This document shows positions 1 to 64,000 of a DNA stretch of 64,000 bases, piece after piece (position 1 is the stretch's first letter; each line of letters begins with the position of its first letter). This DNA is from Myroides marinus. GTDB lineage: Bacteria; Bacteroidota; Bacteroidia; Flavobacteriales; Flavobacteriaceae. Below the pieces are notes generated by a model. The model saw only the letters and a list, made by a program, of their open reading frames with translations, had not been told where the DNA came from and did no database searches. The stretch lies in assembly GCF_900109075.1 (NCBI RefSeq), contig NZ_FNYS01000015.1, forward strand, positions 1 through 64,000. Reading direction: 5' to 3'. A program made the position numbers and the translations under genes.

Positions 1-28
1 TGGACTGACCCCAAAAAGTTGGACTAAG

Positions 29-895
29 TTATGCAATGTTTTTAATATAATGAGCTCGATATTCTATCGGGCTCATTCCATTTAAGTTAATCCTTATTCT
101 ATCGTTATTGTAATATTTAATATAGTCTTTGATCTCTTTACTCAATTCTACTATCGAAGTATATTTCTTCAGGTAAAATAGTTCTGACTTTAGCACTCCA
201 AAGAAATTTTCTATAATAGCATTATCTAGACAATTCCCTTTTCTAGACATACTTTGAATAATGTTATTAGCTTTGAGTTTGTGTTGATATTTTTGTAGTC
301 TATATTGCCATCCTTGATCAGAATGAAGTATAGTGTGGATATGTGCTCTATTCTCTTTTTTCCTTTTTTTAAATGCTTTATCAAGCATGTCAATAGTCTG
401 TTTATAATTGGGTGAAGTAGATAAATTATAACTAATAATCTCTCCATTAAATAAGTCTATAATTGGAGATAAATATAATTTATTTCCTTTTACATTAAAT
501 TCTGTCACATCAGTAGCCCACTTTTGATGAGGCTCTGTAGCTTTAAAATTTCGTTGAAGTATATTCTCTGCTTCTTTACCAACATCTCCTCTAAAAGACC
601 TGTATTTCTTAACTCGGATTATGCTTTTAAGATTTGATTTCTTCATTATCTTAGCGATAGTTTTAAAGTTTACAGGTATTCCTAACTCTTTTCTAAGAGC
701 TAATGTGATACGTCTGTATCCATACAATCCTTTGTGTTTATTGTAGATATCAACTACATGTTTGACTAAATTCACATGTTTATCCAAAAAAGAAACACTC
801 TTTATATGGTAATAATAACAACTACGAGCTAGCCCTGCTAAGTGTAGTAGGTGTTTTAAATTATGATCGCGCCTTAGCTCCGTAACTATTACGGC
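29..895 (-). CDS. IS3-family transposase OrfB (DDE integrase domain)
   Basis: This is the catalytic half of the transposase, with an RNase-H-like rve fold. Counting from the internal TTG at 787, the DDE triad is D93 (WATDVTEF), D157 (HSDQGWQY) and E193 (DNAIIENFF). The 35 residues between the last two are the family's DD(35)E spacing. The frame has no stop upstream of 787. It runs through residues reading HLLHLAGLARSCYYYH, typical of an OrfB N-terminus, up to the A-rich end of orfA. The coordinates therefore give the full -1 frame. The protein is expected mainly as the OrfAB fusion. It appears intact, so the element may be active. Confidence 0.86.
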   Translation of the reverse strand, partial: AVIVTELRRDHNLKHLLHLAGLARSCYYYHIKSVSFLDKHVNLVKHVVDIYNKHKGLYGYRRITLALRKELGIPVNFKTIAKIMKKSNLKSIIRVKKYRSFRGDVGKEAENILQRNFKATEPHQKWATDVTEFNVKGNKLYLSPIIDLFNGEIISYNLSTSPNYKQTIDMLDKAFKKRKKENRAHIHTILHSDQGWQYRLQKYQHKLKANNIIQSMSRKGNCLDNAIIENFFGVLKSELFYLKKYTSIVELSKEIKDYIKYYNNDRIRINLNGMSPIEYRAHYIKNIA

Positions 896-1428
896 TTTTT
901 CTTTTTGGCTTGCTTGCTTTGAGCCAAGGCTTCTAACTTTTTTAGATAAGCAATTTCTGCACGTAAATATTCATTTTCAATTTTCAATTTTTCTAAATCA
1001 GTCATTGAGCTTTTTATCCCAGGAATAGCGCTTTTCTTTGTCATTGAGGTAATTTTTTTGTTTTTCTTTAAATGTACACCCCGATTATCTTCTAAACCCT
1101 TAAATCCTTTGCTTTTAAATTTGGCTATCCATTGGAATAAGACAGAAGGATTTGAAATTCTATATCTCACACAGGTGTCTGTCAAAGATAAACCACTATT
1201 TTGATGCTCCTGAATAATATGAACTTTTTCTTCTATAGTGAATTTGTTTTTGGAGATTCCTCGTAATCCTTGTTCTCCATAAGCTTCATATAGTTTAAGC
1301 CAAAAGTAAAGGTTAAACTCACTAATTTTTTCTGATCCTGAAAGTCCACACATACTGTCTTTCCCTTCCAAAATAATAGTTACTAAACGTAACTTAAACT
1401 CGAAATTGTATTTCTGTTTTCTACTCAT
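889..1428 (-). CDS. IS3-family transposase OrfA (DNA-binding subunit)
   Basis: This 179-residue OrfA binds the element's ends and supplies the N-terminal part of the OrfAB transposase. Two successive helix-turn-helix domains are visible (about residues 1-55 and 60-115), as in IS150-type OrfA. A leucine-zipper-like helix follows (LEKLKIENEYLRAEIAYLKK, about 145-165), expected to mediate oligomerisation. The C-terminus is lysine-rich and encoded by the A-rich frameshift site. The reading frame looks intact. It is longer than a typical IS3 OrfA of about 100 residues, which fits the IS150 subgroup. Confidence 0.88.
   Translation of the reverse strand: MSRKQKYNFEFKLRLVTIILEGKDSMCGLSGSEKISEFNLYFWLKLYEAYGEQGLRGISKNKFTIEEKVHIIQEHQNSGLSLTDTCVRYRISNPSVLFQWIAKFKSKGFKGLEDNRGVHLKKNKKITSMTKKSAIPGIKSSMTDLEKLKIENEYLRAEIAYLKKLEALAQSKQAKKKKP
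893..905 (-). other. Programmed -1 frameshift site of the IS3 element
   Basis: On the minus strand the end of orfA reads AAAAAGAAAAAGCCG then TAA. Slipping back one base on AAAAAG joins orfA directly to the orfB frame (GCC GTA ATA), bypassing the orfA stop at 889-891. IS150-group elements use a similar A-rich slippery heptamer. The site here is preceded by G or C rather than A, so it is not the exact canonical A AAA AAG. Confidence 0.7.
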
Positions 1429-1433
1429 AAAAA

Positions 1434-1466
1434 ATGCCCCAAAAAGTGTCTAACTTTTTGGGGCAT
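1434..1466 (-). terminator. Hairpin terminator built from the IS3 right end
   Basis: Perfect 14-base arms (1434-1447 and 1453-1466) surround a 5-base loop. Read on the minus strand the hairpin is followed by a run of T. It lies 24 bases past the rsmD stop codon and also contains the IS terminal repeat. Confidence 0.75.
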
Positions 1467-1489
1467 GTCTATTTTTTTATGTTTAGATC

Positions 1490-2068
1490 TTAATTATCCT
1501 CGTCATCCTCATCTTCATCACTTTCTTCTAGTTCGTATTCAAAGAATGTAAATACAGAACCTCCGTAGTTTTTCTCAAAAGAAAAATGTTCTAGATGATC
1601 CATTTTAGTAAATTTAGAATGCTCTATTACTACCATTCCTTGTTCATCTACTAAACCATTTGCAAAAATGTCTTTAAGGATTTTTTCAAATTGCTCTTGT
1701 GTGAAATCATATGGAGGATCAGCAAAGACAATGTCGTAAGAAGATTGGTGTTTTTCTATAAACTTAAACACATCTGATTTTAAAGGAATGATATTTAAAT
1801 CTAGTTCTTTCGCTGTCTTTTTAATGAAGTTCACACATCCCATATCACCATCAACACTTACTATTGATTCTGCACCTCTAGATGCAAATTCATAGCTAAT
1901 ATTTCCTGTACCAGAGAAAAGATCTAATATTGTAAGTTCACTAAAGTTGAAGTGATTGTTTAAAATATTGAATAAAGATTCTTTACTCATATCCGTTGTT
2001 GGACGAACTGGTAAGTTTTTAGGAGGTGATATACGTCTTCCTTTTAGTTTTCCTGATATAATTCTCAT
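1490..2068 (-). CDS. rsmD: 16S rRNA (guanine966-N2)-methyltransferase RsmD
   Basis: RsmD methylates G966 of 16S rRNA using S-adenosylmethionine. The opening MRIISGKLKGRRI and the RPTTDMSKESLFNIL block are diagnostic. The AdoMet site LDLFSGTGN is at residues 48-56 and the catalytic DPPY at 117-120. At 192 residues it is close to the usual length, with an unusual acidic tail (EESDEDEDDEDN). The start ATG overlaps the stop of the upstream DUF3822 gene (ATGA at 2065-2068), so the two are translationally coupled. Transcription ends at the hairpin at 1434-1466. Confidence 0.93.
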   Translation of the reverse strand: MRIISGKLKGRRISPPKNLPVRPTTDMSKESLFNILNNHFNFSELTILDLFSGTGNISYEFASRGAESIVSVDGDMGCVNFIKKTAKELDLNIIPLKSDVFKFIEKHQSSYDIVFADPPYDFTQEQFEKILKDIFANGLVDEQGMVVIEHSKFTKMDHLEHFSFEKNYGGSVFTFFEYELEESDEDEDDEDN

Positions 2069-2856
2069 GAATGGAATAAAATGTAATATTGTTTTGGTAC
2101 TTGGTGATGTAATAATAAATCACCGCTTATAAAGAACTTGTTTTGTACAATGTCTACTTCTCTAATGTAAGTATATGCTTGCTCAAAATAAGTATCATTT
2201 TCATCAATTCTACCTAGTAAATGTAAAGGTACAAAGTCTGGGTTTAGAACTAATTGTTCATAGGTAAACAAGATATAATAGATAAAATCTTGTGGTGTTT
2301 GATATTGGAATGAATTAAAGAAGATTAATTCTCCATTTTGAACTATAATTAGTTCAAAGTGATCTTTTTGTAGAAAAGCATACGCTTCTTTATTCGGGTT
2401 TTGAATAGATTTTTTAAGCAAGTTTTCTACTAGTAGTGTATTGATATTGTGATATGTAAAAGTACCAAATTTATCAATTAGATAGTTGTTGATATTTACA
2501 TACGGAACATAGACATTGTTTATTTTACTTGTCTCTAATTCATCATAGGCAAAATAATCTGTAGAGAATACTTTAGTAGTGTATTGTAGATAACTACCCA
2601 TAGATTCTTCACTAAATAATTCTCTAGGGATAAAGGTATTTAGAGAGTTGTCATGTAATACAACTACTTCATCATATTTATCATTTAACTCAATGTGTTT
2701 TTGAAAAAACTTATCTAACTGTTCATCTATAGGTTTGGTTAGAGAAATTGCTTCTGATGCAAAGTGAGTAATCTCATGCGCTAATTTATCTTTTATAGCA
2801 AATGAGAATTTCTTTAGCGAAACTTGTATTAAAAGTTTGTGATAATTCTTTGACAT
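2065..2856 (-). CDS. DUF3822 family protein
   Basis: This 263-residue cytoplasmic protein has no signal peptide or membrane segment. The N-terminus (MSKNYHKLLIQVSLKKFSFAI), the central region and the position directly upstream of rsmD match the Bacteroidetes DUF3822 family, often found beside rsmD. The family's fold has been compared to actin/ASKHA-like domains, but its function is unknown. The gene overlaps rsmD by four bases and leads a two-gene operon. A -7-like box (TAATTTTG on the minus strand, 2897-2904) lies about 40 bases upstream of the start. The family call rests on motif memory. Confidence 0.75.
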   Translation of the reverse strand: MSKNYHKLLIQVSLKKFSFAIKDKLAHEITHFASEAISLTKPIDEQLDKFFQKHIELNDKYDEVVVLHDNSLNTFIPRELFSEESMGSYLQYTTKVFSTDYFAYDELETSKINNVYVPYVNINNYLIDKFGTFTYHNINTLLVENLLKKSIQNPNKEAYAFLQKDHFELIIVQNGELIFFNSFQYQTPQDFIYYILFTYEQLVLNPDFVPLHLLGRIDENDTYFEQAYTYIREVDIVQNKFFISGDLLLHHQVPKQYYILFHS

Positions 2857-2948
2857 CGTGTGTTTAAAATATGAGATATAATTGTTTGATAGTATGCAAA
2901 ATTACACTTTTTTATTGCATTCTTCTAGTCAAGGGCTAAAAAGCTTAG

Positions 2949-2956
2949 TATCTTTG
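2949..2956 (+). promoter_or_regulatory. Candidate -7 box for the helicase gene
   Basis: TATCTTTG matches the Bacteroidetes -7 consensus TAnnTTTG and lies 33 bases upstream of the ATG at 2989. No good -33 TTTG is seen at the usual distance. Confidence 0.5.
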
Positions 2957-2988
2957 GAGAGTAATATAAAATATAAGTCAACAATACT

Positions 2989-4422
2989 ATGATAGGTCAA
3001 CAGTTTTATAAACTACTCCGTCAAAAATTCCCTTATGAATTAACGCTAAAACAAGATATTTTCCTGCAGAAGATAGCTGATTTTGTTACGAATGACAATC
3101 CAGATGAATTATTTGTTTTAAAGGGATATGCGGGTACTGGTAAAACGACTTTATTGTCGACTGTAGTAAATGAACTAAGGAGTATTAATAAGTTTTCTGT
3201 GATGCTTGCACCTACTGGTCGTGCAGCTAAAGTGATTAGTAATTATTCTAATCGATCAGCATTTACGATACACAAGAATATTTATTACCCTAAACCTAGT
3301 AAAGCGGGAGGTACGTTTCAGTACACCATGCGTCATAACAGAAATAGAAATACCATATTCATTGTTGATGAGGCCTCTATGATAGGAGATGCTAGTGCTG
3401 GAGATACTTCTATGTACCCACATGGCTCCTTATTGGATGACCTAGTGTATTACGTATATTCTGGTTTTAACTGTAAGCTTATTCTGATAGGAGATACAGC
3501 ACAGTTGCCACCAGTGAATATGACTATTAGTCCTGCATTGGATATAGATCAGCTTCGCTTTAATTACAATATGGATATTCAACATATTGAGTTAGATGAA
3601 GTAATGCGACAAGAAGTAGATTCAGGTATTTTGTATAACGCTACTGAATTGCGTTTAGCTATAGGTTCTTACTTTGCAGATACTTTCCAGTTTCAGTTAA
3701 GTGGTTTTAAAGACATTGTTCGTTTAGTAGATGGTTATGATATACAGGATGCTATATATTCATCATATTCTAATAGCGGACCAGAGGAAACAACGTTTAT
3801 TGTTCGTTCTAATAAAAGAGCTAATGCTTACAATCAGCAAATCAGAGCTCGTATATTAGATAAGGACAGTGAGATCTCTGCAGGAGATTTACTAATGGTA
3901 GTAAAGAATAATTACTTCTGGTTAAAGGATTCTACAGTTACAGATTTTATCGCTAATGGTGATATTGTAGAGGTTCTTCAGATATATAGAACAATAGAAT
4001 TATATGGTTTTAGATTTGCTTCAGTTCGAATCAGAATGATTGATTATCCTGATATGGCTCCCTTTGATACCATGATATTCTTAGATACTTTAACTAGTGA
4101 ATCTCCAGCTTTATCATATGATCAGATGAATAAGTTATACAATGAAGTGCTACTAGATTATGAAGATGAAATAACTAAATATCGAAAGATGCAGAAGTTA
4201 AAAGAGAATGAGTATTTTAATGCACTACAAGTCAAGTTCTCTTATGCTATCACATGTCATAAATCACAAGGTGGGCAGTGGGAGACTGTGTTTATAGAAC
4301 AACCTTATTTACCTGATGGAATAACAGAAGATTACGTAAAGTGGCTTTATACAGCGATGACTCGTGCTAAAGATAAACTGTATCTGATAGGTTTTCAGGA
4401 CGAGTATTTTCTTCAAGAGTAA
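2989..4422 (+). CDS. ATP-dependent RecD/PIF1-like DNA helicase
   Basis: This 477-residue superfamily 1B helicase has Walker A GYAGTGKTT at residues 46-54, Walker B IVDEAS at 125-130 and motif III GDTAQLPPV. The C-terminal UvrD_C_2-type block has ITCHKSQGGQWETVFI followed by YTAMTRAKDKLYLIG. It is expected to unwind DNA 5' to 3' during repair or recombination. It lacks the long N-terminal region of RecD2 and the RecBCD-specific parts, so it is one of the short Bacteroidetes RecD-like/Dda-like helicases. It is followed after 66 bases by kdsB, which has its own candidate promoter. Confidence 0.88.
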   Translation: MIGQQFYKLLRQKFPYELTLKQDIFLQKIADFVTNDNPDELFVLKGYAGTGKTTLLSTVVNELRSINKFSVMLAPTGRAAKVISNYSNRSAFTIHKNIYYPKPSKAGGTFQYTMRHNRNRNTIFIVDEASMIGDASAGDTSMYPHGSLLDDLVYYVYSGFNCKLILIGDTAQLPPVNMTISPALDIDQLRFNYNMDIQHIELDEVMRQEVDSGILYNATELRLAIGSYFADTFQFQLSGFKDIVRLVDGYDIQDAIYSSYSNSGPEETTFIVRSNKRANAYNQQIRARILDKDSEISAGDLLMVVKNNYFWLKDSTVTDFIANGDIVEVLQIYRTIELYGFRFASVRIRMIDYPDMAPFDTMIFLDTLTSESPALSYDQMNKLYNEVLLDYEDEITKYRKMQKLKENEYFNALQVKFSYAITCHKSQGGQWETVFIEQPYLPDGITEDYVKWLYTAMTRAKDKLYLIGFQDEYFLQE

Positions 4423-4460
4423 AACTTACTAGAAACAATAGAATTATTAAGTAGAGATAT

Positions 4461-4468
4461 TATATTTG
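4461..4468 (+). promoter_or_regulatory. Candidate -7 box for kdsB
   Basis: TATATTTG fits TAnnTTTG and lies 20 bases before the kdsB ATG, in the short gap after the helicase gene. The -33 element is not clear. Confidence 0.4.
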
Positions 4469-4488
4469 AATATAAATAATAAAGAGAT

Positions 4489-5235
4489 ATGAAAGTTATA
4501 GCAGTAATTCCAGCTAGATACGCTTCTACGCGTTTCCCAGCGAAACTTATGGAAGATTTAGCAGGCAAGACTATTATTCGTCGTACATATGAAGGTACAC
4601 TAGCTACAGGGCTTTTTGCTGATGTATTTGTAGCTACTGACTCAGAGCTAATTTATAATGAAATTGTTAGCCATGGAGGTAAAGCTGTGATGAGTGTAAA
4701 AGAGCATGAGAGTGGGAGTGATCGTATAGCAGAAGCAGTACGTGATATTGAGGCTGATATTGTTATTAATGTTCAAGGAGATGAACCTTTTGTGAGTAAA
4801 GAAAACCTAGAAAAGTTAATTAGTATCTTTAAATCAGATGTAGAGAAACAAGTAGATTTAGCCTCTTTGATGACTCCTATCAATGAATGGGAAGTAATAG
4901 AGAATCCTAATAATGTAAAGGTAGTGGTAGATGAGACAAATACAGCATTGTATTTCTCTCGTTCGGTGATACCATATCCTAGAGATAAAGAAGCGAAAGT
5001 ACAGTACTATCAACACATAGGAGTATATGCTTTTAGAAAACAAGCTCTACTGGAATTTACGACTTTGCCAATGAAGTTTTTAGAAGCTTCAGAGAAGTTA
5101 GAACAGTTGAGATACTTAGAGTATGGAAAACGAATTAAAATGGCTGAAACAAAGCATTTAGGTATTGGAATTGATACTCCTGAGGATTTAGAAAGAGCTA
5201 AACAGATAATAGCAGATAATCCAGAATTAAAATAA
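4489..5235 (+). CDS. kdsB: 3-deoxy-manno-octulosonate cytidylyltransferase (CMP-KDO synthetase)
   Basis: KdsB activates KDO with CTP to give CMP-KDO for the lipopolysaccharide inner core. It is a cytoplasmic nucleotidyltransferase. The N-terminal nucleotide-binding motif [16 protein letters not shown], the NVQGDEPFV metal-site motif (about residues 92-101) and the C-terminal [12 protein letters not shown] are all typical. The length of 248 residues is normal. It stands between the helicase gene and a bidirectional terminator, with no other LPS gene nearby except the LpxL-like acyltransferase some 30 kb away. Confidence 0.95.
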
Positions 5236-5240
5236 TAAAA

Positions 5241-5273
5241 AAGAGGCTTGCATTAATTAAATGCAAGCCTCTT
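5241..5273. terminator. Bidirectional terminator between kdsB and the SRPBCC gene
   Basis: The 14-base arms AAGAGGCTTGCATT and AATGCAAGCCTCTT (5241-5254, 5260-5273) have T-rich sequence on both outer sides. The hairpin serves two convergent genes. Confidence 0.88.
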
Positions 5274-5281
5274 TCTTTTAT

Positions 5282-6379
5282 TTACAACGCAGGAGCTATA
5301 GGCTCTTCTGTTGTTGTATTTTCTGTTGAAGTGTTGGAATTTATAGTACCACTAGCTGTATTACTATGTGTTGGAGTATATACAGGAGTAGTAACAGGGA
5401 TTATTTGTTGCTCTACAGGTATTTTAATCACTGTTTCCCATTCAGCTGCTAATCTAGAGTCTATTACTGAATTTTTTAGTAGTAATATTATAGGTTGGTC
5501 AGCTATCACATTTAATTCTCTATTGTTGATTTCACTTCTAGTTTTGCGTAACGCATCTGGTAAGAAAGTGTAGTAACCACTAAGAGTTGATTCAAAATAA
5601 CTTTGTTTAGCCAAAGTGTCTATTTTGTACTTCTCTTCCTCATTTAAGAAGATATGCCCTTTAATAGGTAATGCAAACTTGTATTTAAAAATATCCTGAG
5701 TTCTATTATTATCTAAGATTAGGAAAGGATCGCCAGCTATTTCTATTTGGTTAGTTTCACAGAACTTAGATAATTCATTATTTAAAGTCTTAAGATCTTC
5801 ATTAAGCATACCTATAGAAGAAGAAGTTTCTAAATAAAGGTATTGCATAGAAGGCGTTGTTTTAACAGCATCTAATTTGACTTCATATTCTTTATATTGT
5901 TTGATAAAGTAGACAATAAAAGCGTCTATGTTTTTATCTAAACTATTTGTAGCTACTTGATTTGGAGTTCCTTTAAAGAAAGTGATAAACTTAGTTTTAA
6001 AATCTAGAGTACCGCTAAAGGTAAACGTAATATTAGTTTTATTCTGATTTCCTTTTAGTCTCCAGATGATATTCGAAATCTTATTGTCATTTAAGATATC
6101 TTGAGATAAACTATCATAAGGATGGCTATATTCAGGTCTGATACTGTAAGTACCTAAGTTTTCAAGTTCTATATTATATGTCCCATTATTCTCTTTAGAA
6201 GACTTCATCCAGTCTGTCCAGTTATCTAAATCATTGATATAATTATAGACAAGCTCTTTAGGAGCATCTACAGAGAATTTGCGCTCTATTTTATATTCAG
6301 GACTCTGTGTTAGAATGAACACAAAAAGAGAGACTAGTGCTAGTAGGAATAAAAGAAGGAAATACTGTACAATTTTCAT
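5282..6379 (-). CDS. SRPBCC-domain membrane-anchored protein
   Basis: This 365-residue protein has one N-terminal membrane helix (about residues 5-25). A START/SRPBCC-like domain follows (about 28-155), recognisable from the opening RKFSVDAPKELVYNYINDLDNWTDW split across its start. The region at about 170-320 looks like a GyrI-type ligand-binding domain. The tail (about 330-365) is rich in Thr, Ser and Pro and probably disordered. The substrate is unknown; the fold suggests binding of a hydrophobic ligand. It lies 25 bases downstream of the 61-residue membrane protein gene on the same strand, and the two are probably cotranscribed. Confidence 0.7.
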   Translation of the reverse strand: MKIVQYFLLLFLLALVSLFVFILTQSPEYKIERKFSVDAPKELVYNYINDLDNWTDWMKSSKENNGTYNIELENLGTYSIRPEYSHPYDSLSQDILNDNKISNIIWRLKGNQNKTNITFTFSGTLDFKTKFITFFKGTPNQVATNSLDKNIDAFIVYFIKQYKEYEVKLDAVKTTPSMQYLYLETSSSIGMLNEDLKTLNNELSKFCETNQIEIAGDPFLILDNNRTQDIFKYKFALPIKGHIFLNEEEKYKIDTLAKQSYFESTLSGYYTFLPDALRKTRSEINNRELNVIADQPIILLLKNSVIDSRLAAEWETVIKIPVEQQIIPVTTPVYTPTHSNTASGTINSNTSTENTTTEEPIAPAL

Positions 6380-6404
6380 AACAACAACTTAGAGCAATAT
6401 TACT

Positions 6405-6590
6405 TTACTTTAAAAGGTTTTTTAATACAAATAGAGAACCTATAAATGCTAAGAAAACAACAAGAACCCATATTCTGTTTTTATAATAGATTCGGTGTAA
6501 TTTTAAATCTTTTCTATACATTACCACCATTACGATTGTAAAGGCAATGATAAAAAATAGAGCAAACTGCATTTGTCCAGGTGTAAACAT
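6405..6590 (-). CDS. Small two-helix membrane protein
   Basis: This 61-residue protein has two hydrophobic segments (about residues 8-25 and 41-58) around a basic, Tyr-rich loop (YRKDLKLHRIYYKNR). It lies between the ilvE terminator and the SRPBCC gene on the same strand. Similar small proteins are conserved in flavobacteria without known function. I accept it as real because the frame fills its gap and the composition is a clean membrane-protein pattern. Confidence 0.65.
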   Translation of the reverse strand: MFTPGQMQFALFFIIAFTIVMVVMYRKDLKLHRIYYKNRIWVLVVFLAFIGSLFVLKNLLK

Positions 6591-6637
6591 AATTATTTTT
6601 TAGCAAAAATAGTCAAAAGACTTGTATATTAAACAAA

Positions 6638-6664
6638 AAAAACGGCAGGAATTCTGCCGTTTTG
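6638..6664 (-). terminator. Intrinsic terminator of ilvE
   Basis: AAAACGGCAG and the complementary TGCCGTTTT flank a short GAATTC loop. A run of T follows on the minus strand, 25 bases past the ilvE stop. Confidence 0.88.
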
Positions 6665-6688
6665 CAATATGATTTAAATAAATCGATA

Positions 6689-7762
6689 TTAGATTTTTTC
6701 AGTCCACCCAAAAGTATCTTCAATTTTCTTTTGTTGGATACCTTGAAGACCAGTTTTTAATTGGATTGCGAATGAGTTATCATCCGATACTTCAGGTAAT
6801 TGGTAGTATTTTTCTTGGAAAGCAAATCCTTCGATTTGACCTACTGTTACAGCAGTACCAGCTCCGAAGATTTCTTTTAATTCTCCTTTAGCGTGTGCAT
6901 CGATTAAGTCTTGAACTACGATAGATTTTACTTCTACGTTAATTCCTTTGCTTTTTGCGATGTCTAATAAACTTTTTCTAGTTACACCATCTAAGATTCT
7001 TTCACTAGTAGGAGCAGTGATTAGAGTATCTCCAATTCTGAAGAATACGTTCATTGTACCAGCTTCTTCTAATTTAGTATGTGTAGCATCATCAGTCCAG
7101 ATTACTTGTTGGTATCCTGCTTCTTGAGCTAATTTAGTTGGGTAGAATTGTCCAGCGTAGTTACCAGAACATTTAGTGTATCCTACACCTCCATTAGCTG
7201 CACGGCTATAGTGCTCAGCAATTTGTACTTTTACTTTTCCTGAGTAGTAAGTACGAGCAGGAGAACAAATGATGCAGAACATAAATTCGCTAGATGGTCC
7301 AGCTACTACACCTTCGTGAGTTCCGATCATAAATGGACGAATATATAATGCATTTCCTTCACCTTGCTTAACCCAGTCTCTATCTAAGTTAATAAGCGCT
7401 TTTAATCCATCTACGAATCTTTCTTCATCGATGTGTGGCATAGCCATACGCTCAGCTGATTTATTAAAACGAGCCCAGTTTTCACGTGGACGGAATAACC
7501 ATACGTCTTCGTTTGCATCTTTATATGCTTTCATTCCTTCAAAGATTGCTTGTCCATAGTGGAAAACATTTGTAGATGGAGCGAAAGACATTGGCCCGTA
7601 AGGTTTAATCTCTACTTGTCCCCATTTACCATCTTTGTAATGGCATACTAGCATATGGTCAGTAAATACTGATCCAAACTTCAGATTTTCGAAGTCAACT
7701 GATGCAATTTTTGATGTTTCTACTTTTTGAATAGAAATACCGTTGTTTGATTCTAAACTCAT
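6689..7762 (-). CDS. ilvE: Branched-chain amino acid aminotransferase
   Basis: IlvE transfers the amino group between glutamate and the 2-oxo acids of leucine, isoleucine and valine. It is a fold-IV PLP enzyme. The HYGQAIFEGMKAYK motif (about residues 68-81), the PLP lysine K197 in YTKCSGNYAG and EEAGTMNVFF (about 232-241) mark the long BCAT type shared with eukaryotes. The length of 357 residues is usual. It is a single-gene unit with its own terminator. Upstream, CAAAATTA at 7833-7840 reads TAATTTTG on the minus strand, a possible -7 box. Confidence 0.94.
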   Translation of the reverse strand: MSLESNNGISIQKVETSKIASVDFENLKFGSVFTDHMLVCHYKDGKWGQVEIKPYGPMSFAPSTNVFHYGQAIFEGMKAYKDANEDVWLFRPRENWARFNKSAERMAMPHIDEERFVDGLKALINLDRDWVKQGEGNALYIRPFMIGTHEGVVAGPSSEFMFCIICSPARTYYSGKVKVQIAEHYSRAANGGVGYTKCSGNYAGQFYPTKLAQEAGYQQVIWTDDATHTKLEEAGTMNVFFRIGDTLITAPTSERILDGVTRKSLLDIAKSKGINVEVKSIVVQDLIDAHAKGELKEIFGAGTAVTVGQIEGFAFQEKYYQLPEVSDDNSFAIQLKTGLQGIQQKKIEDTFGWTEKI

Positions 7763-7989
7763 TTCTTATAATGTTTTTTTTATTGTCTGTTTGTTACTTA
7801 TGCTTGCAATGTATTAAAAAAGCAACACATTACAAAATTATCAAAAAAAGTCCTTTAAAATAGTTTCTTGTTGAACTTTATCTAAAATGGAGTGATAAAT
7901 ATTGTTTAATCAAAATTTTTTGCTGAATTTATAATAATCAGTGAAAGATGTTCAGATAAAGTATTTGTTTTTGATGTATTTTTTTGACT

Positions 7990-7997
7990 TATTTTTG
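7990..7997 (+). promoter_or_regulatory. Candidate -7 box for the DUF4920 operon
   Basis: TATTTTTG fits TAnnTTTG and lies 26 bases upstream of the ATG at 8024. A TTTG at 7964-7967 is 22 bases upstream and could be the -33 element. Confidence 0.55.
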
Positions 7998-8023
7998 GAG
8001 GATTATATAAACTTAATTTTATC

Positions 8024-8536
8024 ATGAATAGAATTGTCGCTTGTTTAAGTGTAGTTGCTTTAGTTTTTATGGGATGTAAAGACCAAGAGAAAAAAGAAGA
8101 AACAGCAGTAGTTGAACTTGTAAAGAGTTATGACTATTTCGGAGATAGTATAGTGATGAAGGATGTATTGTCTAAAGAAGCTATGTTAGAGAAGTATCAA
8201 AATCTAAAGGAAGGAGATACTATTAAAGTACAGTTCGAGACAACTATTAATGAGGTTTGCCAGAAGAAAGGTTGTTGGATGAATGTGGAGTTACCTGGAG
8301 AGAAAAAAGGCTTTGTGCGTTTTACTAACTATGGTTTCTTTGCGCCTATGAATGCAGCAGGTCATGAAGTAGTAGTAGATGGTAAAGCATTTGTTTCTGT
8401 TGTATCAGTAGATGAGTTAAAGCACTATGCTAAAGATGCTGGTAAATCAGAAGAAGAGATTGCTGCTATTACAGAACCTAAGATTACCTACGCATTTACA
8501 GCAGATGGTATTGCTATCAATAAAGATAAACAATAG
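8024..8536 (+). CDS. DUF4920 lipoprotein
   Basis: This 170-residue protein has a lipoprotein signal peptide ending in a lipobox (VFMGC, Cys at about 18). A single domain follows, with EGDTIKVQFETTINEVCQKKGCWMNVEL, characteristic of DUF4920. The VCQKKGCWM segment with two cysteines could bind metal or form a disulfide, but the function is unknown. It is the first gene of a tight operon: the CxxCH lipoprotein starts two bases after its stop and mnmD overlaps that gene. Confidence 0.8.
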   Translation: MNRIVACLSVVALVFMGCKDQEKKEETAVVELVKSYDYFGDSIVMKDVLSKEAMLEKYQNLKEGDTIKVQFETTINEVCQKKGCWMNVELPGEKKGFVRFTNYGFFAPMNAAGHEVVVDGKAFVSVVSVDELKHYAKDAGKSEEEIAAITEPKITYAFTADGIAINKDKQ

Positions 8537-8538
8537 AC

Positions 8539-9003
8539 GTGAGTAGTAGAGGATTATCATTAAGTCTTATTCTGTTTGCATTACTTACTTTATTCTCTTG
8601 TAAAAAGGAGATAGATACTAAAGATGTAGAAGTAGAAGCAATAGTTAAAGATACTACATCATTTAAGATGTATGAAATGTCTCCATTAGCATCTTTAATG
8701 GAGGAAATGCACGCTAAAGGACTTTTTTTAAAAGCACAAATAGAAGAGGGGAAAACTGACTTTGGTGCGTGGCCTGAGAAGCATAAGGAGATATTAACGG
8801 CTAAAATGACTGATCCTAGTGATATGGATTTGTTTTTTACTTATCAAGCAGAGGAATACTTAAGATTAGAAAAGATCTTATATGAGAACGTAGAAGGTGA
8901 TAAAAAAGAACAGTTTAATAATTTAATTAATTCTTGCTTAGAGTGTCATCAGAAGAAATGTGGTGGCCCAATACCTAGAATTAAAAAACTTTTAATTAAG
9001 TGA
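8539..9003 (+). CDS. Lipoprotein with a cytochrome c-like CxxCH motif
   Basis: This 154-residue protein starts at GTG (8539), two bases after the preceding stop. The signal peptide ends in LFSC (Cys about 21), indicating a lipid anchor. Near the C-terminus is SCLECHQKKCGGPIPRIKKL, whose CLECH (about residues 133-137) is a heme c attachment motif. The body is helical and charged, as in cytochrome c'-like or CCE-type small cytochromes. A role in periplasmic electron transfer is inferred. Its TGA stop overlaps the GTG start of mnmD (GTGA, 9000-9003). Confidence 0.65.
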   Translation: MSSRGLSLSLILFALLTLFSCKKEIDTKDVEVEAIVKDTTSFKMYEMSPLASLMEEMHAKGLFLKAQIEEGKTDFGAWPEKHKEILTAKMTDPSDMDLFFTYQAEEYLRLEKILYENVEGDKKEQFNNLINSCLECHQKKCGGPIPRIKKLLIK

Positions 9004-9665
9004 AAAGAAAAGTAATTACTACTTCAGATGGTTCCACATCTATAGAAATGGAAGAGTGGGGAGAAACCTATCACTCTATCCACGGAGCTATTCAAGAAGC
9101 TAGACATGTATACATCGAGAGAGGATTTGACAAGATAAATAAACCTGTAATCAAAGTTCTAGAAATGGGCTTTGGTACAGGTTTAAATGCTTTTTTAACC
9201 CTAGTAGAAGCTCGAAAGCAAGGTAAGAAAGTAGAGTATCACAGTATAGAAGCTTTTCCTGTTACAGAGCAGGAGAGTAGTGCACTAGATTTTAGTGCAC
9301 TATATAGTACTAAAGAAGATGAACTACTTTTTAAACAGATGCATCAATGTAGTTGGAATGAGCTAAACGAAATTACACCTAATTTTACCTTACATAAGAT
9401 TCACAGTACCTTTGAAGAAGCAGTTGTCAACCAATGTTTTTTTGACGTTGTTTACTTTGATGTCTTTGGTTATCAGTTTCAACCTGATTTATGGTCTGTC
9501 GAAATTTTTAAGAAAGTATATGATGCTTTAGATACAACTGGTGTATTGGTTACTTATGCTTGTAGAGGACCAATTAAAATAGCGATGAAAGAAGTAGGTT
9601 TTACTACTGAGAAGGTAGAAGGACCTCCAGGAAAACGAGAAATGTTAGTCGCTTATAAGCTGTAG
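9000..9665 (+). CDS. mnmD: tRNA 5-methylaminomethyl-2-thiouridine methyltransferase MnmD
   Basis: MnmD methylates the 5-aminomethyl group at the wobble uridine U34 of certain tRNAs. The N-terminal TSDGSTSIEMEEWGETYHS, the AdoMet site LEMGFGTGLNAFL (about residues 55-67) and the DVVYFDVFGYQFQPDLW block are typical of the DUF752/MnmD family. At 221 residues it is a stand-alone MnmD lacking the FAD-dependent MnmC oxidase domain of gammaproteobacteria. It starts with GTG overlapping the previous gene's stop. A modification enzyme after two envelope lipoproteins is an odd operon partner. Confidence 0.88.
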   Translation: MKRKVITTSDGSTSIEMEEWGETYHSIHGAIQEARHVYIERGFDKINKPVIKVLEMGFGTGLNAFLTLVEARKQGKKVEYHSIEAFPVTEQESSALDFSALYSTKEDELLFKQMHQCSWNELNEITPNFTLHKIHSTFEEAVVNQCFFDVVYFDVFGYQFQPDLWSVEIFKKVYDALDTTGVLVTYACRGPIKIAMKEVGFTTEKVEGPPGKREMLVAYKL

Positions 9666-9919
9666 TAGAAGTGGAGCTTCTACAGTGTTTAAAAAGATCT
9701 TAATCCGTCAGATTTATTGTTTATCAAGTAAAATGAGTTATTTATTGAAGTTTATATTACATATAATGTATGTTTATATGATTTCGAAGGTTAATTATTT
9801 GTTATTCGGTTATTAATTTTGTGTGATTAATTTTATTTTAAGGTTAACTCTGCGTATTTGTTTTTTATTTTAACACAAAGTGTGTATGTTTGTTCATAGA
9901 AAAAGAAAAAAAAGTAGTT

Positions 9920-10144
9920 ATGAATAAACGAATGATGTTTGAACACAATATACATGTTCTAAAAAATGTCAGCTTCGATTCAGTGTTGTTTTGTAAAGAA
10001 TTAAATAAAGCGATGCATACATTATTGCCTTATGATGTAGAACAATTGATAAACTGGGTAAATGAATTTTTAATAGATAAACCAGAACTCAAAGCGGATT
10101 TATCCTTATTAAATGAAGAAATATTAGAGCTTGCCTACGCTTAG
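9920..10144 (+). CDS. Small hypothetical protein
   Basis: This is 74 residues from the ATG at 9920; an in-frame TTG at 9890 would add ten residues (MFIEKEKKVV). I prefer the ATG. The protein is helical and soluble, without signal peptide or cysteine clusters, and no family is recognised. The gene is isolated, with 254 bases of AT-rich sequence upstream. A TAATTTTG at 9814-9821 may be its -7 box. It ends inside a strong terminator hairpin, which supports a real transcript. Confidence 0.6.
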   Translation: MNKRMMFEHNIHVLKNVSFDSVLFCKELNKAMHTLLPYDVEQLINWVNEFLIDKPELKADLSLLNEEILELAYA

Positions 10145-10160
10145 TGGCAAGCTTTTTTTA
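10128..10160 (+). terminator. Terminator overlapping the 3' end of the small gene
   Basis: AGCTTGCC (10128-10135) and GGCAAGCT (10146-10153) enclose the stop codon, followed by seven T. The left arm is coding sequence for the last residues. Confidence 0.85.
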
Positions 10161-10244
10161 TATCCGATATTTTAATTGCTCTTATAAAAACGGTGTTTTG
10201 AGGATTAAATACTTATTTTTACCACAGATGAAAAACTATAAGTA

Positions 10245-10640
10245 ATGAGAAGAGTAATTTTATTAATGGCTTTATCGGTAGGTATATTTATTTCTTGTAA
10301 AGATGCAAAAACAGATGAAACTAATACTACAGAAACAGAACAAACAGAAATCCCTCAAGTAGGAGAGCACGCCGAAGATATCAATAGTGTTAAGGTATTG
10401 TATGTAGCCTCTACATTAGATGAGTGTGTTGGTGCTGCTCCTAAGAAATGTCTGATGGTAAAAGAAGAAGAAGATGCTCCATGGGAGTTAATGTATCAAG
10501 ATATAGAAGGCTTTGATTACCAAGAAGGGTATGAATATAAGATTGAGGTAAAGAGAGAAGAAGTATCTAATCTTGCTGCAGATGCACCTTCTATTAAATA
10601 TGTTTTAGTGAAGGAGATTTCTAAAGAGAAAAAAGGATAG
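10245..10640 (+). CDS. DUF4377 lipoprotein
   Basis: This 131-residue protein has a signal peptide and lipobox (IFISC, Cys about 18). A Thr/Glu-rich linker follows, then one DUF4377 domain recognisable from CLMVKEEEDAPWELMYQDIE and GFDYQEGYEYKIEVKREEV. Two cysteines in the ECVGAAPKKC segment may pair. Such domains also occur at the C-terminus of META/HslJ-like stress lipoproteins; the function is unknown. The GNAT gene starts three bases after the stop, so the pair is an operon. Confidence 0.78.
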   Translation: MRRVILLMALSVGIFISCKDAKTDETNTTETEQTEIPQVGEHAEDINSVKVLYVASTLDECVGAAPKKCLMVKEEEDAPWELMYQDIEGFDYQEGYEYKIEVKREEVSNLAADAPSIKYVLVKEISKEKKG

Positions 10641-10643
10641 GTC

Positions 10644-11222
10644 ATGCAGGATGTCGTTTTAATGGATGACAAGATCATTCTTAAACCCTTAGAAGCTTAT
10701 AACTATGAGGATTTAGTTGATTATGCTATTTCTCAACCTGATATTTGGAAGTATGCTACTGTAGGATTAGAGGGAGCTGATGGAATGAAAGCATATATAG
10801 AAACAGCTTTAGCAGATAGAGCTATTGGTAAATCATATCCTTTTATTGTATTTGACAAGCAAACCGAAAAGTATGTAGGATCTACGAGATTCTATAATAT
10901 TGATCAGAAGAATAAGACACTTTGGTTAGGATATACCTGGTATGCTAAAGAAACCCAAGGAACAGGTGTAAATAAACACGCTAAATATTTATTGTTTCAA
11001 TATGCCTTTGAAGTAATGGGAATGGAACGAATAGAGTTTAGAGTAGACAATACTAATGAAAGAAGTAAAGCTGCTGTAAAAAGTATTGGATGTACGTTAG
11101 AAGGAGTATTGAGAAGTGAGATTATAATCAATACAGGAAGACGTCGTGATACTGCTGTGTTTAGTATTCTTAAAGACGAGTGGTTTAGCCATGCTAAAGA
11201 AGCTTTAGAACGCAAATTGTAA
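10644..11222 (+). CDS. GNAT-family N-acetyltransferase (RimJ/RimL-like)
   Basis: This 192-residue soluble acetyltransferase uses acetyl-CoA; the substrate is unknown. The acetyltransf_3 pattern is clear: the N-terminal LKPLEAYNYEDL, a central ETQGTGVNKHAKYLL acetyl-CoA pyrophosphate loop (about residues 110-124), and ERIEFRVDNTNERSKAAVKSIG with the conserved late Asn. It lies three bases after the DUF4377 lipoprotein gene and ends at a bidirectional terminator. Confidence 0.86.
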   Translation: MQDVVLMDDKIILKPLEAYNYEDLVDYAISQPDIWKYATVGLEGADGMKAYIETALADRAIGKSYPFIVFDKQTEKYVGSTRFYNIDQKNKTLWLGYTWYAKETQGTGVNKHAKYLLFQYAFEVMGMERIEFRVDNTNERSKAAVKSIGCTLEGVLRSEIIINTGRRRDTAVFSILKDEWFSHAKEALERKL

Positions 11223-11236
11223 TAGCCTATAAATAA

Positions 11237-11267
11237 TAAAAGACGAACTGTGAGGTTCGTCTTTTTT
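11237..11267. terminator. Bidirectional terminator
   Basis: AAAGACGAAC and GGTTCGTCTTT form the stem, followed by a T run on the plus strand. It separates the GNAT gene from the convergent AraC-type gene. Confidence 0.85.
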
Positions 11268-11271
11268 GTTG

Positions 11272-11832
11272 TTATATTTTATCTATCACTTTGCGTCTTT
11301 CTGCTCCTGTAGTTTTAAAGTGAGTAGGAGTAAGTCCGGTTACTTTCTTAAACTGTTTACTTAAGTGTGCTACACTACTGTAGTTTAGTTGATAAGTAAT
11401 CTCCTTTAGACTTAGTTCATCATACACTAGTAGCTCTTTTACCTTTTCTATCTTTAATTGAATAAAGTACTGTTCTATTGTAGTGGATTCTAATTGAGAA
11501 AATAAAAGACTAAGTGCGTGGTAATCCATTTGCATTTTATCAGCGATATAAGCAGATAAAGGAACTTGTAGATTAGCGTTATCTTTCTGTACTAGTTCTA
11601 TTAATATTGTTTTTATTTTGTCTACTGTTTTACTCTTTTGGTTGTCTAGTAGTTCAAAACCTATTTTCTGAAGTTTGCTCTCTACTTCTTTAAGTTGTGC
11701 AGAAGTTAATCCTTCTTTTATTTCGACTTCACCTAGTTCTATTTTGACAGGAGTGTATTTTGCTTCTGATAGTAGGTTGTCTACTGCCATCTTACATCTT
11801 TCACACACCATGTTTTTTATATATAGTTTCAT
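11272..11832 (-). CDS. HMA-like domain fused to AraC-type DNA-binding domain
   Basis: This is a 186-residue transcription factor. Residues 1-62 look like a heavy-metal-associated (HMA) domain, with YIKNMVCERCKMAV supplying MxCxxC. Residues about 80-180 carry the AraC helix-turn-helix pair, seen in LSLKEITYQLNYSSVAHLSKQ followed by FKKVTGLTPTHFK. The HMA portion suggests sensing of Cu(I) or a related metal, or it may have lost metal binding. No metal efflux pump or chaperone is adjacent. The 322-base upstream gap leads to the divergent NAD(P)HX repair gene. Confidence 0.78.
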   Translation of the reverse strand: MKLYIKNMVCERCKMAVDNLLSEAKYTPVKIELGEVEIKEGLTSAQLKEVESKLQKIGFELLDNQKSKTVDKIKTILIELVQKDNANLQVPLSAYIADKMQMDYHALSLLFSQLESTTIEQYFIQLKIEKVKELLVYDELSLKEITYQLNYSSVAHLSKQFKKVTGLTPTHFKTTGAERRKVIDKI

Positions 11833-12154
11833 AATATGATCTCTTATTAAAACTCAAAGATAATAAATTTATACCTAGACATCCAGATGTAATAATAGAC
11901 TTATTAATCTTAGATAATTATACAAAAGTAAGTAGCAAGTTGGCATAATGCGTATTTTGTTGTTTCTGTTTTGATGAGAATTATAGTTAATAATCCTTTT
12001 TTTGATACTTATTTTATATAATTAGTATTAGTCAAAGTGCGAATTAGTATGTTCTTTCGCAGTTATATAATTCAGTCAGTCATGGGCTTATACTATGTTT
12101 TTCAATACTTGTATTTGCTACCTTTACTCGTGATGAATAACTATAAATAACGAT
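11833..12154. other. Intergenic region between two divergent genes
   Basis: 322 bases with no gene. TACCTTTA (12119-12126) is one base off the -7 consensus for the NAD(P)HX gene. TGCGAA/TTCGCA (12038-12043 and 12056-12061) is a short inverted repeat that could be an operator. Nothing else is recognisable. Confidence 0.5.
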
Positions 12155-13660
12155 ATGAAAATTTTCACCACTGCACAAATGCAAGCATTGGATAAAGAAA
12201 CAGTATCCAATCAGTATATCTCTTCATTTAAATTAATGGAGAGAGCGACAACAAAAGTCTTTGAGAGATTACAGACAAGACATAAGTTGTATCAAACCTC
12301 GTTTGTTATTTTTTGCGGAATAGGAAATAATGGAGGGGATGGATTAACGTTAGCTAGATTGCTAAAAGAAGGAGGTGCAATGGTGAAAGTATTCTTAGTG
12401 CAAACCAAGAAATACAGCCCTGACAATGCACAAAACCAAGATCTATTAGAAGATAGAGATATCAATGTAGAGAAATTTACTACTAAGAGTAAATTAAAGG
12501 TAAAGAAAGACGACGTCATTGTCGATGCTTTATTTGGTATAGGACTACACGATCCATTAGAAGAAGAATGGCGTCCCATATTTGATTTTCTGAATGAGAC
12601 ACCTTGCTTAGAACGTATATCTATAGACATCCCTTCTGGATTATTGGCAGATGTAAGTACTCCTAAAGACGCTATCGTATTTAAAGCAGATATCGTCTAT
12701 ACATTCCAGTTACCTAAGACAGCGCTGTTATTGTCTGATGCTAAAGACTATGTAAAGGAATTAGAGATACTTGATATCGGATCAGATATTGAATGTATTG
12801 AAAATACGAAGTCGGATAGCTATTACGTAGAACAAGAGAAAGTAAAGGGACTTGTAAAATCAGGAACTAAGTTTAGTTCTAAAGATGACTTTGGGCGCGT
12901 ATTATTAATAGGCGGAAGTAAAGGTATGATAGGAGCTATGACACTAGCTGCTAAGTCCGCTATGTACACAGGTAGTGGTGTAGTGACGGCTTATGTGCCT
13001 AACTGTGGATATACTATTATGCAAACTGTAGTACCAGAGGTGATGTGTGCTACTGGTGACAATGAGAATCATATTACTACATATCCTTCTTTAGAGCATT
13101 ATAATGCTGTAGGAATAGGCTGTGGTATAGGCCTGCATAAAGAAACAGCTACTGCCTTAATCACCTTCTTAAAAGAGAACAAAGACAAAAAGTTAGTAAT
13201 AGATGCTGATGCCCTTAATATTATAAGTGAGCATAAATGCTTAGATAAAGTACCTGCAGAGAGTATCCTAACTCCTCATGAGAAAGAGTTAAAGAGATTA
13301 ATAGGAGAGTGGGATAATGACTTTGATAAAATAAGTAAAGTAAAAGCATTAGCTAAGAAACACAATATTGTATTTGTATTAAAAGGAGCTCATACAATAA
13401 CTATTGCTCCTGACGAAACTGTATATTTTAATTCATCAGGTAACTGGGGAATGGCTACTGCGGGAGCAGGAGATACGCTAACAGGTATGATCACATCGTT
13501 AGTAGGACAAGGATATACGAGTAAGGAAGCAGCTATTATAGGAGTGTATTTACACGGATTAGCAGGTGACTGTGCTATAGAAACTATACATCCACATAGT
13601 TTAATAGCATCAGATATCAGTAAACATATCAGTACCGCATACAATAGATTAGTAGATTAA
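12155..13660 (+). CDS. nnr: Bifunctional NAD(P)H-hydrate epimerase / ADP-dependent NAD(P)H-hydrate dehydratase
   Basis: This enzyme repairs hydrated NADH and NADPH (NADHX, NADPHX). The N-terminal YjeF_N epimerase domain (about residues 1-215) has FVIFCGIGNNGGDGLTLARL. The C-terminal ribokinase-like dehydratase domain (about 225-500) has LIGGSKGMIGAMTLAAKSA and the GNWGMATAGAGDTLTGMI active-site loop. The 501-residue fusion is the usual bacterial arrangement. The gene stands alone and ends at a perfect terminator palindrome. Confidence 0.93.
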   Translation: MKIFTTAQMQALDKETVSNQYISSFKLMERATTKVFERLQTRHKLYQTSFVIFCGIGNNGGDGLTLARLLKEGGAMVKVFLVQTKKYSPDNAQNQDLLEDRDINVEKFTTKSKLKVKKDDVIVDALFGIGLHDPLEEEWRPIFDFLNETPCLERISIDIPSGLLADVSTPKDAIVFKADIVYTFQLPKTALLLSDAKDYVKELEILDIGSDIECIENTKSDSYYVEQEKVKGLVKSGTKFSSKDDFGRVLLIGGSKGMIGAMTLAAKSAMYTGSGVVTAYVPNCGYTIMQTVVPEVMCATGDNENHITTYPSLEHYNAVGIGCGIGLHKETATALITFLKENKDKKLVIDADALNIISEHKCLDKVPAESILTPHEKELKRLIGEWDNDFDKISKVKALAKKHNIVFVLKGAHTITIAPDETVYFNSSGNWGMATAGAGDTLTGMITSLVGQGYTSKEAAIIGVYLHGLAGDCAIETIHPHSLIASDISKHISTAYNRLVD

Positions 13661-13676
13661 GAATTGTAATAACATA

Positions 13677-13705
13677 ATAAGGCTATCTCATTGAGATAGC
13701 CTTAT
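13677..13705. terminator. Bidirectional terminator
   Basis: ATAAGGCTATCTCA and its complement form a nearly loopless palindrome followed by T-rich sequence. It lies between the convergent nnr and GNAT genes. Confidence 0.88.
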
Positions 13706-13744
13706 GTTTTTTATTTTCTGTGATTTTGTGAGTAGTAAATAGAT

Positions 13745-14293
13745 TCACTTATTCAGTTTTGAATAAATAACAGTATCTAAGAATATCCCATTAAAGAAGA
13801 AGTTTTCTTTTAAGTGGCCTTCTTTTACAAATCCACATTTTTCTAATACCCTTCTAGAACCTACATTCTCAGGATTTACTAATGCCTCTATAGAGTGTAA
13901 TTTTATAGTTGAGAAACCATAATCTACTGCTTTAGTAAGCGCCTCTGTCATATATCCTTTTCCATTGTATTCAGGCAAAATCATATAACCTATTTCTGAT
14001 CTAAAGTGATCTAACTGAAAATGCGGATAACCAATAGTACCAATCATTTGACCACTCTCTTTTAAATAGATTCCCCAGTTAATACATTCATTGAGGTTTA
14101 TTTTATCATCTACTGCCTGTATGTGTTTTTTTGCATCGTCTAGCGTTTGCATCAGAGGCCTAGGAATATATTGCATAGCAGTAACATTAGAGCGTAGAGT
14201 ATACATTGTACTAGCCTCCATAAGAGTAATGCGTTTTAATACTAATCGCTCTGTCTCTAGCTCCGGAAATGGGATAAAGTTTATATCAAGCAT
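13745..14293 (-). CDS. GNAT-family N-acetyltransferase, tandem copy A
   Basis: This 182-residue RimJ/RimL-type acetyltransferase opens with PELETERLVLKRI. The acetyl-CoA loop region is YNGKGYMTEALTKAVDYGF and the C-terminal part is NPENVGSRRVLEKCGFVKEGH. The acceptor is unknown. It is about 60 percent identical by eye to copy B directly upstream, the similarity being strongest over the last 70 residues and extending to the ends. It starts with MLDIN, matching the MLQID start chosen for copy B. Confidence 0.85.
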   Translation of the reverse strand: MLDINFIPFPELETERLVLKRITLMEASTMYTLRSNVTAMQYIPRPLMQTLDDAKKHIQAVDDKINLNECINWGIYLKESGQMIGTIGYPHFQLDHFRSEIGYMILPEYNGKGYMTEALTKAVDYGFSTIKLHSIEALVNPENVGSRRVLEKCGFVKEGHLKENFFFNGIFLDTVIYSKLNK

Positions 14294-14345
14294 GCTTTCT
14301 GCTTTTTGTTATTTTGTTTTCTGTGAATTGAAAACAGATTGTCTA

Positions 14346-14900
14346 TTAAACTCCCTTATTCAGCTTTGAATAAATAACAGTATCCAAGAACTTTCCATTA
14401 AAGAACCAGTTCTCTTTTAAGTGTCCTTCTTTTTCAAAACCACACTTCTCTAATACCTTAATAGACCCAATGTTATCTGGATCTACTAATGCTTCTATAG
14501 AGTGTAGCTTCATAGTAGAGAACCCATAATTGACAATAGCCTGAAGAGCCTCTGTCACATAACCCTTACCATTAAACTCTGGCAATGTACTGTATCCAGC
14601 TTCTGATCTGTAATGCTCTAGTTTCATGCGATAGAAACCAATATTACCGATCATCACATTGTTTTCTTTTAAGGTGATTGCCCAATTGACACATTCTTTT
14701 TCCTCCATCCTCTTATCGATAGATTGAATATAGGTTTCTGCCTCTTCTAGTGATTGAGTTAAAGGCACAGGTATGTATTTCATTATTTCAGGGCTAGAGC
14801 GCAGTGTAAATACTGTGGGCGCATCATTTATATCTAAACGTCTAAGGATAAGTCTTTCCGTCTCTAGTACAGGAAATACAGATAAATCTATTTGTAACAT
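14346..14900 (-). CDS. GNAT-family N-acetyltransferase, tandem copy B
   Basis: This is 184 residues from the ATG at 14900. The frame extends to 14960, but the extra residues (MFLMRDRITLCIKKQQPKSN) have no counterpart in copy A, which begins MLDINFIPFPELETERL. The same motifs are present: FNGKGYVTEALQAIVNYGF and NIGSIKVLEKCGFEKEGH. It is transcribed towards copy A with 52 bases between them. The pair is a recent-to-moderate tandem duplication with diverged substrate-facing N-terminal halves. Confidence 0.85.
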   Translation of the reverse strand: MLQIDLSVFPVLETERLILRRLDINDAPTVFTLRSSPEIMKYIPVPLTQSLEEAETYIQSIDKRMEEKECVNWAITLKENNVMIGNIGFYRMKLEHYRSEAGYSTLPEFNGKGYVTEALQAIVNYGFSTMKLHSIEALVDPDNIGSIKVLEKCGFEKEGHLKENWFFNGKFLDTVIYSKLNKGV

Positions 14901-15048
14901 ATTGCTTTTTGGTTGTTGTTTTTTAATACAGAGAGTAATTCTATCTCTCATTAGAAACAAATCTAACTAAAAAAAGAACACAGAGAATAAGGAGTGAATG
15001 AGAAAGGAAAAAAGATAGACACATAATGCAATTCCGTATATCATGCCT

Positions 15049-15106
15049 TCTTAGTACACAATAGTAGGGGCGTAATACTTTACGCCCTATCCAGTATATC
15101 ATGTCT
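15049..15106. repeat. Dispersed palindromic repeat, copy 1
   Basis: It begins TTCTTAGTACACAATAG, contains the palindrome GGGCGTAATACTTTACGCCC and ends ATATCATGTC. A second copy lies exactly 300 bases downstream with a handful of substitutions. Confidence 0.75.
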
Positions 15107-15162
15107 GTTTTTTAAAATATAAAAGCACAGAATACATTCTACGTTATCTTTGATTTAGTATA

Positions 15163-15204
15163 TCAATGTAGAGACGGATTATTATCCGTGTCACGCAATA
15201 CAGA
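15163..15204. repeat. Small palindrome with GACGGAT arms
   Basis: GTAGAGACGGAT, a TATT loop and ATCCGTGTC form a hairpin. The GTAGAGACG opening resembles short extragenic palindromes seen in Bacteroidetes and cyanobacteria (from memory). Confidence 0.45.
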
Positions 15205-15226
15205 TCCACCAACAACTTCTATGGTT

Positions 15227-15317
15227 ATTGTCACCTTGACGTCAGGAAAGGTCGCATCCTATATGGATATACAGTATGGAGTTACGAGTGCGATCTCTCC
15301 TTCGTCGAGATGACAAT
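15227..15317. repeat. 91-base imperfect inverted repeat (REP-like)
   Basis: The left arm ATTGTCACCTTGACGTCAGG is mirrored on the opposite strand by ATTGTCATCTCGACGAAGG at the right end. This would fold into a long hairpin. The GTCATCTCGACGAAGGAG core resembles an interspersed repeat common in Bacteroidetes intergenic DNA. Confidence 0.6.
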
Positions 15318-15348
15318 CTTTACGGATATTGATTGTTTCTGTGTGTTT

Positions 15349-15406
15349 TCTTAGTACACAATGATAGGGGTGTAACACTTTACGCCCTATCCTGAATATC
15401 ATGTCC
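15349..15406. repeat. Dispersed palindromic repeat, copy 2
   Basis: It has the same layout as the copy at 15049-15106: TTCTTAGTACACAAT, then GTGTAACACTTTACGCCC, then ATATCATGTC. One arm of the palindrome carries C-to-T changes that keep G-U pairing in RNA. Confidence 0.75.
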
Positions 15407-15458
15407 TGTCATTACAAAAAAACGAAATCACAAAATCACGAAAAAACAAATCCCATAA

Positions 15459-18284
15459 TTACTTAGTTACTTCATCTATCAGATAGAAGATAGACTTAAA
15501 GTTTACTCCTCCATATTCCGTCAGCCCTATTTCGCAAGTACGACTAGTAGAGAAAGCATCCTTAGTACCAGTAGGTATCTGTTCTTTCAGATGTCTATTT
15601 CCATGTTTGTTTAACTCTGGGAAAGTGAATCCTCTATCTCCAGCAAAACCACAACAGTTACTATCTATATAATTAACTTTTTCGGCACATAGTTTAGTCA
15701 ATTCTAATAATTTCCCTTCTAAGCCAACTTTTTTAACCGAACAAACAGGGAATACACTAATTTCTTTTCGTGGATTCTTAACAGGTAACAAAGGCATCAC
15801 AAAGTCTAACATAAACTCTATAGGGTCATACATCTTTAGTTTACCTCCTTGATGAGCTTCGTGAAAGGTATAGAAGCAAGGGCTCATATCAAATAAGACC
15901 GGGTACTTACCATCTTCAGTAGCTTTTAGTAAAGCAAGCTCTAATTCAGAAGATTTAGTATGCCCTTCTTCTTTTAAACCTTTACTGCTAAATGGCATTC
16001 CACAGCACATATTATTTACATTCTCAGGATAGATGATTGTAAATCCAGCACGTTTAAGTAGTTCTACTGTTTTAGCCGTTAAGTCAATATCTGATTTAGG
16101 ATAATCATTTGATTTACCCATTGTTCTATTAATACAAGAAGGGAAGTACACTACTTTTCTCTCTTGTCCAGCATTGATGACTAAGTCCGTTATTTTATGT
16201 TTATTGCCCTTAGGCATTGCTACATTCCATTGAGGTATTTTATTACCTGATATTTTGCGCATACCGCTTGACATAGTCGTCATAATCTTGTTGCCAAGGA
16301 TATTTTGGAACACTCCAACCGTATTAAGAGCAGTACGTCCCATAGATGTCACTCGCTCCATATTTTCGACGAAGTATTCTGCGTTCTTTCTATCCTTCTC
16401 AGTGATAGCGCTATGACGGATATCTTTAATATATTTACCCGTATCTATCTTCACAGGGCATGCTAAAGCACAAAGCCCATCAGTAGCACAAGTCTCATCA
16501 GAGTAGTAATGTGCACTGTTGACTAAGTTCTCTAATTCTTCTGTATTTTGTCCCAACGCTTTTAAGCGTGCTATTTCTCGACCTACTACGATACGCTGTC
16601 TTGGCGAAAGTGTTAATCCTTCTGATACACAGTGTGATTCACAGAACCCACATTCTATACATTTATCTACAATCTCATTAGTGGCAGGCGATGCCTTAAA
16701 GTTTTCTAAGTGAACATGAGGGTTAGCATTGATAATCACTCCTGGGTTAACTAAGTTATGCGGATCAAAGATAGTTTTGACTTTAAGCATAATATTATAA
16801 GCCTGTTTACCCCATTCTTTTTCCACAAAAGGAGCCATATTACGACCTGTACCGTGCTCTGCTTTTAGCGAACCGTCAAATCTATCTACAACCAACTCTA
16901 CTAAGCCATCCATCAATCGAGCATATCTGTCAATCTCCTGTTGTGTAGAAAAGTCTTGAGAGAATACTAAGTGTAAATTACCTTCTAAAGCATGACCAAA
17001 CAAAACTGCATCATCATACTTTAATTCTGCAAACAGAGCTTTCATTGCGATACATGCATCTGCTAATTTCTCTACAGGGAAAGCAACGTCTTCGATGATA
17101 CACGTAGTACCTGTTTTTCTTAGCGCTCCTGTAGTTGGTAGTAACCCATTTCGGGCTTTCCAGTTAAAGGCATATTGTTGAGGTTCTGAAGTAAATTCAA
17201 ACGGCTTATAAGTAGGTGTAGAAGCAACAGCCTCTCTTATCTGTTGTTGCTTAGTAGACATTTCTTCTTCATTCTCCGCCTGTGCTTCTACTAATAAGAT
17301 ACATGCTGTATCTGGTAAGGTCTTAAAGTATTCTGGAGCTAAAGGCTCATCCTCTATAGACTTGATACTGTTTCTATCCAATAGCTCTACTGCTGCCACA
17401 GGACTTTTCTTTAAAAAAGGAACTGCCTGACATGCCTGTTCTATCGTTTCGAATATCATTAGCGTACAGGCTTTACGCTTGTAGTTAATTACTGTATTAT
17501 AGGTAATATCTGAGATAAACGCCAGTGTACCTTCAGATCCTATCATGATGTGTTTGATGATTTCGTAAGGATCGTGGTAATCTATAAAAGCGTTTAAGCT
17601 ATATCCAGTTGTGTTTTTGATTTTAAACTTGCGTTCTATTCTATCGTAAAGTGTTTGATCTGTGTGAATAACATCTCTTAGACGTTCTATTTCTTTAATA
17701 ATTTCAGGGTGCTTATTTGCAAACTCTTTTTTACTTTCCTCATTTGATGTATCTAATACTGTTCCATCGTATAACACGATTTTGATATCAGCGATAGTAT
17801 TATAAGAGTTTTGCGAAGTACCACAGCACATTCCACTTGCATTATTAGCGGCGATACCACCTATCATAGCCGCATTAATAGAGCCTGGATCAGGACCTAT
17901 CTTACGTCCATAGGGAGCCAATATAATATTCGCTCTACCACCGATAATACCAGGTTGGAACTTTGCTTGAAGCCCATTGTTTAAGATTTCATAGTTTTTC
18001 CACTTATGTGTAGCTACCATTAACACAGAGTCAGTTACTGCTTGCCCAGATAGACTTGTTCCTGCTGCTCGGTACGTCACTGCTATATTGTGCCTAGTTG
18101 CAGTCTGCAATGTAGCTACTGCCTCTTCGTGATTGTGTACTTGAACAACTATTTTAGGAACTAAGGTATAAAAACTTGCATCAGTACCATACGCTAATAA
18201 CTGTATCGGATTGGTGATAATCCTATTGATATCGATGTGATTAGCTAGTTCATTTTGAAACTTTTGATATTGTAATGGTAACAT
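15459..18284 (-). CDS. FAD-linked oxidase / Fe-S dehydrogenase fusion (GlcD-GlpC type)
   Basis: From the preferred ATG at 18284 this is 941 residues; an in-frame start at 18335 would add 17 non-conserved residues. The order is an FAD-binding PCMH domain (about 25-200), an FAD-oxidase C-terminal domain (about 240-530), a 4Fe-4S motif CIECGFCESHC, a second cluster with CATDGLCALACP, and two CCG motifs (NNMCCGMPFSS, SNCCGFAGDRG). This matches D-lactate or D-2-hydroxyglutarate dehydrogenases of the YdiJ type, which oxidise a 2-hydroxy acid and pass electrons to the quinone pool. The exact substrate cannot be told. The gene is alone between two repeat-bearing gaps. Confidence 0.85.
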   Translation of the reverse strand: MLPLQYQKFQNELANHIDINRIITNPIQLLAYGTDASFYTLVPKIVVQVHNHEEAVATLQTATRHNIAVTYRAAGTSLSGQAVTDSVLMVATHKWKNYEILNNGLQAKFQPGIIGGRANIILAPYGRKIGPDPGSINAAMIGGIAANNASGMCCGTSQNSYNTIADIKIVLYDGTVLDTSNEESKKEFANKHPEIIKEIERLRDVIHTDQTLYDRIERKFKIKNTTGYSLNAFIDYHDPYEIIKHIMIGSEGTLAFISDITYNTVINYKRKACTLMIFETIEQACQAVPFLKKSPVAAVELLDRNSIKSIEDEPLAPEYFKTLPDTACILLVEAQAENEEEMSTKQQQIREAVASTPTYKPFEFTSEPQQYAFNWKARNGLLPTTGALRKTGTTCIIEDVAFPVEKLADACIAMKALFAELKYDDAVLFGHALEGNLHLVFSQDFSTQQEIDRYARLMDGLVELVVDRFDGSLKAEHGTGRNMAPFVEKEWGKQAYNIMLKVKTIFDPHNLVNPGVIINANPHVHLENFKASPATNEIVDKCIECGFCESHCVSEGLTLSPRQRIVVGREIARLKALGQNTEELENLVNSAHYYSDETCATDGLCALACPVKIDTGKYIKDIRHSAITEKDRKNAEYFVENMERVTSMGRTALNTVGVFQNILGNKIMTTMSSGMRKISGNKIPQWNVAMPKGNKHKITDLVINAGQERKVVYFPSCINRTMGKSNDYPKSDIDLTAKTVELLKRAGFTIIYPENVNNMCCGMPFSSKGLKEEGHTKSSELELALLKATEDGKYPVLFDMSPCFYTFHEAHQGGKLKMYDPIEFMLDFVMPLLPVKNPRKEISVFPVCSVKKVGLEGKLLELTKLCAEKVNYIDSNCCGFAGDRGFTFPELNKHGNRHLKEQIPTGTKDAFSTSRTCEIGLTEYGGVNFKSIFYLIDEVTK

Positions 18285-18590
18285 AATATTAATCTCTTTT
18301 ATTACGCTACAATTTACAAAACATCTCAAAAACAAAGGGAAGTAAAGGTTTGTTTATACTGGGTTTAAATAAGTGGTGTGTTACCCATAATATACTGTAC
18401 TAATTTTAGGAGATATCTCGCGTGAATTACCATAGTACTAGGTTAATATAAAGAAAACGTTAAGGAAGATATATTTAACGCATACTTATGTTCTGCTAAA
18501 TCCTTCGGTTTTTTAGTGTTATTTAATCAGAACAAACAGATGCGCTGCTCAAACTAGTTTATAGGACAATAAGATATCAATAAAAGGACA

Positions 18591-18657
18591 ATTGTTCGAC
18601 AAAATGCCTTTCTACTCAACTAATCTCGGAGTATTGTCCATGAATTGTCCAAGAATC
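18591..18657 (+). repeat. 67-bp dispersed repeat, copy 1
   Basis: It starts ATTGTTCGACAAAA and ends GTCCAAGAATC. It aligns without gaps to the reverse complement of 44656-44722, with about 53 of 67 positions identical by eye. Confidence 0.7.
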
Positions 18658-19094
18658 TTCATTGAAGTCACTGTTTATAAGCACTTAGAAGGGGAGTGAT
18701 ATTCAGTAAGATTAGTGTTTGTTTTGGTAATTAGCTGTAATTAAGTTGTTTATAATGTTTTGTAAATAAAAAAGTTAAGGTTGTTTTTTTATTTTTTGTC
18801 TCAAAATAAGAGGTAAACAAGGCTTTTTTGAAAAAAATAGGTTGAAAGTTGTTTAGAATAAGGGAGTTTTTGAGAGAAGTAAGTGGATTTTTAGAAAAAA
18901 TGAGTTGTCTTTTTTTGAAGTAAAAAGAATTAGGGAAGGATACTGTAGTTACATTATTCAAGAATGTGTTGATTCTAAAGTGGTATAATTATAGGATTAG
19001 TAACATTAATCAAACAGATTAAGTCTTTTGTTTATAGTAATTTATGTGTTTTATTATAGAGTTTGTAATAATACTAAAAACCTTAAAAATACTG

Positions 19095-19126
19095 TTGTGA
19101 AATCAAGAGGCAAAACACTACCTTTG
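19095..19126 (+). promoter_or_regulatory. Promoter of pyrD
   Basis: TTG (19095-19097) and TACCTTTG (19119-19126) are separated by 21 bases, matching the Bacteroidetes -33/-7 promoter. The ATG at 19166 follows after a leader of about 33 bases. Confidence 0.72.
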
Positions 19127-19165
19127 CACCAAATTTACACACACAACAACACAAAGTAATTTAGC

Positions 19166-20185
19166 ATGTATAAAAGCATTATTAAGCCTATACTTTTTAG
19201 GTTTGACCCAGAGAAAGTACACCATTTTACTTTCGGAGCTCTTAAGTTCGTTAATAGTATCCCTGGCGTATCCGCACTTATTCGCGCCAACTGTCAAGTA
19301 AATGATCCTCGATTAGAAAGAGAAGTCTTTGGACTAAAGTTTAAAAATCCAGTAGGATTAGCTGCAGGGTTGGATAAGGATGCTAAGTTATATAGTGAGT
19401 TAGAAAACTTTGGATTCGGGTTTATCGAAATCGGTACATTAACCCCAAAAGGACAACCTGGTAATGATAAGAAAAGATTATTCAGACTTAAAGAGGATAA
19501 CGGTCTTATCAATAGAATGGGGTTTAATAATGGAGGTATTGAGGAAGCAATAGAGCGCCTTAAGAAGAATAAGGGAACTCTTATCGGAGGAAACATTGGT
19601 AAGAATAAGGTGACTCCTAATGAGAACGCTACTGATGATTATGAAATCTGTTTTGAAGCACTATTTCCTTATGTAGATTACTTCGTGGTGAATGTGAGTT
19701 CTCCTAATACTCCTAATCTTCGAGCATTACAAGACAAAGAACCTTTAATGGCATTACTTAATGCGCTACAGGTAAAAAATAATCAGAAAGAAGCTCCTAA
19801 GCCTATTTTGCTTAAGATAGCTCCAGACTTGACAGATGAGCAATTATTAGATATTATCGAGATAGTGGAGGAGACTAAAATAGCAGGTGTAATCGCTACT
19901 AATACTACGATAGATCGCAGTAATCTGAAATCAATCAACCAAAAAGAGACAGGTGGACTTAGTGGAAAACCATTAACGAAACGCAGTACTGAGGTGATTA
20001 GATTCTTATCTGAGAAGAGTAATAAATCGTTCCCTATCATAGGTGTTGGTGGTATACACTCAGCGGAGGATGCGATAGAAAAATTAGAGGCTGGTGCGAG
20101 TTTAATACAACTTTATACAGGCTTTATATATGAAGGCCCAGGCTTGATCAAAAAGATTAATAAAGCCTTATTATCTAAATACTAG
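19166..20185 (+). CDS. pyrD: Dihydroorotate dehydrogenase (quinone), class 2
   Basis: PyrD oxidises dihydroorotate to orotate in pyrimidine synthesis, reducing quinone at the inner membrane. The N-terminal helical region typical of class 2 is present ([19 protein letters not shown]). The FMN-site motifs are [11 protein letters not shown] (about 62-72), [30 protein letters not shown] with the catalytic serine, APDLTDEQ and [11 protein letters not shown]. The length of 339 residues is normal. A LysE-type exporter begins eight bases after the stop, so the two are probably cotranscribed. Confidence 0.95.
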
Positions 20186-20193
20186 AATTAATT

Positions 20194-20820
20194 ATGTCAA
20201 CAGAAGTATTATATACTTTTTTTATAACTTGTTTTTTATTGATTATCACTCCAGGGCCAGATATTTTATATGTGGTGTCACAGAGTATTACTAGAGGGCG
20301 CAAATATGGATATGCAATAGTAGTAGGACAGATGGGAGGATTGTTATTCCACTTATCACTATTCGCCTTTGGGGTATCTGCCTTGATTACTCAGTCAGAG
20401 TTGCTGTTTAAAGGAGTTAAGTTATTTGGAGCTCTATACCTATTTTGGTTGTCTTATAAAGTATTTCAAGAGGAGAATGTAATCGTGATAGATGAATCTA
20501 CTTCGGGTAAGAATGATAAGACTTTTATGGGATTTGTGCGAAAAGGACTATTGATGAATGTGATGAATCCTAAAGTAATGATGTTCTTCTTAGCCTTGTT
20601 TCCTGGTTTTATTACAGAGGCTGCAGGTAGTGTTCAGAAACAAGTATTCGTATTAGGAAGCGTGTTTATAGCAGAGGCAGTAGTGATATTCTTTATCATC
20701 TGTAGTGTGGCTGCTAAGCTGACTAATTATATGAGAGATAATAAATCTGTCAATTTGTTTTTAAAATGGTTGCAGATTATCGTTTTTAGTGGGTTAGGAG
20801 TATATCTTCTAGTTAGCTAA
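20194..20820 (+). CDS. LysE/RhtB-family amino acid exporter
   Basis: This 208-residue inner-membrane protein has about six hydrophobic segments. The signature ITPGPDILYVVSQSITRGRKYG lies near the N-terminus (split: the ITPGPD motif at about residues 20-25). LMNVMNPKVMMFFLALFPGF at about 125-145 is the second conserved block. Members export amino acids or homoserine lactones; the substrate is unknown. It sits eight bases downstream of pyrD and ends at a strong terminator. Confidence 0.86.
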   Translation: MSTEVLYTFFITCFLLIITPGPDILYVVSQSITRGRKYGYAIVVGQMGGLLFHLSLFAFGVSALITQSELLFKGVKLFGALYLFWLSYKVFQEENVIVIDESTSGKNDKTFMGFVRKGLLMNVMNPKVMMFFLALFPGFITEAAGSVQKQVFVLGSVFIAEAVVIFFIICSVAAKLTNYMRDNKSVNLFLKWLQIIVFSGLGVYLLVS

Positions 20821-20834
20821 GAGAAATAAAGAAT

Positions 20835-20875
20835 AAAAAAAGGTTCTAAGGACGTGGTCTTTAGAACCTTTTTTA
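20835..20875 (+). terminator. Terminator of the pyrD-lysE unit
   Basis: AAAAAAGGTTCTAA pairs with TTAGAACCTTTTTT, giving a hairpin with a T run 14 bases past the stop. Confidence 0.88.
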
Positions 20876-20993
20876 CGTTTGTATAATTCTATGTTACAGT
20901 AAATCAGTAGAATTGATTTAGTGGAATGGAAGAAAATAAAATAAAGAAAATCGCATTGTAAAATTGTGTGTTTTCTGTTATATTTGAATTTAT

Positions 20994-21860
20994 ATGAAAC
21001 CAGCAGTTAAAATTATAGAATGTCCTCGTGATGCTATGCAAGGCATCAAGATGTTTATCCCAACAGAAAAAAAAGCACAGTATATACAGTCGCTTTTAAG
21101 AGTGGGGTTTGATACCATAGATTTTGGTAGCTTCGTATCTCCTAAAGCTATTCCTCAGATGCAGGATACAGCAGAGCTGTTAAGTCAACTTGATTTGAGT
21201 AAGACAGAGAGTAAGTTACTGGCTATTATCGCTAACACTAGAGGTGCAGAGCAGGCTGCTGAGCATAAAGAGATTAGATATTTAGGATTCCCTTTTTCTA
21301 TATCTGAGAACTTCCAGATGCGTAATACGCATAAGACTATTGCGGAGTCTATCGTTACTTTAGATGAGATATTAAATATAGCGACTAAAGCTGATAAAGA
21401 GGTGGTAGCTTATCTATCTATGGGATTCGGTAATCCGTATGGAGATCCATGGGATGTAGATATCGTAGGAGAGTGGACTGAACGATTAGCTAAGATGGGA
21501 GTGAAGATACTTTCGCTGTCAGATACAGTAGGTAGTTCTACACCAGAGGTGATAGATTACTTGTTTAGCAATCTTATTCCTGCTTATCCAGAGATAGAGT
21601 TTGGTGCACATTTACACACTACTCCTGATAGTTGGTTTGAGAAGATTGACGCTGCTTATAAGGCAGGATGTCTGAGATATGATGGGGCTATTAAAGGATA
21701 TGGAGGATGCCCGATGGCAAAAGATGATTTGACAGGAAATATGCCTACAGAAAAGATGTTAAGTTACTTTACAGCTAATAAGGTAGATACGAATTTAAGT
21801 GCGATGTCTTTTGAGAGTTCATATAACGAAGCATTGAAAATATTTAATTTTTTCCACTAA
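20994..21860 (+). CDS. Hydroxymethylglutaryl-CoA lyase
   Basis: This enzyme cleaves HMG-CoA to acetyl-CoA and acetoacetate, the last step of leucine breakdown. It is a 288-residue TIM-barrel HMGL-like protein. The opening ECPRDAMQGIKMFIPTEKK is the HMGL metal/substrate motif (usually EVGPRDG). GAHLHTTPDSWFEKIDAA has the metal-binding histidines and GYGGCPMAKDDLTGN carries the catalytic cysteine. The distinction from other HMGL-like aldolases rests on the GGCP loop. The stop codon lies inside a hairpin directly before the guaB promoter. Confidence 0.85.
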   Translation: MKPAVKIIECPRDAMQGIKMFIPTEKKAQYIQSLLRVGFDTIDFGSFVSPKAIPQMQDTAELLSQLDLSKTESKLLAIIANTRGAEQAAEHKEIRYLGFPFSISENFQMRNTHKTIAESIVTLDEILNIATKADKEVVAYLSMGFGNPYGDPWDVDIVGEWTERLAKMGVKILSLSDTVGSSTPEVIDYLFSNLIPAYPEIEFGAHLHTTPDSWFEKIDAAYKAGCLRYDGAIKGYGGCPMAKDDLTGNMPTEKMLSYFTANKVDTNLSAMSFESSYNEALKIFNFFH

Positions 21861-21882
21861 AGTTTTTTATTTAGTGGAAAAA
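21849..21882. promoter_or_regulatory. Perfect 12-bp inverted repeat between HMG-CoA lyase and guaB
   Basis: TTTTTCCACTAA (21849-21860) and TTAGTGGAAAAA (21871-21882) surround a 10-base loop. The left arm contains the lyase stop codon. The right arm ends three bases before the guaB -7 box. No T run follows, so it is not a classical terminator. Confidence 0.6.
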
Positions 21883-21885
21883 TAG

Positions 21886-21893
21886 TAAATTTG
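21886..21893 (+). promoter_or_regulatory. Candidate -7 box of guaB
   Basis: TAAATTTG fits TAnnTTTG and ends 23 bases before the preferred guaB ATG at 21917. Confidence 0.6.
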
Positions 21894-21916
21894 CGTGCAA
21901 TTCAACGACATTGCAC

Positions 21917-23389
21917 ATGAAAGCACACACAACTAAAATCATCGGTCAAGGACTTACTTACGATGATGTATTGCTAGTACCAAACTATTCAGAAATACTT
22001 CCAAGAGAAGTAAGTTTAAAAACAAAATTTTCAAGAAACATTACCTTAAACGTTCCTATCGTATCTGCTGCAATGGATACTGTTACGGAAAGTGAAATGG
22101 CTATTGCTATGGCTCGTGAGGGAGGAATCGGAGTGATTCACAAGAACATGACTGCAGAAGAGCAAGCAAAAGAAGTTAGAAAAGTAAAAAGAGCAGAGTC
22201 TGGAATGATCATAGACCCTGTAACTCTTCCTCTAACAGCTACTGTAGGTGATGCTAAAAAAGCAATGGCTGAATTTGGAATCGGTGGTATTCCAATCGTA
22301 GATGAACAAGGACTTCTTAAAGGTATTATTACTAATAGAGATATGCGTTTTGAAAAACAAAACGAACGTGCTATCACTGAGGTAATGACTAAAGATAATC
22401 TAGTAACTGCTGCTGAAGGTACTACTTTAGGTCAAGCAGAAGAAATTCTTCAAGCAAACAAAATCGAGAAATTACCAGTAGTAAATGCTGATAATAAATT
22501 AGTAGGTTTAATCACTTTTAGAGATATCACTAAGCTTACTTTAAAACCAAATGCTAATAAAGATAAGTTCGGTAGACTACGTGTTGCAGCTGCTCTAGGA
22601 GTAACTGCTGATGCTGTAGATAGAGCTAGTTTATTAGTTCAGGCTGGTGTAGATGCTTTAATTATCGATACGGCTCATGGACACTCTCAAGGTGTAGTAG
22701 GGGTGTTAAAAGCGGTAAAAGCTGCTTTCCCTGAAATCGATGTAGTAGTAGGTAATATCGCTACTCCTGAGGCTGCGTTATTTTTAGTAGAGAATGGAGC
22801 TGATGCTGTAAAAGTAGGTATCGGACCTGGATCTATCTGTACTACACGTGTAGTAGCAGGTGTTGGGTTCCCTCAATTCTCAGCTATTATGGAAGTAGCT
22901 GCAGCTTTAAAAGGAACAGGTGTACCAGTTATCGGTGACGGTGGTCTTCGTTATACAGGAGATATTCCTAAGGCTGTAGGAGCAGGAGCAGACTGTGTTA
23001 TGTTAGGTTCTATGCTAGCAGGTACTAAAGAGTCTCCAGGTGAAACTATTATCTTCGAAGGTAGAAAATTCAAAGCTTACCGCGGAATGGGATCTGTAGC
23101 AGCTATGAAACAAGGTTCTAAAGATCGTTACTTCCAAGATGTAGAAGATGATGTGAAAAAACTTGTACCAGAAGGTATTGAAGGTAGAGTACCTTATAAA
23201 GGAGAACTTAACGAAAGTATGTTACAGTTCGTAGGAGGTCTTAGAGCAGGTATGGGTTACTGTGGTGCTAAAGATATCCCTACGTTACAAGAAGTAGCTA
23301 GATTCGTTCAGTTAACTGCTTCAGGTATCGGAGAGAGTCACCCTCACAATATTACGATTACTAAATCTGCACCTAACTATTCTAGATAA
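21917..23389 (+). CDS. guaB: Inosine-5'-monophosphate dehydrogenase
   Basis: GuaB converts IMP to XMP with NAD+, the committed step to GMP. I choose the ATG at 21917; a TTG two codons upstream is also in frame. The 490-residue protein has the IMPDH barrel interrupted by two CBS domains (about residues 95-215). The catalytic loop is GPGSICTTR (about 300-308), with [11 protein letters not shown] and the flap motif [10 protein letters not shown]. All key residues are present. It is transcribed from its own promoter and ends in a strong terminator just before the IS1380 insertion. Confidence 0.96.
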
Positions 23390-23432
23390 TATATTTGGAG
23401 AACTGGAAACAGGTAAAGTAGATATAATAATA

Positions 23433-23470
23433 AAAAACGGCTATTTCAGTAGATGAGATAGCCGTTTTTG
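23433..23470 (+). terminator. Terminator of guaB
   Basis: AAAAACGGCTAT pairs with ATAGCCGTTTTT across a roughly 12-base loop, with a following T-rich run. Confidence 0.85.
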
Positions 23471-23559
23471 TTTTGCTTTTATTGTGTCTGTATTATTATG
23501 CTCTCTATACTTTTTTGGATTGTATATAAGACCTAAGAATGGGAAAGATGTATAATAAA

Positions 23560-24959
23560 CCCGGATTACGCATTAGGTATATTTAAAGGTAGGTCTAAAG
23601 GGTAATCCCATAAACCTACGAACCATTTTCGTCGCTTCTTGACCAATGCTATTTTAAGCTTGATTGTGTCATTTGTTTTTTCAAAATAAGCTCCAATAGC
23701 AAAGGTTCTATATCTTAATGTAGAAAGTGATTTTTGTGTTTTCTCTTGTAAAACAAACATTCTAAAAAGAGCCATTAGATTGTAAGCAATCATTACAAAG
23801 ATCAAGGCAGCTTCGGTAGCATAGAAGTCTTTTAGATTAAATGATTCTGCTCCAAAATCTTGTTTTAGCTCTTTGATTCTATTCTCTGCATCACCTCTTG
23901 CTCGATAGTTTTTCCATACGTCATAAGCACCACATTCCAAATTTGTAACATAAGCGGAGTACCTGTAATTTCTGTGTATTTCATCTTCTGGAAACAGACT
24001 TAATGTTTTTCCAGGCGCTTGTGGGCGTTTACTTATTTTTTGTCTTACAATAATAACTCTTCTAGGTTTTTCCCAATTCTTAGCTTGGTAGAAGGTATCA
24101 TTTATTTGGATACCTTCATCGACATTTAGCCAAGAGGTTTGGCTATCTACTAATCTTTGTACTGGATGAGTAAACTTAGCAGCAATGATGTAGTTCATAG
24201 GTTTAGACTCTAAATGATCTAAAATATCCTTTTGAAAAAAACCACTATCTAACCGTATTAAGCCTACTTTCTTATTTCCAAAAACAGATAAAGTATCCTC
24301 TAGGAAGCTAATAAAGTTATTGGCAGAACTTGTATCTCCACTTCGCAACCAAAAGTTGGCTACCATGCGAATATCATTTACAAAGGCTATAATAGGATGA
24401 TGAGATCTACGTCCGCGTTTACTGGGATTATATCCTCTTTTAGCTCCTTGTTGCTGTTCTCCATAGCGAGTTATGACAGTAGAGTCAATATCCAAGGTAA
24501 AGTAATTTAAGTTGATGTTTTTAAAAAACCACTCAAAGAAGTGCTTAGCAGTTTCAATGTTACTACTAGCATCAAACTTGGAGAAATAACGTTTATACGC
24601 ATCTTGACCTGGTGAAGTTCGCCAGTTAAAGATTTTACCAAGAGCTTTATCATGTCTAGTTACTTCTGTGTGTAAAAAACGATTTGCACCACACCAAACA
24701 CTAGTCATAAAAGACTCTAAAATCACATCAACATCATGTGCCCTATTAGAATTTTGACAAGGAAGACTTTCACAGGAATTAATCTGAGATTTAAAGTCTA
24801 TTTTATCTAACATTTGCTTTAAAAAGACCATTCCACCCCATGGTGTAATCTCTTTGTTGGTAAAGGATAGATCAAAATTCATAGGCTTAAATTTTCTAAC
24901 GCTACGCGTTAGGAATTACACTTAATAAATATACATCTTTTTCTAATGCGGAATGTGGG
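23560..24959 (-). mobile_element. IS1380-family insertion sequence, 1400 bp
   Basis: The terminal inverted repeats are CCCGGATTACGCATTAG (left) and, read inward from the right end, CCCACATTCCGCATTAG (14 of 17 match). A 5-bp target duplication ATAAA is present at 23555-23559 and 24960-24964. One intact transposase gene fills it, its stop codon lying inside the left repeat. A CTAACGC/GCGTTAG hairpin (24896-24912) lies just upstream of the transposase start. The element inserted between the guaB terminator and a MITE that borders the nhaC terminator; it breaks no gene. Confidence 0.9.
23566..24882 (-). CDS. IS1380-family DDE transposase
   Basis: This 438-residue protein catalyses cut-and-paste movement of the element. 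The N-terminal region has ANRFLHTEVTRHDKALGKIF. Acidic residues sit in FTLDIDSTVITRYGEQQ (first D), GLIRLDSGFFQ (second D) and ARGDAENRIKELKQDFGAE (glutamate), the usual IS1380 signature. The length is typical. No frameshift or stop is seen, so it may be active. Confidence 0.92.
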   Translation of the reverse strand: MNFDLSFTNKEITPWGGMVFLKQMLDKIDFKSQINSCESLPCQNSNRAHDVDVILESFMTSVWCGANRFLHTEVTRHDKALGKIFNWRTSPGQDAYKRYFSKFDASSNIETAKHFFEWFFKNINLNYFTLDIDSTVITRYGEQQQGAKRGYNPSKRGRRSHHPIIAFVNDIRMVANFWLRSGDTSSANNFISFLEDTLSVFGNKKVGLIRLDSGFFQKDILDHLESKPMNYIIAAKFTHPVQRLVDSQTSWLNVDEGIQINDTFYQAKNWEKPRRVIIVRQKISKRPQAPGKTLSLFPEDEIHRNYRYSAYVTNLECGAYDVWKNYRARGDAENRIKELKQDFGAESFNLKDFYATEAALIFVMIAYNLMALFRMFVLQEKTQKSLSTLRYRTFAIGAYFEKTNDTIKLKIALVKKRRKWFVGLWDYPLDLPLNIPNA

Positions 24960-24964
24960 ATAAA

Positions 24965-25116
24965 CCCAGATTCCGCATTCGCTCTATACTATGTATTAAT
25001 TCTACTTTAGATCTCTTTCATTTTTTCTAAAAACATACTATAGTATGCTTTTTTCATAAATTCAGAGCTGTTTTGTATAATTAATCCTCGTTAATAGAGC
25101 TATCGCGTATTCTGGG
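24965..25116. mobile_element. 152-bp MITE with IS1380-type ends
   Basis: The left end CCCAGATTCCGCATTCGCTC and the right end read inward, CCCAGAATACGCGATAGCTC, are inverted repeats (about 15 of 20). Both resemble the neighbouring IS1380 ends. ATAAA flanks it on both sides (24960-24964 and 25117-25121); the left copy is shared with the IS. It has no coding capacity. An internal perfect palindrome CATACTATAGTATG is at 25034-25047. A decayed relative lies at 44795-44927. Confidence 0.75.
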
Positions 25117-25119
25117 ATA

Positions 25120-25157
25120 AAAAAAGGGCTGTTTCATTTGATGAAATAGCCCTTTTT
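25120..25157 (-). terminator. Terminator of nhaC
   Basis: AAAAAGGGCT...TTTCAT pairs with ATGAAA...AGCCCTTTTT, giving a T run on the minus strand. It directly abuts the MITE target duplication. Confidence 0.85.
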
Positions 25158-25174
25158 AGAGGTTATATTTAGAG

Positions 25175-26635
25175 TTATGCTTTTACTGCATCAACTAATT
25201 TTCTGATTTTGATATTTAATATTACGTAAGTAAGAGATACAAAAGGAGAGATGATATTAAAGAATGCGTATGGTGCATACGTCATTGTGTCAATACCTAA
25301 TACTCCTGAGTGATATGCTCCACAAGTATTCCAAGGGATTAGTACAGATGTAACTGTACCTGAGTCTTCTAACGTTCTACTTAAGTTCTCAGGAGCTAAT
25401 CCTCTTTCTTTATAAGCTTTAGAGAACATCTTACCTGGAATAACTAAAGATAAATACTGCTCTGAAGCCGTTAAGTTTACTACTACACAACTTGCCATAG
25501 TGCTTGCAAATAATCCAAATATAGATTTAGCAATGCCAAGTAGAGTTTCTGTAATTTTCTTTAAAGCTCCAATAGCTTCCATCGCTCCACCAAAGAACAT
25601 TGCACAAATAATAAGCCATACTGTGTTTAACATACTCTTCATTCCTCCAGCCTCAAATAAGCTATTTAAGCTCTCCATAGGGGATAAGATAGCAATATCT
25701 GTAGTAATGGCATTCATGATACCTCTATAAGCTGTAACAGGTGTTAAAGTAGTTCCTTCTCCTACAAAGGCTACAATGTCTGGTTGGAAGAATAAGGCAA
25801 ATACAGCTCCTAATAATGTACCTAGTAATAAGGCTAAGATAGGTTTGATCTTCTTTAGGATAGCTCCAATTACAATAACGGGTACTAAGAATAACCACGG
25901 TGTAATATTAAAAGTACTTTTGATAGCTGATAGTGTAGCTGACATATCAATAGTATCAGGAACGTCTAGATTAAAACTTATAATGATAAATATAATCAGT
26001 GTAAGTATGTAGGTAGGAATAGTTGTATACATCATATATTTAATATGAGTAAATAAGTCTGTTCCTGCCATAGCCGAAGCTAGGTTAGTAGTGTCTGATA
26101 GCGGAGATAATTTGTCTCCAAAGTATGCTCCTGAGATAACAGCTCCACCGATAAGCGCTAGGTCTATTCCCATTGCATTACCAATACCTACTAAGGCAAT
26201 ACCTACTGTAGCTGATGTAGTCCATGAACTACCTGTAGCTAAAGAGATAATCGAACAGATAATCACAGTAGCAGGTAAGAAAATATGTGGCTCTAGTATC
26301 TGTAATCCATAATAGATCATAGTAGGAATAATACCACTAAGTAACCAAGTACCTGAAAGAGCTCCTACAAGCAATAAGATGTAAATAGCTCTAGTAGTCT
26401 CTCTTACATTCTTAGTAATCTTTTTGATAATATCTTCGTAGTCAACTTTATTGTATAAACCTACCCCAATGGCTATAAGTCCTCCAATAAGTAGAACAAA
26501 TTGATTAGAGCCCTTTAGAGCTGCACTGCCATAAACAAATACATTAATTCCTAAAAGGGCTATTAGAATAACCATTGGGATTAATGATTGAAATAAGGTG
26601 ATTTTCTTGGGTTTAGGTTTTATACTTGCCTCCAT
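25175..26635 (-). CDS. nhaC: Na+/H+ antiporter NhaC
   Basis: This 486-residue inner-membrane protein has about eleven to twelve hydrophobic segments. It exchanges sodium for protons for pH and salt homeostasis, or belongs to the related malate-lactate antiporter type. Conserved family features are ATGSSWTTSATVGIALVGIG (about 135-155), GAYFGDKLSPLSDTTNLAS with its charged pair, and NLTASEQYLSLVIPGKMF near the C-terminus. It is a single gene. Its 3' end abuts the MITE/IS1380 cluster without damage. Confidence 0.9.
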   Translation of the reverse strand: MEASIKPKPKKITLFQSLIPMVILIALLGINVFVYGSAALKGSNQFVLLIGGLIAIGVGLYNKVDYEDIIKKITKNVRETTRAIYILLLVGALSGTWLLSGIIPTMIYYGLQILEPHIFLPATVIICSIISLATGSSWTTSATVGIALVGIGNAMGIDLALIGGAVISGAYFGDKLSPLSDTTNLASAMAGTDLFTHIKYMMYTTIPTYILTLIIFIIISFNLDVPDTIDMSATLSAIKSTFNITPWLFLVPVIVIGAILKKIKPILALLLGTLLGAVFALFFQPDIVAFVGEGTTLTPVTAYRGIMNAITTDIAILSPMESLNSLFEAGGMKSMLNTVWLIICAMFFGGAMEAIGALKKITETLLGIAKSIFGLFASTMASCVVVNLTASEQYLSLVIPGKMFSKAYKERGLAPENLSRTLEDSGTVTSVLIPWNTCGAYHSGVLGIDTMTYAPYAFFNIISPFVSLTYVILNIKIRKLVDAVKA

Positions 26636-26758
26636 AAATGTGTTTTAGTTAATTAATGGAGTTCAATATACATAAAAATCAAAAGAATACTGTATTTACC
26701 GTATATTATTTAGTAGAAAAGGGTATGTTGACATTTTATTGCTGAATGTGCAAAAAAA

Positions 26759-26779
26759 AACCTGCTTCAAAAGCAGGTT
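26759..26779 (-). terminator. Terminator downstream of the 146-residue lipoprotein gene
   Basis: AACCTGCTT/AAGCAGGTT with a 3-base loop is followed on the minus strand by nine T. Confidence 0.88.
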
Positions 26780-26788
26780 GAGTATATT

Positions 26789-27229
26789 TTATTTTTTAGG
26801 TTCTTCATCTCTAGGATCTCCAATTCTTATGTAATTGACTTGAACTGTTTGTAGTTTGTTATCAATCATTAATTGAGTTACTAGGTGCAGGGTCTTTTGT
26901 TCTACTCTTTGAATCCTTCTCTTGTCTTGTAGCTTTTCTAAAACAATGTAATCATCATTTACAGAGCCAAGTTGAACTAATGGCTTAAGAGAATCAGTGT
27001 AGTATTGTTCTAGCTTTGCTGATTCATGTTGATCAGTAAAGACTTCTAGTGTTTCATTTCTTTCGAATGTTCCTAATTCAACGTATTTTTTAGTAGTTCC
27101 ATCTGTGAAGGTTACAGTGTCAGCTTCCCATTTACCAAAGTAAGTTTTAACTGTAATTGAACTATCACTACTACAGCTTGTGAAAATCATAGCTATTAAT
27201 AAGGTCGCAATTGATAATAATCTCTTCAT
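26789..27229 (-). CDS. Lipocalin-like lipoprotein A
   Basis: This 146-residue lipoprotein has a signal peptide ending IFTSC (Cys about 19) and the SSDSS spacer typical of surface lipoproteins. The body has alternating hydrophobic strands opening with FGKWEADTVTFTDG and ending VQVNYIRI, like small Bacteroidetes lipocalin-like domains. The ligand is unknown. The next gene upstream (27351-27803) has the same architecture and a TYIRK ending, suggesting an old duplication. Each has its own terminator. Confidence 0.6.
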   Translation of the reverse strand: MKRLLSIATLLIAMIFTSCSSDSSITVKTYFGKWEADTVTFTDGTTKKYVELGTFERNETLEVFTDQHESAKLEQYYTDSLKPLVQLGSVNDDYIVLEKLQDKRRIQRVEQKTLHLVTQLMIDNKLQTVQVNYIRIGDPRDEEPKK

Positions 27230-27300
27230 TAGTTTATTTAAGTTAGTTATAGGTCGTGAATATATAAAAAATAAGAACTAATTGAATTAATTCAAATAAA

Positions 27301-27330
27301 AAAGCCCCATAATTAACATTATGGAGCTTT
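27301..27330 (-). terminator. Terminator downstream of lipocalin-like lipoprotein B
   Basis: AAAGCCCCATAAT and ATTATGGAGCTTT form the stem with one mismatch, with a T run on the minus strand. Confidence 0.82.
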
Positions 27331-27350
27331 GTGTATTTAGTGTAAAGAAA

Positions 27351-27803
27351 TTATTTTCTGATATATGTTACTGTTACTGGTAGTTCTGCACCACGCATCT
27401 CAATTTTATATTCTAATGATAATTTAGTTTTAGTAACACCAATTATTTTTCTAGGTTCATATACTTTTGATCCTTTTAAAACGATTGTTTTTTTATCCTC
27501 AATTGTTCCTGAAGCTTCTGGTAATTTATTACCGTTTTTTTGAAACTCTTGAAGAGTAGCAGATGTTGTTGCAAGAGTTAAAATCTCTTTAGTAACTTGC
27601 TCTCCTTCTTCTACTCCATCAGCAGGGAATTCTGAAAATTTGTGTTTACCTTTAAAATTTCCCATTTGGTAGAATAAACTATCTGTAACCCAGGTACCTT
27701 CATATTCATTGTTCACACGAACAGGAGCATTATCATCGCTAGAACAAGCTGTGAATGATAGAGTAGTACCTACGAAAAGTACTAAAGCCATTAATTTCTT
27801 CAT
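27351..27803 (-). CDS. Lipocalin-like lipoprotein B
   Basis: This 150-residue protein has a signal peptide and lipobox (FTACSSDDN, Cys about 20). The mature part begins EYEGTWVTDSLFY and ends ELPVTVTYIRK, a beta-rich small barrel pattern like its downstream neighbour. A GTW/GKW opening and a C-terminal VTYIR strand are shared by both. The function is unknown. It lies 36 bases downstream of the acid phosphatase gene on the same strand, so the two may share a transcript. Confidence 0.6.
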   Translation of the reverse strand: MKKLMALVLFVGTTLSFTACSSDDNAPVRVNNEYEGTWVTDSLFYQMGNFKGKHKFSEFPADGVEEGEQVTKEILTLATTSATLQEFQKNGNKLPEASGTIEDKKTIVLKGSKVYEPRKIIGVTKTKLSLEYKIEMRGAELPVTVTYIRK

Positions 27804-27839
27804 TGTATATTAAGTTGTTAGTTATTTGTTATCGAGTTT

Positions 27840-28661
27840 TTATTTAAAACCTTTTACGCTTTTGTTGTAGATTTTGTCTTTATCTTCTTTTGTAAGGTCT
27901 TTTCTGTATTGGAATAATGCCGCTTCCCAATCTCCGTATCCTGTATTAGGTAATACAATGAATTTCTTACCAAAAAGCTCTTGATTAGATTTTACGTTTT
28001 GAGAACGCTCTTCTTGAGTTTTTTTATCAAAAGCAGTAGAGAAGTCAGATAAGTTATCTCCTAATAACATTACGATTTCATGTGTTTCACTTAGTTTTTG
28101 ACGTCTAGCTTCTTTACTTGATTCAGCAGTTCTCACGATAACGTGTGCTTCATCAGCATAAGGATAGTTGTACTTAACCAAGTTTTTCATAGTACCTGGC
28201 TTGTCATTTTGATTTCTATTTGTGATATAGAATACTTCAACACCTTTAGATTTAGCATAGTTAAAGAACTCTAAGCTTCCTAATAAAGGAATAGCTTCCC
28301 CTTTAGATGTCCACTCTGTCCAAGTAGCTTGGTCATAAGATTTGCCTTCTCTAGCCATTTGTACAGCATAAGGAGAGTTGTCTAAGAATGTCTCATCAAT
28401 ATCTGTAACGATAGCAAGAGGCTTATTGTGTTGTTCTGTAAGGATACGATCTAGTTGTAAAGTAGCAATATTGAAAGCTTGTGCGCATAAAGCTTGATAT
28501 TCAGCTGCGTTTTGTTGGAATACAGCAGCGTATAACTTACCATTTACCTCGATGTTATTTAATACATTCTCTTGTGTAGAAGTTGCACTTTGTGGAACTG
28601 ACTTACATGCAGTTAAAGCTGTAAAAGCTAATCCTGCAATTAGAAAAGATCTCTTAAGCAT
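27840..28661 (-). CDS. 5'-nucleotidase, lipoprotein e(P4) family (class C acid phosphatase)
   Basis: This 273-residue outer-membrane or periplasmic lipoprotein has a lipobox at about residues 16-19 (LTAC). It is a HAD-superfamily phosphatase: AIVTDIDETFLDNSPYA gives the nucleophile aspartate and the DxDET motif, and EVFYITNRN and MLLGDNLSDFS complete the set. The family hydrolyses nucleoside monophosphates; the Haemophilus e(P4) homologue serves NAD and heme use. Placement upstream of a lipocalin-like lipoprotein is not informative. Confidence 0.9.
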   Translation of the reverse strand: MLKRSFLIAGLAFTALTACKSVPQSATSTQENVLNNIEVNGKLYAAVFQQNAAEYQALCAQAFNIATLQLDRILTEQHNKPLAIVTDIDETFLDNSPYAVQMAREGKSYDQATWTEWTSKGEAIPLLGSLEFFNYAKSKGVEVFYITNRNQNDKPGTMKNLVKYNYPYADEAHVIVRTAESSKEARRQKLSETHEIVMLLGDNLSDFSTAFDKKTQEERSQNVKSNQELFGKKFIVLPNTGYGDWEAALFQYRKDLTKEDKDKIYNKSVKGFK

Positions 28662-28790
28662 GTGTTTTATATTTTCTGTTATGCCTACAAAAGTACGATA
28701 TTTATCTGTATTAGGGTGGTATTAATCTATTGAGAAGTGGCTAAAATGGTGTGTATGTGTAATAAACTCTAGATTAGGAGATGGGAAATA

Positions 28791-28822
28791 AAAAAGGTGT
28801 TTTGAACTCAAAACACCTTTTC
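28791..28822 (-). terminator. Terminator of cysE-cysK
   Basis: AAAAGGTGTTTTGA and its complement form a stem ending with a T run on the minus strand, 8 bases past the cysK stop. Confidence 0.88.
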
Positions 28823-28829
28823 GTAATTC

Positions 28830-29765
28830 TTATTTTAATTCAGCTGCTTTTTCATCAAACAATTCACTAACTGACCAGTATCTTTCACCTGTATCGTAGT
28901 TGAACGTTAGTACAGTAGCTCCTTTTTCCATATCAGGTAGTTTTTTAGCGATAGCTGCTAATGAAGTCCCTGTAGAAATACCAGCTAAGATTCCTTCTTC
29001 ACTAGCGATTCTATTTGTGTACTCATAAGCTTCTTCTTTACCAATAGTGATAATTCCATCAAAGATATCTGTGTTAACCACCTTAGGCACAAAACCAGCA
29101 CCGATTCCTTGTAGTGGGTGAGGACCAGGCTTACCTCCGCTTAATACAGGAGAGTTCTCTGGTTCTACAGCATATACCTTCATATTAGGGAATTTCTCTT
29201 TTAATACTTCAGCTACACCTGTGATATGCCCTCCAGTACCTACACCTGTGATAAAGTAATCTATACCTTCAGGGAAGTCTTTAAGGATCTCTTGAGCTGT
29301 AGTTTTGCGGTGAATCTCTGGGTTAGCAAAGTTGCTAAATTGTTGAGGTACCCAAGCATTGTCCATTTGCTCTGCTAATTCAACTGCTTTTGATACAGAA
29401 CCTGATGTACCTAACTCTTTTGGAGTAAGAACAAACTTAGCACCATAAGCAGCCATAAGTTTTCTTCTCTCAATACTCATTGACTCAGGCATTACTAAGA
29501 TTAGTTTATACCCTTTAACGGCACAAGCCATAGCTAGTCCTACACCTGTGTTACCAGAGGTAGGTTCTATGATTACTGTATCTTTATTAATTAATCCTTT
29601 AGCTTCAGCATCTTCGATCATTGCTAATGCAATACGATCTTTTAAACTTCCTCCAGGATTTTGTTTCTCTAGTTTAATCCAAACATTAATGTCGTTAGGA
29701 AATAACTTATTGATTTTGATATGAGGCGTATTACCAATTGCCTCAAGGATATTATTAATTTTCAT
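28830..29765 (-). CDS. cysK: Cysteine synthase A (O-acetylserine sulfhydrylase)
   Basis: CysK makes cysteine from O-acetylserine and sulfide; it is a fold-II PLP enzyme of 311 residues. The PLP lysine is in [17 protein letters not shown] (about residues 32-48). The substrate-binding loop is [12 protein letters not shown] and the phosphate loop region is [10 protein letters not shown]. It follows cysE by 23 bases, forming a two-gene cysteine operon. CysK and CysE usually form a complex in which the CysE C-terminus enters the CysK active site; here CysE ends INFII, with the expected terminal isoleucine. Confidence 0.93.
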
Positions 29766-29788
29766 TGCTATTGATTTTTTTAGTTGTA

Positions 29789-30616
29789 TTAAATTATAAA
29801 ATTGATTGGTTCAGGATATCCTTCTTGATCTTTAGAATAACTCTTACTTTTACTGTAGATAATAGAATTAGGTTTAACGCTTTTTGTTAACCATACGTTA
29901 CCTCCGATGACAGTATCATGACCTATAGTTGTATCTCCACCTAATATAGTTGCTCCAGAATAGATAATAACATTATCTTCAATATAAGGGTGTCTTCTAG
30001 TGTTTGCTTTATCTTTTGATACCGAGATAGCACCTAGTGTTACTCCTTGGTATATTTTTACATTTTGCCCTATAACACATGTTTCTCCAACAACAATACC
30101 AGTACCATGATCAATACAAAAATGGGAACCAATAGTCGCCGCAGGGTGTATATCTATACCTGTTTTACTATGAGCATGCTCAGTCCAAATACGAGGAAGT
30201 AGGATGACTTCTTGTGTATGTAGTTGGTGTGCGAAACGGTATATTGCAATTGCGTAAAAACCTGGATAAGCGATATAAACTTCTTGTAAACAAGTAGCTG
30301 CTGGATCATTGTCTAAAATAGCTTGTGCATCTGATTTTAGAGTGAAGAAAATTTCAGGCAATGCATTAAAAAAGTCATCAGCTATCTTTTGAGATTTCTC
30401 TACATTATTGTTTATATTAAAAACAATTGAAAGTAACTCTATTCTTAGTGTAGCTAGGCGAATGTTGATAGACTCTTCAGATAAGTACTTTTTATCCTCT
30501 AATTGAAAAAGGAAATGAAATAGGGTATCTGTAAAGTTCTCTATTCTTTGCTTGTCTAGAAAAGATTGCGAGCTTTCGTTTTGTGTTAGAAGTTCTCTAA
30601 CGAAATCAATTTGCAT
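29789..30616 (-). CDS. cysE: Serine O-acetyltransferase (EpsC type)
   Basis: This enzyme acetylates serine with acetyl-CoA, the first step of cysteine synthesis. The 275-residue protein has a helical N-terminal domain (about 1-140) and a left-handed beta-helix of hexapeptide repeats (about 155-255). The active-site stretch is [21 protein letters not shown], with the catalytic histidine in [18 protein letters not shown] and [11 protein letters not shown] follow. The final isoleucine fits docking into CysK. It is the first gene of the cysE-cysK operon. Confidence 0.92.
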
Positions 30617-30941
30617 GAATTTGTGTAATTTGGGTTAAAGCTATTAGATATATAATTTTGAAAAAGTACAATGAATGTTGCACAGGTAAATTATAGAAAT
30701 AAGTAGCTTTTAATGTTTATTTATTTCTAAAAACCTCTTGTTATATTGATTGTAAAAGGGTTTTGTAATGTAAATGTAAGAATTGTATTAGAAAGGTTGT
30801 AGCTTGTTTAACAAATATTTGATGTTATAATTAGTGATATTTAGATAGGGATCAATATTAGGCTAGTTATGGCAAAGTATCTATTTGGGATACTAGTTGT
30901 TAAAAACGCGTATTTGGATTTTCAACTCTACAAAATTGTTC

Positions 30942-30949
30942 TATCTTTG
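30942..30949 (+). promoter_or_regulatory. Candidate -7 box for the putative RNA
   Basis: TATCTTTG matches the consensus exactly. A TTTG lies at 30913-30916, 25 bases upstream, slightly farther than usual. No coding frame follows. Confidence 0.5.
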
Positions 30950-30955
30950 TTTAAG

Positions 30956-31150
30956 AATTACAAAGGCGAAGTAATTCAATCAGTTATATGTTTTGTTTCT
31001 GAAATAGATTTTTTATTTTAATTTCTTTTGAGCTGGCTACTTAAAAAGGGATTTGGTTTTGTTGTTTTGTTGTTCTATTTCAAAATTTGTGAAACAAAGT
31101 AAAATACATACAAAATAAAGAAGGTTCCTCATTCGAGGAACCTTTTTTTA
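30956..31150 (+). ncRNA. Candidate structured non-coding RNA, about 190 nt
   Basis: A promoter-like TATCTTTG precedes and an intrinsic terminator (31121-31149) closes a stretch without a reading frame. Distant segments can pair: TTGTTTC and TGAAATAG (30993-31007) with CTATTTCA (31075-31082) and GAAACAA (31091-31097), leaving an asymmetric internal bulge. AATTAC/GTAATT forms a small hairpin at about 30957-30976. The size and long closing stem with a bulge resemble 6S-type RNAs; Rfam's 6S-Flavo family would be the first comparison. This is inference only. Confidence 0.4.
31121..31149. terminator. Terminator between the putative RNA and the ClC gene
   Basis: AAGGTTCCTC and GAGGAACCTT with a 4-base loop are followed on the plus strand by seven T. 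The minus side is also T-rich, so it may serve both directions. Confidence 0.85.
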
Positions 31151-31181
31151 TGGTACTAATTAATGTGTTTTTAAGTTTGTA

Positions 31182-32996
31182 TTATTCTAATAGAAGGGAC
31201 TTTAAGTTCTTTCTATAGGCTTCCATAAGTTCTGCTTTTGTGATATATCCTATATATTTCTTTTGATCTTGTACTAGAACATATTCTAAGTGATTTGTCT
31301 CTAATGTTTGCAGGATAATCTTTGTAGAGTCATTTTTAGAAACTATTATAGGTGATTCTACTAAGTCTTTAATAGGAGTAAACTTTGTTTGAAATCCACT
31401 AAATATAACTGGACGTACACTGTCTAGTTTTATTATACCTTCTATTTTGCCATCATGATCAACTATAGGGATAAAAGACTGTTTTGTATTGGCAAAAATA
31501 TCTACTACAGCAGCTGTTGTATGTTGCATAGTCAATGTCTTTATATCATCTTTAATATAGTCTTCTCCTATAATTGTATTTAGAATATTAGAATCTTTAT
31601 CTGATGTAAACACCATTCCTGTAGTTGCAATAGACTTTATGTCCATAGAATATTTCTCCATTTGCTTTGAAATAGCAAAACTAATAGACGAAACAATAAG
31701 TAATGGAACCATTAATCCATAGCCTCCTGTAATCTCTGCAATCAAGAAGATACCTGTTAACGGAGCGTGAAATAAACCACTAATCACAGCAGCCATACCT
31801 ACTACAGTGAAGTTTTGTACTGGGATTTCTTTTATCCCTAAGATTTGTAATAGCTTAGCTAATGAGAAGCCCAAATATGAACCCACAAATAAGGAAGGAG
31901 CAAAGTTACCTCCATTACCACCACTTCCCATGGTTAGACCCACAGCATAAGTCTTGACTAAAGCTGCTCCTGCTACAAATAGAAGTAAGACCCACTGACT
32001 GCTAGAAAAGTCTGCTAATAAAGTGTTCTGTAATATTGCTTGAGGTTTATCACTTGTTAAGATCTTGATACTCTCATATCCTTCACCGAATAAAGTTGGG
32101 AATAGAAATATTAATACAGCTAACATAGAAGCTCCTATCAATGCTTTCTTATATGCTCCAAAGCGCATTGAAGATATATAGTGTTCTGTTTTTCTAAACA
32201 TCCTAGCGTGATATACACAGAAGAATCCTGATAATATACCTAGTAAGATATAATAGACTGTATTACCTGTATCAAAGACTAATTGATTCTTAAACGACAG
32301 AAGAATGTCTTCTTTGATGATTAGGTTGGTTACAATTGTACCAGTAGCAGCAGAAATCATAATAGGAATAAAAGCTGATACGGAAACATCTACCAAGATA
32401 ATTTCAATAGCGAACAGAACCCCTGCTATAGGCGCATTAAATGCTGCAGATACTCCTGCTGCAACTCCACATCCTAGTAAGAGTATTCTATCTTTATAAT
32501 TAAGCTTGTAATTCTGAGCATAATTAGATCCAAATGCTGCACCAGTAATAGCAATAGGCGACTCTAGTCCTAGAGAACCTCCCATACCTACTGTAAGGGA
32601 ACTTGTGATAATCTGAGAATACATTTGTTTGCGAGGCATAATACCTGATTTTTTAGCAACAGCTATCATAATCTGGTATGTTCCTTTCTCTATAGATCCA
32701 TTTAAGAATTTGCGAACTACGAATACTGTTAGTAAGATACCTATAATAGGTAAGATACTATTCATATAAGGTAAGTGAGATATATTATCTATATAAGTAG
32801 CTAGCTTAAATACATTGTGAGCAAAGTATTTAAGAATTGTCACAGCAATAGCTGCAGATGCACCCACTAAGACACAAGAAAGATATAAGAATTGACGATT
32901 AGTCAAGATGGACTTCAGAAAGAACAATATCCCTTCCGAGTATTTAAACACTTGATTAGCGTAATACTTTAATTTCTTTGGATTTCTAATTTTCAT
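31182..32996 (-). CDS. ClC-family chloride channel/transporter with CBS domains
   Basis: This is 604 residues from the ATG at 32996; the frame opens at 33032 but the extra residues (MYKACLLHYFCN) look non-coding. About ten to twelve membrane helices (about 40-440) carry GMGGSLGLESP (the gating-glutamate motif, usually GREGP) and GSGGNGGNFAPSLFVG (the anion-selectivity motif). Two cytoplasmic CBS repeats follow (about 460-600). The conserved glutamate in GLESP suggests proton-coupled exchange rather than a pure channel, but the motif is degenerate. It is 78 bases from acpH on the same strand. Confidence 0.9.
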   Translation of the reverse strand: MKIRNPKKLKYYANQVFKYSEGILFFLKSILTNRQFLYLSCVLVGASAAIAVTILKYFAHNVFKLATYIDNISHLPYMNSILPIIGILLTVFVVRKFLNGSIEKGTYQIMIAVAKKSGIMPRKQMYSQIITSSLTVGMGGSLGLESPIAITGAAFGSNYAQNYKLNYKDRILLLGCGVAAGVSAAFNAPIAGVLFAIEIILVDVSVSAFIPIMISAATGTIVTNLIIKEDILLSFKNQLVFDTGNTVYYILLGILSGFFCVYHARMFRKTEHYISSMRFGAYKKALIGASMLAVLIFLFPTLFGEGYESIKILTSDKPQAILQNTLLADFSSSQWVLLLFVAGAALVKTYAVGLTMGSGGNGGNFAPSLFVGSYLGFSLAKLLQILGIKEIPVQNFTVVGMAAVISGLFHAPLTGIFLIAEITGGYGLMVPLLIVSSISFAISKQMEKYSMDIKSIATTGMVFTSDKDSNILNTIIGEDYIKDDIKTLTMQHTTAAVVDIFANTKQSFIPIVDHDGKIEGIIKLDSVRPVIFSGFQTKFTPIKDLVESPIIVSKNDSTKIILQTLETNHLEYVLVQDQKKYIGYITKAELMEAYRKNLKSLLLE

Positions 32997-33073
32997 ATTG
33001 CAAAAATAGTGTAAAAGGCAAGCCTTATACAAGAGTTAGCTAAATTTGTTTTTATAAAAACTAAAGATAACTC

Positions 33074-33673
33074 TTACTTTAATAAGTAACGATCAGTTTG
33101 TTTGAAAAGTATTAAGTGATTTCGTAATTCTTCAAAGAAAGCGGTAAATTGAACTTCAAATGTATCGTAATACAGTAGAAGTTCAGTAGTGCCATTAGTC
33201 ATTTTAGAAATGCCTTTAGAACGCCTGTCCATTTGAGTTAAGATGTATTTCAATCCATCAATACTGCGGTATTTTACTAACCAGTTTTCTTCTAACATAA
33301 TGTGTAGGAAGTTTTGCACTCTAGGAGGTAAAATATCGAAATTAGCTTGAAGTGATTCGTAAAATTGATCTGTATATTCTTCTAATGGGGTATCACAATA
33401 ATTATCCCAATTCTTAGCAAGGAAGTGATCATAGTACATATCTATAAGCACAGCAGCGTAATGTCTGTATTGAGGTACAATTAGTTTCTTGCTTTCTCTC
33501 CACAGTTGGTGAGAGTCTGTATAGGTATCTATTTCTCGGTGGAGGATAACTCCTTGTTGTATTTTAGTAGGATAATTTAAGTAGTCTTTTCCTCTTATGC
33601 TATCTGCAACGAAATTACCAATCTTAAGTAATGCATCATCTCCAGAAAGGAAAATATGTGCTAGGAAGTTCAT
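33074..33673 (-). CDS. acpH: Acyl carrier protein phosphodiesterase
   Basis: AcpH removes the 4'-phosphopantetheine arm from holo-ACP. The 199-residue protein has the family opening MNFLAHIFLSGDDALLKIGNF, KIQQGVILHREIDTYTDSH with the HxxD-type metal ligands, and YAAVLIDMYYDHFLAKNW. All motifs of the HD-like ACP hydrolase family are in place. It sits upstream of the ClC gene on the same strand and is divergent from glmM. Confidence 0.88.
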   Translation of the reverse strand: MNFLAHIFLSGDDALLKIGNFVADSIRGKDYLNYPTKIQQGVILHREIDTYTDSHQLWRESKKLIVPQYRHYAAVLIDMYYDHFLAKNWDNYCDTPLEEYTDQFYESLQANFDILPPRVQNFLHIMLEENWLVKYRSIDGLKYILTQMDRRSKGISKMTNGTTELLLYYDTFEVQFTAFFEELRNHLILFKQTDRYLLK

Positions 33674-33741
33674 AGTCTCATTTTGCCTATAAAAATACAG
33701 TATTTTACAAAATAGTTCAGATAGAACCTTATAGAATTATA

Positions 33742-33749
33742 TATCTTTG
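33742..33749 (+). promoter_or_regulatory. Candidate -7 box of glmM
   Basis: TATCTTTG matches TAnnTTTG, 23 bases upstream of the glmM ATG. No clear -33 element was found. Confidence 0.55.
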
Positions 33750-33772
33750 TGGTAATAAAAAAATAAGTAATT

Positions 33773-35161
33773 ATGACATTGATAAAATCTATATCTGGTA
33801 TACGTGGTACAATAGGAGGTAAAGTAGGCGATAACCTTACTCCAATAGATGCGGTAAAGTTCGCTTCTGCTTATGGAACATTCCTTAAAAATAACACTCA
33901 AAAAGAAAACTTAAAAGTAGTTATTGGTAGAGATGCACGTATTTCTGGACCGATGATTCATAATTTAGTAGTGAATACATTAATAGGATTAGGAATTGAT
34001 GTTATTAACTTAGGGCTATCAACTACTCCTACTGTAGAAGTAGCTGTGCCATTAGAGAAAGCAGATGGTGGTATTATCTTAACTGCTTCTCACAATCCAA
34101 AACAATGGAATGCTTTAAAACTTTTAAATAGCAAAGGAGAATTCTTAAGTGGAGCTGAAGGGCAAATCATTTTAGAATTAGCAGAGAAAGACGCATTTGA
34201 TTTTGCTGATGTAGATAGTTTAGGTACTATAGAGCATAAAGACAACTATATGGATATTCATATAGATGAGATATTAAACTTAAAGTTAGTAGATGTAGAA
34301 GCTATTAAAAAACGCAAGTTTAAAGTAGTAGTAGATGCAGTTAACTCTTCAGGAGGTATTATTATACCTGCTTTATTAAGAAAATTAGGAGTAGAAGTAG
34401 TAGAACTATACTGTGAGCCAAATGGACACTTCCCTCATAACCCAGAACCTCTTAAGGAGCACTTAGGAGATATCTGTGAGTTAGTGAAGAAAGAGAATGC
34501 TGACTTCGGTGTTGTAGTAGATCCAGATGTTGACCGTCTTGCTTTTATTTCAAATGATGGAGAGATGTTTGGTGAGGAGTATACATTAGTAGCAGTAGCT
34601 GATTATGTATTAAGTAAAACACCTGGTAATACAGTATCTAACTTATCATCTTCTCGTGCATTAAGAGATATCACGCAGAAGCACGGAGGTACATATAACG
34701 CTTCTGCAGTAGGAGAAGTAAATGTAGTAGAGATGATGAAAGCTACCAATGCAATTATCGGTGGAGAAGGTAATGGAGGTATTATCTATCCAGAGACTCA
34801 CTACGGACGTGATTCTATTGTTGGAGTTGCATTATTCTTGACTCATTTATCTAATTTAGATATGACTGTAGCAGAATTAAGAGCTTCTTATCCTCAATAC
34901 TATATGAGTAAAAATAAGATAGAGCTTACTCCTAAGTTAAATGTAGATATGATCTTAGAGCAAATAGCTGAGAATTACAGTAACCAAGAAATCTCAACAG
35001 TGGATGGAGTGAAGATTGACTTCCCAACGTCATGGGTACATCTAAGAAAATCTAATACAGAGCCTATTATTCGTATTTATACTGAAGCAGGAACTCAAGA
35101 AGAGGCTGATGGATTAGCACTTCGTATGATAGACGAACTAAAAGTTATCGCAGGATTGTAA
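33773..35161 (+). CDS. glmM: Phosphoglucosamine mutase / phosphohexomutase
   Basis: This enzyme interconverts glucosamine-6-phosphate and glucosamine-1-phosphate for UDP-GlcNAc, or another hexose phosphate. The 462-residue alpha-D-phosphohexomutase has the phosphoserine loop LTASHNPKQWNALK (about 101-114), the metal loop VVDPDVDRLAFI (about 241-252), GEGNGGIIYPETHYGRD and the phosphate-binding LRKSNTEPIIRIYTEA. GlmM versus phosphomannomutase is not settled by sequence alone; Bacteroidetes homologues are usually named GlmM. It is a single-gene unit. Confidence 0.85.
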   Translation: MTLIKSISGIRGTIGGKVGDNLTPIDAVKFASAYGTFLKNNTQKENLKVVIGRDARISGPMIHNLVVNTLIGLGIDVINLGLSTTPTVEVAVPLEKADGGIILTASHNPKQWNALKLLNSKGEFLSGAEGQIILELAEKDAFDFADVDSLGTIEHKDNYMDIHIDEILNLKLVDVEAIKKRKFKVVVDAVNSSGGIIIPALLRKLGVEVVELYCEPNGHFPHNPEPLKEHLGDICELVKKENADFGVVVDPDVDRLAFISNDGEMFGEEYTLVAVADYVLSKTPGNTVSNLSSSRALRDITQKHGGTYNASAVGEVNVVEMMKATNAIIGGEGNGGIIYPETHYGRDSIVGVALFLTHLSNLDMTVAELRASYPQYYMSKNKIELTPKLNVDMILEQIAENYSNQEISTVDGVKIDFPTSWVHLRKSNTEPIIRIYTEAGTQEEADGLALRMIDELKVIAGL

Positions 35162-35182
35162 TAACGAAAGAATATATAAATA

Positions 35183-35215
35183 ATAAAGGGAACCAATTGG
35201 TTCCCTTTATTTGTA
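35183..35215 (+). terminator. Terminator of glmM
   Basis: ATAAAGGGAACC and GGTTCCCTTTAT with an AATT loop are followed by a short T-rich run. Confidence 0.85.
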
Positions 35216-35363
35216 ATTATAAGTATTAATTGAACCTTATATAGAATAAGGCATCTTACATAGCGCATGACAAAAGTAATGAGGATATTTTCTATTTATT
35301 TACGGAAAACCTCATTTAGGTATCTGTTTCTATCTATTATTTGGTTTGTAATAGACTAATTTT

Positions 35364-36074
35364 TTAGAACACAGGTTCAGGTATATATCCCATTTCATAC
35401 TTTCTGAATATTCCTTCTTGAAACGGAGTCCATAGACAGGCTCTCATCTTTGCTTTTTTAAATCCTGTGTTAGCCCAGCTATTACAAGTGTGAAGGAAGC
35501 TATAACTTCCTGTTGCTTCATAGAATGAGTCATTCATTCCATATACTTTATCAGTAGGGATATTAATGATCTGACCATTTGCATCTCTTTTAAAAGAAGC
35601 ATTTACATAATCAATTAGAGCTTTATATTGCTCTTTAGTTATAGATATTTCTCTTATGCTTTCATCTATTTTTATATCGTGTATGAATGTAGTGTGTATA
35701 GCAGTGGTACCTAATCCAAAGGCAGCGTTAAGTGCAATATTTGGTTTTACGCTATCCCAATCTTCTACATCTAAGAAAAAACCTTTGTCTCCCCATCCTA
35801 TAGCTACATATTTATAATCTTCACGTTGGCTTTTCGTGTCTGTGAATTTTATTTCATCGCTCCAGTTGATAAGATCAGATTCTATTGGGAAGACATAATC
35901 AGTATGCATTCCATTAGTAGAGATATACATAGTCATATCTTTAGTGTTTTTCTGTTCTTTATTAACTGTGATACTTGATAATCCACGAGCGGCAATAAAA
36001 TAGAATGCTATACTAAAAAGAAATGTAAGTAAAGTAATTAAGATTATTCTTATTAATTTTTTTATATATCTCAT
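35364..36074 (-). CDS. DUF2459/TIGR02117 family protein
   Basis: This 236-residue protein has an N-terminal membrane helix (about residues 7-30); the rest is likely periplasmic. The family pattern is visible: TNGMHTDYVFPIES, AIGWGDKGFFLDVEDW and SFLHTCNSWANTGFKKA, with a conserved His and Cys that could form a hydrolase-like site. Members are named urease-associated in some genomes, but no urease genes are here and the activity is unknown. It is not obviously in an operon. Confidence 0.8.
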   Translation of the reverse strand: MRYIKKLIRIILITLLTFLFSIAFYFIAARGLSSITVNKEQKNTKDMTMYISTNGMHTDYVFPIESDLINWSDEIKFTDTKSQREDYKYVAIGWGDKGFFLDVEDWDSVKPNIALNAAFGLGTTAIHTTFIHDIKIDESIREISITKEQYKALIDYVNASFKRDANGQIINIPTDKVYGMNDSFYEATGSYSFLHTCNSWANTGFKKAKMRACLWTPFQEGIFRKYEMGYIPEPVF

Positions 36075-36131
36075 AAAATTTTGATGATTACAGTAGTGCT
36101 AATGTATAATTATTTTTAATAGGTTGTAAAA

Positions 36132-36161
36132 AAAATCCTTTCATTGTTTTGAAAGGATTTT
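36132..36161 (-). terminator. Terminator of the acyltransferase gene
   Basis: AAAATCCTTTCA and TTGAAAGGATTTT form the stem, with eight T on the minus strand. It is 12 bases past the stop. Confidence 0.85.
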
Positions 36162-36173
36162 AGATATAGAGAT

Positions 36174-37073
36174 TTATTTAATATTCGCTGGTTTGTTCCC
36201 TCTGTGTTTCCATCTTTTATGCGTCCAGAAGTAATAGGCAGGAGCTTTTCTAATCTGCTTTTCTACCTCTACTAAAAATCGTTGTGTGATTTCATAGTTA
36301 GGGATATCCTTTAGCTGTTCTCCTTCTTTTAGTAGAGGAACAAAGGTTGTTTTATAATGCCCTCTTTTTACATATTCAACATTTAAGTACATTGGTACCA
36401 TATCAAACTTTTTACATAGAGCTTCACCACCAGTATATACAGGTACTTCTATTCCCATAAAGTTTTGCCAGCAGTTAGCTTGACTTACCATTGGGGATTG
36501 GTCACTGATAAAAGCATATACTCCATGGTTCTTATTAATTTCATTCTGTCTAATAACACGAATTGTCTCTTTCATTTCTACAAGTACTGTATCAAATCTA
36601 GAACGTATTCTTTTTATCAATGCATCAAAGTAAGGGTTGTTTATCTTTTTGTAAACAGCATATCCTTGAAATTTTATGAATTTATCTAATATAATAATCC
36701 ACTCCCAGTTAGCGTAATGAGCACAAAATAGCATAACACTTTTTCCTTGCTTTTCTACTTCTAGTACAGTGTCAAGATTAGTGAAAGTAAAACGTTTTTT
36801 TAGTTCTGCTTCAGAGATAGTAAATGTCTTTACCATTTCTAAAAAGATATCACATAGATGTCTGAATGATTCTTTTTCTACTTTTTTTAGTTCTGATTCT
36901 GATAATTCAGGCATTGTTAAGCGGATGTTTTCCCTAACCGTTTTCTTTCTATATCCAACTACTCTGTATAATAAGAAATAAAATACGTCAGACATAAAAT
37001 AAAACAAAGGAAAAGGCATCTTAGATATCAGCCAAATTATAGGGTAAACAATTATATATATAATGAAATTCAT
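36174..37073 (-). CDS. LpxL/HtrB-like lysophospholipid (lipid A) acyltransferase
   Basis: This is 299 residues from the ATG at 37073. A longer frame reaches 37160, but the promoter (37089-37121) lies inside that extension, so the shorter start is right. An N-terminal membrane helix is followed by the LPLAT fold: SVMLFCAHYANWEWI supplies the HX4-type catalytic motif (H followed by ANWEW), then VYAFISDQSP, EVPVYTGGEALCKKFDMVP and YYFWTHKRWKHR. It adds a late acyl chain to lipid A or ornithine-type lipids. No other lipid A gene is adjacent. Confidence 0.88.
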   Translation of the reverse strand: MNFIIYIIVYPIIWLISKMPFPLFYFMSDVFYFLLYRVVGYRKKTVRENIRLTMPELSESELKKVEKESFRHLCDIFLEMVKTFTISEAELKKRFTFTNLDTVLEVEKQGKSVMLFCAHYANWEWIIILDKFIKFQGYAVYKKINNPYFDALIKRIRSRFDTVLVEMKETIRVIRQNEINKNHGVYAFISDQSPMVSQANCWQNFMGIEVPVYTGGEALCKKFDMVPMYLNVEYVKRGHYKTTFVPLLKEGEQLKDIPNYEITQRFLVEVEKQIRKAPAYYFWTHKRWKHRGNKPANIK

Positions 37074-37088
37074 TGGTTCTGTTTTGTG

Positions 37089-37121
37089 CAAAGATAGACT
37101 AATACGATAATCTAACACAAA
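37089..37121 (-). promoter_or_regulatory. Promoter of the acyltransferase gene
   Basis: On the minus strand TTTG (37118-37121) and TATCTTTG (37089-37096) are 21 bases apart, the same spacing as the pyrD promoter. The ATG at 37073 lies 15 bases past the -7 box. Confidence 0.75.
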
Positions 37122-37161
37122 TTTAATAGCTGTGTGCTGAACAATTCTTATTTTTAGCAAA

Positions 37162-37821
37162 ATGTTTTTTATGGATAATATTTCAATGGTAACCTTAGTA
37201 TTACTAGTGATAAATGGTTTAGTTACTTATCAAGGGTTAAATGATTTTAACTTTTTTAATAAGTATTGTTTTAGTATTAATCAAATCAATAAAGGAGAGA
37301 AATACCGTTTTCTTACAGCAGGTTTTTTACATGTAGATTGGATGCACTTTATTTTTAATATGATGACCTTGTATTTCTTTGCAGATACTATTGTTTCAGT
37401 TGTAGGCGTATTCTATTTTCTAGTTATATACCTAGTTAGTTTATTAGTAGGTAATGTATTGACTTATCAGTTTTATAAGCACGTACCTTTTTATAGAGCA
37501 GTAGGAGCCTCTGGTGCTATTATGGGGGTATTATATGCATCTATTATGCTTAACCCTGATATGGTATTAGGTCTATACTTCATTATTCCTATACCAGCTT
37601 ATTTATTTGCTGTAGGATATTTATTGTATTCGTTATATGGATTGCAAAAGAATAATGATAGCATAGGGCATTCTGCTCACATTGGAGGAGCATTAGCTGG
37701 TTTACTACTTATTATCTTGAAGTTCCCAATTTTAGTACAATTAGAGTATAGGTTAATAGCTATCTTATTAATTCCAGTTATTATACTAGTTGTGATGTAT
37801 AAGAAGAACAAAATAGGATAG
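37162..37821 (+). CDS. Rhomboid-family intramembrane serine protease
   Basis: This 219-residue inner-membrane protein has about six helices. The rhomboid features are HVDWMHFIFNMMTL (about residues 56-69), the catalytic serine in AVGASGAIMGVLYA (about 113-126) and the catalytic histidine in SAHIGGALAGLLL (about 171-183). It cleaves membrane-spanning substrates; the target is unknown. A second ATG at 37171 may be the true start, because a TATTTTTA box at 37149-37156 would start transcription near 37163. It is divergent from the acyltransferase gene. Confidence 0.9.
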   Translation: MFFMDNISMVTLVLLVINGLVTYQGLNDFNFFNKYCFSINQINKGEKYRFLTAGFLHVDWMHFIFNMMTLYFFADTIVSVVGVFYFLVIYLVSLLVGNVLTYQFYKHVPFYRAVGASGAIMGVLYASIMLNPDMVLGLYFIIPIPAYLFAVGYLLYSLYGLQKNNDSIGHSAHIGGALAGLLLIILKFPILVQLEYRLIAILLIPVIILVVMYKKNKIG

Positions 37822-37854
37822 ACGATATTTGACATTTATTTAAGAGACGGGAAC

Positions 37855-37884
37855 TTTGATAAGAAAGTTTTTTAGATACATTTG
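37855..37884 (+). promoter_or_regulatory. Promoter of the SIMPL-domain gene
   Basis: TTTG (37855-37858) and TACATTTG (37877-37884) are 18 bases apart. It overlaps the first possible codon at 37882, so translation must begin later, at the ATG at 37915. Confidence 0.68.
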
Positions 37885-37914
37885 TATATAAGAAAAGCAA
37901 AAAGAAAGTCAATC

Positions 37915-38610
37915 ATGAAAAAAATGTCAATTATGTTCGCGTCATTATTAATGACAACAACAGCAATCGTAGCTCAAAATAACAATGGTGTAGTTACTCC
38001 TCAAATCCAAGTAAACGGAGTTGGTAAGGTAAATGTAACACCAGATAAAGTAGTTATCAGAGTAGGGGTAGAGAACAGAGCAGAAGAGGCAGCTGATGCA
38101 AAAAAAGCAAATGATAAAGCTATTGCAGCTATTATTAAATATGTGAAGTCAATGAAGATAGAAGATAAAGATTTACAAACTCAACGTGTAAGCCTTTATA
38201 AATCTAGAGACTATGAAGAGAAGAAAGATTACTTCTCAGCATCTCAGACTTTATCTATTACATTAACTGATGTATCTAAGTATGAGAAATTAATGATAGG
38301 ACTTACAGAGTCTGGAGTTAATAGAATCGATGGAGTAGACTTCCAATCTTCTAAAACAGCGATGTATGAGGCAGAAGCTCGTACATTAGCAGTAAAAGAA
38401 GCTAAACAAAAAGCTACTGACTATGCTAGTGCATTAGGACAAAAAGTAGGTAAAGCTATCTTAGTATCAGATAGTAGTGCTTCTACACCTATCATCGTTA
38501 GACCGATGTATATGATGAAAGCTGCTGCAGGAGATATGAATGATCAAACATTAGCATTAGGAGAGTTAGAGGTAGTATCTAACGTATCTATAAGCTTTAC
38601 ATTAGAATAG
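37915..38610 (+). CDS. Periplasmic SIMPL-domain (DUF541) protein
   Basis: This is 231 residues from the ATG at 37915, chosen because it begins a clean signal peptide (MKKMSIMFASLLMTTTAIVAQ, cleavage after about residue 20) and lies after the promoter. The mature part is a single SIMPL domain opening IQVNGVGKVNVTPDKVVIRVGV and containing AYALKEAKQKA-like AVKEAKQKATDYASALGQKVGK. Related E. coli YggE lowers oxidative stress; the role here is unknown. It is a single-gene unit with a bidirectional terminator. Confidence 0.88.
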   Translation: MKKMSIMFASLLMTTTAIVAQNNNGVVTPQIQVNGVGKVNVTPDKVVIRVGVENRAEEAADAKKANDKAIAAIIKYVKSMKIEDKDLQTQRVSLYKSRDYEEKKDYFSASQTLSITLTDVSKYEKLMIGLTESGVNRIDGVDFQSSKTAMYEAEARTLAVKEAKQKATDYASALGQKVGKAILVSDSSASTPIIVRPMYMMKAAAGDMNDQTLALGELEVVSNVSISFTLE

Positions 38611-38632
38611 TAAGTTTTTATATTTGATAATT

Positions 38633-38667
38633 AGAAAGGGCTGTCAGAATATCTGACAGCCCTTTTC
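38633..38667. terminator. Bidirectional terminator
   Basis: AGAAAGGGCTGTCAGA pairs with its complement across ATATC, with T-rich outer sides. It serves the SIMPL gene and the convergent acyl-CoA synthetase gene. Confidence 0.87.
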
Positions 38668-40359
38668 TTATTTTACATAGTCGAATTCTAATGCGACTTC
38701 TTGTTTTTTAGCTATTCTTTCAGCCTGTAGTGCTCTAAGTTCTACACGCTTAATCTTACCACTAATAGTCTTTGGTAGTTCAGTGACGAACTCTATTTTT
38801 CTAGGCATTTTGTATGGAGCTAAATGCTCACGAGAATACTTAAATAACTCATTTGCTAATTCAACAGATGCTTTAGAATGGTCGTTTAGGATAATGAATG
38901 CTTTCACTTCAAATCCTTTTACAGCATGTGGACTCGCAACTACAGCAGATTCTACCACAGCATCATGTTCTAGTAATACACTCTCTACCTCAAATGGGCC
39001 AATGCGATAGTCAGATGCTTTAATAACATCATCATCTCTACCGATAAACCAAATATAACCATCTTCATCTTTATATGCTTTATCACCTGTGTAGTAAAGC
39101 CCATGTTTAAATACTTCAGCTTGTTTTACCTTGTCGTATAAGTATTCTTTAAATATACCGTTTAGTTGCCCAGTACCTGTTCTTACACAGATATTTCCTT
39201 CTTCATTCGTAGCTACTTCTTGCCCTTCATCATCAGCGATAACAATGTCGTATAAGAAAGTAGGTTTACCCATAGAACCATATTTTAGTTTTGCATTTGG
39301 ATAGTTAGCGATCATACATGTACTTTCGGTTTGACCAAACCCATCTCTAACCACTAAACCTGTCCCTTCTTTCCATTCTTCTATAATCTCAGGATTAAGA
39401 GGTTCACCAGCAGCTACACATTTCTTTAGACTAAAGTTGTACTTCTTTAAGTCTTCTTGAATAAAGAAACGTAGTACAGTAGGAGGAGCGCATAGAGAAG
39501 TTACCTCGTGTTTTTCTATCATCTCTAATGTCTTAGCAGCATTAAAGCGTTCTTTAGTAGCATAAGCAAAGATGGTAGCACCTACATTCCAAGGAGCAAA
39601 TAAACTACTCCATGCAAACTTAGCCCAACCTGGTTGAGAGATATTATAGTGAATATCATTGCGTGTCAACCCTATCCATGAGGTAGTTGTTAAGTGTCCT
39701 AAAGGTTGACTCAGTTGTGTATGGCATACGATTTTAGGCATTCCTGTAGTACCAGAGGTAAAGAACATAAACAGTGTATCATCAGGCTTTGTCATTTCTC
39801 CCTTAGTTTCCTTGCTTTGTTCATCTAATACTGTTAGTGGATACCAGCCCTCTCTTTGGCCATCTACTATAATCTTTACAGGTATTGTTATACCTGATTC
39901 TTTTTCTGCTTGGTCTATCTTCTCTACGTTATCGCTATCTGCTAAGATTACCTTTGGCATTATCTTTTCGAATCTGTATACTAAGTCTTTTACTCCTAGT
40001 ATACTAGCAGCAGGAGATAATCTATATCCAGCTTTAATAGTAGCTAAATGCGTAACCCAGTTAATGCGTTGTAGCATCATCTGCGTTAGTATTACATCAT
40101 CTTTCTTAATCCCTTTAGTACGCAGAAAGTTGATTAATTGATTATACCTATCGTGTAGTGTTTGGAATGTGTAGTGATGAGTCACCTCTCCATCTGTCCA
40201 TAATAATGCAGTTTTCTCAGGTGTCTCTTTTACGTGTATATCTTCATACACTTCTTGTACCCAGTTAAAGTACTCAGGCTTTTCGATTTTTAGATCATGT
40301 AAGGCATCGTAATCCTGATCGATGAGTAATTCACCGATTTGTTTATACAAATCTTTCAT
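38668..40359 (-). CDS. AMP-binding acyl-CoA synthetase (medium-chain type)
   Basis: This 563-residue ANL-superfamily ligase activates a carboxylic acid to an acyl-CoA through an acyl-adenylate. The P-loop FFTSGTTGMPKIVCHT is at about residues 202-217. Also seen are DGFGQTESTCMIANYP, YYTGDKAYKDEDGYIWFIGRDDDVIKASDYRIG split across the hinge, and the C-terminal lysine in PKTISGKIKRVELR. The overall pattern is nearest to MACS-type synthetases. The substrate is unknown. The gene stands alone with a 269-base AT-rich upstream region. Confidence 0.85.
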   Translation of the reverse strand: MKDLYKQIGELLIDQDYDALHDLKIEKPEYFNWVQEVYEDIHVKETPEKTALLWTDGEVTHHYTFQTLHDRYNQLINFLRTKGIKKDDVILTQMMLQRINWVTHLATIKAGYRLSPAASILGVKDLVYRFEKIMPKVILADSDNVEKIDQAEKESGITIPVKIIVDGQREGWYPLTVLDEQSKETKGEMTKPDDTLFMFFTSGTTGMPKIVCHTQLSQPLGHLTTTSWIGLTRNDIHYNISQPGWAKFAWSSLFAPWNVGATIFAYATKERFNAAKTLEMIEKHEVTSLCAPPTVLRFFIQEDLKKYNFSLKKCVAAGEPLNPEIIEEWKEGTGLVVRDGFGQTESTCMIANYPNAKLKYGSMGKPTFLYDIVIADDEGQEVATNEEGNICVRTGTGQLNGIFKEYLYDKVKQAEVFKHGLYYTGDKAYKDEDGYIWFIGRDDDVIKASDYRIGPFEVESVLLEHDAVVESAVVASPHAVKGFEVKAFIILNDHSKASVELANELFKYSREHLAPYKMPRKIEFVTELPKTISGKIKRVELRALQAERIAKKQEVALEFDYVK

Positions 40360-40628
40360 TCTTTATTAAATTAGTTTTTGGTAGTGGTAATTTACAGAAT
40401 TAAGATGTATATAAAAATAAAAAAGCGAATTGTGAATAGGTAAAACCCTTGTTTTGAGTCATTTTAATTAACTAAAATGCAATAAAAATTAAGGTATTCT
40501 ACTAATTAGATAATTTGTATTCTCTCAGTAGAGTTGTTTTTTAACTATTATTAGAAAGAAGTATTTATCACCTTCAAAATGATAAAAATACATTTTAACC
40601 AGTTAAACTGTGTTATAGTTAGGTTTTA

Positions 40629-41597
40629 TCAACTAGGGATGTATATTTTTTGAAGTAATTCTTCGTATTCCGAAGATGCTGTACTCGAAGAAGTTATACC
40701 ACCACCACTTTTATAGACATATTGATTTCCTTGTTGTTCTATATAGCGTATCATCACAGCACTATCGATGCTATTGCCATCATAGATTCCACAGATACCT
40801 GTATAGTACTTACGATTGTATTGTTCTGATTCGTTTATGATTCGCATAGTACTCTCTTTAGGCGAACCAGTAATAGAGCCAGCAGGTAATAATTTATGAA
40901 ATATAGTTCCTATTTCATTATGCCATTCAGGAGTTAGTTCACCAGCAATCTCAGAACTCATCTGTAAGATAGGTCCTTTAGAGGTTTCTAATTTATCTAA
41001 ATATCTAAATCGGTTTACTCTTACTTTCTTTGACACGATGTTTAAGTCATTGCGTATTAAATCAACTATCGTATAATGTTCTGCAGTTTCTTTTTTATCG
41101 TTTAGCAAGATCTCACTAGCATTGGGAATATCCGCTTTGATAGTTCCTTTCATTGGATAAGAGTAAATGGCATTGTCTTTAATCTGTACAAAGATCTCAG
41201 GGGAGAAACAAGTGAATTGCCCTTTAACCCATAATTTATACTTAGCCTTCGCTGTGTTATAGATCTCTTCTAAAGTATTATCAGTAGTAAGAGGAGTTTC
41301 TACTGTTAGATTTGTTAAGTAGGTATTACCTATTTGTAGTTCGTGTTTAACGATATCAAACTTCTTTTGATACTGTTCAAAACTAAGCGGATGAGCCTCT
41401 ATCTGAAGTACGCTAGGACTAGGTTGAGTGAGTTGATTACTCACTCCGTTAAAGTTATATTTGATCTCGTCTGTTTTGATCTTGTTTAGTGGCTCTACGA
41501 TACAGTCTTTTCCATCGTAACTAATAATGAAAAGGAAAGGAATTCTCTGTGTCCCTAGTGAGTTCATAAGAGAGATAGTCGTATCTTTGAGCACCAT
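40629..41597 (-). CDS. pabB: Aminodeoxychorismate synthase component I-like chorismate-binding enzyme
   Basis: With PabA it converts chorismate and glutamine to 4-amino-4-deoxychorismate for folate. The 322-residue protein is the chorismate-binding domain only; the N-terminal region of classical PabB (about 450 residues) is missing, as often in Bacteroidetes. SYPMKGTIKAD contains the catalytic lysine seen in PabB but not in TrpE. Also visible are LIRNDLNIV, KLLPAGSITGSPKESTM and GGGITSSSTASSEYEE. It is divergent from pabA with only 45 bases between the starts, so the two probably share control. Confidence 0.85.
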   Translation of the reverse strand: MVLKDTTISLMNSLGTQRIPFLFIISYDGKDCIVEPLNKIKTDEIKYNFNGVSNQLTQPSPSVLQIEAHPLSFEQYQKKFDIVKHELQIGNTYLTNLTVETPLTTDNTLEEIYNTAKAKYKLWVKGQFTCFSPEIFVQIKDNAIYSYPMKGTIKADIPNASEILLNDKKETAEHYTIVDLIRNDLNIVSKKVRVNRFRYLDKLETSKGPILQMSSEIAGELTPEWHNEIGTIFHKLLPAGSITGSPKESTMRIINESEQYNRKYYTGICGIYDGNSIDSAVMIRYIEQQGNQYVYKSGGGITSSSTASSEYEELLQKIYIPS

Positions 41598-41642
41598 ATT
41601 TAAGCGTATCTAATTTAAGAATTCAAAAGTACAAAATAGTTT

Positions 41643-42227
41643 ATGAGTGAAATCAAACAAATTGTTATAATCGATAATCACGACTCGTTTACTTACAATC
41701 TTGTTCAGTTATTTGACGAGAACGAACACTGTGATATAACAGTGATTTCACATGATGAGGTAGTATTAGACACTTTAGATACTTATGATATGTTAGTATT
41801 GTCTCCTGGACCTGATGTACCTACTAGTTATCCTATCTTATTTAGCATTTTAGATCGATATAAGGGGATTAAACCTATATTAGGAGTATGCCTAGGTCAC
41901 CAGACTATCGGTCAATATTTTGGAGCTACACTAGTAAATTTACCATCTGTTTATCACGGGCAATCTACTCAGTTAACTCTTCTAAAAGAAGATCAGTTGT
42001 TCTTAGATATTACAGTTTCTATTACAGTAGGACTTTATCACTCATGGGCACTGTCTATTGATAATATCCCAGAAGTATTAGAAGTTTTAGCAGTTAGTGA
42101 AGATGAAGTGATTATGTCTATCCGACATAAAGAATACGATATTAAGGGAGTACAGTTTCACCCAGAGTCCTTTATTACTTCTCATGGTAGAGAAATCATA
42201 AATAATTGGGTGATTAGTCATAAGTAG
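41643..42227 (+). CDS. pabA: Aminodeoxychorismate synthase glutamine amidotransferase component
   Basis: This 194-residue class I glutamine amidotransferase supplies ammonia to PabB. The catalytic triad is visible: the Cys in ILGVCLGHQTIG (about residue 82), and His and Glu in VQFHPESF (about 174-178). The oxyanion motif is LSPGPDVPTSYP. It could also serve anthranilate synthase (TrpG), but the divergent pabB favours a folate role. No terminator hairpin is evident after it; a 309-base gap follows. Confidence 0.86.
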   Translation: MSEIKQIVIIDNHDSFTYNLVQLFDENEHCDITVISHDEVVLDTLDTYDMLVLSPGPDVPTSYPILFSILDRYKGIKPILGVCLGHQTIGQYFGATLVNLPSVYHGQSTQLTLLKEDQLFLDITVSITVGLYHSWALSIDNIPEVLEVLAVSEDEVIMSIRHKEYDIKGVQFHPESFITSHGREIINNWVISHK

Positions 42228-42536
42228 TTGCATTATTTTTTGTGTTTTTGACTTTATAGAAGATTTTTATCAATCATTATAGGTGTTCTCTATCGAAAAA
42301 TAAGACGATAATGATGCTTGAATTATCTATCTAGTAAGAATAGAGGTCATAAAATTCTATATTGTCAAATTAGTATATTCTGAATTATACAATTGATATT
42401 TCCTCCTTTTATCCAATATTTTCCCTCTTTTTGTTAATAAGAAATATCTATCTAAATCCTGGATTAAATGAGGTTAGATAGCCTAATTTTGCAGTGTGAA
42501 AAAGGAATTATTAATTACTAAATGATTTAGAATACA
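42228..42536. other. Intergenic region upstream of the MFS gene
   Basis: No gene. It contains a pyrimidine-rich stretch (about 42400-42435) and a -7 box, TAATTTTG, at 42484-42491, 45 bases before the MFS start. Nothing else is recognised. Confidence 0.5.
42484..42491 (+). promoter_or_regulatory. Candidate -7 box of the MFS gene
   Basis: TAATTTTG fits TAnnTTTG; the -33 element is unclear. Confidence 0.45.
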
Positions 42537-43967
42537 ATGCAAGCAGGAGTAATAAAAGACGAAAGAACCCGTAAATACTTGCCATGGCTAGGAGCACTAG
42601 CTATCTTTATGCAAGCTTTAGATGCCACTATCTTAAACACAGGATTACCATCCATCGCTAAGAGTCTTGGCGAATCTCCATTAGAGATGCAGAGTGTCAT
42701 CGTATCTTATACCTTAACAGTAGCACTATTAATCCCTCTAAGCGGATGGTTAGCAGACCGATTTGGTACTAAGCGAATATTTATTCTCGCTGTAGGATTA
42801 TTCTCTTTAGGTTCTGTATTCTGTTCTATATCCAACACCTTAGACCAATTAGTCTTAGCTCGTATATTTCAAGCCATAGGTGGAGCGATGATGGTACCTG
42901 TAGCTAGACTAACCTTAATCTATGCATATCCTAAAGATCAACTATTAAAAGTAATTAACTTTATTACTATTCCAGGATTGATAGGACCGATGCTTGGGCC
43001 AGCAGTAGGAGGTTTTTTGGTAGAGAAGTTATCTTGGCACTGGATATTCTTAATTAATGTACCTGTGGGACTTATAGCAGTACTGGTTGCTAAATCTATC
43101 ATGCCAAATTTTACGAATAAAGTAGGTCGTTTTGATTTATTAGGTTGGATACTTTTTAGTGGAGGATTGACTATGCTTACACTAGTGATAGAGAAATGGA
43201 ATAGCCCTACCATATCTACTATACAACTAATTATGTTATGTTTATTAGCTGTATTAATGGGAGTCGCATATGTATATTATGCTAGAAGAGCTAAAGACCC
43301 ACTAATCAAACTTGATTTATTTAAGATCACGACTCTTCGCCTAGGACTTATCGGTAACCTAGTGACTCGATTCGGGATAGGAGGTATGCCACTGATGATA
43401 CCCTTATTGCTACAGGTAGGATATGGATATTCTGCGATGTATGCTGGTATGATGATGATTCCTCAGGCATTGTCTAATCTAGTATCTCGTAACTTCGTAG
43501 TACCTATCGTAAGACGATTTGGATATAGAAGTACTTTAATTACAAATACTATATTAACAGGACTACTAATAAGCTGTTTCTTCTTTATCACACCGAATAC
43601 TCCTTATTGGATAATCATTATATTGATGATTGGTAACGGAGCTTTTAATGCTATACAGTTTACTTCTATGAATACGATCTCTCTAGCTGATCTAGACCAA
43701 GAGACTTCTAGTGAGGGTAATAGTCTGTTATCTGTGACACAGCAACTAGCTGTTAGTTTAGGTATCTCATTATCAGCGATGGTATTGATGATGTTCCAAA
43801 ACAGTACTGTAGCAGTATCTTCAGACCAGATAACAGTCTTTAGATACACTTTCTTAGTGATGGGACTGATCACTGTATTATCTAGTTTTGTCTTTACTAA
43901 ACTGAACAAGGATGCAGGAGCGAGTATGTCTGGCAAGAGAGAATACGGAGATAAGAGTGAAGAATAA
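42537..43967 (+). CDS. DHA2-family (EmrB/QacA) MFS drug transporter
   Basis: This 476-residue inner-membrane protein has about fourteen hydrophobic helices. It is a proton-driven multidrug or toxin exporter by family. Diagnostic stretches are MQALDATILNTGLPSIAKSL (motif D1 region, about 26-45), GWLADRFGTKRIFI (motif A, about 70-83), ARIFQAIGGAMMVPVARL and GLIGPMLGPAVGGFL (motif C). There is no EmrA-type membrane fusion protein or regulator next to it. A GNAT gene follows after 58 bases on the same strand. Confidence 0.9.
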   Translation: MQAGVIKDERTRKYLPWLGALAIFMQALDATILNTGLPSIAKSLGESPLEMQSVIVSYTLTVALLIPLSGWLADRFGTKRIFILAVGLFSLGSVFCSISNTLDQLVLARIFQAIGGAMMVPVARLTLIYAYPKDQLLKVINFITIPGLIGPMLGPAVGGFLVEKLSWHWIFLINVPVGLIAVLVAKSIMPNFTNKVGRFDLLGWILFSGGLTMLTLVIEKWNSPTISTIQLIMLCLLAVLMGVAYVYYARRAKDPLIKLDLFKITTLRLGLIGNLVTRFGIGGMPLMIPLLLQVGYGYSAMYAGMMMIPQALSNLVSRNFVVPIVRRFGYRSTLITNTILTGLLISCFFFITPNTPYWIIIILMIGNGAFNAIQFTSMNTISLADLDQETSSEGNSLLSVTQQLAVSLGISLSAMVLMMFQNSTVAVSSDQITVFRYTFLVMGLITVLSSFVFTKLNKDAGASMSGKREYGDKSEE

Positions 43968-44025
43968 GAGATAATGCATTGCCTTTTTTTAGAAAGTAAT
44001 TACTTTAGTGTAAACCTAAGTAATT

Positions 44026-44451
44026 ATGAATATAAGAACAATGCAAGTCAACGATGCTTCTGTAGTTGCAGACTTATTAGAACAAATGGGGTATCCCAAT
44101 ACACTAGGCTTCTTGCCTAAGAGAATAGAAGAAATGAACGCCTGTGATAAAGAGCAATTATTAGTAGTAGAGGATGAAGGGCAAGTTATTGCATTTATAT
44201 CAGTTCATTTTATTCCACAGATTGCTCTAGAAGGAGATTTTGCACGTATTAGCTATTTTGCTGTTGATCAGAATATCAGAAGTAAGGGTGTTGGTAAGTT
44301 AGTAGAGGAACATGTTACCGCTCTAGCTAAAGGCAGAGGATGCGACCGAATCGAATTGCACAGTCACAGTAGAAGAGTAGATGCACACCGCTTTTATTTC
44401 AGACAAGGATATGAGGATGTACCTAAGTACTTAGTGAAATATCTGAAGTAA
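44026..44451 (+). CDS. GNAT-family N-acetyltransferase
   Basis: This 141-residue compact acetyltransferase (Acetyltransf_1) opens MNIRTMQVNDASVVADLLEQMGYP. The acetyl-CoA loop IRSKGVGKLVEEHVTALA is at about 84-101 and the C-terminal HSHSRRVDAHRFYFRQGYE at about 112-130. The substrate is unknown. It may be cotranscribed with the MFS pump (58 bases apart) and ends in a strong terminator. Confidence 0.86.
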   Translation: MNIRTMQVNDASVVADLLEQMGYPNTLGFLPKRIEEMNACDKEQLLVVEDEGQVIAFISVHFIPQIALEGDFARISYFAVDQNIRSKGVGKLVEEHVTALAKGRGCDRIELHSHSRRVDAHRFYFRQGYEDVPKYLVKYLK

Positions 44452-44479
44452 TATACTCAATATAATAAATAGATAATAA

Positions 44480-44520
44480 CATAGGCCACTAACGCAAGTT
44501 AGTGGCCTATGTTTGTTTTA
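44480..44520 (+). terminator. Terminator of the GNAT gene
   Basis: ACATAGGCCACTAAC and GTTAGTGGCCTATGT with a GCAA tetraloop are followed by T-rich sequence. Confidence 0.9.
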
Positions 44521-44655
44521 TATCTTACGGAATTTAGTAAATATTCTTAGGAGTAGATTTTCTTACCTTTTTGAAGAGACCATGTAGATAAATTATAGGG
44601 TAATACTATTAATCTACTATTTCTCTCAACTCATTATTCATAAGTACAGGATGCT

Positions 44656-44722
44656 GATTGTTGGACTATTCTAGGACAATCCTAGGAGATTAGTGGACGA
44701 GAGAAGTGTTTTGTCGAACAAT
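44656..44722 (-). repeat. 67-bp dispersed repeat, copy 2
   Basis: On the minus strand it starts ATTGTTCGACAAAA and ends GTCCAACAATC. It is the gap-free partner of 18591-18657. Confidence 0.7.
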
Positions 44723-44794
44723 AGACCTAGTATTGTTCTTGCATTCTCCAATCAAGGACAAGCTACAGAATATGGATTTGTAAATAGGGTTTAA

Positions 44795-44927
44795 CCCAGA
44801 TTCCGCATTAGCCCAATACTATGAGCTAATTCTACTTTATATCTCTATCACTTTTTCTTAAGCTATACTACAGTGTGCTCTTTTATAAGTTCAGAGCTGT
44901 ATAGTTTACTCTATCGCTGATTTTAGG
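44795..44927. mobile_element. Decayed copy of the IS1380-type MITE
   Basis: It shares CCCAGATTCCGCATT, ATACTATG, TAATTCTACTTTA and TTCAGAGCTGT, in order, with the MITE at 24965-25116. The right end is degraded. Flanks TTTAA (44790-44794) and TTTAG (44928-44932) may be a decayed target duplication. Confidence 0.65.
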
Positions 44928-45354
44928 TTTAGGAGGTAGTATTTAGTAGGAGTTATAAAAATAGTGATTTTATACTTGCTTGTGTTGTAAAATTAAAAAT
45001 GGTTATAAATAACAACTCTTCTTTATAAAGTAGTTTGTTTTGGCATAAACGGAACAGTTTTTGGGTTATTGATACAGTGTAAAACAGGAGGTTTTATAAA
45101 GAAAGATATTTAGAATTATTACAATTTAGAGTTTGTTTATAAGAATGTTTAAAGGCTAGTAGTAGCGATAAGTCATTCGGTATTAAAGATCAGTAACTAT
45201 TTATAATGATTCTATATTTTATTTTAGAAGTTTCTTTTTTTTATAATTCTATTTATGTTAAAAATATTTGATAATTTTAAGTACAGTTTGTTTGAGTTAT
45301 AATATTTTATCAATGTTCGTTAATGTGTTGTTTTAGTCTTCAAAAACAGAATAT

Positions 45355-45370
45355 GACTGATATATGTCAG
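45355..45370. promoter_or_regulatory. Possible operator upstream of sdhC
   Basis: ACTGA, a TATATG spacer and TCAGT form a 16-base dyad, in the size range of CRP/FNR-type sites. It is about 100 bases before the sdhC ATG. Short arms make this tentative. Confidence 0.3.
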
Positions 45371-45467
45371 TTTTGAAAAAGTACTAAATGAATAATTTTA
45401 ACCTACTGATGAAAGACATTAGTTACAAAAAACAAAGATTCATTAACTATTAAAATAAAGTACAAAG

Positions 45468-46127
45468 ATGAACACACTCTCACGTAAGATTGTAATGGCC
45501 GCGACAGGACTATTTCTGTGTTTTTTCCTATTGATTCACTGTCTAGGAAATATGCAGTTATTTATGGAGCCAGAACACGCAAGATTAAGCTTTAATGCGT
45601 ATTCGCATTTCTTAACAGGAAACCCATTAGTAAAAATGGTTTCGTATGTTTTATATGCTTCTATCATAGGGCATGCTATCTATGCTTTAATCATTACTTC
45701 TAAGAACAAAGCTTCTGGAGGTACTTATAAAAAAGACAATAGAGGTAGAGCTAGTAAATGGTATAGCAGAAACATGGGAGTACTAGGAACGGTAGTTCTT
45801 ATCTTCATTGTACTACACTTCCAAAACTTCTGGTATGTATATAAGTTTGGTCAAATTGGTTTAGATGCTAATGGGAACAAGGATTTATACGCAGTAGTAG
45901 TAGCTGCATTCCAAGAGCTTTGGTTAGTAGTGGTTTATGTAATCGCTATGATAGCACTTTGTTATCACTTAGTACACGGGATTACTAGTGGCGTTAGAAC
46001 ACTAGGTTTATTCCACCCAAAGTTTGTACGTTGGGTTAATATAGTAGGTGTTGCTTATTCTGTTATTATCTGTGCAGGTTTTGCAGCAATGCCAATTTTT
46101 ATTTACATCACTAATCTTAATAACTAG
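45468..46127 (+). CDS. sdhC: Succinate dehydrogenase cytochrome b subunit
   Basis: This 219-residue di-heme membrane anchor has five hydrophobic helices, the single-subunit type found in Bacteroidetes and Epsilonproteobacteria. It passes electrons between SdhB and menaquinone. Helix histidines likely to bind heme lie in [33 protein letters not shown] and [10 protein letters not shown]. It is the first gene of sdhCAB; sdhA starts two bases after the stop. A dyad at 45355-45370 lies in the long upstream leader. Confidence 0.93.
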
Positions 46128-46129
46128 CT

Positions 46130-48049
46130 ATGAAATTAGATGCAAAAATACCTCAAGGACCGTTAGAAGAAAAATGGTTTAATTATAAAAAAACTGCTCG
46201 TCTGGTAAACCCTGCTAACAGAAAGAAATTAGACGTAATAGTAGTAGGTACAGGATTAGCAGGAAGTTCATTAGCTGCGTCATTAGGAGAGATGGGCTAT
46301 AATGTGAAAGCGTTCTGTTTTCAAGATACTCCACGTCGTGCGCACTCTGTAGCTGCACAAGGAGGGGTAAATGCTGCTAAGAATTATAAAAACGACGGTG
46401 ACAGCGTGTACCGTATGTTCGTAGATACATTAAAAGGGGGAGACTTTAGAGCTCGTGAAGCTAACGTATATCGTTTAGCAGAGTGTTCTCTTAACCTAAT
46501 TGACCAAGCTGTTGCTCAAGGGGTTCCTTTTGGTAGAGAATATGGAGGATATTTAAATAATAGATCATTCGGTGGGGTTCAGGTAAGTAGAACCTTTTAT
46601 GCAAGAGGTCAAACGGGACAACAGTTATTACTAGGTACTTACCAAGCGTTAATGCGTCAGGTAGATAAAAAAACGGTACAGTTATTCTCCTCTCATGAGA
46701 TGTTAGATATCGTTACTATCGATGGTAAAGCTAGAGGGGTAGTAGTGCGTAACTTAGAGACAGGAGAAATAGAGAAACACTCTGCTCATGCTGTAGTATT
46801 AGCTACTGGAGGATTTGGTAAAATTTATTACTTATCTACTTTAGCGATGGGATGTAATGGATCTGCTATCTGGAGAGCCCATAAAAAAGGAGCTTATTTT
46901 GCATCTCCTAGCTGGACTCAGATACACCCTACTTCATTACCTCAGTCAGGTGATTACCAATCTAAATTGACATTAATGTCTGAATCACTGCGTAACGATG
47001 GACGTATATGGGTACCTAAAAAAGCAGATGATACTAGAGAGGCTAATGATATTCCAGAAGAAGAAAGAGATTACTACTTAGAGCGTCGCTATCCTGCATT
47101 CGGTAACTTAGCTCCACGTGATATTTCATCACGTGCTGCTAAAGAGCGTATCGATGCTGGGCATGGTGTAGGACCTCTTAAGAATGCTGTATACCTAGAT
47201 TTCTCTAAAGCTATTAAGGAACAAGGACAACCAAAAATCGCTGAGAAGTATGGTAACTTATTCCGTATGTATGAGAAAATTACGGGTATCAACGCATATA
47301 AGGAACCAATGAAAATATCTCCTGCAGCTCACTTCTCTATGGGAGGGCTATGGGTAGATTATGAATTAATGACTACTATACCTGGATTGTTTGCATTAGG
47401 TGAAGCTAACTTTGCGGATCATGGGGCTAATAGATTAGGAGCTAATTCATTACTTCAGGCTTCTGTGGATGGATACTTTATCGCTCCATATACAATTGCT
47501 AACTATTTAGCAGATCAGATTAGAGTAGGTAAGATCTCTACAGATCACCCAGAGTTTGATAAAGTGATCAAAGAGAATCAAGATAAAATAGACCAATTAT
47601 TAAATATAAAAGGGGATAAGTCAGTTGACTACTATCACAAAAAACTTGGTAAGTTATTATACGATTACTGTGGTTTAGCTAGAACAGCTGAAGGATTAAC
47701 TTTTGCAATCGAAGAGATTAAAAAGCTAAGAGACGAGTTTTATAAAAACGTTTATGTTCCTGGAGAAAATGATACAATGAATGCTGAATTAGAAAAAGCA
47801 GGACGTGTAGCAGATTATCTAGAGATAGGAGTGTTAATGTGCTATGATGCCTTAACTAGAAATGAGTCTTGTGGAGCACACTTTAGAGAGGAGTTCCAGA
47901 CTGAAGAAGGAGAAGCAGAGCGTAATGATAATGAGTTCCAGTATATCTCTGCATGGGAATGGCCAGGGTCATTAGACAAAGAACCTATCTTAAATAAAGA
48001 GGAGTTAAAATTCGAATTCGTACAACCAACTATCCGTAGTTATAAATAA
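46130..48049 (+). CDS. sdhA: Succinate dehydrogenase / fumarate reductase flavoprotein subunit
   Basis: SdhA oxidises succinate to fumarate on covalently bound FAD. The 639-residue protein has the FAD dinucleotide fold [15 protein letters not shown] (about residues 38-52), the FAD-linking histidine in [11 protein letters not shown] (about 75), the [10 protein letters not shown] substrate region and [13 protein letters not shown] with the catalytic arginine. [20 protein letters not shown] lies near the C-terminal part of the FAD site. It belongs to the longer type paired with single-subunit SdhC. It sits between sdhC (2 bases) and sdhB (11 bases). Confidence 0.95.
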
Positions 48050-48060
48050 TAAAAAAGTCT

Positions 48061-48813
48061 ATGAAACTGCATTTAAAAATTTGGAGACAAAAAAATCGTA
48101 AAGCACAAGGTCAACTTGTAAACTATACGTTAGAGAATGTAAATCCACATATGTCTTTTTTAGAGATGTTGGATACATTAAACGAACAGTTAATTGTAAA
48201 TAAAGAAGAACCTGTAGAGTTTGATCATGACTGTAGAGAGGGGATCTGTGGACAGTGTGGTGTAGTTATCAATGGTAACGCACACGGACCACTAGAGAAC
48301 ACTACTACATGTCAGTTACACATGCGTGAGTTTAAAGATGGGGAGACTGTACTGATAGAGCCTTTTAGAGCTAAAGGTTTTCCTGTGAAGAAAGATTTAA
48401 AAGTAGATAGAAGCGCGTTTGACCGTATTATATCTGCTGGAGGATATGTATCAGTAAATACAGGACAAGCTCCAGAGGCTAATACTATACCTGTGAGTCA
48501 TGAGACAGCTGAGGCTGCGTTTGACTCTGCAGCTTGTATCGGATGTGGAGCATGTGTAGCTACGTGTAAGAATGGTAGTGCGGCTTTATTTACTTCTGCT
48601 AAGATCACTCAATTAGCTATCTTACCTCAATCTCAAGAGGAGAGAAAAGAAAGAGCTTTGAAGATGATCGCCCAGATGGATGCTGAGGACTTCGGACACT
48701 GTTCTAATACAGAAGCATGTGAGGTAGAATGTCCACAGGGTATTTCTGTACTAAACATCGCTCGTATGAACTACGAGTACAACAGAGCAAGTTTTTTAAA
48801 ATTTAAAAAATAA
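48061..48813 (+). CDS. sdhB: Succinate dehydrogenase iron-sulfur subunit
   Basis: This 250-residue electron-transfer subunit joins SdhA to SdhC. The [2Fe-2S] ligands are in CREGICGQCG with a distal TTCQLHM (about residues 59-82). The [4Fe-4S] motif is CIGCGACVATC (about 159-169). The third cluster ligands are in CSNTEACEVECPQG (about 213-226). All are present. The porin gene follows after 12 bases, so the operon continues. Confidence 0.95.
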   Translation: MKLHLKIWRQKNRKAQGQLVNYTLENVNPHMSFLEMLDTLNEQLIVNKEEPVEFDHDCREGICGQCGVVINGNAHGPLENTTTCQLHMREFKDGETVLIEPFRAKGFPVKKDLKVDRSAFDRIISAGGYVSVNTGQAPEANTIPVSHETAEAAFDSAACIGCGACVATCKNGSAALFTSAKITQLAILPQSQEERKERALKMIAQMDAEDFGHCSNTEACEVECPQGISVLNIARMNYEYNRASFLKFKK

Positions 48814-48825
48814 AAAGATAAGCCT

Positions 48826-50025
48826 ATGAGCACTCTTACATTATTTCATAGCTTAAAAACAAAATTATTAATAGGGGCAGGCTTGTTCTGCTCCTTTATT
48901 TCTTTTGCACAAGAGGTAGAGAATGATACTGTAGTAGTCTTTGAAGAAAAGATAATACTACATCCTGAACCACAGAAGTATCCTAAGTTTAAAGTAGGAG
49001 GGGTATTTCAGACTAGATATCTAGAGAACTTTAAAAAAGGTGTTGATATAGACGGATTACACCATGCTACTACACCAGAGAAGACTAGTTATTCTAATAG
49101 CTCTTTTGATATCAAGAGAATGCGTGTATCTATGAATGTAAAGATTACTGAGAATTTAGAGGTAAATACCTTAGTAAACTTTGCTGACTTTAAGTCTGAT
49201 CCTAAGACTAAGGTATTAGAGAATGCGTATGCTAAGTATACTGTTAATCGATACTTCCAGATTACAGTTGGACAGTTTAGACCTTTATTCGGATTAGAAG
49301 AGACTTATCCTGTGGATATTGTGAAGTCTATAGATTATTCTAATTCATATTACTTATTTGGTAACAACGGTTGGATGAGTTTCCAAGTTGGGGCTGCTAT
49401 TACAGGTAGTGTAGATTTAGGTAATGTTCCGATGAGTTACGGTTTTTCTGTAACTAATGGTAATGGTAAAAATAAGACAGATAGTGATGATGGTAAACAT
49501 TACTCAAGTAGAGTGTTGTTTAACATTGATAAGAAACACGACTTTAACGTAGGATTTAGTGGTGGTATCGGTGAGGTACAAAAAGAAAATGTGTATGCTG
49601 TCGGAATAGAAGCAGCAGCTAAGTTTCCACTTGGAGATCGCTGGTGTTTAGATTTCCAAACAGAGGCAAAACAAGGTAATAATCACGATGCCTTCTTTAA
49701 GTTAAAACCAGAAGAACGCTTAGGAAGTTTAGATAACTATCTAATGAGAAGTTTCTATGTCGTACCGAATGTCAGATATGAGATTGGTAAAAAACACTTC
49801 CAAGCAGTAGAATTTTCTTGTCGTTATGAATATTTAGATGCGGAGTCAAAGCTAAACTCAAATGCCCGCCAAACACTAGTACCTATGTTTAGTTTAGAGT
49901 TCTTAAAGAACTATGGAGCTAGAATACAAATAGGTATGCAGATAGATAACTATAAGAAGAATATACAGAACACTTCAACGTATAATTCTAATCTAGCTTT
50001 TATACAGCTGCAGTGTAGGTACTAA
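48826..50025 (+). CDS. Phosphate-selective porin O/P-like outer-membrane protein
   Basis: This 399-residue protein has a signal peptide (cleavage near SFAQ, about residue 28) and a predicted beta-barrel of amphipathic strands ending in a C-terminal aromatic residue (LQCRY), as outer-membrane proteins do. FKVGGVFQTRYLENFKKGV, a RMRVSMNVKITENLEVNTLV region and TVGQFRPLFGLEETY match the OprO/OprP porin family. Tight linkage to sdhB (12 bases upstream) and a DASS transporter (26 bases downstream) suggests uptake of dicarboxylates rather than phosphate. That role is inferred. Confidence 0.8.
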   Translation: MSTLTLFHSLKTKLLIGAGLFCSFISFAQEVENDTVVVFEEKIILHPEPQKYPKFKVGGVFQTRYLENFKKGVDIDGLHHATTPEKTSYSNSSFDIKRMRVSMNVKITENLEVNTLVNFADFKSDPKTKVLENAYAKYTVNRYFQITVGQFRPLFGLEETYPVDIVKSIDYSNSYYLFGNNGWMSFQVGAAITGSVDLGNVPMSYGFSVTNGNGKNKTDSDDGKHYSSRVLFNIDKKHDFNVGFSGGIGEVQKENVYAVGIEAAAKFPLGDRWCLDFQTEAKQGNNHDAFFKLKPEERLGSLDNYLMRSFYVVPNVRYEIGKKHFQAVEFSCRYEYLDAESKLNSNARQTLVPMFSLEFLKNYGARIQIGMQIDNYKKNIQNTSTYNSNLAFIQLQCRY

Positions 50026-50051
50026 GCAAAACTCATAACAAACAACAATAG

Positions 50052-51485
50052 ATGATAAAGGAAATTAATCTTAAAAACTTAGCCATTACGGTAGTAGTTG
50101 GCGCAGCATTATGGTTTTGTCCAATACCAGAGGGCGTAACAGTAGAGGCATGGCATTTATTTGCCATTTTTGTGAGTACTATTTTAGGGATTATTCTAAA
50201 AGCGGCTCCGATGGGAACAATGTGTATGTTAGCAGTAGCGTTAACGGCATTCTTCCAATTATTAGCTCCAGGTAATCCTGGCCAATCCATTGCATTAAGT
50301 TTGAGTGGTTTTGGGGATAAAGTAATTTGGTTGATAGGTATTTCGTTCTTTATCGCTAGAGGATTTATCAAGACAGGATTAGGAAACCGAATAGCTTTTC
50401 TGTTTATCAGAGCTTTCGGAAAAAGTACATTAGGACTAGCTTATGGATTAGGATTAGCTGATTTAGTATTAGCTCCTGCTATCCCTAGTAATACAGCTAG
50501 AGGAGGAGGTATTATCTATCCGATTATGAAGTCTATGGCTACTAGCTTTGGCTCTGATGCTGCTAAACCAGAAACGCATAGAAAGTTAGGTTCTTTTTTG
50601 ACATTGAATTGTTATTATATGAACTTGATAGCATCTTCTATGTTCTTGACTGGTACAGCAAGTAATCCTATGTGTCAGAAGTTTGCTGCTGATATGGGGA
50701 TTAATATTAGTTGGATGTCTTGGGCAGCAGCTGGTTTAGTTCCTGGGTTAATCGCATTTATTATTACACCTATAGTTTTATATAAGATCTTTCCGCCAGA
50801 ATTAAAAAAGACTGGTGATGCACCAAAGGTAGCTGCAGAGAAATTAAAAGAAATGGGTAAGTTATCTGTTCCTGAGATTTTAATGTTAGTGACGTTTGTT
50901 ATCTTATTAGGACTGTGGATTACAGGAGATTTATTTAGTATTGATGCTACTACTACTGCTTTTATAGGATTGTCTATTTTATTGTTAACTTCAGTGTTAA
51001 CTTGGGATGACGTGAAGGCAGAAAAAGGAGCGTGGGATACAATCGTATGGTTTGCTGTATTAGTAATGATGGCTAGTTCATTAAATAAGTTAGGATTCAT
51101 CGGATGGTTTAGCGACTTGGTAAAAGGTAAAATGGGCAATATGGATTGGCATTATGCCTTCCCAGTTATTGTTATTGTTTACTTCTTGAGTCACTATATA
51201 TTCGCTAGTGCAACTGCTCACGTAGCAGCTATGTATGCCGCTCTATTAGGAGTTGGTATATCATTAGGAGTACCTCCTGTATTGTTAGCGATGATGCTTG
51301 GATTTATGGGATCTATCTACGGAACATTAACACATTATGGACACGGACCTGCTCCAGTATTCTTCGGAAGTGGATATGTAGAGCTTAAGTCTTGGTGGAC
51401 CTATGGTTTAATCATAGGACTATTATTACTGTTTGTTTATTTAGTAATAGGTACTAGCTGGATGAGCTTAATAGGCGCTTTTTAA
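50052..51485 (+). CDS. DASS-family anion (dicarboxylate) transporter
   Basis: This 477-residue inner-membrane protein has about twelve to fourteen helices. The DASS/SLC13 pattern includes VIWLIGISFFIARGFIKTGL, LAPAIPSNTARGGGIIYPIM with the SNT motif, FLTGTASNPM as the second half-site, and GHGPAPVFFGSGYV. Members import succinate, malate, 2-oxoglutarate or citrate with sodium or by exchange. Being last in sdhCAB-porin-transporter, it probably supplies succinate or a related acid. It ends at a strong terminator. Confidence 0.87.
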   Translation: MIKEINLKNLAITVVVGAALWFCPIPEGVTVEAWHLFAIFVSTILGIILKAAPMGTMCMLAVALTAFFQLLAPGNPGQSIALSLSGFGDKVIWLIGISFFIARGFIKTGLGNRIAFLFIRAFGKSTLGLAYGLGLADLVLAPAIPSNTARGGGIIYPIMKSMATSFGSDAAKPETHRKLGSFLTLNCYYMNLIASSMFLTGTASNPMCQKFAADMGINISWMSWAAAGLVPGLIAFIITPIVLYKIFPPELKKTGDAPKVAAEKLKEMGKLSVPEILMLVTFVILLGLWITGDLFSIDATTTAFIGLSILLLTSVLTWDDVKAEKGAWDTIVWFAVLVMMASSLNKLGFIGWFSDLVKGKMGNMDWHYAFPVIVIVYFLSHYIFASATAHVAAMYAALLGVGISLGVPPVLLAMMLGFMGSIYGTLTHYGHGPAPVFFGSGYVELKSWWTYGLIIGLLLLFVYLVIGTSWMSLIGAF

Positions 51486-51506
51486 TAAGTACTTTATATT
51501 TGATTT

Positions 51507-51571
51507 AGTGAGTTAAGTATTCTTTTATATCTTTCGGGAATAAAGGAATACTTAACTCATTTTTTTTTGTA
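51507..51571 (+). terminator. Terminator of the sdh operon
   Basis: TGAGTTAAGTATTC and GAATACTTAACTCA form a 14-base stem, with an inner TTTAT/ATAAA extension, followed by a run of nine T. Confidence 0.9.
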
Positions 51572-51590
51572 GTTAGTTAATATTGGTGTA

Positions 51591-52907
51591 ATGAAACATA
51601 GAGAAGAGATTGTTGTTTTTTGGTTTAGAAGAGATCTGCGTTTATGTGATAACGTAGGATTATATCACGCTTTGCAAAGTGAATATAAAGTGTTGCCTAT
51701 CTTTATTTTTGACAAAGAAGTATTGAAGCAATTCCCTAATCCATTAGATAAACGCCTTACCTATATTCACGATGCTGTTGCTGGTATAGACAATCAATTA
51801 AAATCATTAGGTACAGGAGTAATGTGTTTTCACAGCACTGTATTAGAGGTTTTTAGTGAGTTAGCCAAAGAGTATGATATCAAAGCTATTTATGCCAATG
51901 AAGACTATGAACCGAAGGCAATAAAAAGGGATCAGCAGGTAGGTGATTATCTTGGGACTTATTCTATTCCTTTTTATTTATTTAAAGACCAAGTCATCTT
52001 TAGAGGAGGGGATATCTTAAAACAAGATGGTACACCATATCAGGTATATACTCCTTATGCTAAAAAGTGGAGAGAGCAACTTACCAATCAGCATTTATAT
52101 GACTATTCAGTAAAGTTAGCGAGTGAGTTATTTTACTCTATTAATTGTGCTATTCCTACTTTAGAATCATTAGGGTATACTCATGGTGTTAGTGGTATTA
52201 TACCTCCATATGTAGATCTACCAATCATATCTAATTATGATAAATATAGAGATTATCCAGGTATAGATGGAACGAGTAAGTTAGGTGTTGCACTACGCTT
52301 TGGGACTATTTCGGTTAGGCAATGTGTTAAGATAGCACTGAAGGAGAATGCGGTATGGTTATCAGAGTTGATTTGGAGAGAGTTCTTTAGTCAGATCTTA
52401 TACTTATATCCACAGGTAGAAAATCACTGTTTTAAATCAAAGTATGAAGCTGTACAGTATCGCAATAATGAAGAAGAGTTTAAAGCGTGGTGTAATGGAC
52501 AGACTGGATATCCTATCGTAGATGCTGGTATGAGAGAACTGAATGAGACTGGATTTATGCACAATAGAGTTCGTATGATTACAGCAAGTTTCTTGACAAA
52601 GCACTTGCTTATAGATTGGCGATGGGGAGAAGTATATTTTGCACAACAATTATTGGATTATGACTTAGCATCTAACAATGGCAACTGGCAGTGGGTAGCA
52701 GGTTGTGGATGTGATGCAGCACCCTATTTTAGAGTGTTTAATCCAACTGAACAGGTAAAGAAGTTTGATAAGGATTTTGTTTATTTGGACAAATGGGTGC
52801 CTGAATGGAGAGAACTTGATTATGTACAGCCTATAGTAGAGCATAAGTTCGCTAGAGAACGTGTTTTAAAGGCTTTTAAACAAGCTTTAGGAGCTGATAT
52901 AGACTAA
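51591..52907 (+). CDS. phr: Deoxyribodipyrimidine photolyase (class I / cryptochrome family)
   Basis: The enzyme repairs UV-induced cyclobutane dimers with blue light. The 438-residue protein has the antenna-pigment domain first (VVFWFRRDLRLCDNVGLYHAL, about 6-26) and the FAD domain second. Diagnostic C-terminal parts are LIWREFFSQILY, GYPIVDAGMRELNETGFMHNR, MITASFLTKHLLIDWRWGE and DYDLASNNGNWQWVAGCGCD. It could act as a cryptochrome rather than a repair enzyme. It is monocistronic between the sdh terminator and the kinase gene. Confidence 0.9.
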   Translation: MKHREEIVVFWFRRDLRLCDNVGLYHALQSEYKVLPIFIFDKEVLKQFPNPLDKRLTYIHDAVAGIDNQLKSLGTGVMCFHSTVLEVFSELAKEYDIKAIYANEDYEPKAIKRDQQVGDYLGTYSIPFYLFKDQVIFRGGDILKQDGTPYQVYTPYAKKWREQLTNQHLYDYSVKLASELFYSINCAIPTLESLGYTHGVSGIIPPYVDLPIISNYDKYRDYPGIDGTSKLGVALRFGTISVRQCVKIALKENAVWLSELIWREFFSQILYLYPQVENHCFKSKYEAVQYRNNEEEFKAWCNGQTGYPIVDAGMRELNETGFMHNRVRMITASFLTKHLLIDWRWGEVYFAQQLLDYDLASNNGNWQWVAGCGCDAAPYFRVFNPTEQVKKFDKDFVYLDKWVPEWRELDYVQPIVEHKFARERVLKAFKQALGADID

Positions 52908-53016
52908 TCTTATCAATCTAAAAAGAGAAGTGTTAATAAAAAGAAGAGACATCTGTTTTTTAAAACTTATATTATTATATCTTTAGCACTGTTTTTTTAA
53001 TAGAGTATCTATTATC

Positions 53017-55023
53017 GTGTTTAATAAAATTGTCTTCTATATTTTAATGATAATCTTCTTTGTTAGTTGTACTAATAAAGTAGGAAATCAGTTAGTTACA
53101 ATGACTGAGAAGATGGCTGTTGGATCTAATAGCTTTGTTCTTAGTGACTCTCTTTATAGAAGTGAAAATAGTCGTCTAACGAAGTATCTATTAACTTTTA
53201 GTAATCATAGTGAAGAAGGGGAAGACTTATTTCGCTTTATAAAAGCGAAGAGAGAAAAGAATAATTTGATTAAGAATTATTCTGAAGCCTTGTTTTTAGA
53301 TGATAGTGTTTCGGTAGCTAGTTCTAGTTTTGCTTTAGGAGAGTTTTTTCAATATAACTTAGCACAAGATAGTAGTTATTACTACTACAACAAATCTGCA
53401 TTATACTATAGAGGCATAAAGAATAAAGAACATCTTCAGCGAACTTATTTGTCTTTATCAATACTACTTTGTGATAGAGGTATTTTCCAAGAAGCAGAGT
53501 TATATTTAGACGATGCAATTACTCTAAATAATAAAAATATAAGTGTTTATACTTCATATGCTCAAATACATGTGATGGGTATGGTAAAGTTGGGATTAGA
53601 AGAGTATGATAAGGCAATAGAATGTTTTAATCAAGCTAATTTCCTTTTAGATAATGTAGAAATTAAAGACCAGTATAATGATTATCAGATAGCTTTAAAT
53701 AAGTTAGCTATTAAAAATTACCTAGCTAGAGCATATATTTCTAAGCATGAATATGATATCGCAGATGTTATCACTAATACAGCCTTAATAGATGTAAACT
53801 TTTTAAAAGAGGAGGATAAAGGGCTGTTTTTACCTTTGTTGTTAAATAAAAAAGTTAGAGTCAAATTAAGAACAGAGAAGTATAAAGAAGCACTAGGATA
53901 TATTACTAAGTTGTTAGAAGTAGATAAACGTTTAGGGAATGAGTATTCACTTAATTTAGATTATATCTTATATGCAGAGTATTTCTTTAGAACAGGGGAT
54001 ATTACTAAAGCAAGGCAGTATGTAGATAAGGCTTTAGTCTCTGCTAGAAAATATAATGACCTATTAACACAGAAAAAGGCATTAGAGTTACTACTTATTT
54101 ATGACAAGGAGAATATTAATGCTAATTTTTATTCCTATAAGGAAGTGAATGAGCGTATTAATCACTCTAATAATACTGTACGAAGTAGCTTCGCTAAGTT
54201 AAAGTATGAATCAGATAGCCTTGTTACATCTATTGAACTTTTAAAAAATCAGTACTTCATTATTGTTACAGTAAGTACTACTGTTGTATTAGTATTACTA
54301 GGGGTATTAATCTTTATTGTATTTAGAAATAAAGCTAAAGAGATTAATATGGTACAGATGTACCAAAAGGATACTGAGAAATATTATGACTCTATTATTC
54401 ACATACAGAATAAAGTAAATGCTGTACAAGAAATAGAGCGTAAGAAGTTCGCAAAAGAGCTTCACGATGGAGTATTGAATAAGCTTTTTGTTACGCGTTT
54501 TTCACTACAACAATTAGAAGAGGAAGGTTTACAATCTGCTAAAGATATGTTAGCAAATGAAGTACAGGAGGTGGAGACCTTTATAAGACATAGCTCGCAG
54601 GCTTTACTTAATGAGGATAAGTTTTTAGTTAGTGATTTTAAGCAATTAATAGAAGAGCTTGTAATGTTGCAAAACAGAAGTAAGAATACTTATTTTAGTT
54701 GTTTTATTGACACAAAATTAGATTTAGAGATACTTTCGCATCGTGTTAAGGTTAATATATATCGAATTCTCCAAGAAGCATTTCAGAATGTACAAAAGTA
54801 TGCAGAAGCAAGTGCTTGTGTTTTAGAATTAGTGTATGTCTCAGAAACTACTTTTACAATTGTAATACATGATAACGGAAAAGGCTTTGATGTAAAAACA
54901 ATCAAAAAAGGATTGGGACTTAAGAATATGGGAGATAGACTCCATGCTATAAACTCTAAATTGGCAATAGATAGTAAAGAGGGGGTAGGAACTGTAATAT
55001 CCTTTGATATTCTTCTAATTTAG
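53017..55023 (+). CDS. TPR-containing sensor histidine kinase (orphan, lipoprotein-like)
   Basis: The 668-residue protein starts at GTG (53017). The N-terminus is a lipoprotein-like signal (IFFVSC, Cys about 17). A periplasmic helical region (about 30-405) of tetratricopeptide-like repeats follows, for example YDKAIECFNQANFLL and KYKEALGYITKLLEV. One membrane helix is at about 413-436. The cytoplasmic part has a HisKA_3 box with the phospho-accepting H483 in ERKKFAKELHDGVLN and a HATPase domain (NVQKYAEA, DNGKGFDV, GLGLKNMGDRL). NarL-type response regulators usually sit beside such kinases, but none is here. The signal is unknown. Confidence 0.87.
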   Translation: MFNKIVFYILMIIFFVSCTNKVGNQLVTMTEKMAVGSNSFVLSDSLYRSENSRLTKYLLTFSNHSEEGEDLFRFIKAKREKNNLIKNYSEALFLDDSVSVASSSFALGEFFQYNLAQDSSYYYYNKSALYYRGIKNKEHLQRTYLSLSILLCDRGIFQEAELYLDDAITLNNKNISVYTSYAQIHVMGMVKLGLEEYDKAIECFNQANFLLDNVEIKDQYNDYQIALNKLAIKNYLARAYISKHEYDIADVITNTALIDVNFLKEEDKGLFLPLLLNKKVRVKLRTEKYKEALGYITKLLEVDKRLGNEYSLNLDYILYAEYFFRTGDITKARQYVDKALVSARKYNDLLTQKKALELLLIYDKENINANFYSYKEVNERINHSNNTVRSSFAKLKYESDSLVTSIELLKNQYFIIVTVSTTVVLVLLGVLIFIVFRNKAKEINMVQMYQKDTEKYYDSIIHIQNKVNAVQEIERKKFAKELHDGVLNKLFVTRFSLQQLEEEGLQSAKDMLANEVQEVETFIRHSSQALLNEDKFLVSDFKQLIEELVMLQNRSKNTYFSCFIDTKLDLEILSHRVKVNIYRILQEAFQNVQKYAEASACVLELVYVSETTFTIVIHDNGKGFDVKTIKKGLGLKNMGDRLHAINSKLAIDSKEGVGTVISFDILLI

Positions 55024-55116
55024 ATTTCATACTGATGGAAAAACCATACCTTTTTCATTTATAGAGGTAGGTGCTATTACTAGTTTTTTAAGTAAAACTA
55101 TTTATTAAGAAGGGAG

Positions 55117-55878
55117 TTAAACATTGTATAGCATCCATATATGCGGATCATTATAATATGCTTTGTTTAATTCTACATTGACTTTTAGTGTAGATAAAGC
55201 TCGGTTTAAAGTATATTCGCCTGTTGTCTGAAAGGTAAAGCCTGTCCACATTTCCCATTGACTCACTGTTCCTTCTATTTGAAGTGATTTATTACATGTT
55301 TTTTTTATTACAGCACCATTTTTAACGTGCATTCTTATATTGGAATCATAAGGCAAGCCATAATTGTTAATCCATTGGGCATAGTTGTTTATGTCTTGTA
55401 ATGGATAGTATTGTTTCATCTTAGGTCTTACAGGGCATAAGATTACAGGATAATGAGTAATACTAGCACTATTTTTTAAATGTTTGATAATAAATTGAAA
55501 TAGCTCTTGTTGATTAAACTCCCTACTAGTTTTGATAGAAAGGCAGCACATAGCATTAGGATTATTCCCTCTATCTCTGTCTGTAAAAGCTTTTTCTAAT
55601 GCCCATCTCCAACCGTCATCAGATAGATTATTAAGCTCACCTTTAGTTAAATGCAAAGGAACACAGTTAATTACTGCAGCTAAGGAATTGTCACAAAATA
55701 CAAAGAATTGTGTATTAGGAAATGCTTGATATATATGAGGCCAGTACTTTGTTTTGATTTTGTCAAACTTTAAGTATTGTGGATTACTATCTAACTGTTC
55801 TACTTCTTTAAGTAATACCTCTATCTGAGGTGTATGAATAGTATCATACTTAACAAAGTTAAACTCAGTTGTATTCAT
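55117..55878 (-). CDS. GNAT-fold-like protein of unknown function
   Basis: This 253-residue soluble protein has no signal peptide. The C-terminal half (NYGLPYDSNIRMHVKNGAVI, then KSLQIEGTVSQWEMWTGF and LNKAYYNDPHIWMLYNV) resembles a group of large GNAT-superfamily proteins known mainly from actinobacteria. That resemblance is from memory. The segment VPLHLTKGELNNLSDDGWRW fits its N-terminal half. No classical acetyl-CoA loop is obvious. It is convergent with the histidine kinase gene, with no clear terminator between. Confidence 0.5.
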   Translation of the reverse strand: MNTTEFNFVKYDTIHTPQIEVLLKEVEQLDSNPQYLKFDKIKTKYWPHIYQAFPNTQFFVFCDNSLAAVINCVPLHLTKGELNNLSDDGWRWALEKAFTDRDRGNNPNAMCCLSIKTSREFNQQELFQFIIKHLKNSASITHYPVILCPVRPKMKQYYPLQDINNYAQWINNYGLPYDSNIRMHVKNGAVIKKTCNKSLQIEGTVSQWEMWTGFTFQTTGEYTLNRALSTLKVNVELNKAYYNDPHIWMLYNV

Positions 55879-56239
55879 TGTAAACTATAATTTTCTAATC
55901 TTTTTGGGCTTGTTAAACACTGGTTCTGGGAGAGAAAGTTACAGTATTTATTAATATAATTTTATTAAAATTTTAATTATTAGTAACTCATTCATAGCTA
56001 GGTTGTAAAGTGTTTAAGTATTGTAGATACTGAGTTTTGGTTGAATAGTGGCTTAAAGTTTGTATAGGAGTAACTGAAGTAATTAATATATGTATTTGTT
56101 TTTATTATTGATTTTTTAATAACAATCAATTTTATTTATAGTTGTATTGTTTTATAGTATGCTTAATATTAGTTATCAGTGTGTTATAAGGCTACATTTG
56201 TAAAAGAAAAATGAAACAAATACAATAAACGATAAAGTT
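55879..56239. other. Intergenic region upstream of catalase
   Basis: 361 AT-rich bases without a gene. The -7 box TACATTTG (56193-56200) lies 39 bases before katA. No OxyR-like dyad was recognised. Confidence 0.5.
56193..56200 (+). promoter_or_regulatory. Candidate -7 box of the catalase gene
   Basis: TACATTTG matches TAnnTTTG; no convincing -33 element lies at 18-21 bases. Confidence 0.5.
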
Positions 56240-57718
56240 ATGAACGATAAAAAACTAACAACAGCATCAGGAAGACCATATGTAGATCATGAAGATTCAC
56301 TAACAGCAGGAGCTAGAGGTCCAGTACTATTAGAGGATTATATCTTACACGAAAAGCTTGCTCATTTTAATAGAGAGCGTATTCCAGAGCGTATCGTACA
56401 CGCAAAAGGAGCAGGAGCTTATGGTACTTTTACTGTAACTAATGATATTACTAAATATACAAAAGCAAAACTATTTAGTGAAGTAGGTAAACAAACAGAG
56501 GTATTTGTTCGTTTCTCTACTGTAGGAGGAGAGAAAGGATCTGCGGATTCTGAGCGTGACCCACGTGGTTTTGCAGTTAAATTCTATACAGAGGATGGTA
56601 ACTGGGACTTAGTAGGTAATAATACTCCAGTATTCTTTATTAAAGATGCTAAGAAGTTCCCTGACTTTATCCATACTCAGAAAAGACACCCTATGACTAA
56701 CTTAAAGTCAGCTACTATGGTTTGGGACTTCTGGTCATTAAACCCAGAGAGTTTACACCAAGTATTAATATTGATGTCAGATAGAGGTACTCCTTATGGA
56801 TATAGACATATGAACGGATACGGAAGTCATACATTCTCTATGATTAATAGTGAGAATGAAAGAGTATATGTGAAGTTCCACTTTAAAACAGCTCAAGGAA
56901 TTAAGAATCTTACAGGACCTGAGGCAGATGAGATGAGAGCTAAGGATATGGATTATGCTCAAAGAGATTTGAATGAGCATATTGCTAGTGGAGATTTCCC
57001 TAAATGGAATCTTAAGATTCAGGTAATGACTGAAGAGCAAGCTAGAGCAGCTGTAGTAAATCCGTTTGATGTGACTAAAGTATGGCCACACGCTGAGTAC
57101 CCTCTTATCGATGTAGGTACAATGGAATTAAACAGAAGCCCACGTAACTACTTCCAAGATGTAGAACAAGCAGCTTTTGCTCCAGCGCATATCGTAGATG
57201 GTATTGGGTTCTCACCAGATAAGATGTTACAAGGACGTTTACTGTCTTACCCAGATGCTCAACGATACAGATTAGGAGCTAATTATGAGCAAATACCTGT
57301 AAACCGTTGCCCATTTATGACTAATACATACCAAAGAGATGGGTATATGAGAGTAGATGGCAATGGAGAAGATGCACCTAACTATTTCCCAAATAGCTTT
57401 GATGACATTGTAGTAGATCAAAGTTATAAAGAACCAGCGTATGATTTGAATAGTCTTGTAGCTGATCGATATGATAGAAATGGAGAAGGTGAGAATGATC
57501 ACTTTAGCCAACCAGGTAAGTTATATGAAATCATGACTCCTGAAGAAAAAACAAATACGGTAGCTAATATCGTAGCTGCGATGAGTGGAGTGGATGGGCC
57601 TAAACGAGATGAGATCATCGGAAGACAATTATGCCACTGGTTTAGAGCGAATATGGAATTAGGAATGAGAATCGCACAAGGACTAAACTTCGATGTTAGT
57701 AAACATATGAATTCATAA
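56240..57718 (+). CDS. katA: Monofunctional heme catalase (small subunit, clade 3)
   Basis: Catalase splits hydrogen peroxide to water and oxygen. The 492-residue protein has all active-site parts: the distal histidine H54 ([12 protein letters not shown]), asparagine N127 ([10 protein letters not shown]) and the heme-ligating tyrosine near 337 in [16 protein letters not shown]. The length matches small-subunit clade 3 catalases with NADPH-binding potential. There is no signal peptide, so it is cytoplasmic. It is monocistronic with its own terminator. Confidence 0.95.
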
Positions 57719-57740
57719 TAGTTATTTTATATTACTCCCC

Positions 57741-57779
57741 AAGCCTCCTGCTATTTTATGATAGCTAGGAGGCTTTTTT
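57741..57779 (+). terminator. Terminator of katA
   Basis: AAGCCTCCTGCTAT pairs with ATAGCTAGGAGGCTT (imperfect), followed by six T. Confidence 0.85.
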
Positions 57780-57831
57780 GTATATAGCCCTCAAAGGCAA
57801 TTGAGAAACTGACATTCTAGATAATTATACC

Positions 57832-57839
57832 TATTTTTG
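57832..57839 (+). promoter_or_regulatory. Candidate -7 box for the phosphatase gene
   Basis: TATTTTTG fits TAnnTTTG, 23 bases upstream of the ATG at 57863. The nearest TTG (57801-57803) is 28 bases away, too far for a firm call. Confidence 0.4.
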
Positions 57840-57862
57840 TTAGTAACCAAAGATTTTATACT

Positions 57863-58903
57863 ATGCGCCAACCACATATATTGCTATATATTCTTACTTC
57901 TGTATTATTGACAGGGTGTTCTTATAAGACATATCAGCCTGTTGCTTTCTCAGATTTAGATAAAGGAAAGAATATAGTAGAAGAGAAAAAAGGATATACA
58001 GTGCAGTTACCTGCAGAAGATAAATTAGTCTTAAATGACCAGACGGTAGTCAAGGCTGAGAAACTATTCGTTCCAACTCAGAGTAGAGAAATCTACAAAG
58101 TAGTAGAGACAAAAGACACTACCTATTTATCTAATAGGCATATAGAGTTTAAGAAAGTTCACAACTTCCGTGATATGGGAGGTATTAAGAACCAGGAAGG
58201 AAAACAAATAGTATGGGGGCACTTCTTTAGAAGTGGTCATCTATCTAAGCTTAAGAATAAGGAATATAACAAGTTTAACGAATTAAACATTAAGACTGTT
58301 ATAGACCTTCGTACAGATAAGGAATTGTCTAAAAAACCAGATAGAATACCAGCTGGAGTAGGATATACCAATGTACAAGTGTACGATGATTCAGAGGATA
58401 TGTTCTCTAAGACAAAGAAAGAGGTCTTAAAAGGTAAGGTGACACCAGTGCAGTCTGATAGTTTAGTGATGGAGTTCTATAAACTATATATGCTAGAGAA
58501 TCCACAGTTAGTAAAGGGGATAGTAGACCAATTATTTGAGTCTAATGACGCAGTACTGTTTCACTGTTCTGCTGGGAAAGATAGAACAGGGATGATAGGA
58601 GCCTTAGTTTTGAGTATTCTTAAGGTAGATAGAGAGACTATTATCTCAGAGTATATGTTGTCTAATAATTATAGAGTAGAAGACATAACGAATAGAATGA
58701 AATTAGCCAAGGCAGGTAAAGTACTGTTTCCTAAGATCAACTATCAAGTGATAGAGAACTTCTCATGGATTAAGGCAATTTATATAGAAGCTATGTTTAA
58801 AGGAATAGAGTCTAAGTATGGTACTATGGATAACTATATCACAACAGGATTAGGTATTACTCCTGAGAAAAGACAAGCGTATATAGATAAATTTACCTAT
58901 TAG
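57863..58903 (+). CDS. Tyrosine-protein phosphatase-like lipoprotein (Y_phosphatase3)
   Basis: This 346-residue protein has a signal peptide and lipobox (LLTGC, Cys about 19). After a linker of about 75 residues comes a tyrosine/dual-specificity phosphatase domain. FRDMGGIKNQEGKQIVWGHF opens it, LRTDKELSKKPDRIPAG follows, and the CX5R loop FHCSAGKDRTGMIGAL has its catalytic cysteine at about 235. The family acts on phosphotyrosine or phosphoinositides. The substrate of an envelope-anchored member is unknown. Confidence 0.85.
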   Translation: MRQPHILLYILTSVLLTGCSYKTYQPVAFSDLDKGKNIVEEKKGYTVQLPAEDKLVLNDQTVVKAEKLFVPTQSREIYKVVETKDTTYLSNRHIEFKKVHNFRDMGGIKNQEGKQIVWGHFFRSGHLSKLKNKEYNKFNELNIKTVIDLRTDKELSKKPDRIPAGVGYTNVQVYDDSEDMFSKTKKEVLKGKVTPVQSDSLVMEFYKLYMLENPQLVKGIVDQLFESNDAVLFHCSAGKDRTGMIGALVLSILKVDRETIISEYMLSNNYRVEDITNRMKLAKAGKVLFPKINYQVIENFSWIKAIYIEAMFKGIESKYGTMDNYITTGLGITPEKRQAYIDKFTY

Positions 58904-58956
58904 TATTTTGTGTTCGTTTTCAATTGTCATAAATTAGAGAATTCAAATATTTAGTT

Positions 58957-59568
58957 ATGTATAAAAAGATATTCGCTATAGTAGCATTCTTTAGTCTATG
59001 TACTATGAATGCTCAAGAAATGACCTTTAGTCAAAAGGTTGGTAAACTAATGGAATTAGTAACAGCAGAAAATGTAGATAATAACCAAGTAAGAGAGATA
59101 TTAAAAACATTAGCTATCGCACCTAAAGAGATGAAAGAAGGAGCGATGGACTATAGTATTTATGATGACTTCGAAGGAGATACACTTTATTATATTCCAT
59201 ATAAGACAGCTGATGAACCTCGCTATTCTGTTGAGAAACTAAAGCAAGGAGATAAGTTATTCTATACCTTACAGTTTTTGATAAGTAGTGAGTATACTAA
59301 AGATCCTTCAGGTAAGGTAACATATAAGGATAAGGACTATCTATATAATACTACTATAGAAGATCTAATGCCATATTGTACTACACCGATGAGTTACAAA
59401 AATGGTAAGGGTAATAATCCAGAGTCTCCACTATTAAGCTGTGTGTATACTAACCCAAACAGTAAAAGAAAACTGATGTACTGGGTAGTGTGTGAGAATA
59501 AGATAGGAGATAAAGAAAAGAATAGAGTAAAAGAAATCAAGATTCAGAGCCAAGAACTTTGGAGATAA
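58957..59568 (+). CDS. Secreted protein of unknown function
   Basis: This 203-residue protein has a signal peptide (MYKKIFAIVAFFSLCTMNAQ, cleaved after about residue 19). The mature part is mixed alpha/beta and lysine-rich, with two cysteines (CTTPMSYKNG and LSCVYTNP) late in the chain that may pair, plus one in VVCENK. No family is recognised. It lies 53 bases after the phosphatase gene and 19 before the DUF4328 gene on the same strand, so it is probably part of the same transcript. Confidence 0.65.
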   Translation: MYKKIFAIVAFFSLCTMNAQEMTFSQKVGKLMELVTAENVDNNQVREILKTLAIAPKEMKEGAMDYSIYDDFEGDTLYYIPYKTADEPRYSVEKLKQGDKLFYTLQFLISSEYTKDPSGKVTYKDKDYLYNTTIEDLMPYCTTPMSYKNGKGNNPESPLLSCVYTNPNSKRKLMYWVVCENKIGDKEKNRVKEIKIQSQELWR

Positions 59569-59587
59569 GTAATAAACAAGACGTTGT

Positions 59588-60271
59588 ATGTTGTTGTCTA
59601 ATGTTAGTAGAGGAAATGTATTAGCGGTAGCTATTAATATGTTAATTATAGCTTCTATCGCTAGTTTAAATTGTTTAATAATTCAGCAAATTATCTATAG
59701 TAATGTAGCAGATGGCATTCATTATATCAATAGAGATTTAGTAAGGTTTGAAACGATAATATTTATTGTTTCTATTACAAATATTGTAGCAGGTCTTTTC
59801 TTTGTAGCCATTCTTATGGTTTGGTTATATAGAGCATATTCCAATATGCAGACTTTAGACAATAGACTTACAGATCATAAATATTGGGCAGTATTAGGAT
59901 GGATAGCACCTTTGTTTAATCTTATTATGCCTTATAGATTGTTTAATAAGATGAGTTTGAGCGCTGTTAATTACGTTAAGGTTCATACTCAGGTTTCACT
60001 TAAAAGATATAAACCATTATGGTTATTATTGATTTGGGTTAATTTCTTGTTGATTGTACTTTTAAGAGTGTTTCAATATCGAATAGCCTATTTTGTAGAT
60101 GCTAGTATTGTGTTAAACATAGGTATTGCTATTAATGTACTTATTTTAGTTTGTACCCTGTTGTTTGCATCCTATTTTAATTTCTATAGAAAGCTAGAGG
60201 CTTTAATATACAAGTTAAATCTCGAAGAAAAAGACGACTCTGCAGACTGTATTGAGTTAGTAAGAGAGTAA
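59588..60271 (+). CDS. DUF4328-like membrane protein
   Basis: This 227-residue inner-membrane protein has four hydrophobic segments (about residues 12-30, 52-75, 98-118 and 140-200 as a split pair). LMVWLYRAYSNMQTL and WAVLGWIAPLFNLIMPYRLF are the DUF4328 hallmarks. The function is unknown. It sits 19 bases after the secreted protein gene and 25 before the next unknown gene. Confidence 0.75.
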   Translation: MLLSNVSRGNVLAVAINMLIIASIASLNCLIIQQIIYSNVADGIHYINRDLVRFETIIFIVSITNIVAGLFFVAILMVWLYRAYSNMQTLDNRLTDHKYWAVLGWIAPLFNLIMPYRLFNKMSLSAVNYVKVHTQVSLKRYKPLWLLLIWVNFLLIVLLRVFQYRIAYFVDASIVLNIGIAINVLILVCTLLFASYFNFYRKLEALIYKLNLEEKDDSADCIELVRE

Positions 60272-60296
60272 TAAAACTATTAAGCTGTGTATCTAT

Positions 60297-60998
60297 ATGA
60301 TAGGAAAGCAAACGGTTTTAAATATGGTAAATGAGATTGGACAGGTTTATGTCCAACGAGGTTTTATATCTTCTCAGAAGGGTTTAGTACTCAAGTATAA
60401 AGTACCTACTAATGGTTTTGAACTCTTGCTAAAGTTTCATATCATACAGAGTGATGTCAAGCAGAGTATGACTATTGACTGTATGCTAACGGTATTGTCA
60501 GAAGAACTAAAAGAGTGGAGATTAAAACAGTATAGGAGTAAGGATTTAGCTACAGATACCGTGTTTATGGCAAATATTCAAGATGTTATTCCAGAACAAC
60601 CAAAGAAGTTTACTTGGGAGATCAATCAGAAGAATGAACAAGAGTTTAAAGAACACTTAAAGCAGTTGCTCAGTTTATATGCTAATCCTATTTATAATTT
60701 TTTCACAGATAGACAGTTACTAATAGCACATGTTGTCGAAAATGGATGGAGGCTAAATGACTATATGCAAGCTAAAAACTTTGCTTACCCTATAGACTTT
60801 ATGTGTTGTTTTGCAACTAGAGAAGAGAGTACTCAGGGCTTTAATAACTACTTAAAGAGAGAGGGATTAGTAGGACAGGCAAAGAGGATTTATAAAGAGA
60901 TGAGTTCCCCTAAATACAAAGGATTTATCACTAGTGATTCTTCAGAGGATAAGGTCTTTCAGTTAGCTTATCTGCACAAGATACCTATACTTATATAA
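60297..60998 (+). CDS. Protein of unknown function
   Basis: This 233-residue soluble protein has no signal peptide. The N-terminal third is beta-rich (VLKYKVPTNGFELLLKFHII), the middle helical and acidic, and the C-terminal third has AYPIDFMCCFATREESTQGF and SSPKYKGFITSDSSEDKV. No domain is recognised. It is the last gene of the series that begins with the lipoprotein phosphatase and stops at a very strong terminator 7 bases later. Confidence 0.65.
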   Translation: MIGKQTVLNMVNEIGQVYVQRGFISSQKGLVLKYKVPTNGFELLLKFHIIQSDVKQSMTIDCMLTVLSEELKEWRLKQYRSKDLATDTVFMANIQDVIPEQPKKFTWEINQKNEQEFKEHLKQLLSLYANPIYNFFTDRQLLIAHVVENGWRLNDYMQAKNFAYPIDFMCCFATREESTQGFNNYLKREGLVGQAKRIYKEMSSPKYKGFITSDSSEDKVFQLAYLHKIPILI

Positions 60999-61004
60999 GG
61001 TCAT

Positions 61005-61050
61005 AAAAAAGAGGCGGGATAGATTTAAATCTATCCCGCCTCTTTTTTAT
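61005..61050. terminator. Bidirectional terminator
   Basis: AAAAAAGAGGCGGGATAG pairs perfectly with its complement (arms about 22 bases), with T runs on both sides. It separates the unknown cluster from the convergent lipoprotein gene. Confidence 0.92.
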
Positions 61051-61063
61051 ATTTATGAAGTGA

Positions 61064-61459
61064 CTACTTTATAGTCTCTCTCTTGTAAGTGTATTCACTA
61101 TTGTTTTGTTCTAATACCATAACATCATGACTTAGTGCCTTTAACCCAAATACTAAGGTATCATTCTTACTATCGATTGTTTGAGATAAGATGCATAAAT
61201 TATTATTAGATACCCACCACTTCTTATACTCATTATTAATCATGTTAGTAGACTTAGCTTCTCCATTTGCATCTAAGATAAAACTCTTTGGTTTTAGCTC
61301 ATTAAAAGGAGTGAATTCGGTCCAAGCACCTTCTATAGTTTGAGCATGAGTCTTTTCTTGCTCCGTCATTTCTGGGAGATTAAAGCTTTCTTCTTTTTTA
61401 CAGCTAACTAAAGCTAGTGTACATAGAATAATATAAGTACAAGTCTTAAATGTTTTCAT
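61064..61459 (-). CDS. Small lipocalin-like lipoprotein
   Basis: This 131-residue protein has a signal peptide ending LALVSC (Cys about 20). The mature domain starts TIEGAWTEFTPFNELKPKSF and has the strand pattern of small lipocalin-like domains (IEGAW start, C-terminal SEYTYKRE). A short acidic linker precedes it. The ligand is unknown. It is monocistronic, converging on the perfect terminator. Confidence 0.65.
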   Translation of the reverse strand: MKTFKTCTYIILCTLALVSCKKEESFNLPEMTEQEKTHAQTIEGAWTEFTPFNELKPKSFILDANGEAKSTNMINNEYKKWWVSNNNLCILSQTIDSKNDTLVFGLKALSHDVMVLEQNNSEYTYKRETIK

Positions 61460-61532
61460 ATTTTGTATTCAAATATTGTAAATGATAAACAAATATAGCT
61501 AAATAATGTTATAGTTGTATTTGTGAGAGAGG

Positions 61533-63050
61533 TTATTGGTTACTGCCTTTTGTTTTATCTATTGTTGATAGCGTTAGTATTGAGCGATATAGTATTTCTA
61601 AGTTTATTTCCATTTCTTCTCTGCTTAGATGACCAAAGCCAAGTCTCATCCCTGTTAGTGTTCTATCTTGATAAAGAATAGTTTTTGGTAAGAATAGATT
61701 ATTCTTTTCACATTCTTTGTGTAGCTGCATTAAGTTAATAGGAACCTTCCATTCTATCCATATAGCTAATCCTCCAGCAGGAAGTTTAAAGGTTACTTGA
61801 TCTCCTAAGAATTGCGTTATTAATTGAGCGAATGTATCACGTCGTTCTTTATAGACCTTAGAGGCTTTCTTTAAATATCTAAATATTTCACCTTCTTCTA
61901 TTAGTTCGTTTAACACTTGCTCCATTACCATATCTCCACGAGGGTCCAGTAATCGCAAGTATTTTTGCATCTCTAACAGAACATTTTCAGGAGCCACTAT
62001 AAAACCATTCTCAAAACTAGGGGCTAACGACTTACCAAAAGAACCTATATATACTACCATTCCTTCGGTATCTACACTGGCTAGTGGTAATACCGAACTC
62101 TTGTCATAATGAAAGTCATAGTCATAATCATCCTCTAGTATGATAAAGCCGTATTTATTAGCTAGATTAAGTAGTTGTACTCTGCGCTGAGCACTCAGTG
62201 TTACTGTGGTAGGATAGTGGTGATGAGGAGTGAGGTAGAGCATTCTTATTTGTTGTGTTTTGCACAGTTGTTCTACTTCATTTACATCTATACCATCCTC
62301 GTCTATAGATACAGTTAATATCTGAGCTCCAGCTTCCTGAAATGCCATATTACTAGAGTAGTAACTAAGGTTCGCCACAATAACTTTATCTTTAGGACTC
62401 AGTAGGACTCTACAGGCGATGTAGATGCTCATCTCTGTGCTTCTAGTTATCAAGACATTTTTACTACTTACGTGTAGTCCTCTAGATAGGTTGAGGTAGT
62501 TAGCCATATTCTTTCTAAAGGAAGTATTGTCTTGATGAGTATTGCTAAGTAGTTTCTTTCTATTGCTCTTTCTCTTTAGGTTCGCGCTGTAAAATGATGA
62601 TAACTGATCTATCTGGATAATTCTACTATCTGTAGTGCCATCTGTAAAAACGTGATCACAATTGCTGATTTCAAGAGGAGAGTCTAATAAGTTACTAGAG
62701 TGAAATGTATATCCAGGTTTAGTAGGATATTGCTCTAAAGCTTTGTAATTAGAAGCATTAGTTCTTTTATGATTAAATGACTTTTTATTAAGCACAAAGC
62801 ATCCCTTGTTTGCCTGCATCTCTATCCATCCTTGTGTAGCTATCTCTTCGAAGGCAGCCACTACAGTATTTCTATTTACTTCTAGTAGACTAGCGATAGT
62901 ACGCGTACCTGGCAATTTGGTTCCTTCAGGTATGAAGTTGCGTTGTATTGCATTGCTAAATTGATTAGCTATTTGCATATAAATTGCTGTAGAAGAGTTT
63001 CTATCAATCTTTATAAAGCTTTGATAAGGTATTTTTACTGGACTAGGCAT
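61533..63050 (-). CDS. MocR-type GntR/aminotransferase fusion regulator (PdxR-like)
   Basis: This 505-residue transcription factor has a winged-helix GntR domain (about 10-80: AIQRNFIPEGTKLPGTRTIA with RNTVVAAFEEIATQGWIEMQ) and a class I aminotransferase-like domain (about 120-495). VVYIGSFGKSLAPSFENGF holds the presumed PLP lysine and LEDDYDYDFHYD the PLP-binding aspartate. PLP-binding MocR proteins control vitamin B6 or amino-acid genes. No B6 gene is adjacent; the divergent neighbour at 63225 is unknown and would be the first candidate target. Confidence 0.88.
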   Translation of the reverse strand: MPSPVKIPYQSFIKIDRNSSTAIYMQIANQFSNAIQRNFIPEGTKLPGTRTIASLLEVNRNTVVAAFEEIATQGWIEMQANKGCFVLNKKSFNHKRTNASNYKALEQYPTKPGYTFHSSNLLDSPLEISNCDHVFTDGTTDSRIIQIDQLSSFYSANLKRKSNRKKLLSNTHQDNTSFRKNMANYLNLSRGLHVSSKNVLITRSTEMSIYIACRVLLSPKDKVIVANLSYYSSNMAFQEAGAQILTVSIDEDGIDVNEVEQLCKTQQIRMLYLTPHHHYPTTVTLSAQRRVQLLNLANKYGFIILEDDYDYDFHYDKSSVLPLASVDTEGMVVYIGSFGKSLAPSFENGFIVAPENVLLEMQKYLRLLDPRGDMVMEQVLNELIEEGEIFRYLKKASKVYKERRDTFAQLITQFLGDQVTFKLPAGGLAIWIEWKVPINLMQLHKECEKNNLFLPKTILYQDRTLTGMRLGFGHLSREEMEINLEILYRSILTLSTIDKTKGSNQ

Positions 63051-63224
63051 ACTGTGTTTTACTAAGTGCTAAACTATTCCGGAAAGGTACTGTTTTTAGC
63101 GAAAATAGAAATGATCTTTAACACACTGTTTTTATGAAAATTACAACATATAGAGAAGATTATTCTTGTTATTTCTTGGCTTATAAATGAGTTTTTATCT
63201 AAATTAGACCAATAATTTACAATT

Positions 63225-64000
63225 ATGAATGTATCCATACTTCAGATGGTTAGTATAGTGAGCTATTCTAACGCATATCTTAATGATCAGTTACCTGAGA
63301 TATCTAATCAAGGAGAAAAGATATCTATGTATTGTAATAAGGTGTTGTTTCACATACCAGTGGAGGGCAATGAAACTCAATATACAACCCAAGCTCCTAT
63401 AGATTGGTTCTTATCTTTAAAATATAGAGGTGTTCAGCAAGTCAAGTTGCATTATAAATCAGTTCCTAATCTGAATATGCCAGAGCGTATGTCCGCAGGT
63501 TTTGTAGGGGGAGCAGGTATCTGGATGGTAGAGACAGTATTAGATGGTAAGTCAGAGTTCTGGTATAGTAAGTGGCAAGTAGATGAACATCAGCGTAAAT
63601 TAGGCTCTGATAGAATATGGACTGTGACTTATAAGAAAGCACCTATTACAGAACTATTGACAGAAGTATATACTGTAGATACTCAGGCAGAAGAGTTAAA
63701 ATTGATTTTATCAGAGTTAGTATCGTTTTGTAGTGAAATAAAAGAAAGTGGATGGCAAAGTATATTTGCAGGAGCTAAGACAGTATTAGATAATGCTAAG
63801 CCCTCTGTGTCTACTTACCTAAAAGATATGATAGTAGATGGGGGTTATACTCCTGAAGCATTAGCTTTGATGGAGGCAGCAGATAGGTCATATGTATTTG
63901 GTGGTATGGGATCGTGGAATGATGTTGTTTCTTTTGAGACTAAAGAACAAGAGAGTACTTATTTGGCTTTATCGGATAAATTGTATGCTAGTCTTAATAA
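63225..64000 (+). CDS. Unknown protein, truncated by the window end
   Basis: This frame starts at the ATG at 63225 and stays open to the last base (258 codons so far). It begins MNVSILQMVSIVSYSNAYL, with no signal peptide. Short recognisable stretches include SAGFVGGAGIWMVETVLDGK, WYSKWQVDEHQRKLGSDRIW and SYVFGGMGSWNDV. No family is recognised. It is divergent from the MocR regulator with 174 bases between the starts. Confidence 0.72.
   Translation, partial: MNVSILQMVSIVSYSNAYLNDQLPEISNQGEKISMYCNKVLFHIPVEGNETQYTTQAPIDWFLSLKYRGVQQVKLHYKSVPNLNMPERMSAGFVGGAGIWMVETVLDGKSEFWYSKWQVDEHQRKLGSDRIWTVTYKKAPITELLTEVYTVDTQAEELKLILSELVSFCSEIKESGWQSIFAGAKTVLDNAKPSVSTYLKDMIVDGGYTPEALALMEAADRSYVFGGMGSWNDVVSFETKEQESTYLALSDKLYASLN

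Follow-up and report, generated by a model that had tools for sequence, protein, structure and literature searches.

GcvB of enteric bacteria is an Hfq-dependent small RNA (sRNA). It pairs with CA-rich targets through a GU-rich region that is highly conserved and lacks structure (PMC3879156, in excerpt). In the Bacteroidota, mRNAs are naturally devoid of Shine-Dalgarno sequences, and A-rich initiation regions, in which the adenines matter, favour translation in Flavobacterium johnsoniae (PMC6847099, in excerpt). Bacteroides is reported in passages of PMC12119571 to be without Hfq, and two of its sRNAs, GibS and FopS, pair through single-stranded seeds; FopS is multi-copy, has a 5′ seed and binds RbpB (PMC11697453, in excerpt). 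In Flavobacterium psychrophilum, deletion of Rfp18 is reported to reduce mRNA levels of two metalloproteases during stationary phase (PMC9723704, in excerpt).

In a stretch of 64,000 nucleotides of Myroides marinus DNA (hereafter the window), the interval of about 30954-31149 is very probably a real and dedicated sRNA gene, and it is conservation and covariation, not folding energy, that set it above chance. Judging from sequence comparison, this is very probably a previously undescribed small RNA whose core (30997-31084) has hardly changed in Myroides and in a few of its relatives, and which probably regulates other genes. The best reading, to which we assign a probability of roughly 0.55, is that of a trans-acting, Hfq-independent sRNA pairing through its GU-rich strand in the manner of GcvB. 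As in GcvB, a GU-rich single-stranded stretch is conserved, here unpaired in a covarying model, and the A-rich initiation regions of the host are possible C/A-rich partners. The likeness is one of proposed mode of action, and it differs from GcvB in that its GU strand lies inside an enclosing helix, its targets are candidates and its host belongs to another phylum. Furthermore, Hfq was not found in any of four genomes searched (five control genomes gave matches), so any pairing is probably Hfq-independent.

Like GibS and FopS, the RNA would be an sRNA of the Bacteroidota with a single-stranded seed, a candidate one in this case. Unlike FopS, it is present in single copy, the candidate seed is internal, and a search for RRM_1 had hits in 0 of 4 genomes (a control Bacteroides gave matches), which makes an RbpB-like partner unlikely. 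With Rfp18 it shares the family and the character of a structured, independently transcribed sRNA, as predicted here. Rfp18 is described as widely conserved in its genus (PMC9723704, in excerpt), unlike the Myroides sRNA, which was found in 15 of 299 genomes of its GTDB genus; this narrow distribution speaks against identity with Rfp18. We count it as a new example of a trans-acting sRNA, although it may be identical with one of the Rfp RNAs of F. psychrophilum. Among the titles and abstract openings listed for open-licence PMC papers on Flavobacterium and Myroides sRNAs, on GU-rich or cysE-linked sRNAs of Bacteroidetes, on flavobacterial structured RNAs and on related genera, no description of it appeared.

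The anatomy of the gene, established in silico, is given in Table 1. An earlier note on this DNA had described a -7 box, a terminator with seven T and two pairs of segments forming a long bulged stem, and all of these were found in place. Indeed, besides the pairing of TTGTTTC with GAAACAA, TGAAATAG (31000-31007) can pair with CTATTTCA (31075-31082), and eight unpaired bases (31083-31090) form the bulge between the two 3′ arms. The terminator reads AAGGTTCCTC-ATTC-GAGGAACCTT, followed by the seven T. The name cysE is that of the earlier note, and we keep it for the gene that Pfam assigns to the hexapeptide transferases; a PALP enzyme gene lies behind it, and on the other side of the sRNA Pfam identifies the gene of a Voltage_CLC protein.

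Table 1. Features of the predicted sRNA gene and its neighbourhood (positions in the window).
Feature	Position	Strand	Remarks
Predicted sRNA transcript	30954-31149	+	about 195-196 nt; start predicted from the position of the -7 box, end from the terminator
Upstream box TATC-N7-GATA-N5-TGTTAAA	30878-30904	+	candidate site for an activator; roughly -76 to -50 relative to the start as predicted
-7 box TATCTTTG (TAnnTTTG, primary sigma type)	30942-30949	+	kept in 19/19 homologs
5′ hairpin GAATTAC [AAAGGCGAA] GTAATTC	30955-30977	+	alone folds at -5.4 kcal/mol
Outer helix, 5′ arm TTGTTTC	30993-30999	+	pairing of the earlier note; read from sequences
Helix P1, 5′ arm TGAAATAGA	31000-31008	+	9 pairs; two-sided changes in 6 (alignment A5) or 5 (A6)
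U-rich 5′ side of internal loop	31009-31019	+	from homolog sequences and conservation bins
Hairpin P2, 5′ arm AATTTCTT..GAG	31020-31032	+	A6 helices 2 and 3: 100% and 97.8% of cells paired
P2 loop CTGGCTA	31033-31039	+	GGCTA invariant in alignments
Hairpin P2, 3′ arm CTT..AAGGGATT	31040-31053	+	alignment A6 covariation
GU-rich strand GGTTTTGTTGTTTTGTTG, two tandem GTTTTGTT	31055-31072	+	candidate pairing or protein-binding site
Helix P1, 3′ arm TCTATTTCA	31074-31082	+	alignment A6 covariation
Outer helix, 3′ arm GAAACAA	31091-31097	+	read from sequences
Intrinsic terminator, 10-bp hairpin and seven T	31121-31149	+	-17.0 kcal/mol
cysE-like gene (hexapeptide transferase by Pfam)	29789-30616	-	divergent neighbour
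ClC-type channel gene (Voltage_CLC and CBS)	31182-33032	-	convergent neighbour; not present everywhere

The note had also held the stretch to be without a reading frame, which was slightly too strong a statement: an ATG frame of 50 codons (30869-31021, plus strand) overlaps the 5′ part of the element, and the other overlapping frames are of 21-31 codons. The overlap of the 50-codon frame is what would speak for a short coding gene or a dual-function RNA, an explanation that we find highly improbable, given that this frame starts upstream of the promoter, that stops break it in L002, L055 and L058, and that the lengths of the homolog cores vary by one or two bases.

The motif TAnnTTTG is common by itself (101 occurrences in the window versus 85.7 expected), and the -7 box carries weight because it is conserved. 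In F. psychrophilum, this consensus was mapped to a box at -12 to -5 (PMC9723704, in excerpt), and the predicted start at 30954 follows from that map. Further upstream, the [T/A]TGTTAAA half of the upstream box was found 45-47 bp before the -7 box in all 19 homologs, with a search expression that was composed after the sequences had been seen. The TATC/GATA half is degenerate in L008-L011, and a TTG was found in the scanned -33 stretch of 9 of the 19 homologs, at varying places. The near-fixed spacing of the box, together with the poor -33 element, points to a promoter that most likely depends on an activator. In the genome of the window, the full promoter pattern occurs only at the sRNA locus at up to 3 mismatches. 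Extending the search to 15 genomes yielded 31 places, 13 of them being the sRNA promoter; the 18 others compare with 11 for a reversed control. Ten places were perfect, eight at the sRNA promoter and two at a second unit in genomes G216 and G242.

At these two places (L165, G216:C27:59591-59662; L177, G242:C1:2361898-2361969), a second perfect upstream box and -7 box precede what is apparently a different short non-coding unit, of about 100 nt and ending in a terminator hairpin. The unit is kept between both genomes, and its convergent neighbour gene differs. That the boxes drive lipoprotein genes was rejected, as these genes are convergent and the short non-coding unit is found there instead. 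In another genome (L186, G020:C126), the same box and a -7-like box stand before a 303-codon lipoprotein-like gene, possibly a further member of this regulon. At L041 (G018) the upstream box is part of a larger dyad, TTTAACA-N5-TATC-N7-GATA-N5-TGTTAAA, which matches exactly on each strand; in L009-L011 this dyad is degenerate.

At the other end of the gene, 15 of 19 homologs (14 by script and L006 by eye) have a terminator hairpin that begins at a distance of 27-35 nt from the end of the core; in L009-L011 the distance is 104-105 nt. For L057 (G242) the script finds a terminator only at 101 nt behind the core; the terminator seems to be interrupted there, shortly after the core, by inserted DNA that looks like the end of an insertion sequence.

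The structure was assessed on alignment A6, which comprises 17 sequences (15 distinct) and was fitted to the structure, and hence favours it. Standard pairs account for 97.0% of its 297 cells, and two-sided changes are seen in 9 of the 20 pairs; neither value was reached by any of 500 shuffles. The covariation score was 0.327 versus 0.220 for shuffles (0/500) and at most 0.129 for slid partners; the number of further pair types was less extreme (6/500 shuffles). The compensatory changes that the earlier note had proposed to look for in relatives are thus present, and its description of a free-standing, unannotated structured-RNA gene is borne out by this strong covariation together with the conserved -7 box and terminator hairpin. 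In the model, P1 (TGAAATAGA with TCTATTTCA) encloses P2 (AATTTCTT..GAG [CTGGCTA] CTT..AAGGGATT), and these helices carry the GGCUA loop and keep a GU-rich strand, GGUUUUGUUGUUUUGUUG, open. This strand, made of two tandem GTTTTGTT with flanking bases, is unpaired in the covarying model. Both it and the GGCTA loop lie in the best-conserved bins (0.96-1.00, 18 homologs); for the strand, agreement with the window is 0.96 in bin 31052-31061 and 1.00 in bin 31062-31071. The strand is one T shorter in L006 and L008.

On the plus strand 288 of 297 cells pair, with 44 G-U and zero A-C, while 244 of 297 pair on the complement. Because of these G-U pairs and the lack of A-C mismatches, we assign the RNA to the plus strand. 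The outer helix was seen in the window, L002, L003, L055 and L058, and is partial or different in the others. The 5′ hairpin, compared in 14 sequences with L006 left out, was seen in L008 and in those Myroides sequences that were compared. It has the same 7-bp stem in L004 and L008 and a longer, changed stem in L007, and is irregular in L005; other hairpins are found in L050, L053, L054 and L061, and weak ones in L009, L010 and L041.

Folding energy alone is weak evidence. The whole transcript folds with a z-score of -2.13 when the terminator is included and of 0.13 and -0.64 when it is not, and the window without the terminator folds no better than shuffles. Among the sequences compared, L008 (-4.21) and L054 (-2.91) are much more stable than shuffles, whereas L006 (0.53) and the window (-0.64) are not. 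For 12 of the 17 core segments, the unconstrained minimum-energy fold recovers at least 8 of the 9 pairs of P1 together with the majority of those of P2. In L005, L007 and L041 P1 was kept and P2 paired otherwise, L011 kept P2 with little of P1, and L009 formed neither. Folding had been another check suggested in the note, and its outcome was divided: the centroid of 30954-31100 has P1, and with it the long stem, as well as P2, but the minimum-energy fold of the same segment has the long stem only in part and that of the full transcript lacks both P1 and the long stem.

6S-Flavo (RF01685) has a long interrupted stem, and the earlier note had linked the element to 6S RNA. Both its size, close to 190 nt, and its long stem with a bulge would speak for 6S RNA or a second 6S copy. 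The long stem is real, but it encloses a second hairpin and the GU-rich strand. The covariance-model scan that the note had called for was adverse: neither 6S-Flavo nor 6S (RF00013) was among the 16 matches of a permissive Rfam scan of 30617-31250, even at E up to 10. The genome's own 6S-Flavo is located elsewhere (G000:C50:34309-34416), where it is the sole match, at 90.7 bits and over the cut-off. With no model match here and 6S-Flavo elsewhere in the genome, 6S was rejected, and we leave it next to no probability. The interpretation of the note was therefore partly supported, in its RNA gene and not in its 6S assignment. The 16 sub-threshold matches were themselves discarded as chance, being far under the gathering scores and most of them reaching into the terminator hairpin. 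No family among the 4227 of Rfam 15 reached its gathering score in the window or in the element of 13 homolog loci; the sole match in these loci was a tmRNA in L010, far from the element.

Loci were gathered by a protein search with the cysE-like neighbour, which gave named Myroides and other Flavobacteriaceae, the named loci nearest to the window being Myroides. When the intergenic region was compared by BLAST with 11 of these loci, 10 (L002-L011) had the core, at 80-94% identity. The match takes in the flanks in L002 and L003; in more distant homologs the main match is the core or little more. The sRNA was not found, by BLAST or by the covariance model, in L015 (Myroides indicus), despite the presence of both flanking genes. 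Between the cysE-like and ClC genes of L015 there is instead a stretch that, judged by eye, resembles a gene for an HxlR-type regulator.

Of the 299 genomes of the GTDB genus, 14 were found to have the core by an exact pattern that was not anchored on cysE. A covariance model built from 7 sequences found it in the 15 mentioned above, the window's own included, with one match each. In an order-level sample 4 of 346 genomes matched, namely G000 (that of the window), G018 and, weakly, G499 and G528 (31.6 and 31.5 bits). A family-level sample searched with a broader model gave 1 of 349, the window's own. These large searches used stricter filters, able to lose weak matches. As far as the samples show, the RNA family appears confined to Myroides and near neighbours. 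A model match within the window at 62228-62282 (19.1 bits, E 0.92) was dismissed as chance; it is a row of alignment A5 and is absent from A6.

In 15 of the 15 genomes found by the RNA model the cysE-like gene adjoins the core in divergent orientation; the ClC gene was found in the 1.5 kb covered beside the core in 11 of them, and L009-L011 keep the core although no ClC gene was found there. The constant presence of the cysE-like gene is what would be expected if the element acted in cis, as a leader or antisense element of that gene or through transcriptional interference between divergent units. Several observations make such an arrangement unlikely: the G-U pairs place the structure on the strand opposite cysE, the element has its own promoter and terminator, its predicted start lies some 340 bp away from cysE, and the cysE leader is a poor pairing partner (rank 50 of 56).

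We searched for pairing partners near gene starts that a simple script had taken (294 and 284) from 800 kb of two homolog-bearing genomes. Duplex energies of the GU strand near these starts were those of shuffled strands (21/40 and 18/40 shuffles had a mean as low), and pattern matches yielded a trend at best, with 51, 39 and 8 of 100 shuffles as high at 3, 4 and 5 mismatches. Exported proteins were not preferred as partners (29/100 shuffled loops), and an apparent excess of them among the best-pairing leaders was discarded, since it was gone against shuffled loops. Long complementary sites in 15 genomes numbered 62, of which 15 are the sRNA itself, versus 70 for a reversed control that is weak, the motif being near-periodic. 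Many of the complementary sites inspected lie in 5′ leaders, but these 20 were hand-chosen, and patterns of this kind are to be expected in A-rich leaders in any case, so that we give this no weight. Tests such as these would miss a regulator that has a few dozen targets.

CsrB sequesters CsrA, and 6S RNA binds RNA polymerase. A protein-binding (sponge) RNA is the main rival to trans-acting pairing, and we regard it as possible, if distinctly the less probable of the two. A protein that is sequestered or guided would in that case land on a site made up of the tandem GUUUUGUU units, the U-rich strand facing them and the GGCUA loop. Such a role would suit a tandem repeat that conserved helices keep open and that hardly varies from end to end, and it would suit the lack of excess of complementary target sites. 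However, two likely single-strand binders, RRM_1 and Hfq, were both found in none of four genomes, with positive controls.

For the trans-acting, pairing sRNA that we prefer, the following course of events can be proposed. Transcription would start at a promoter with a -7 box of the primary sigma type, most likely needing an activator at the upstream box, and would end at the intrinsic terminator, yielding a plus-strand RNA of about 196 nt. This RNA would fold into the 5′ hairpin, the long P1 enclosing P2 with its GGCUA loop, and the terminator hairpin, and P1 and P2 would hold open the nearly invariant GU-rich strand with its two tandem GUUUUGUU units. The GU strand, and perhaps the GGCUA loop too, would then pair with C/A-rich segments of target mRNAs, close to their start codons, and lower translation as the R1 region of GcvB does, here without Hfq. 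For this pairing mechanism of the GU strand, argued by analogy, we consider the chances to be about even. A wider scenario, which we judge doubtful, would make the RNA a regulatory hub of the Myroides clade that is driven by an activator and works without Hfq or RRM proteins, a convergent counterpart of GcvB. In it, the tandem GUUUUGUU would mask the C/A-rich enhancers that replace Shine-Dalgarno sequences and silence a set of mRNAs, and the same regulator would, in two related species, also drive the second non-coding unit (L165, L177).

Myroides includes opportunistic pathogens. The absence of Shine-Dalgarno sequences, together with the failure to find Hfq in four genomes, raises the question of how sRNAs of the Bacteroidota recognise their targets. 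The sRNA is compact and single-copy, its unpaired strand is near-invariant, its promoter is clearly marked and its homologs are numerous, so that it can be tested directly. It would also provide a new RNA family for the annotation of Myroides.
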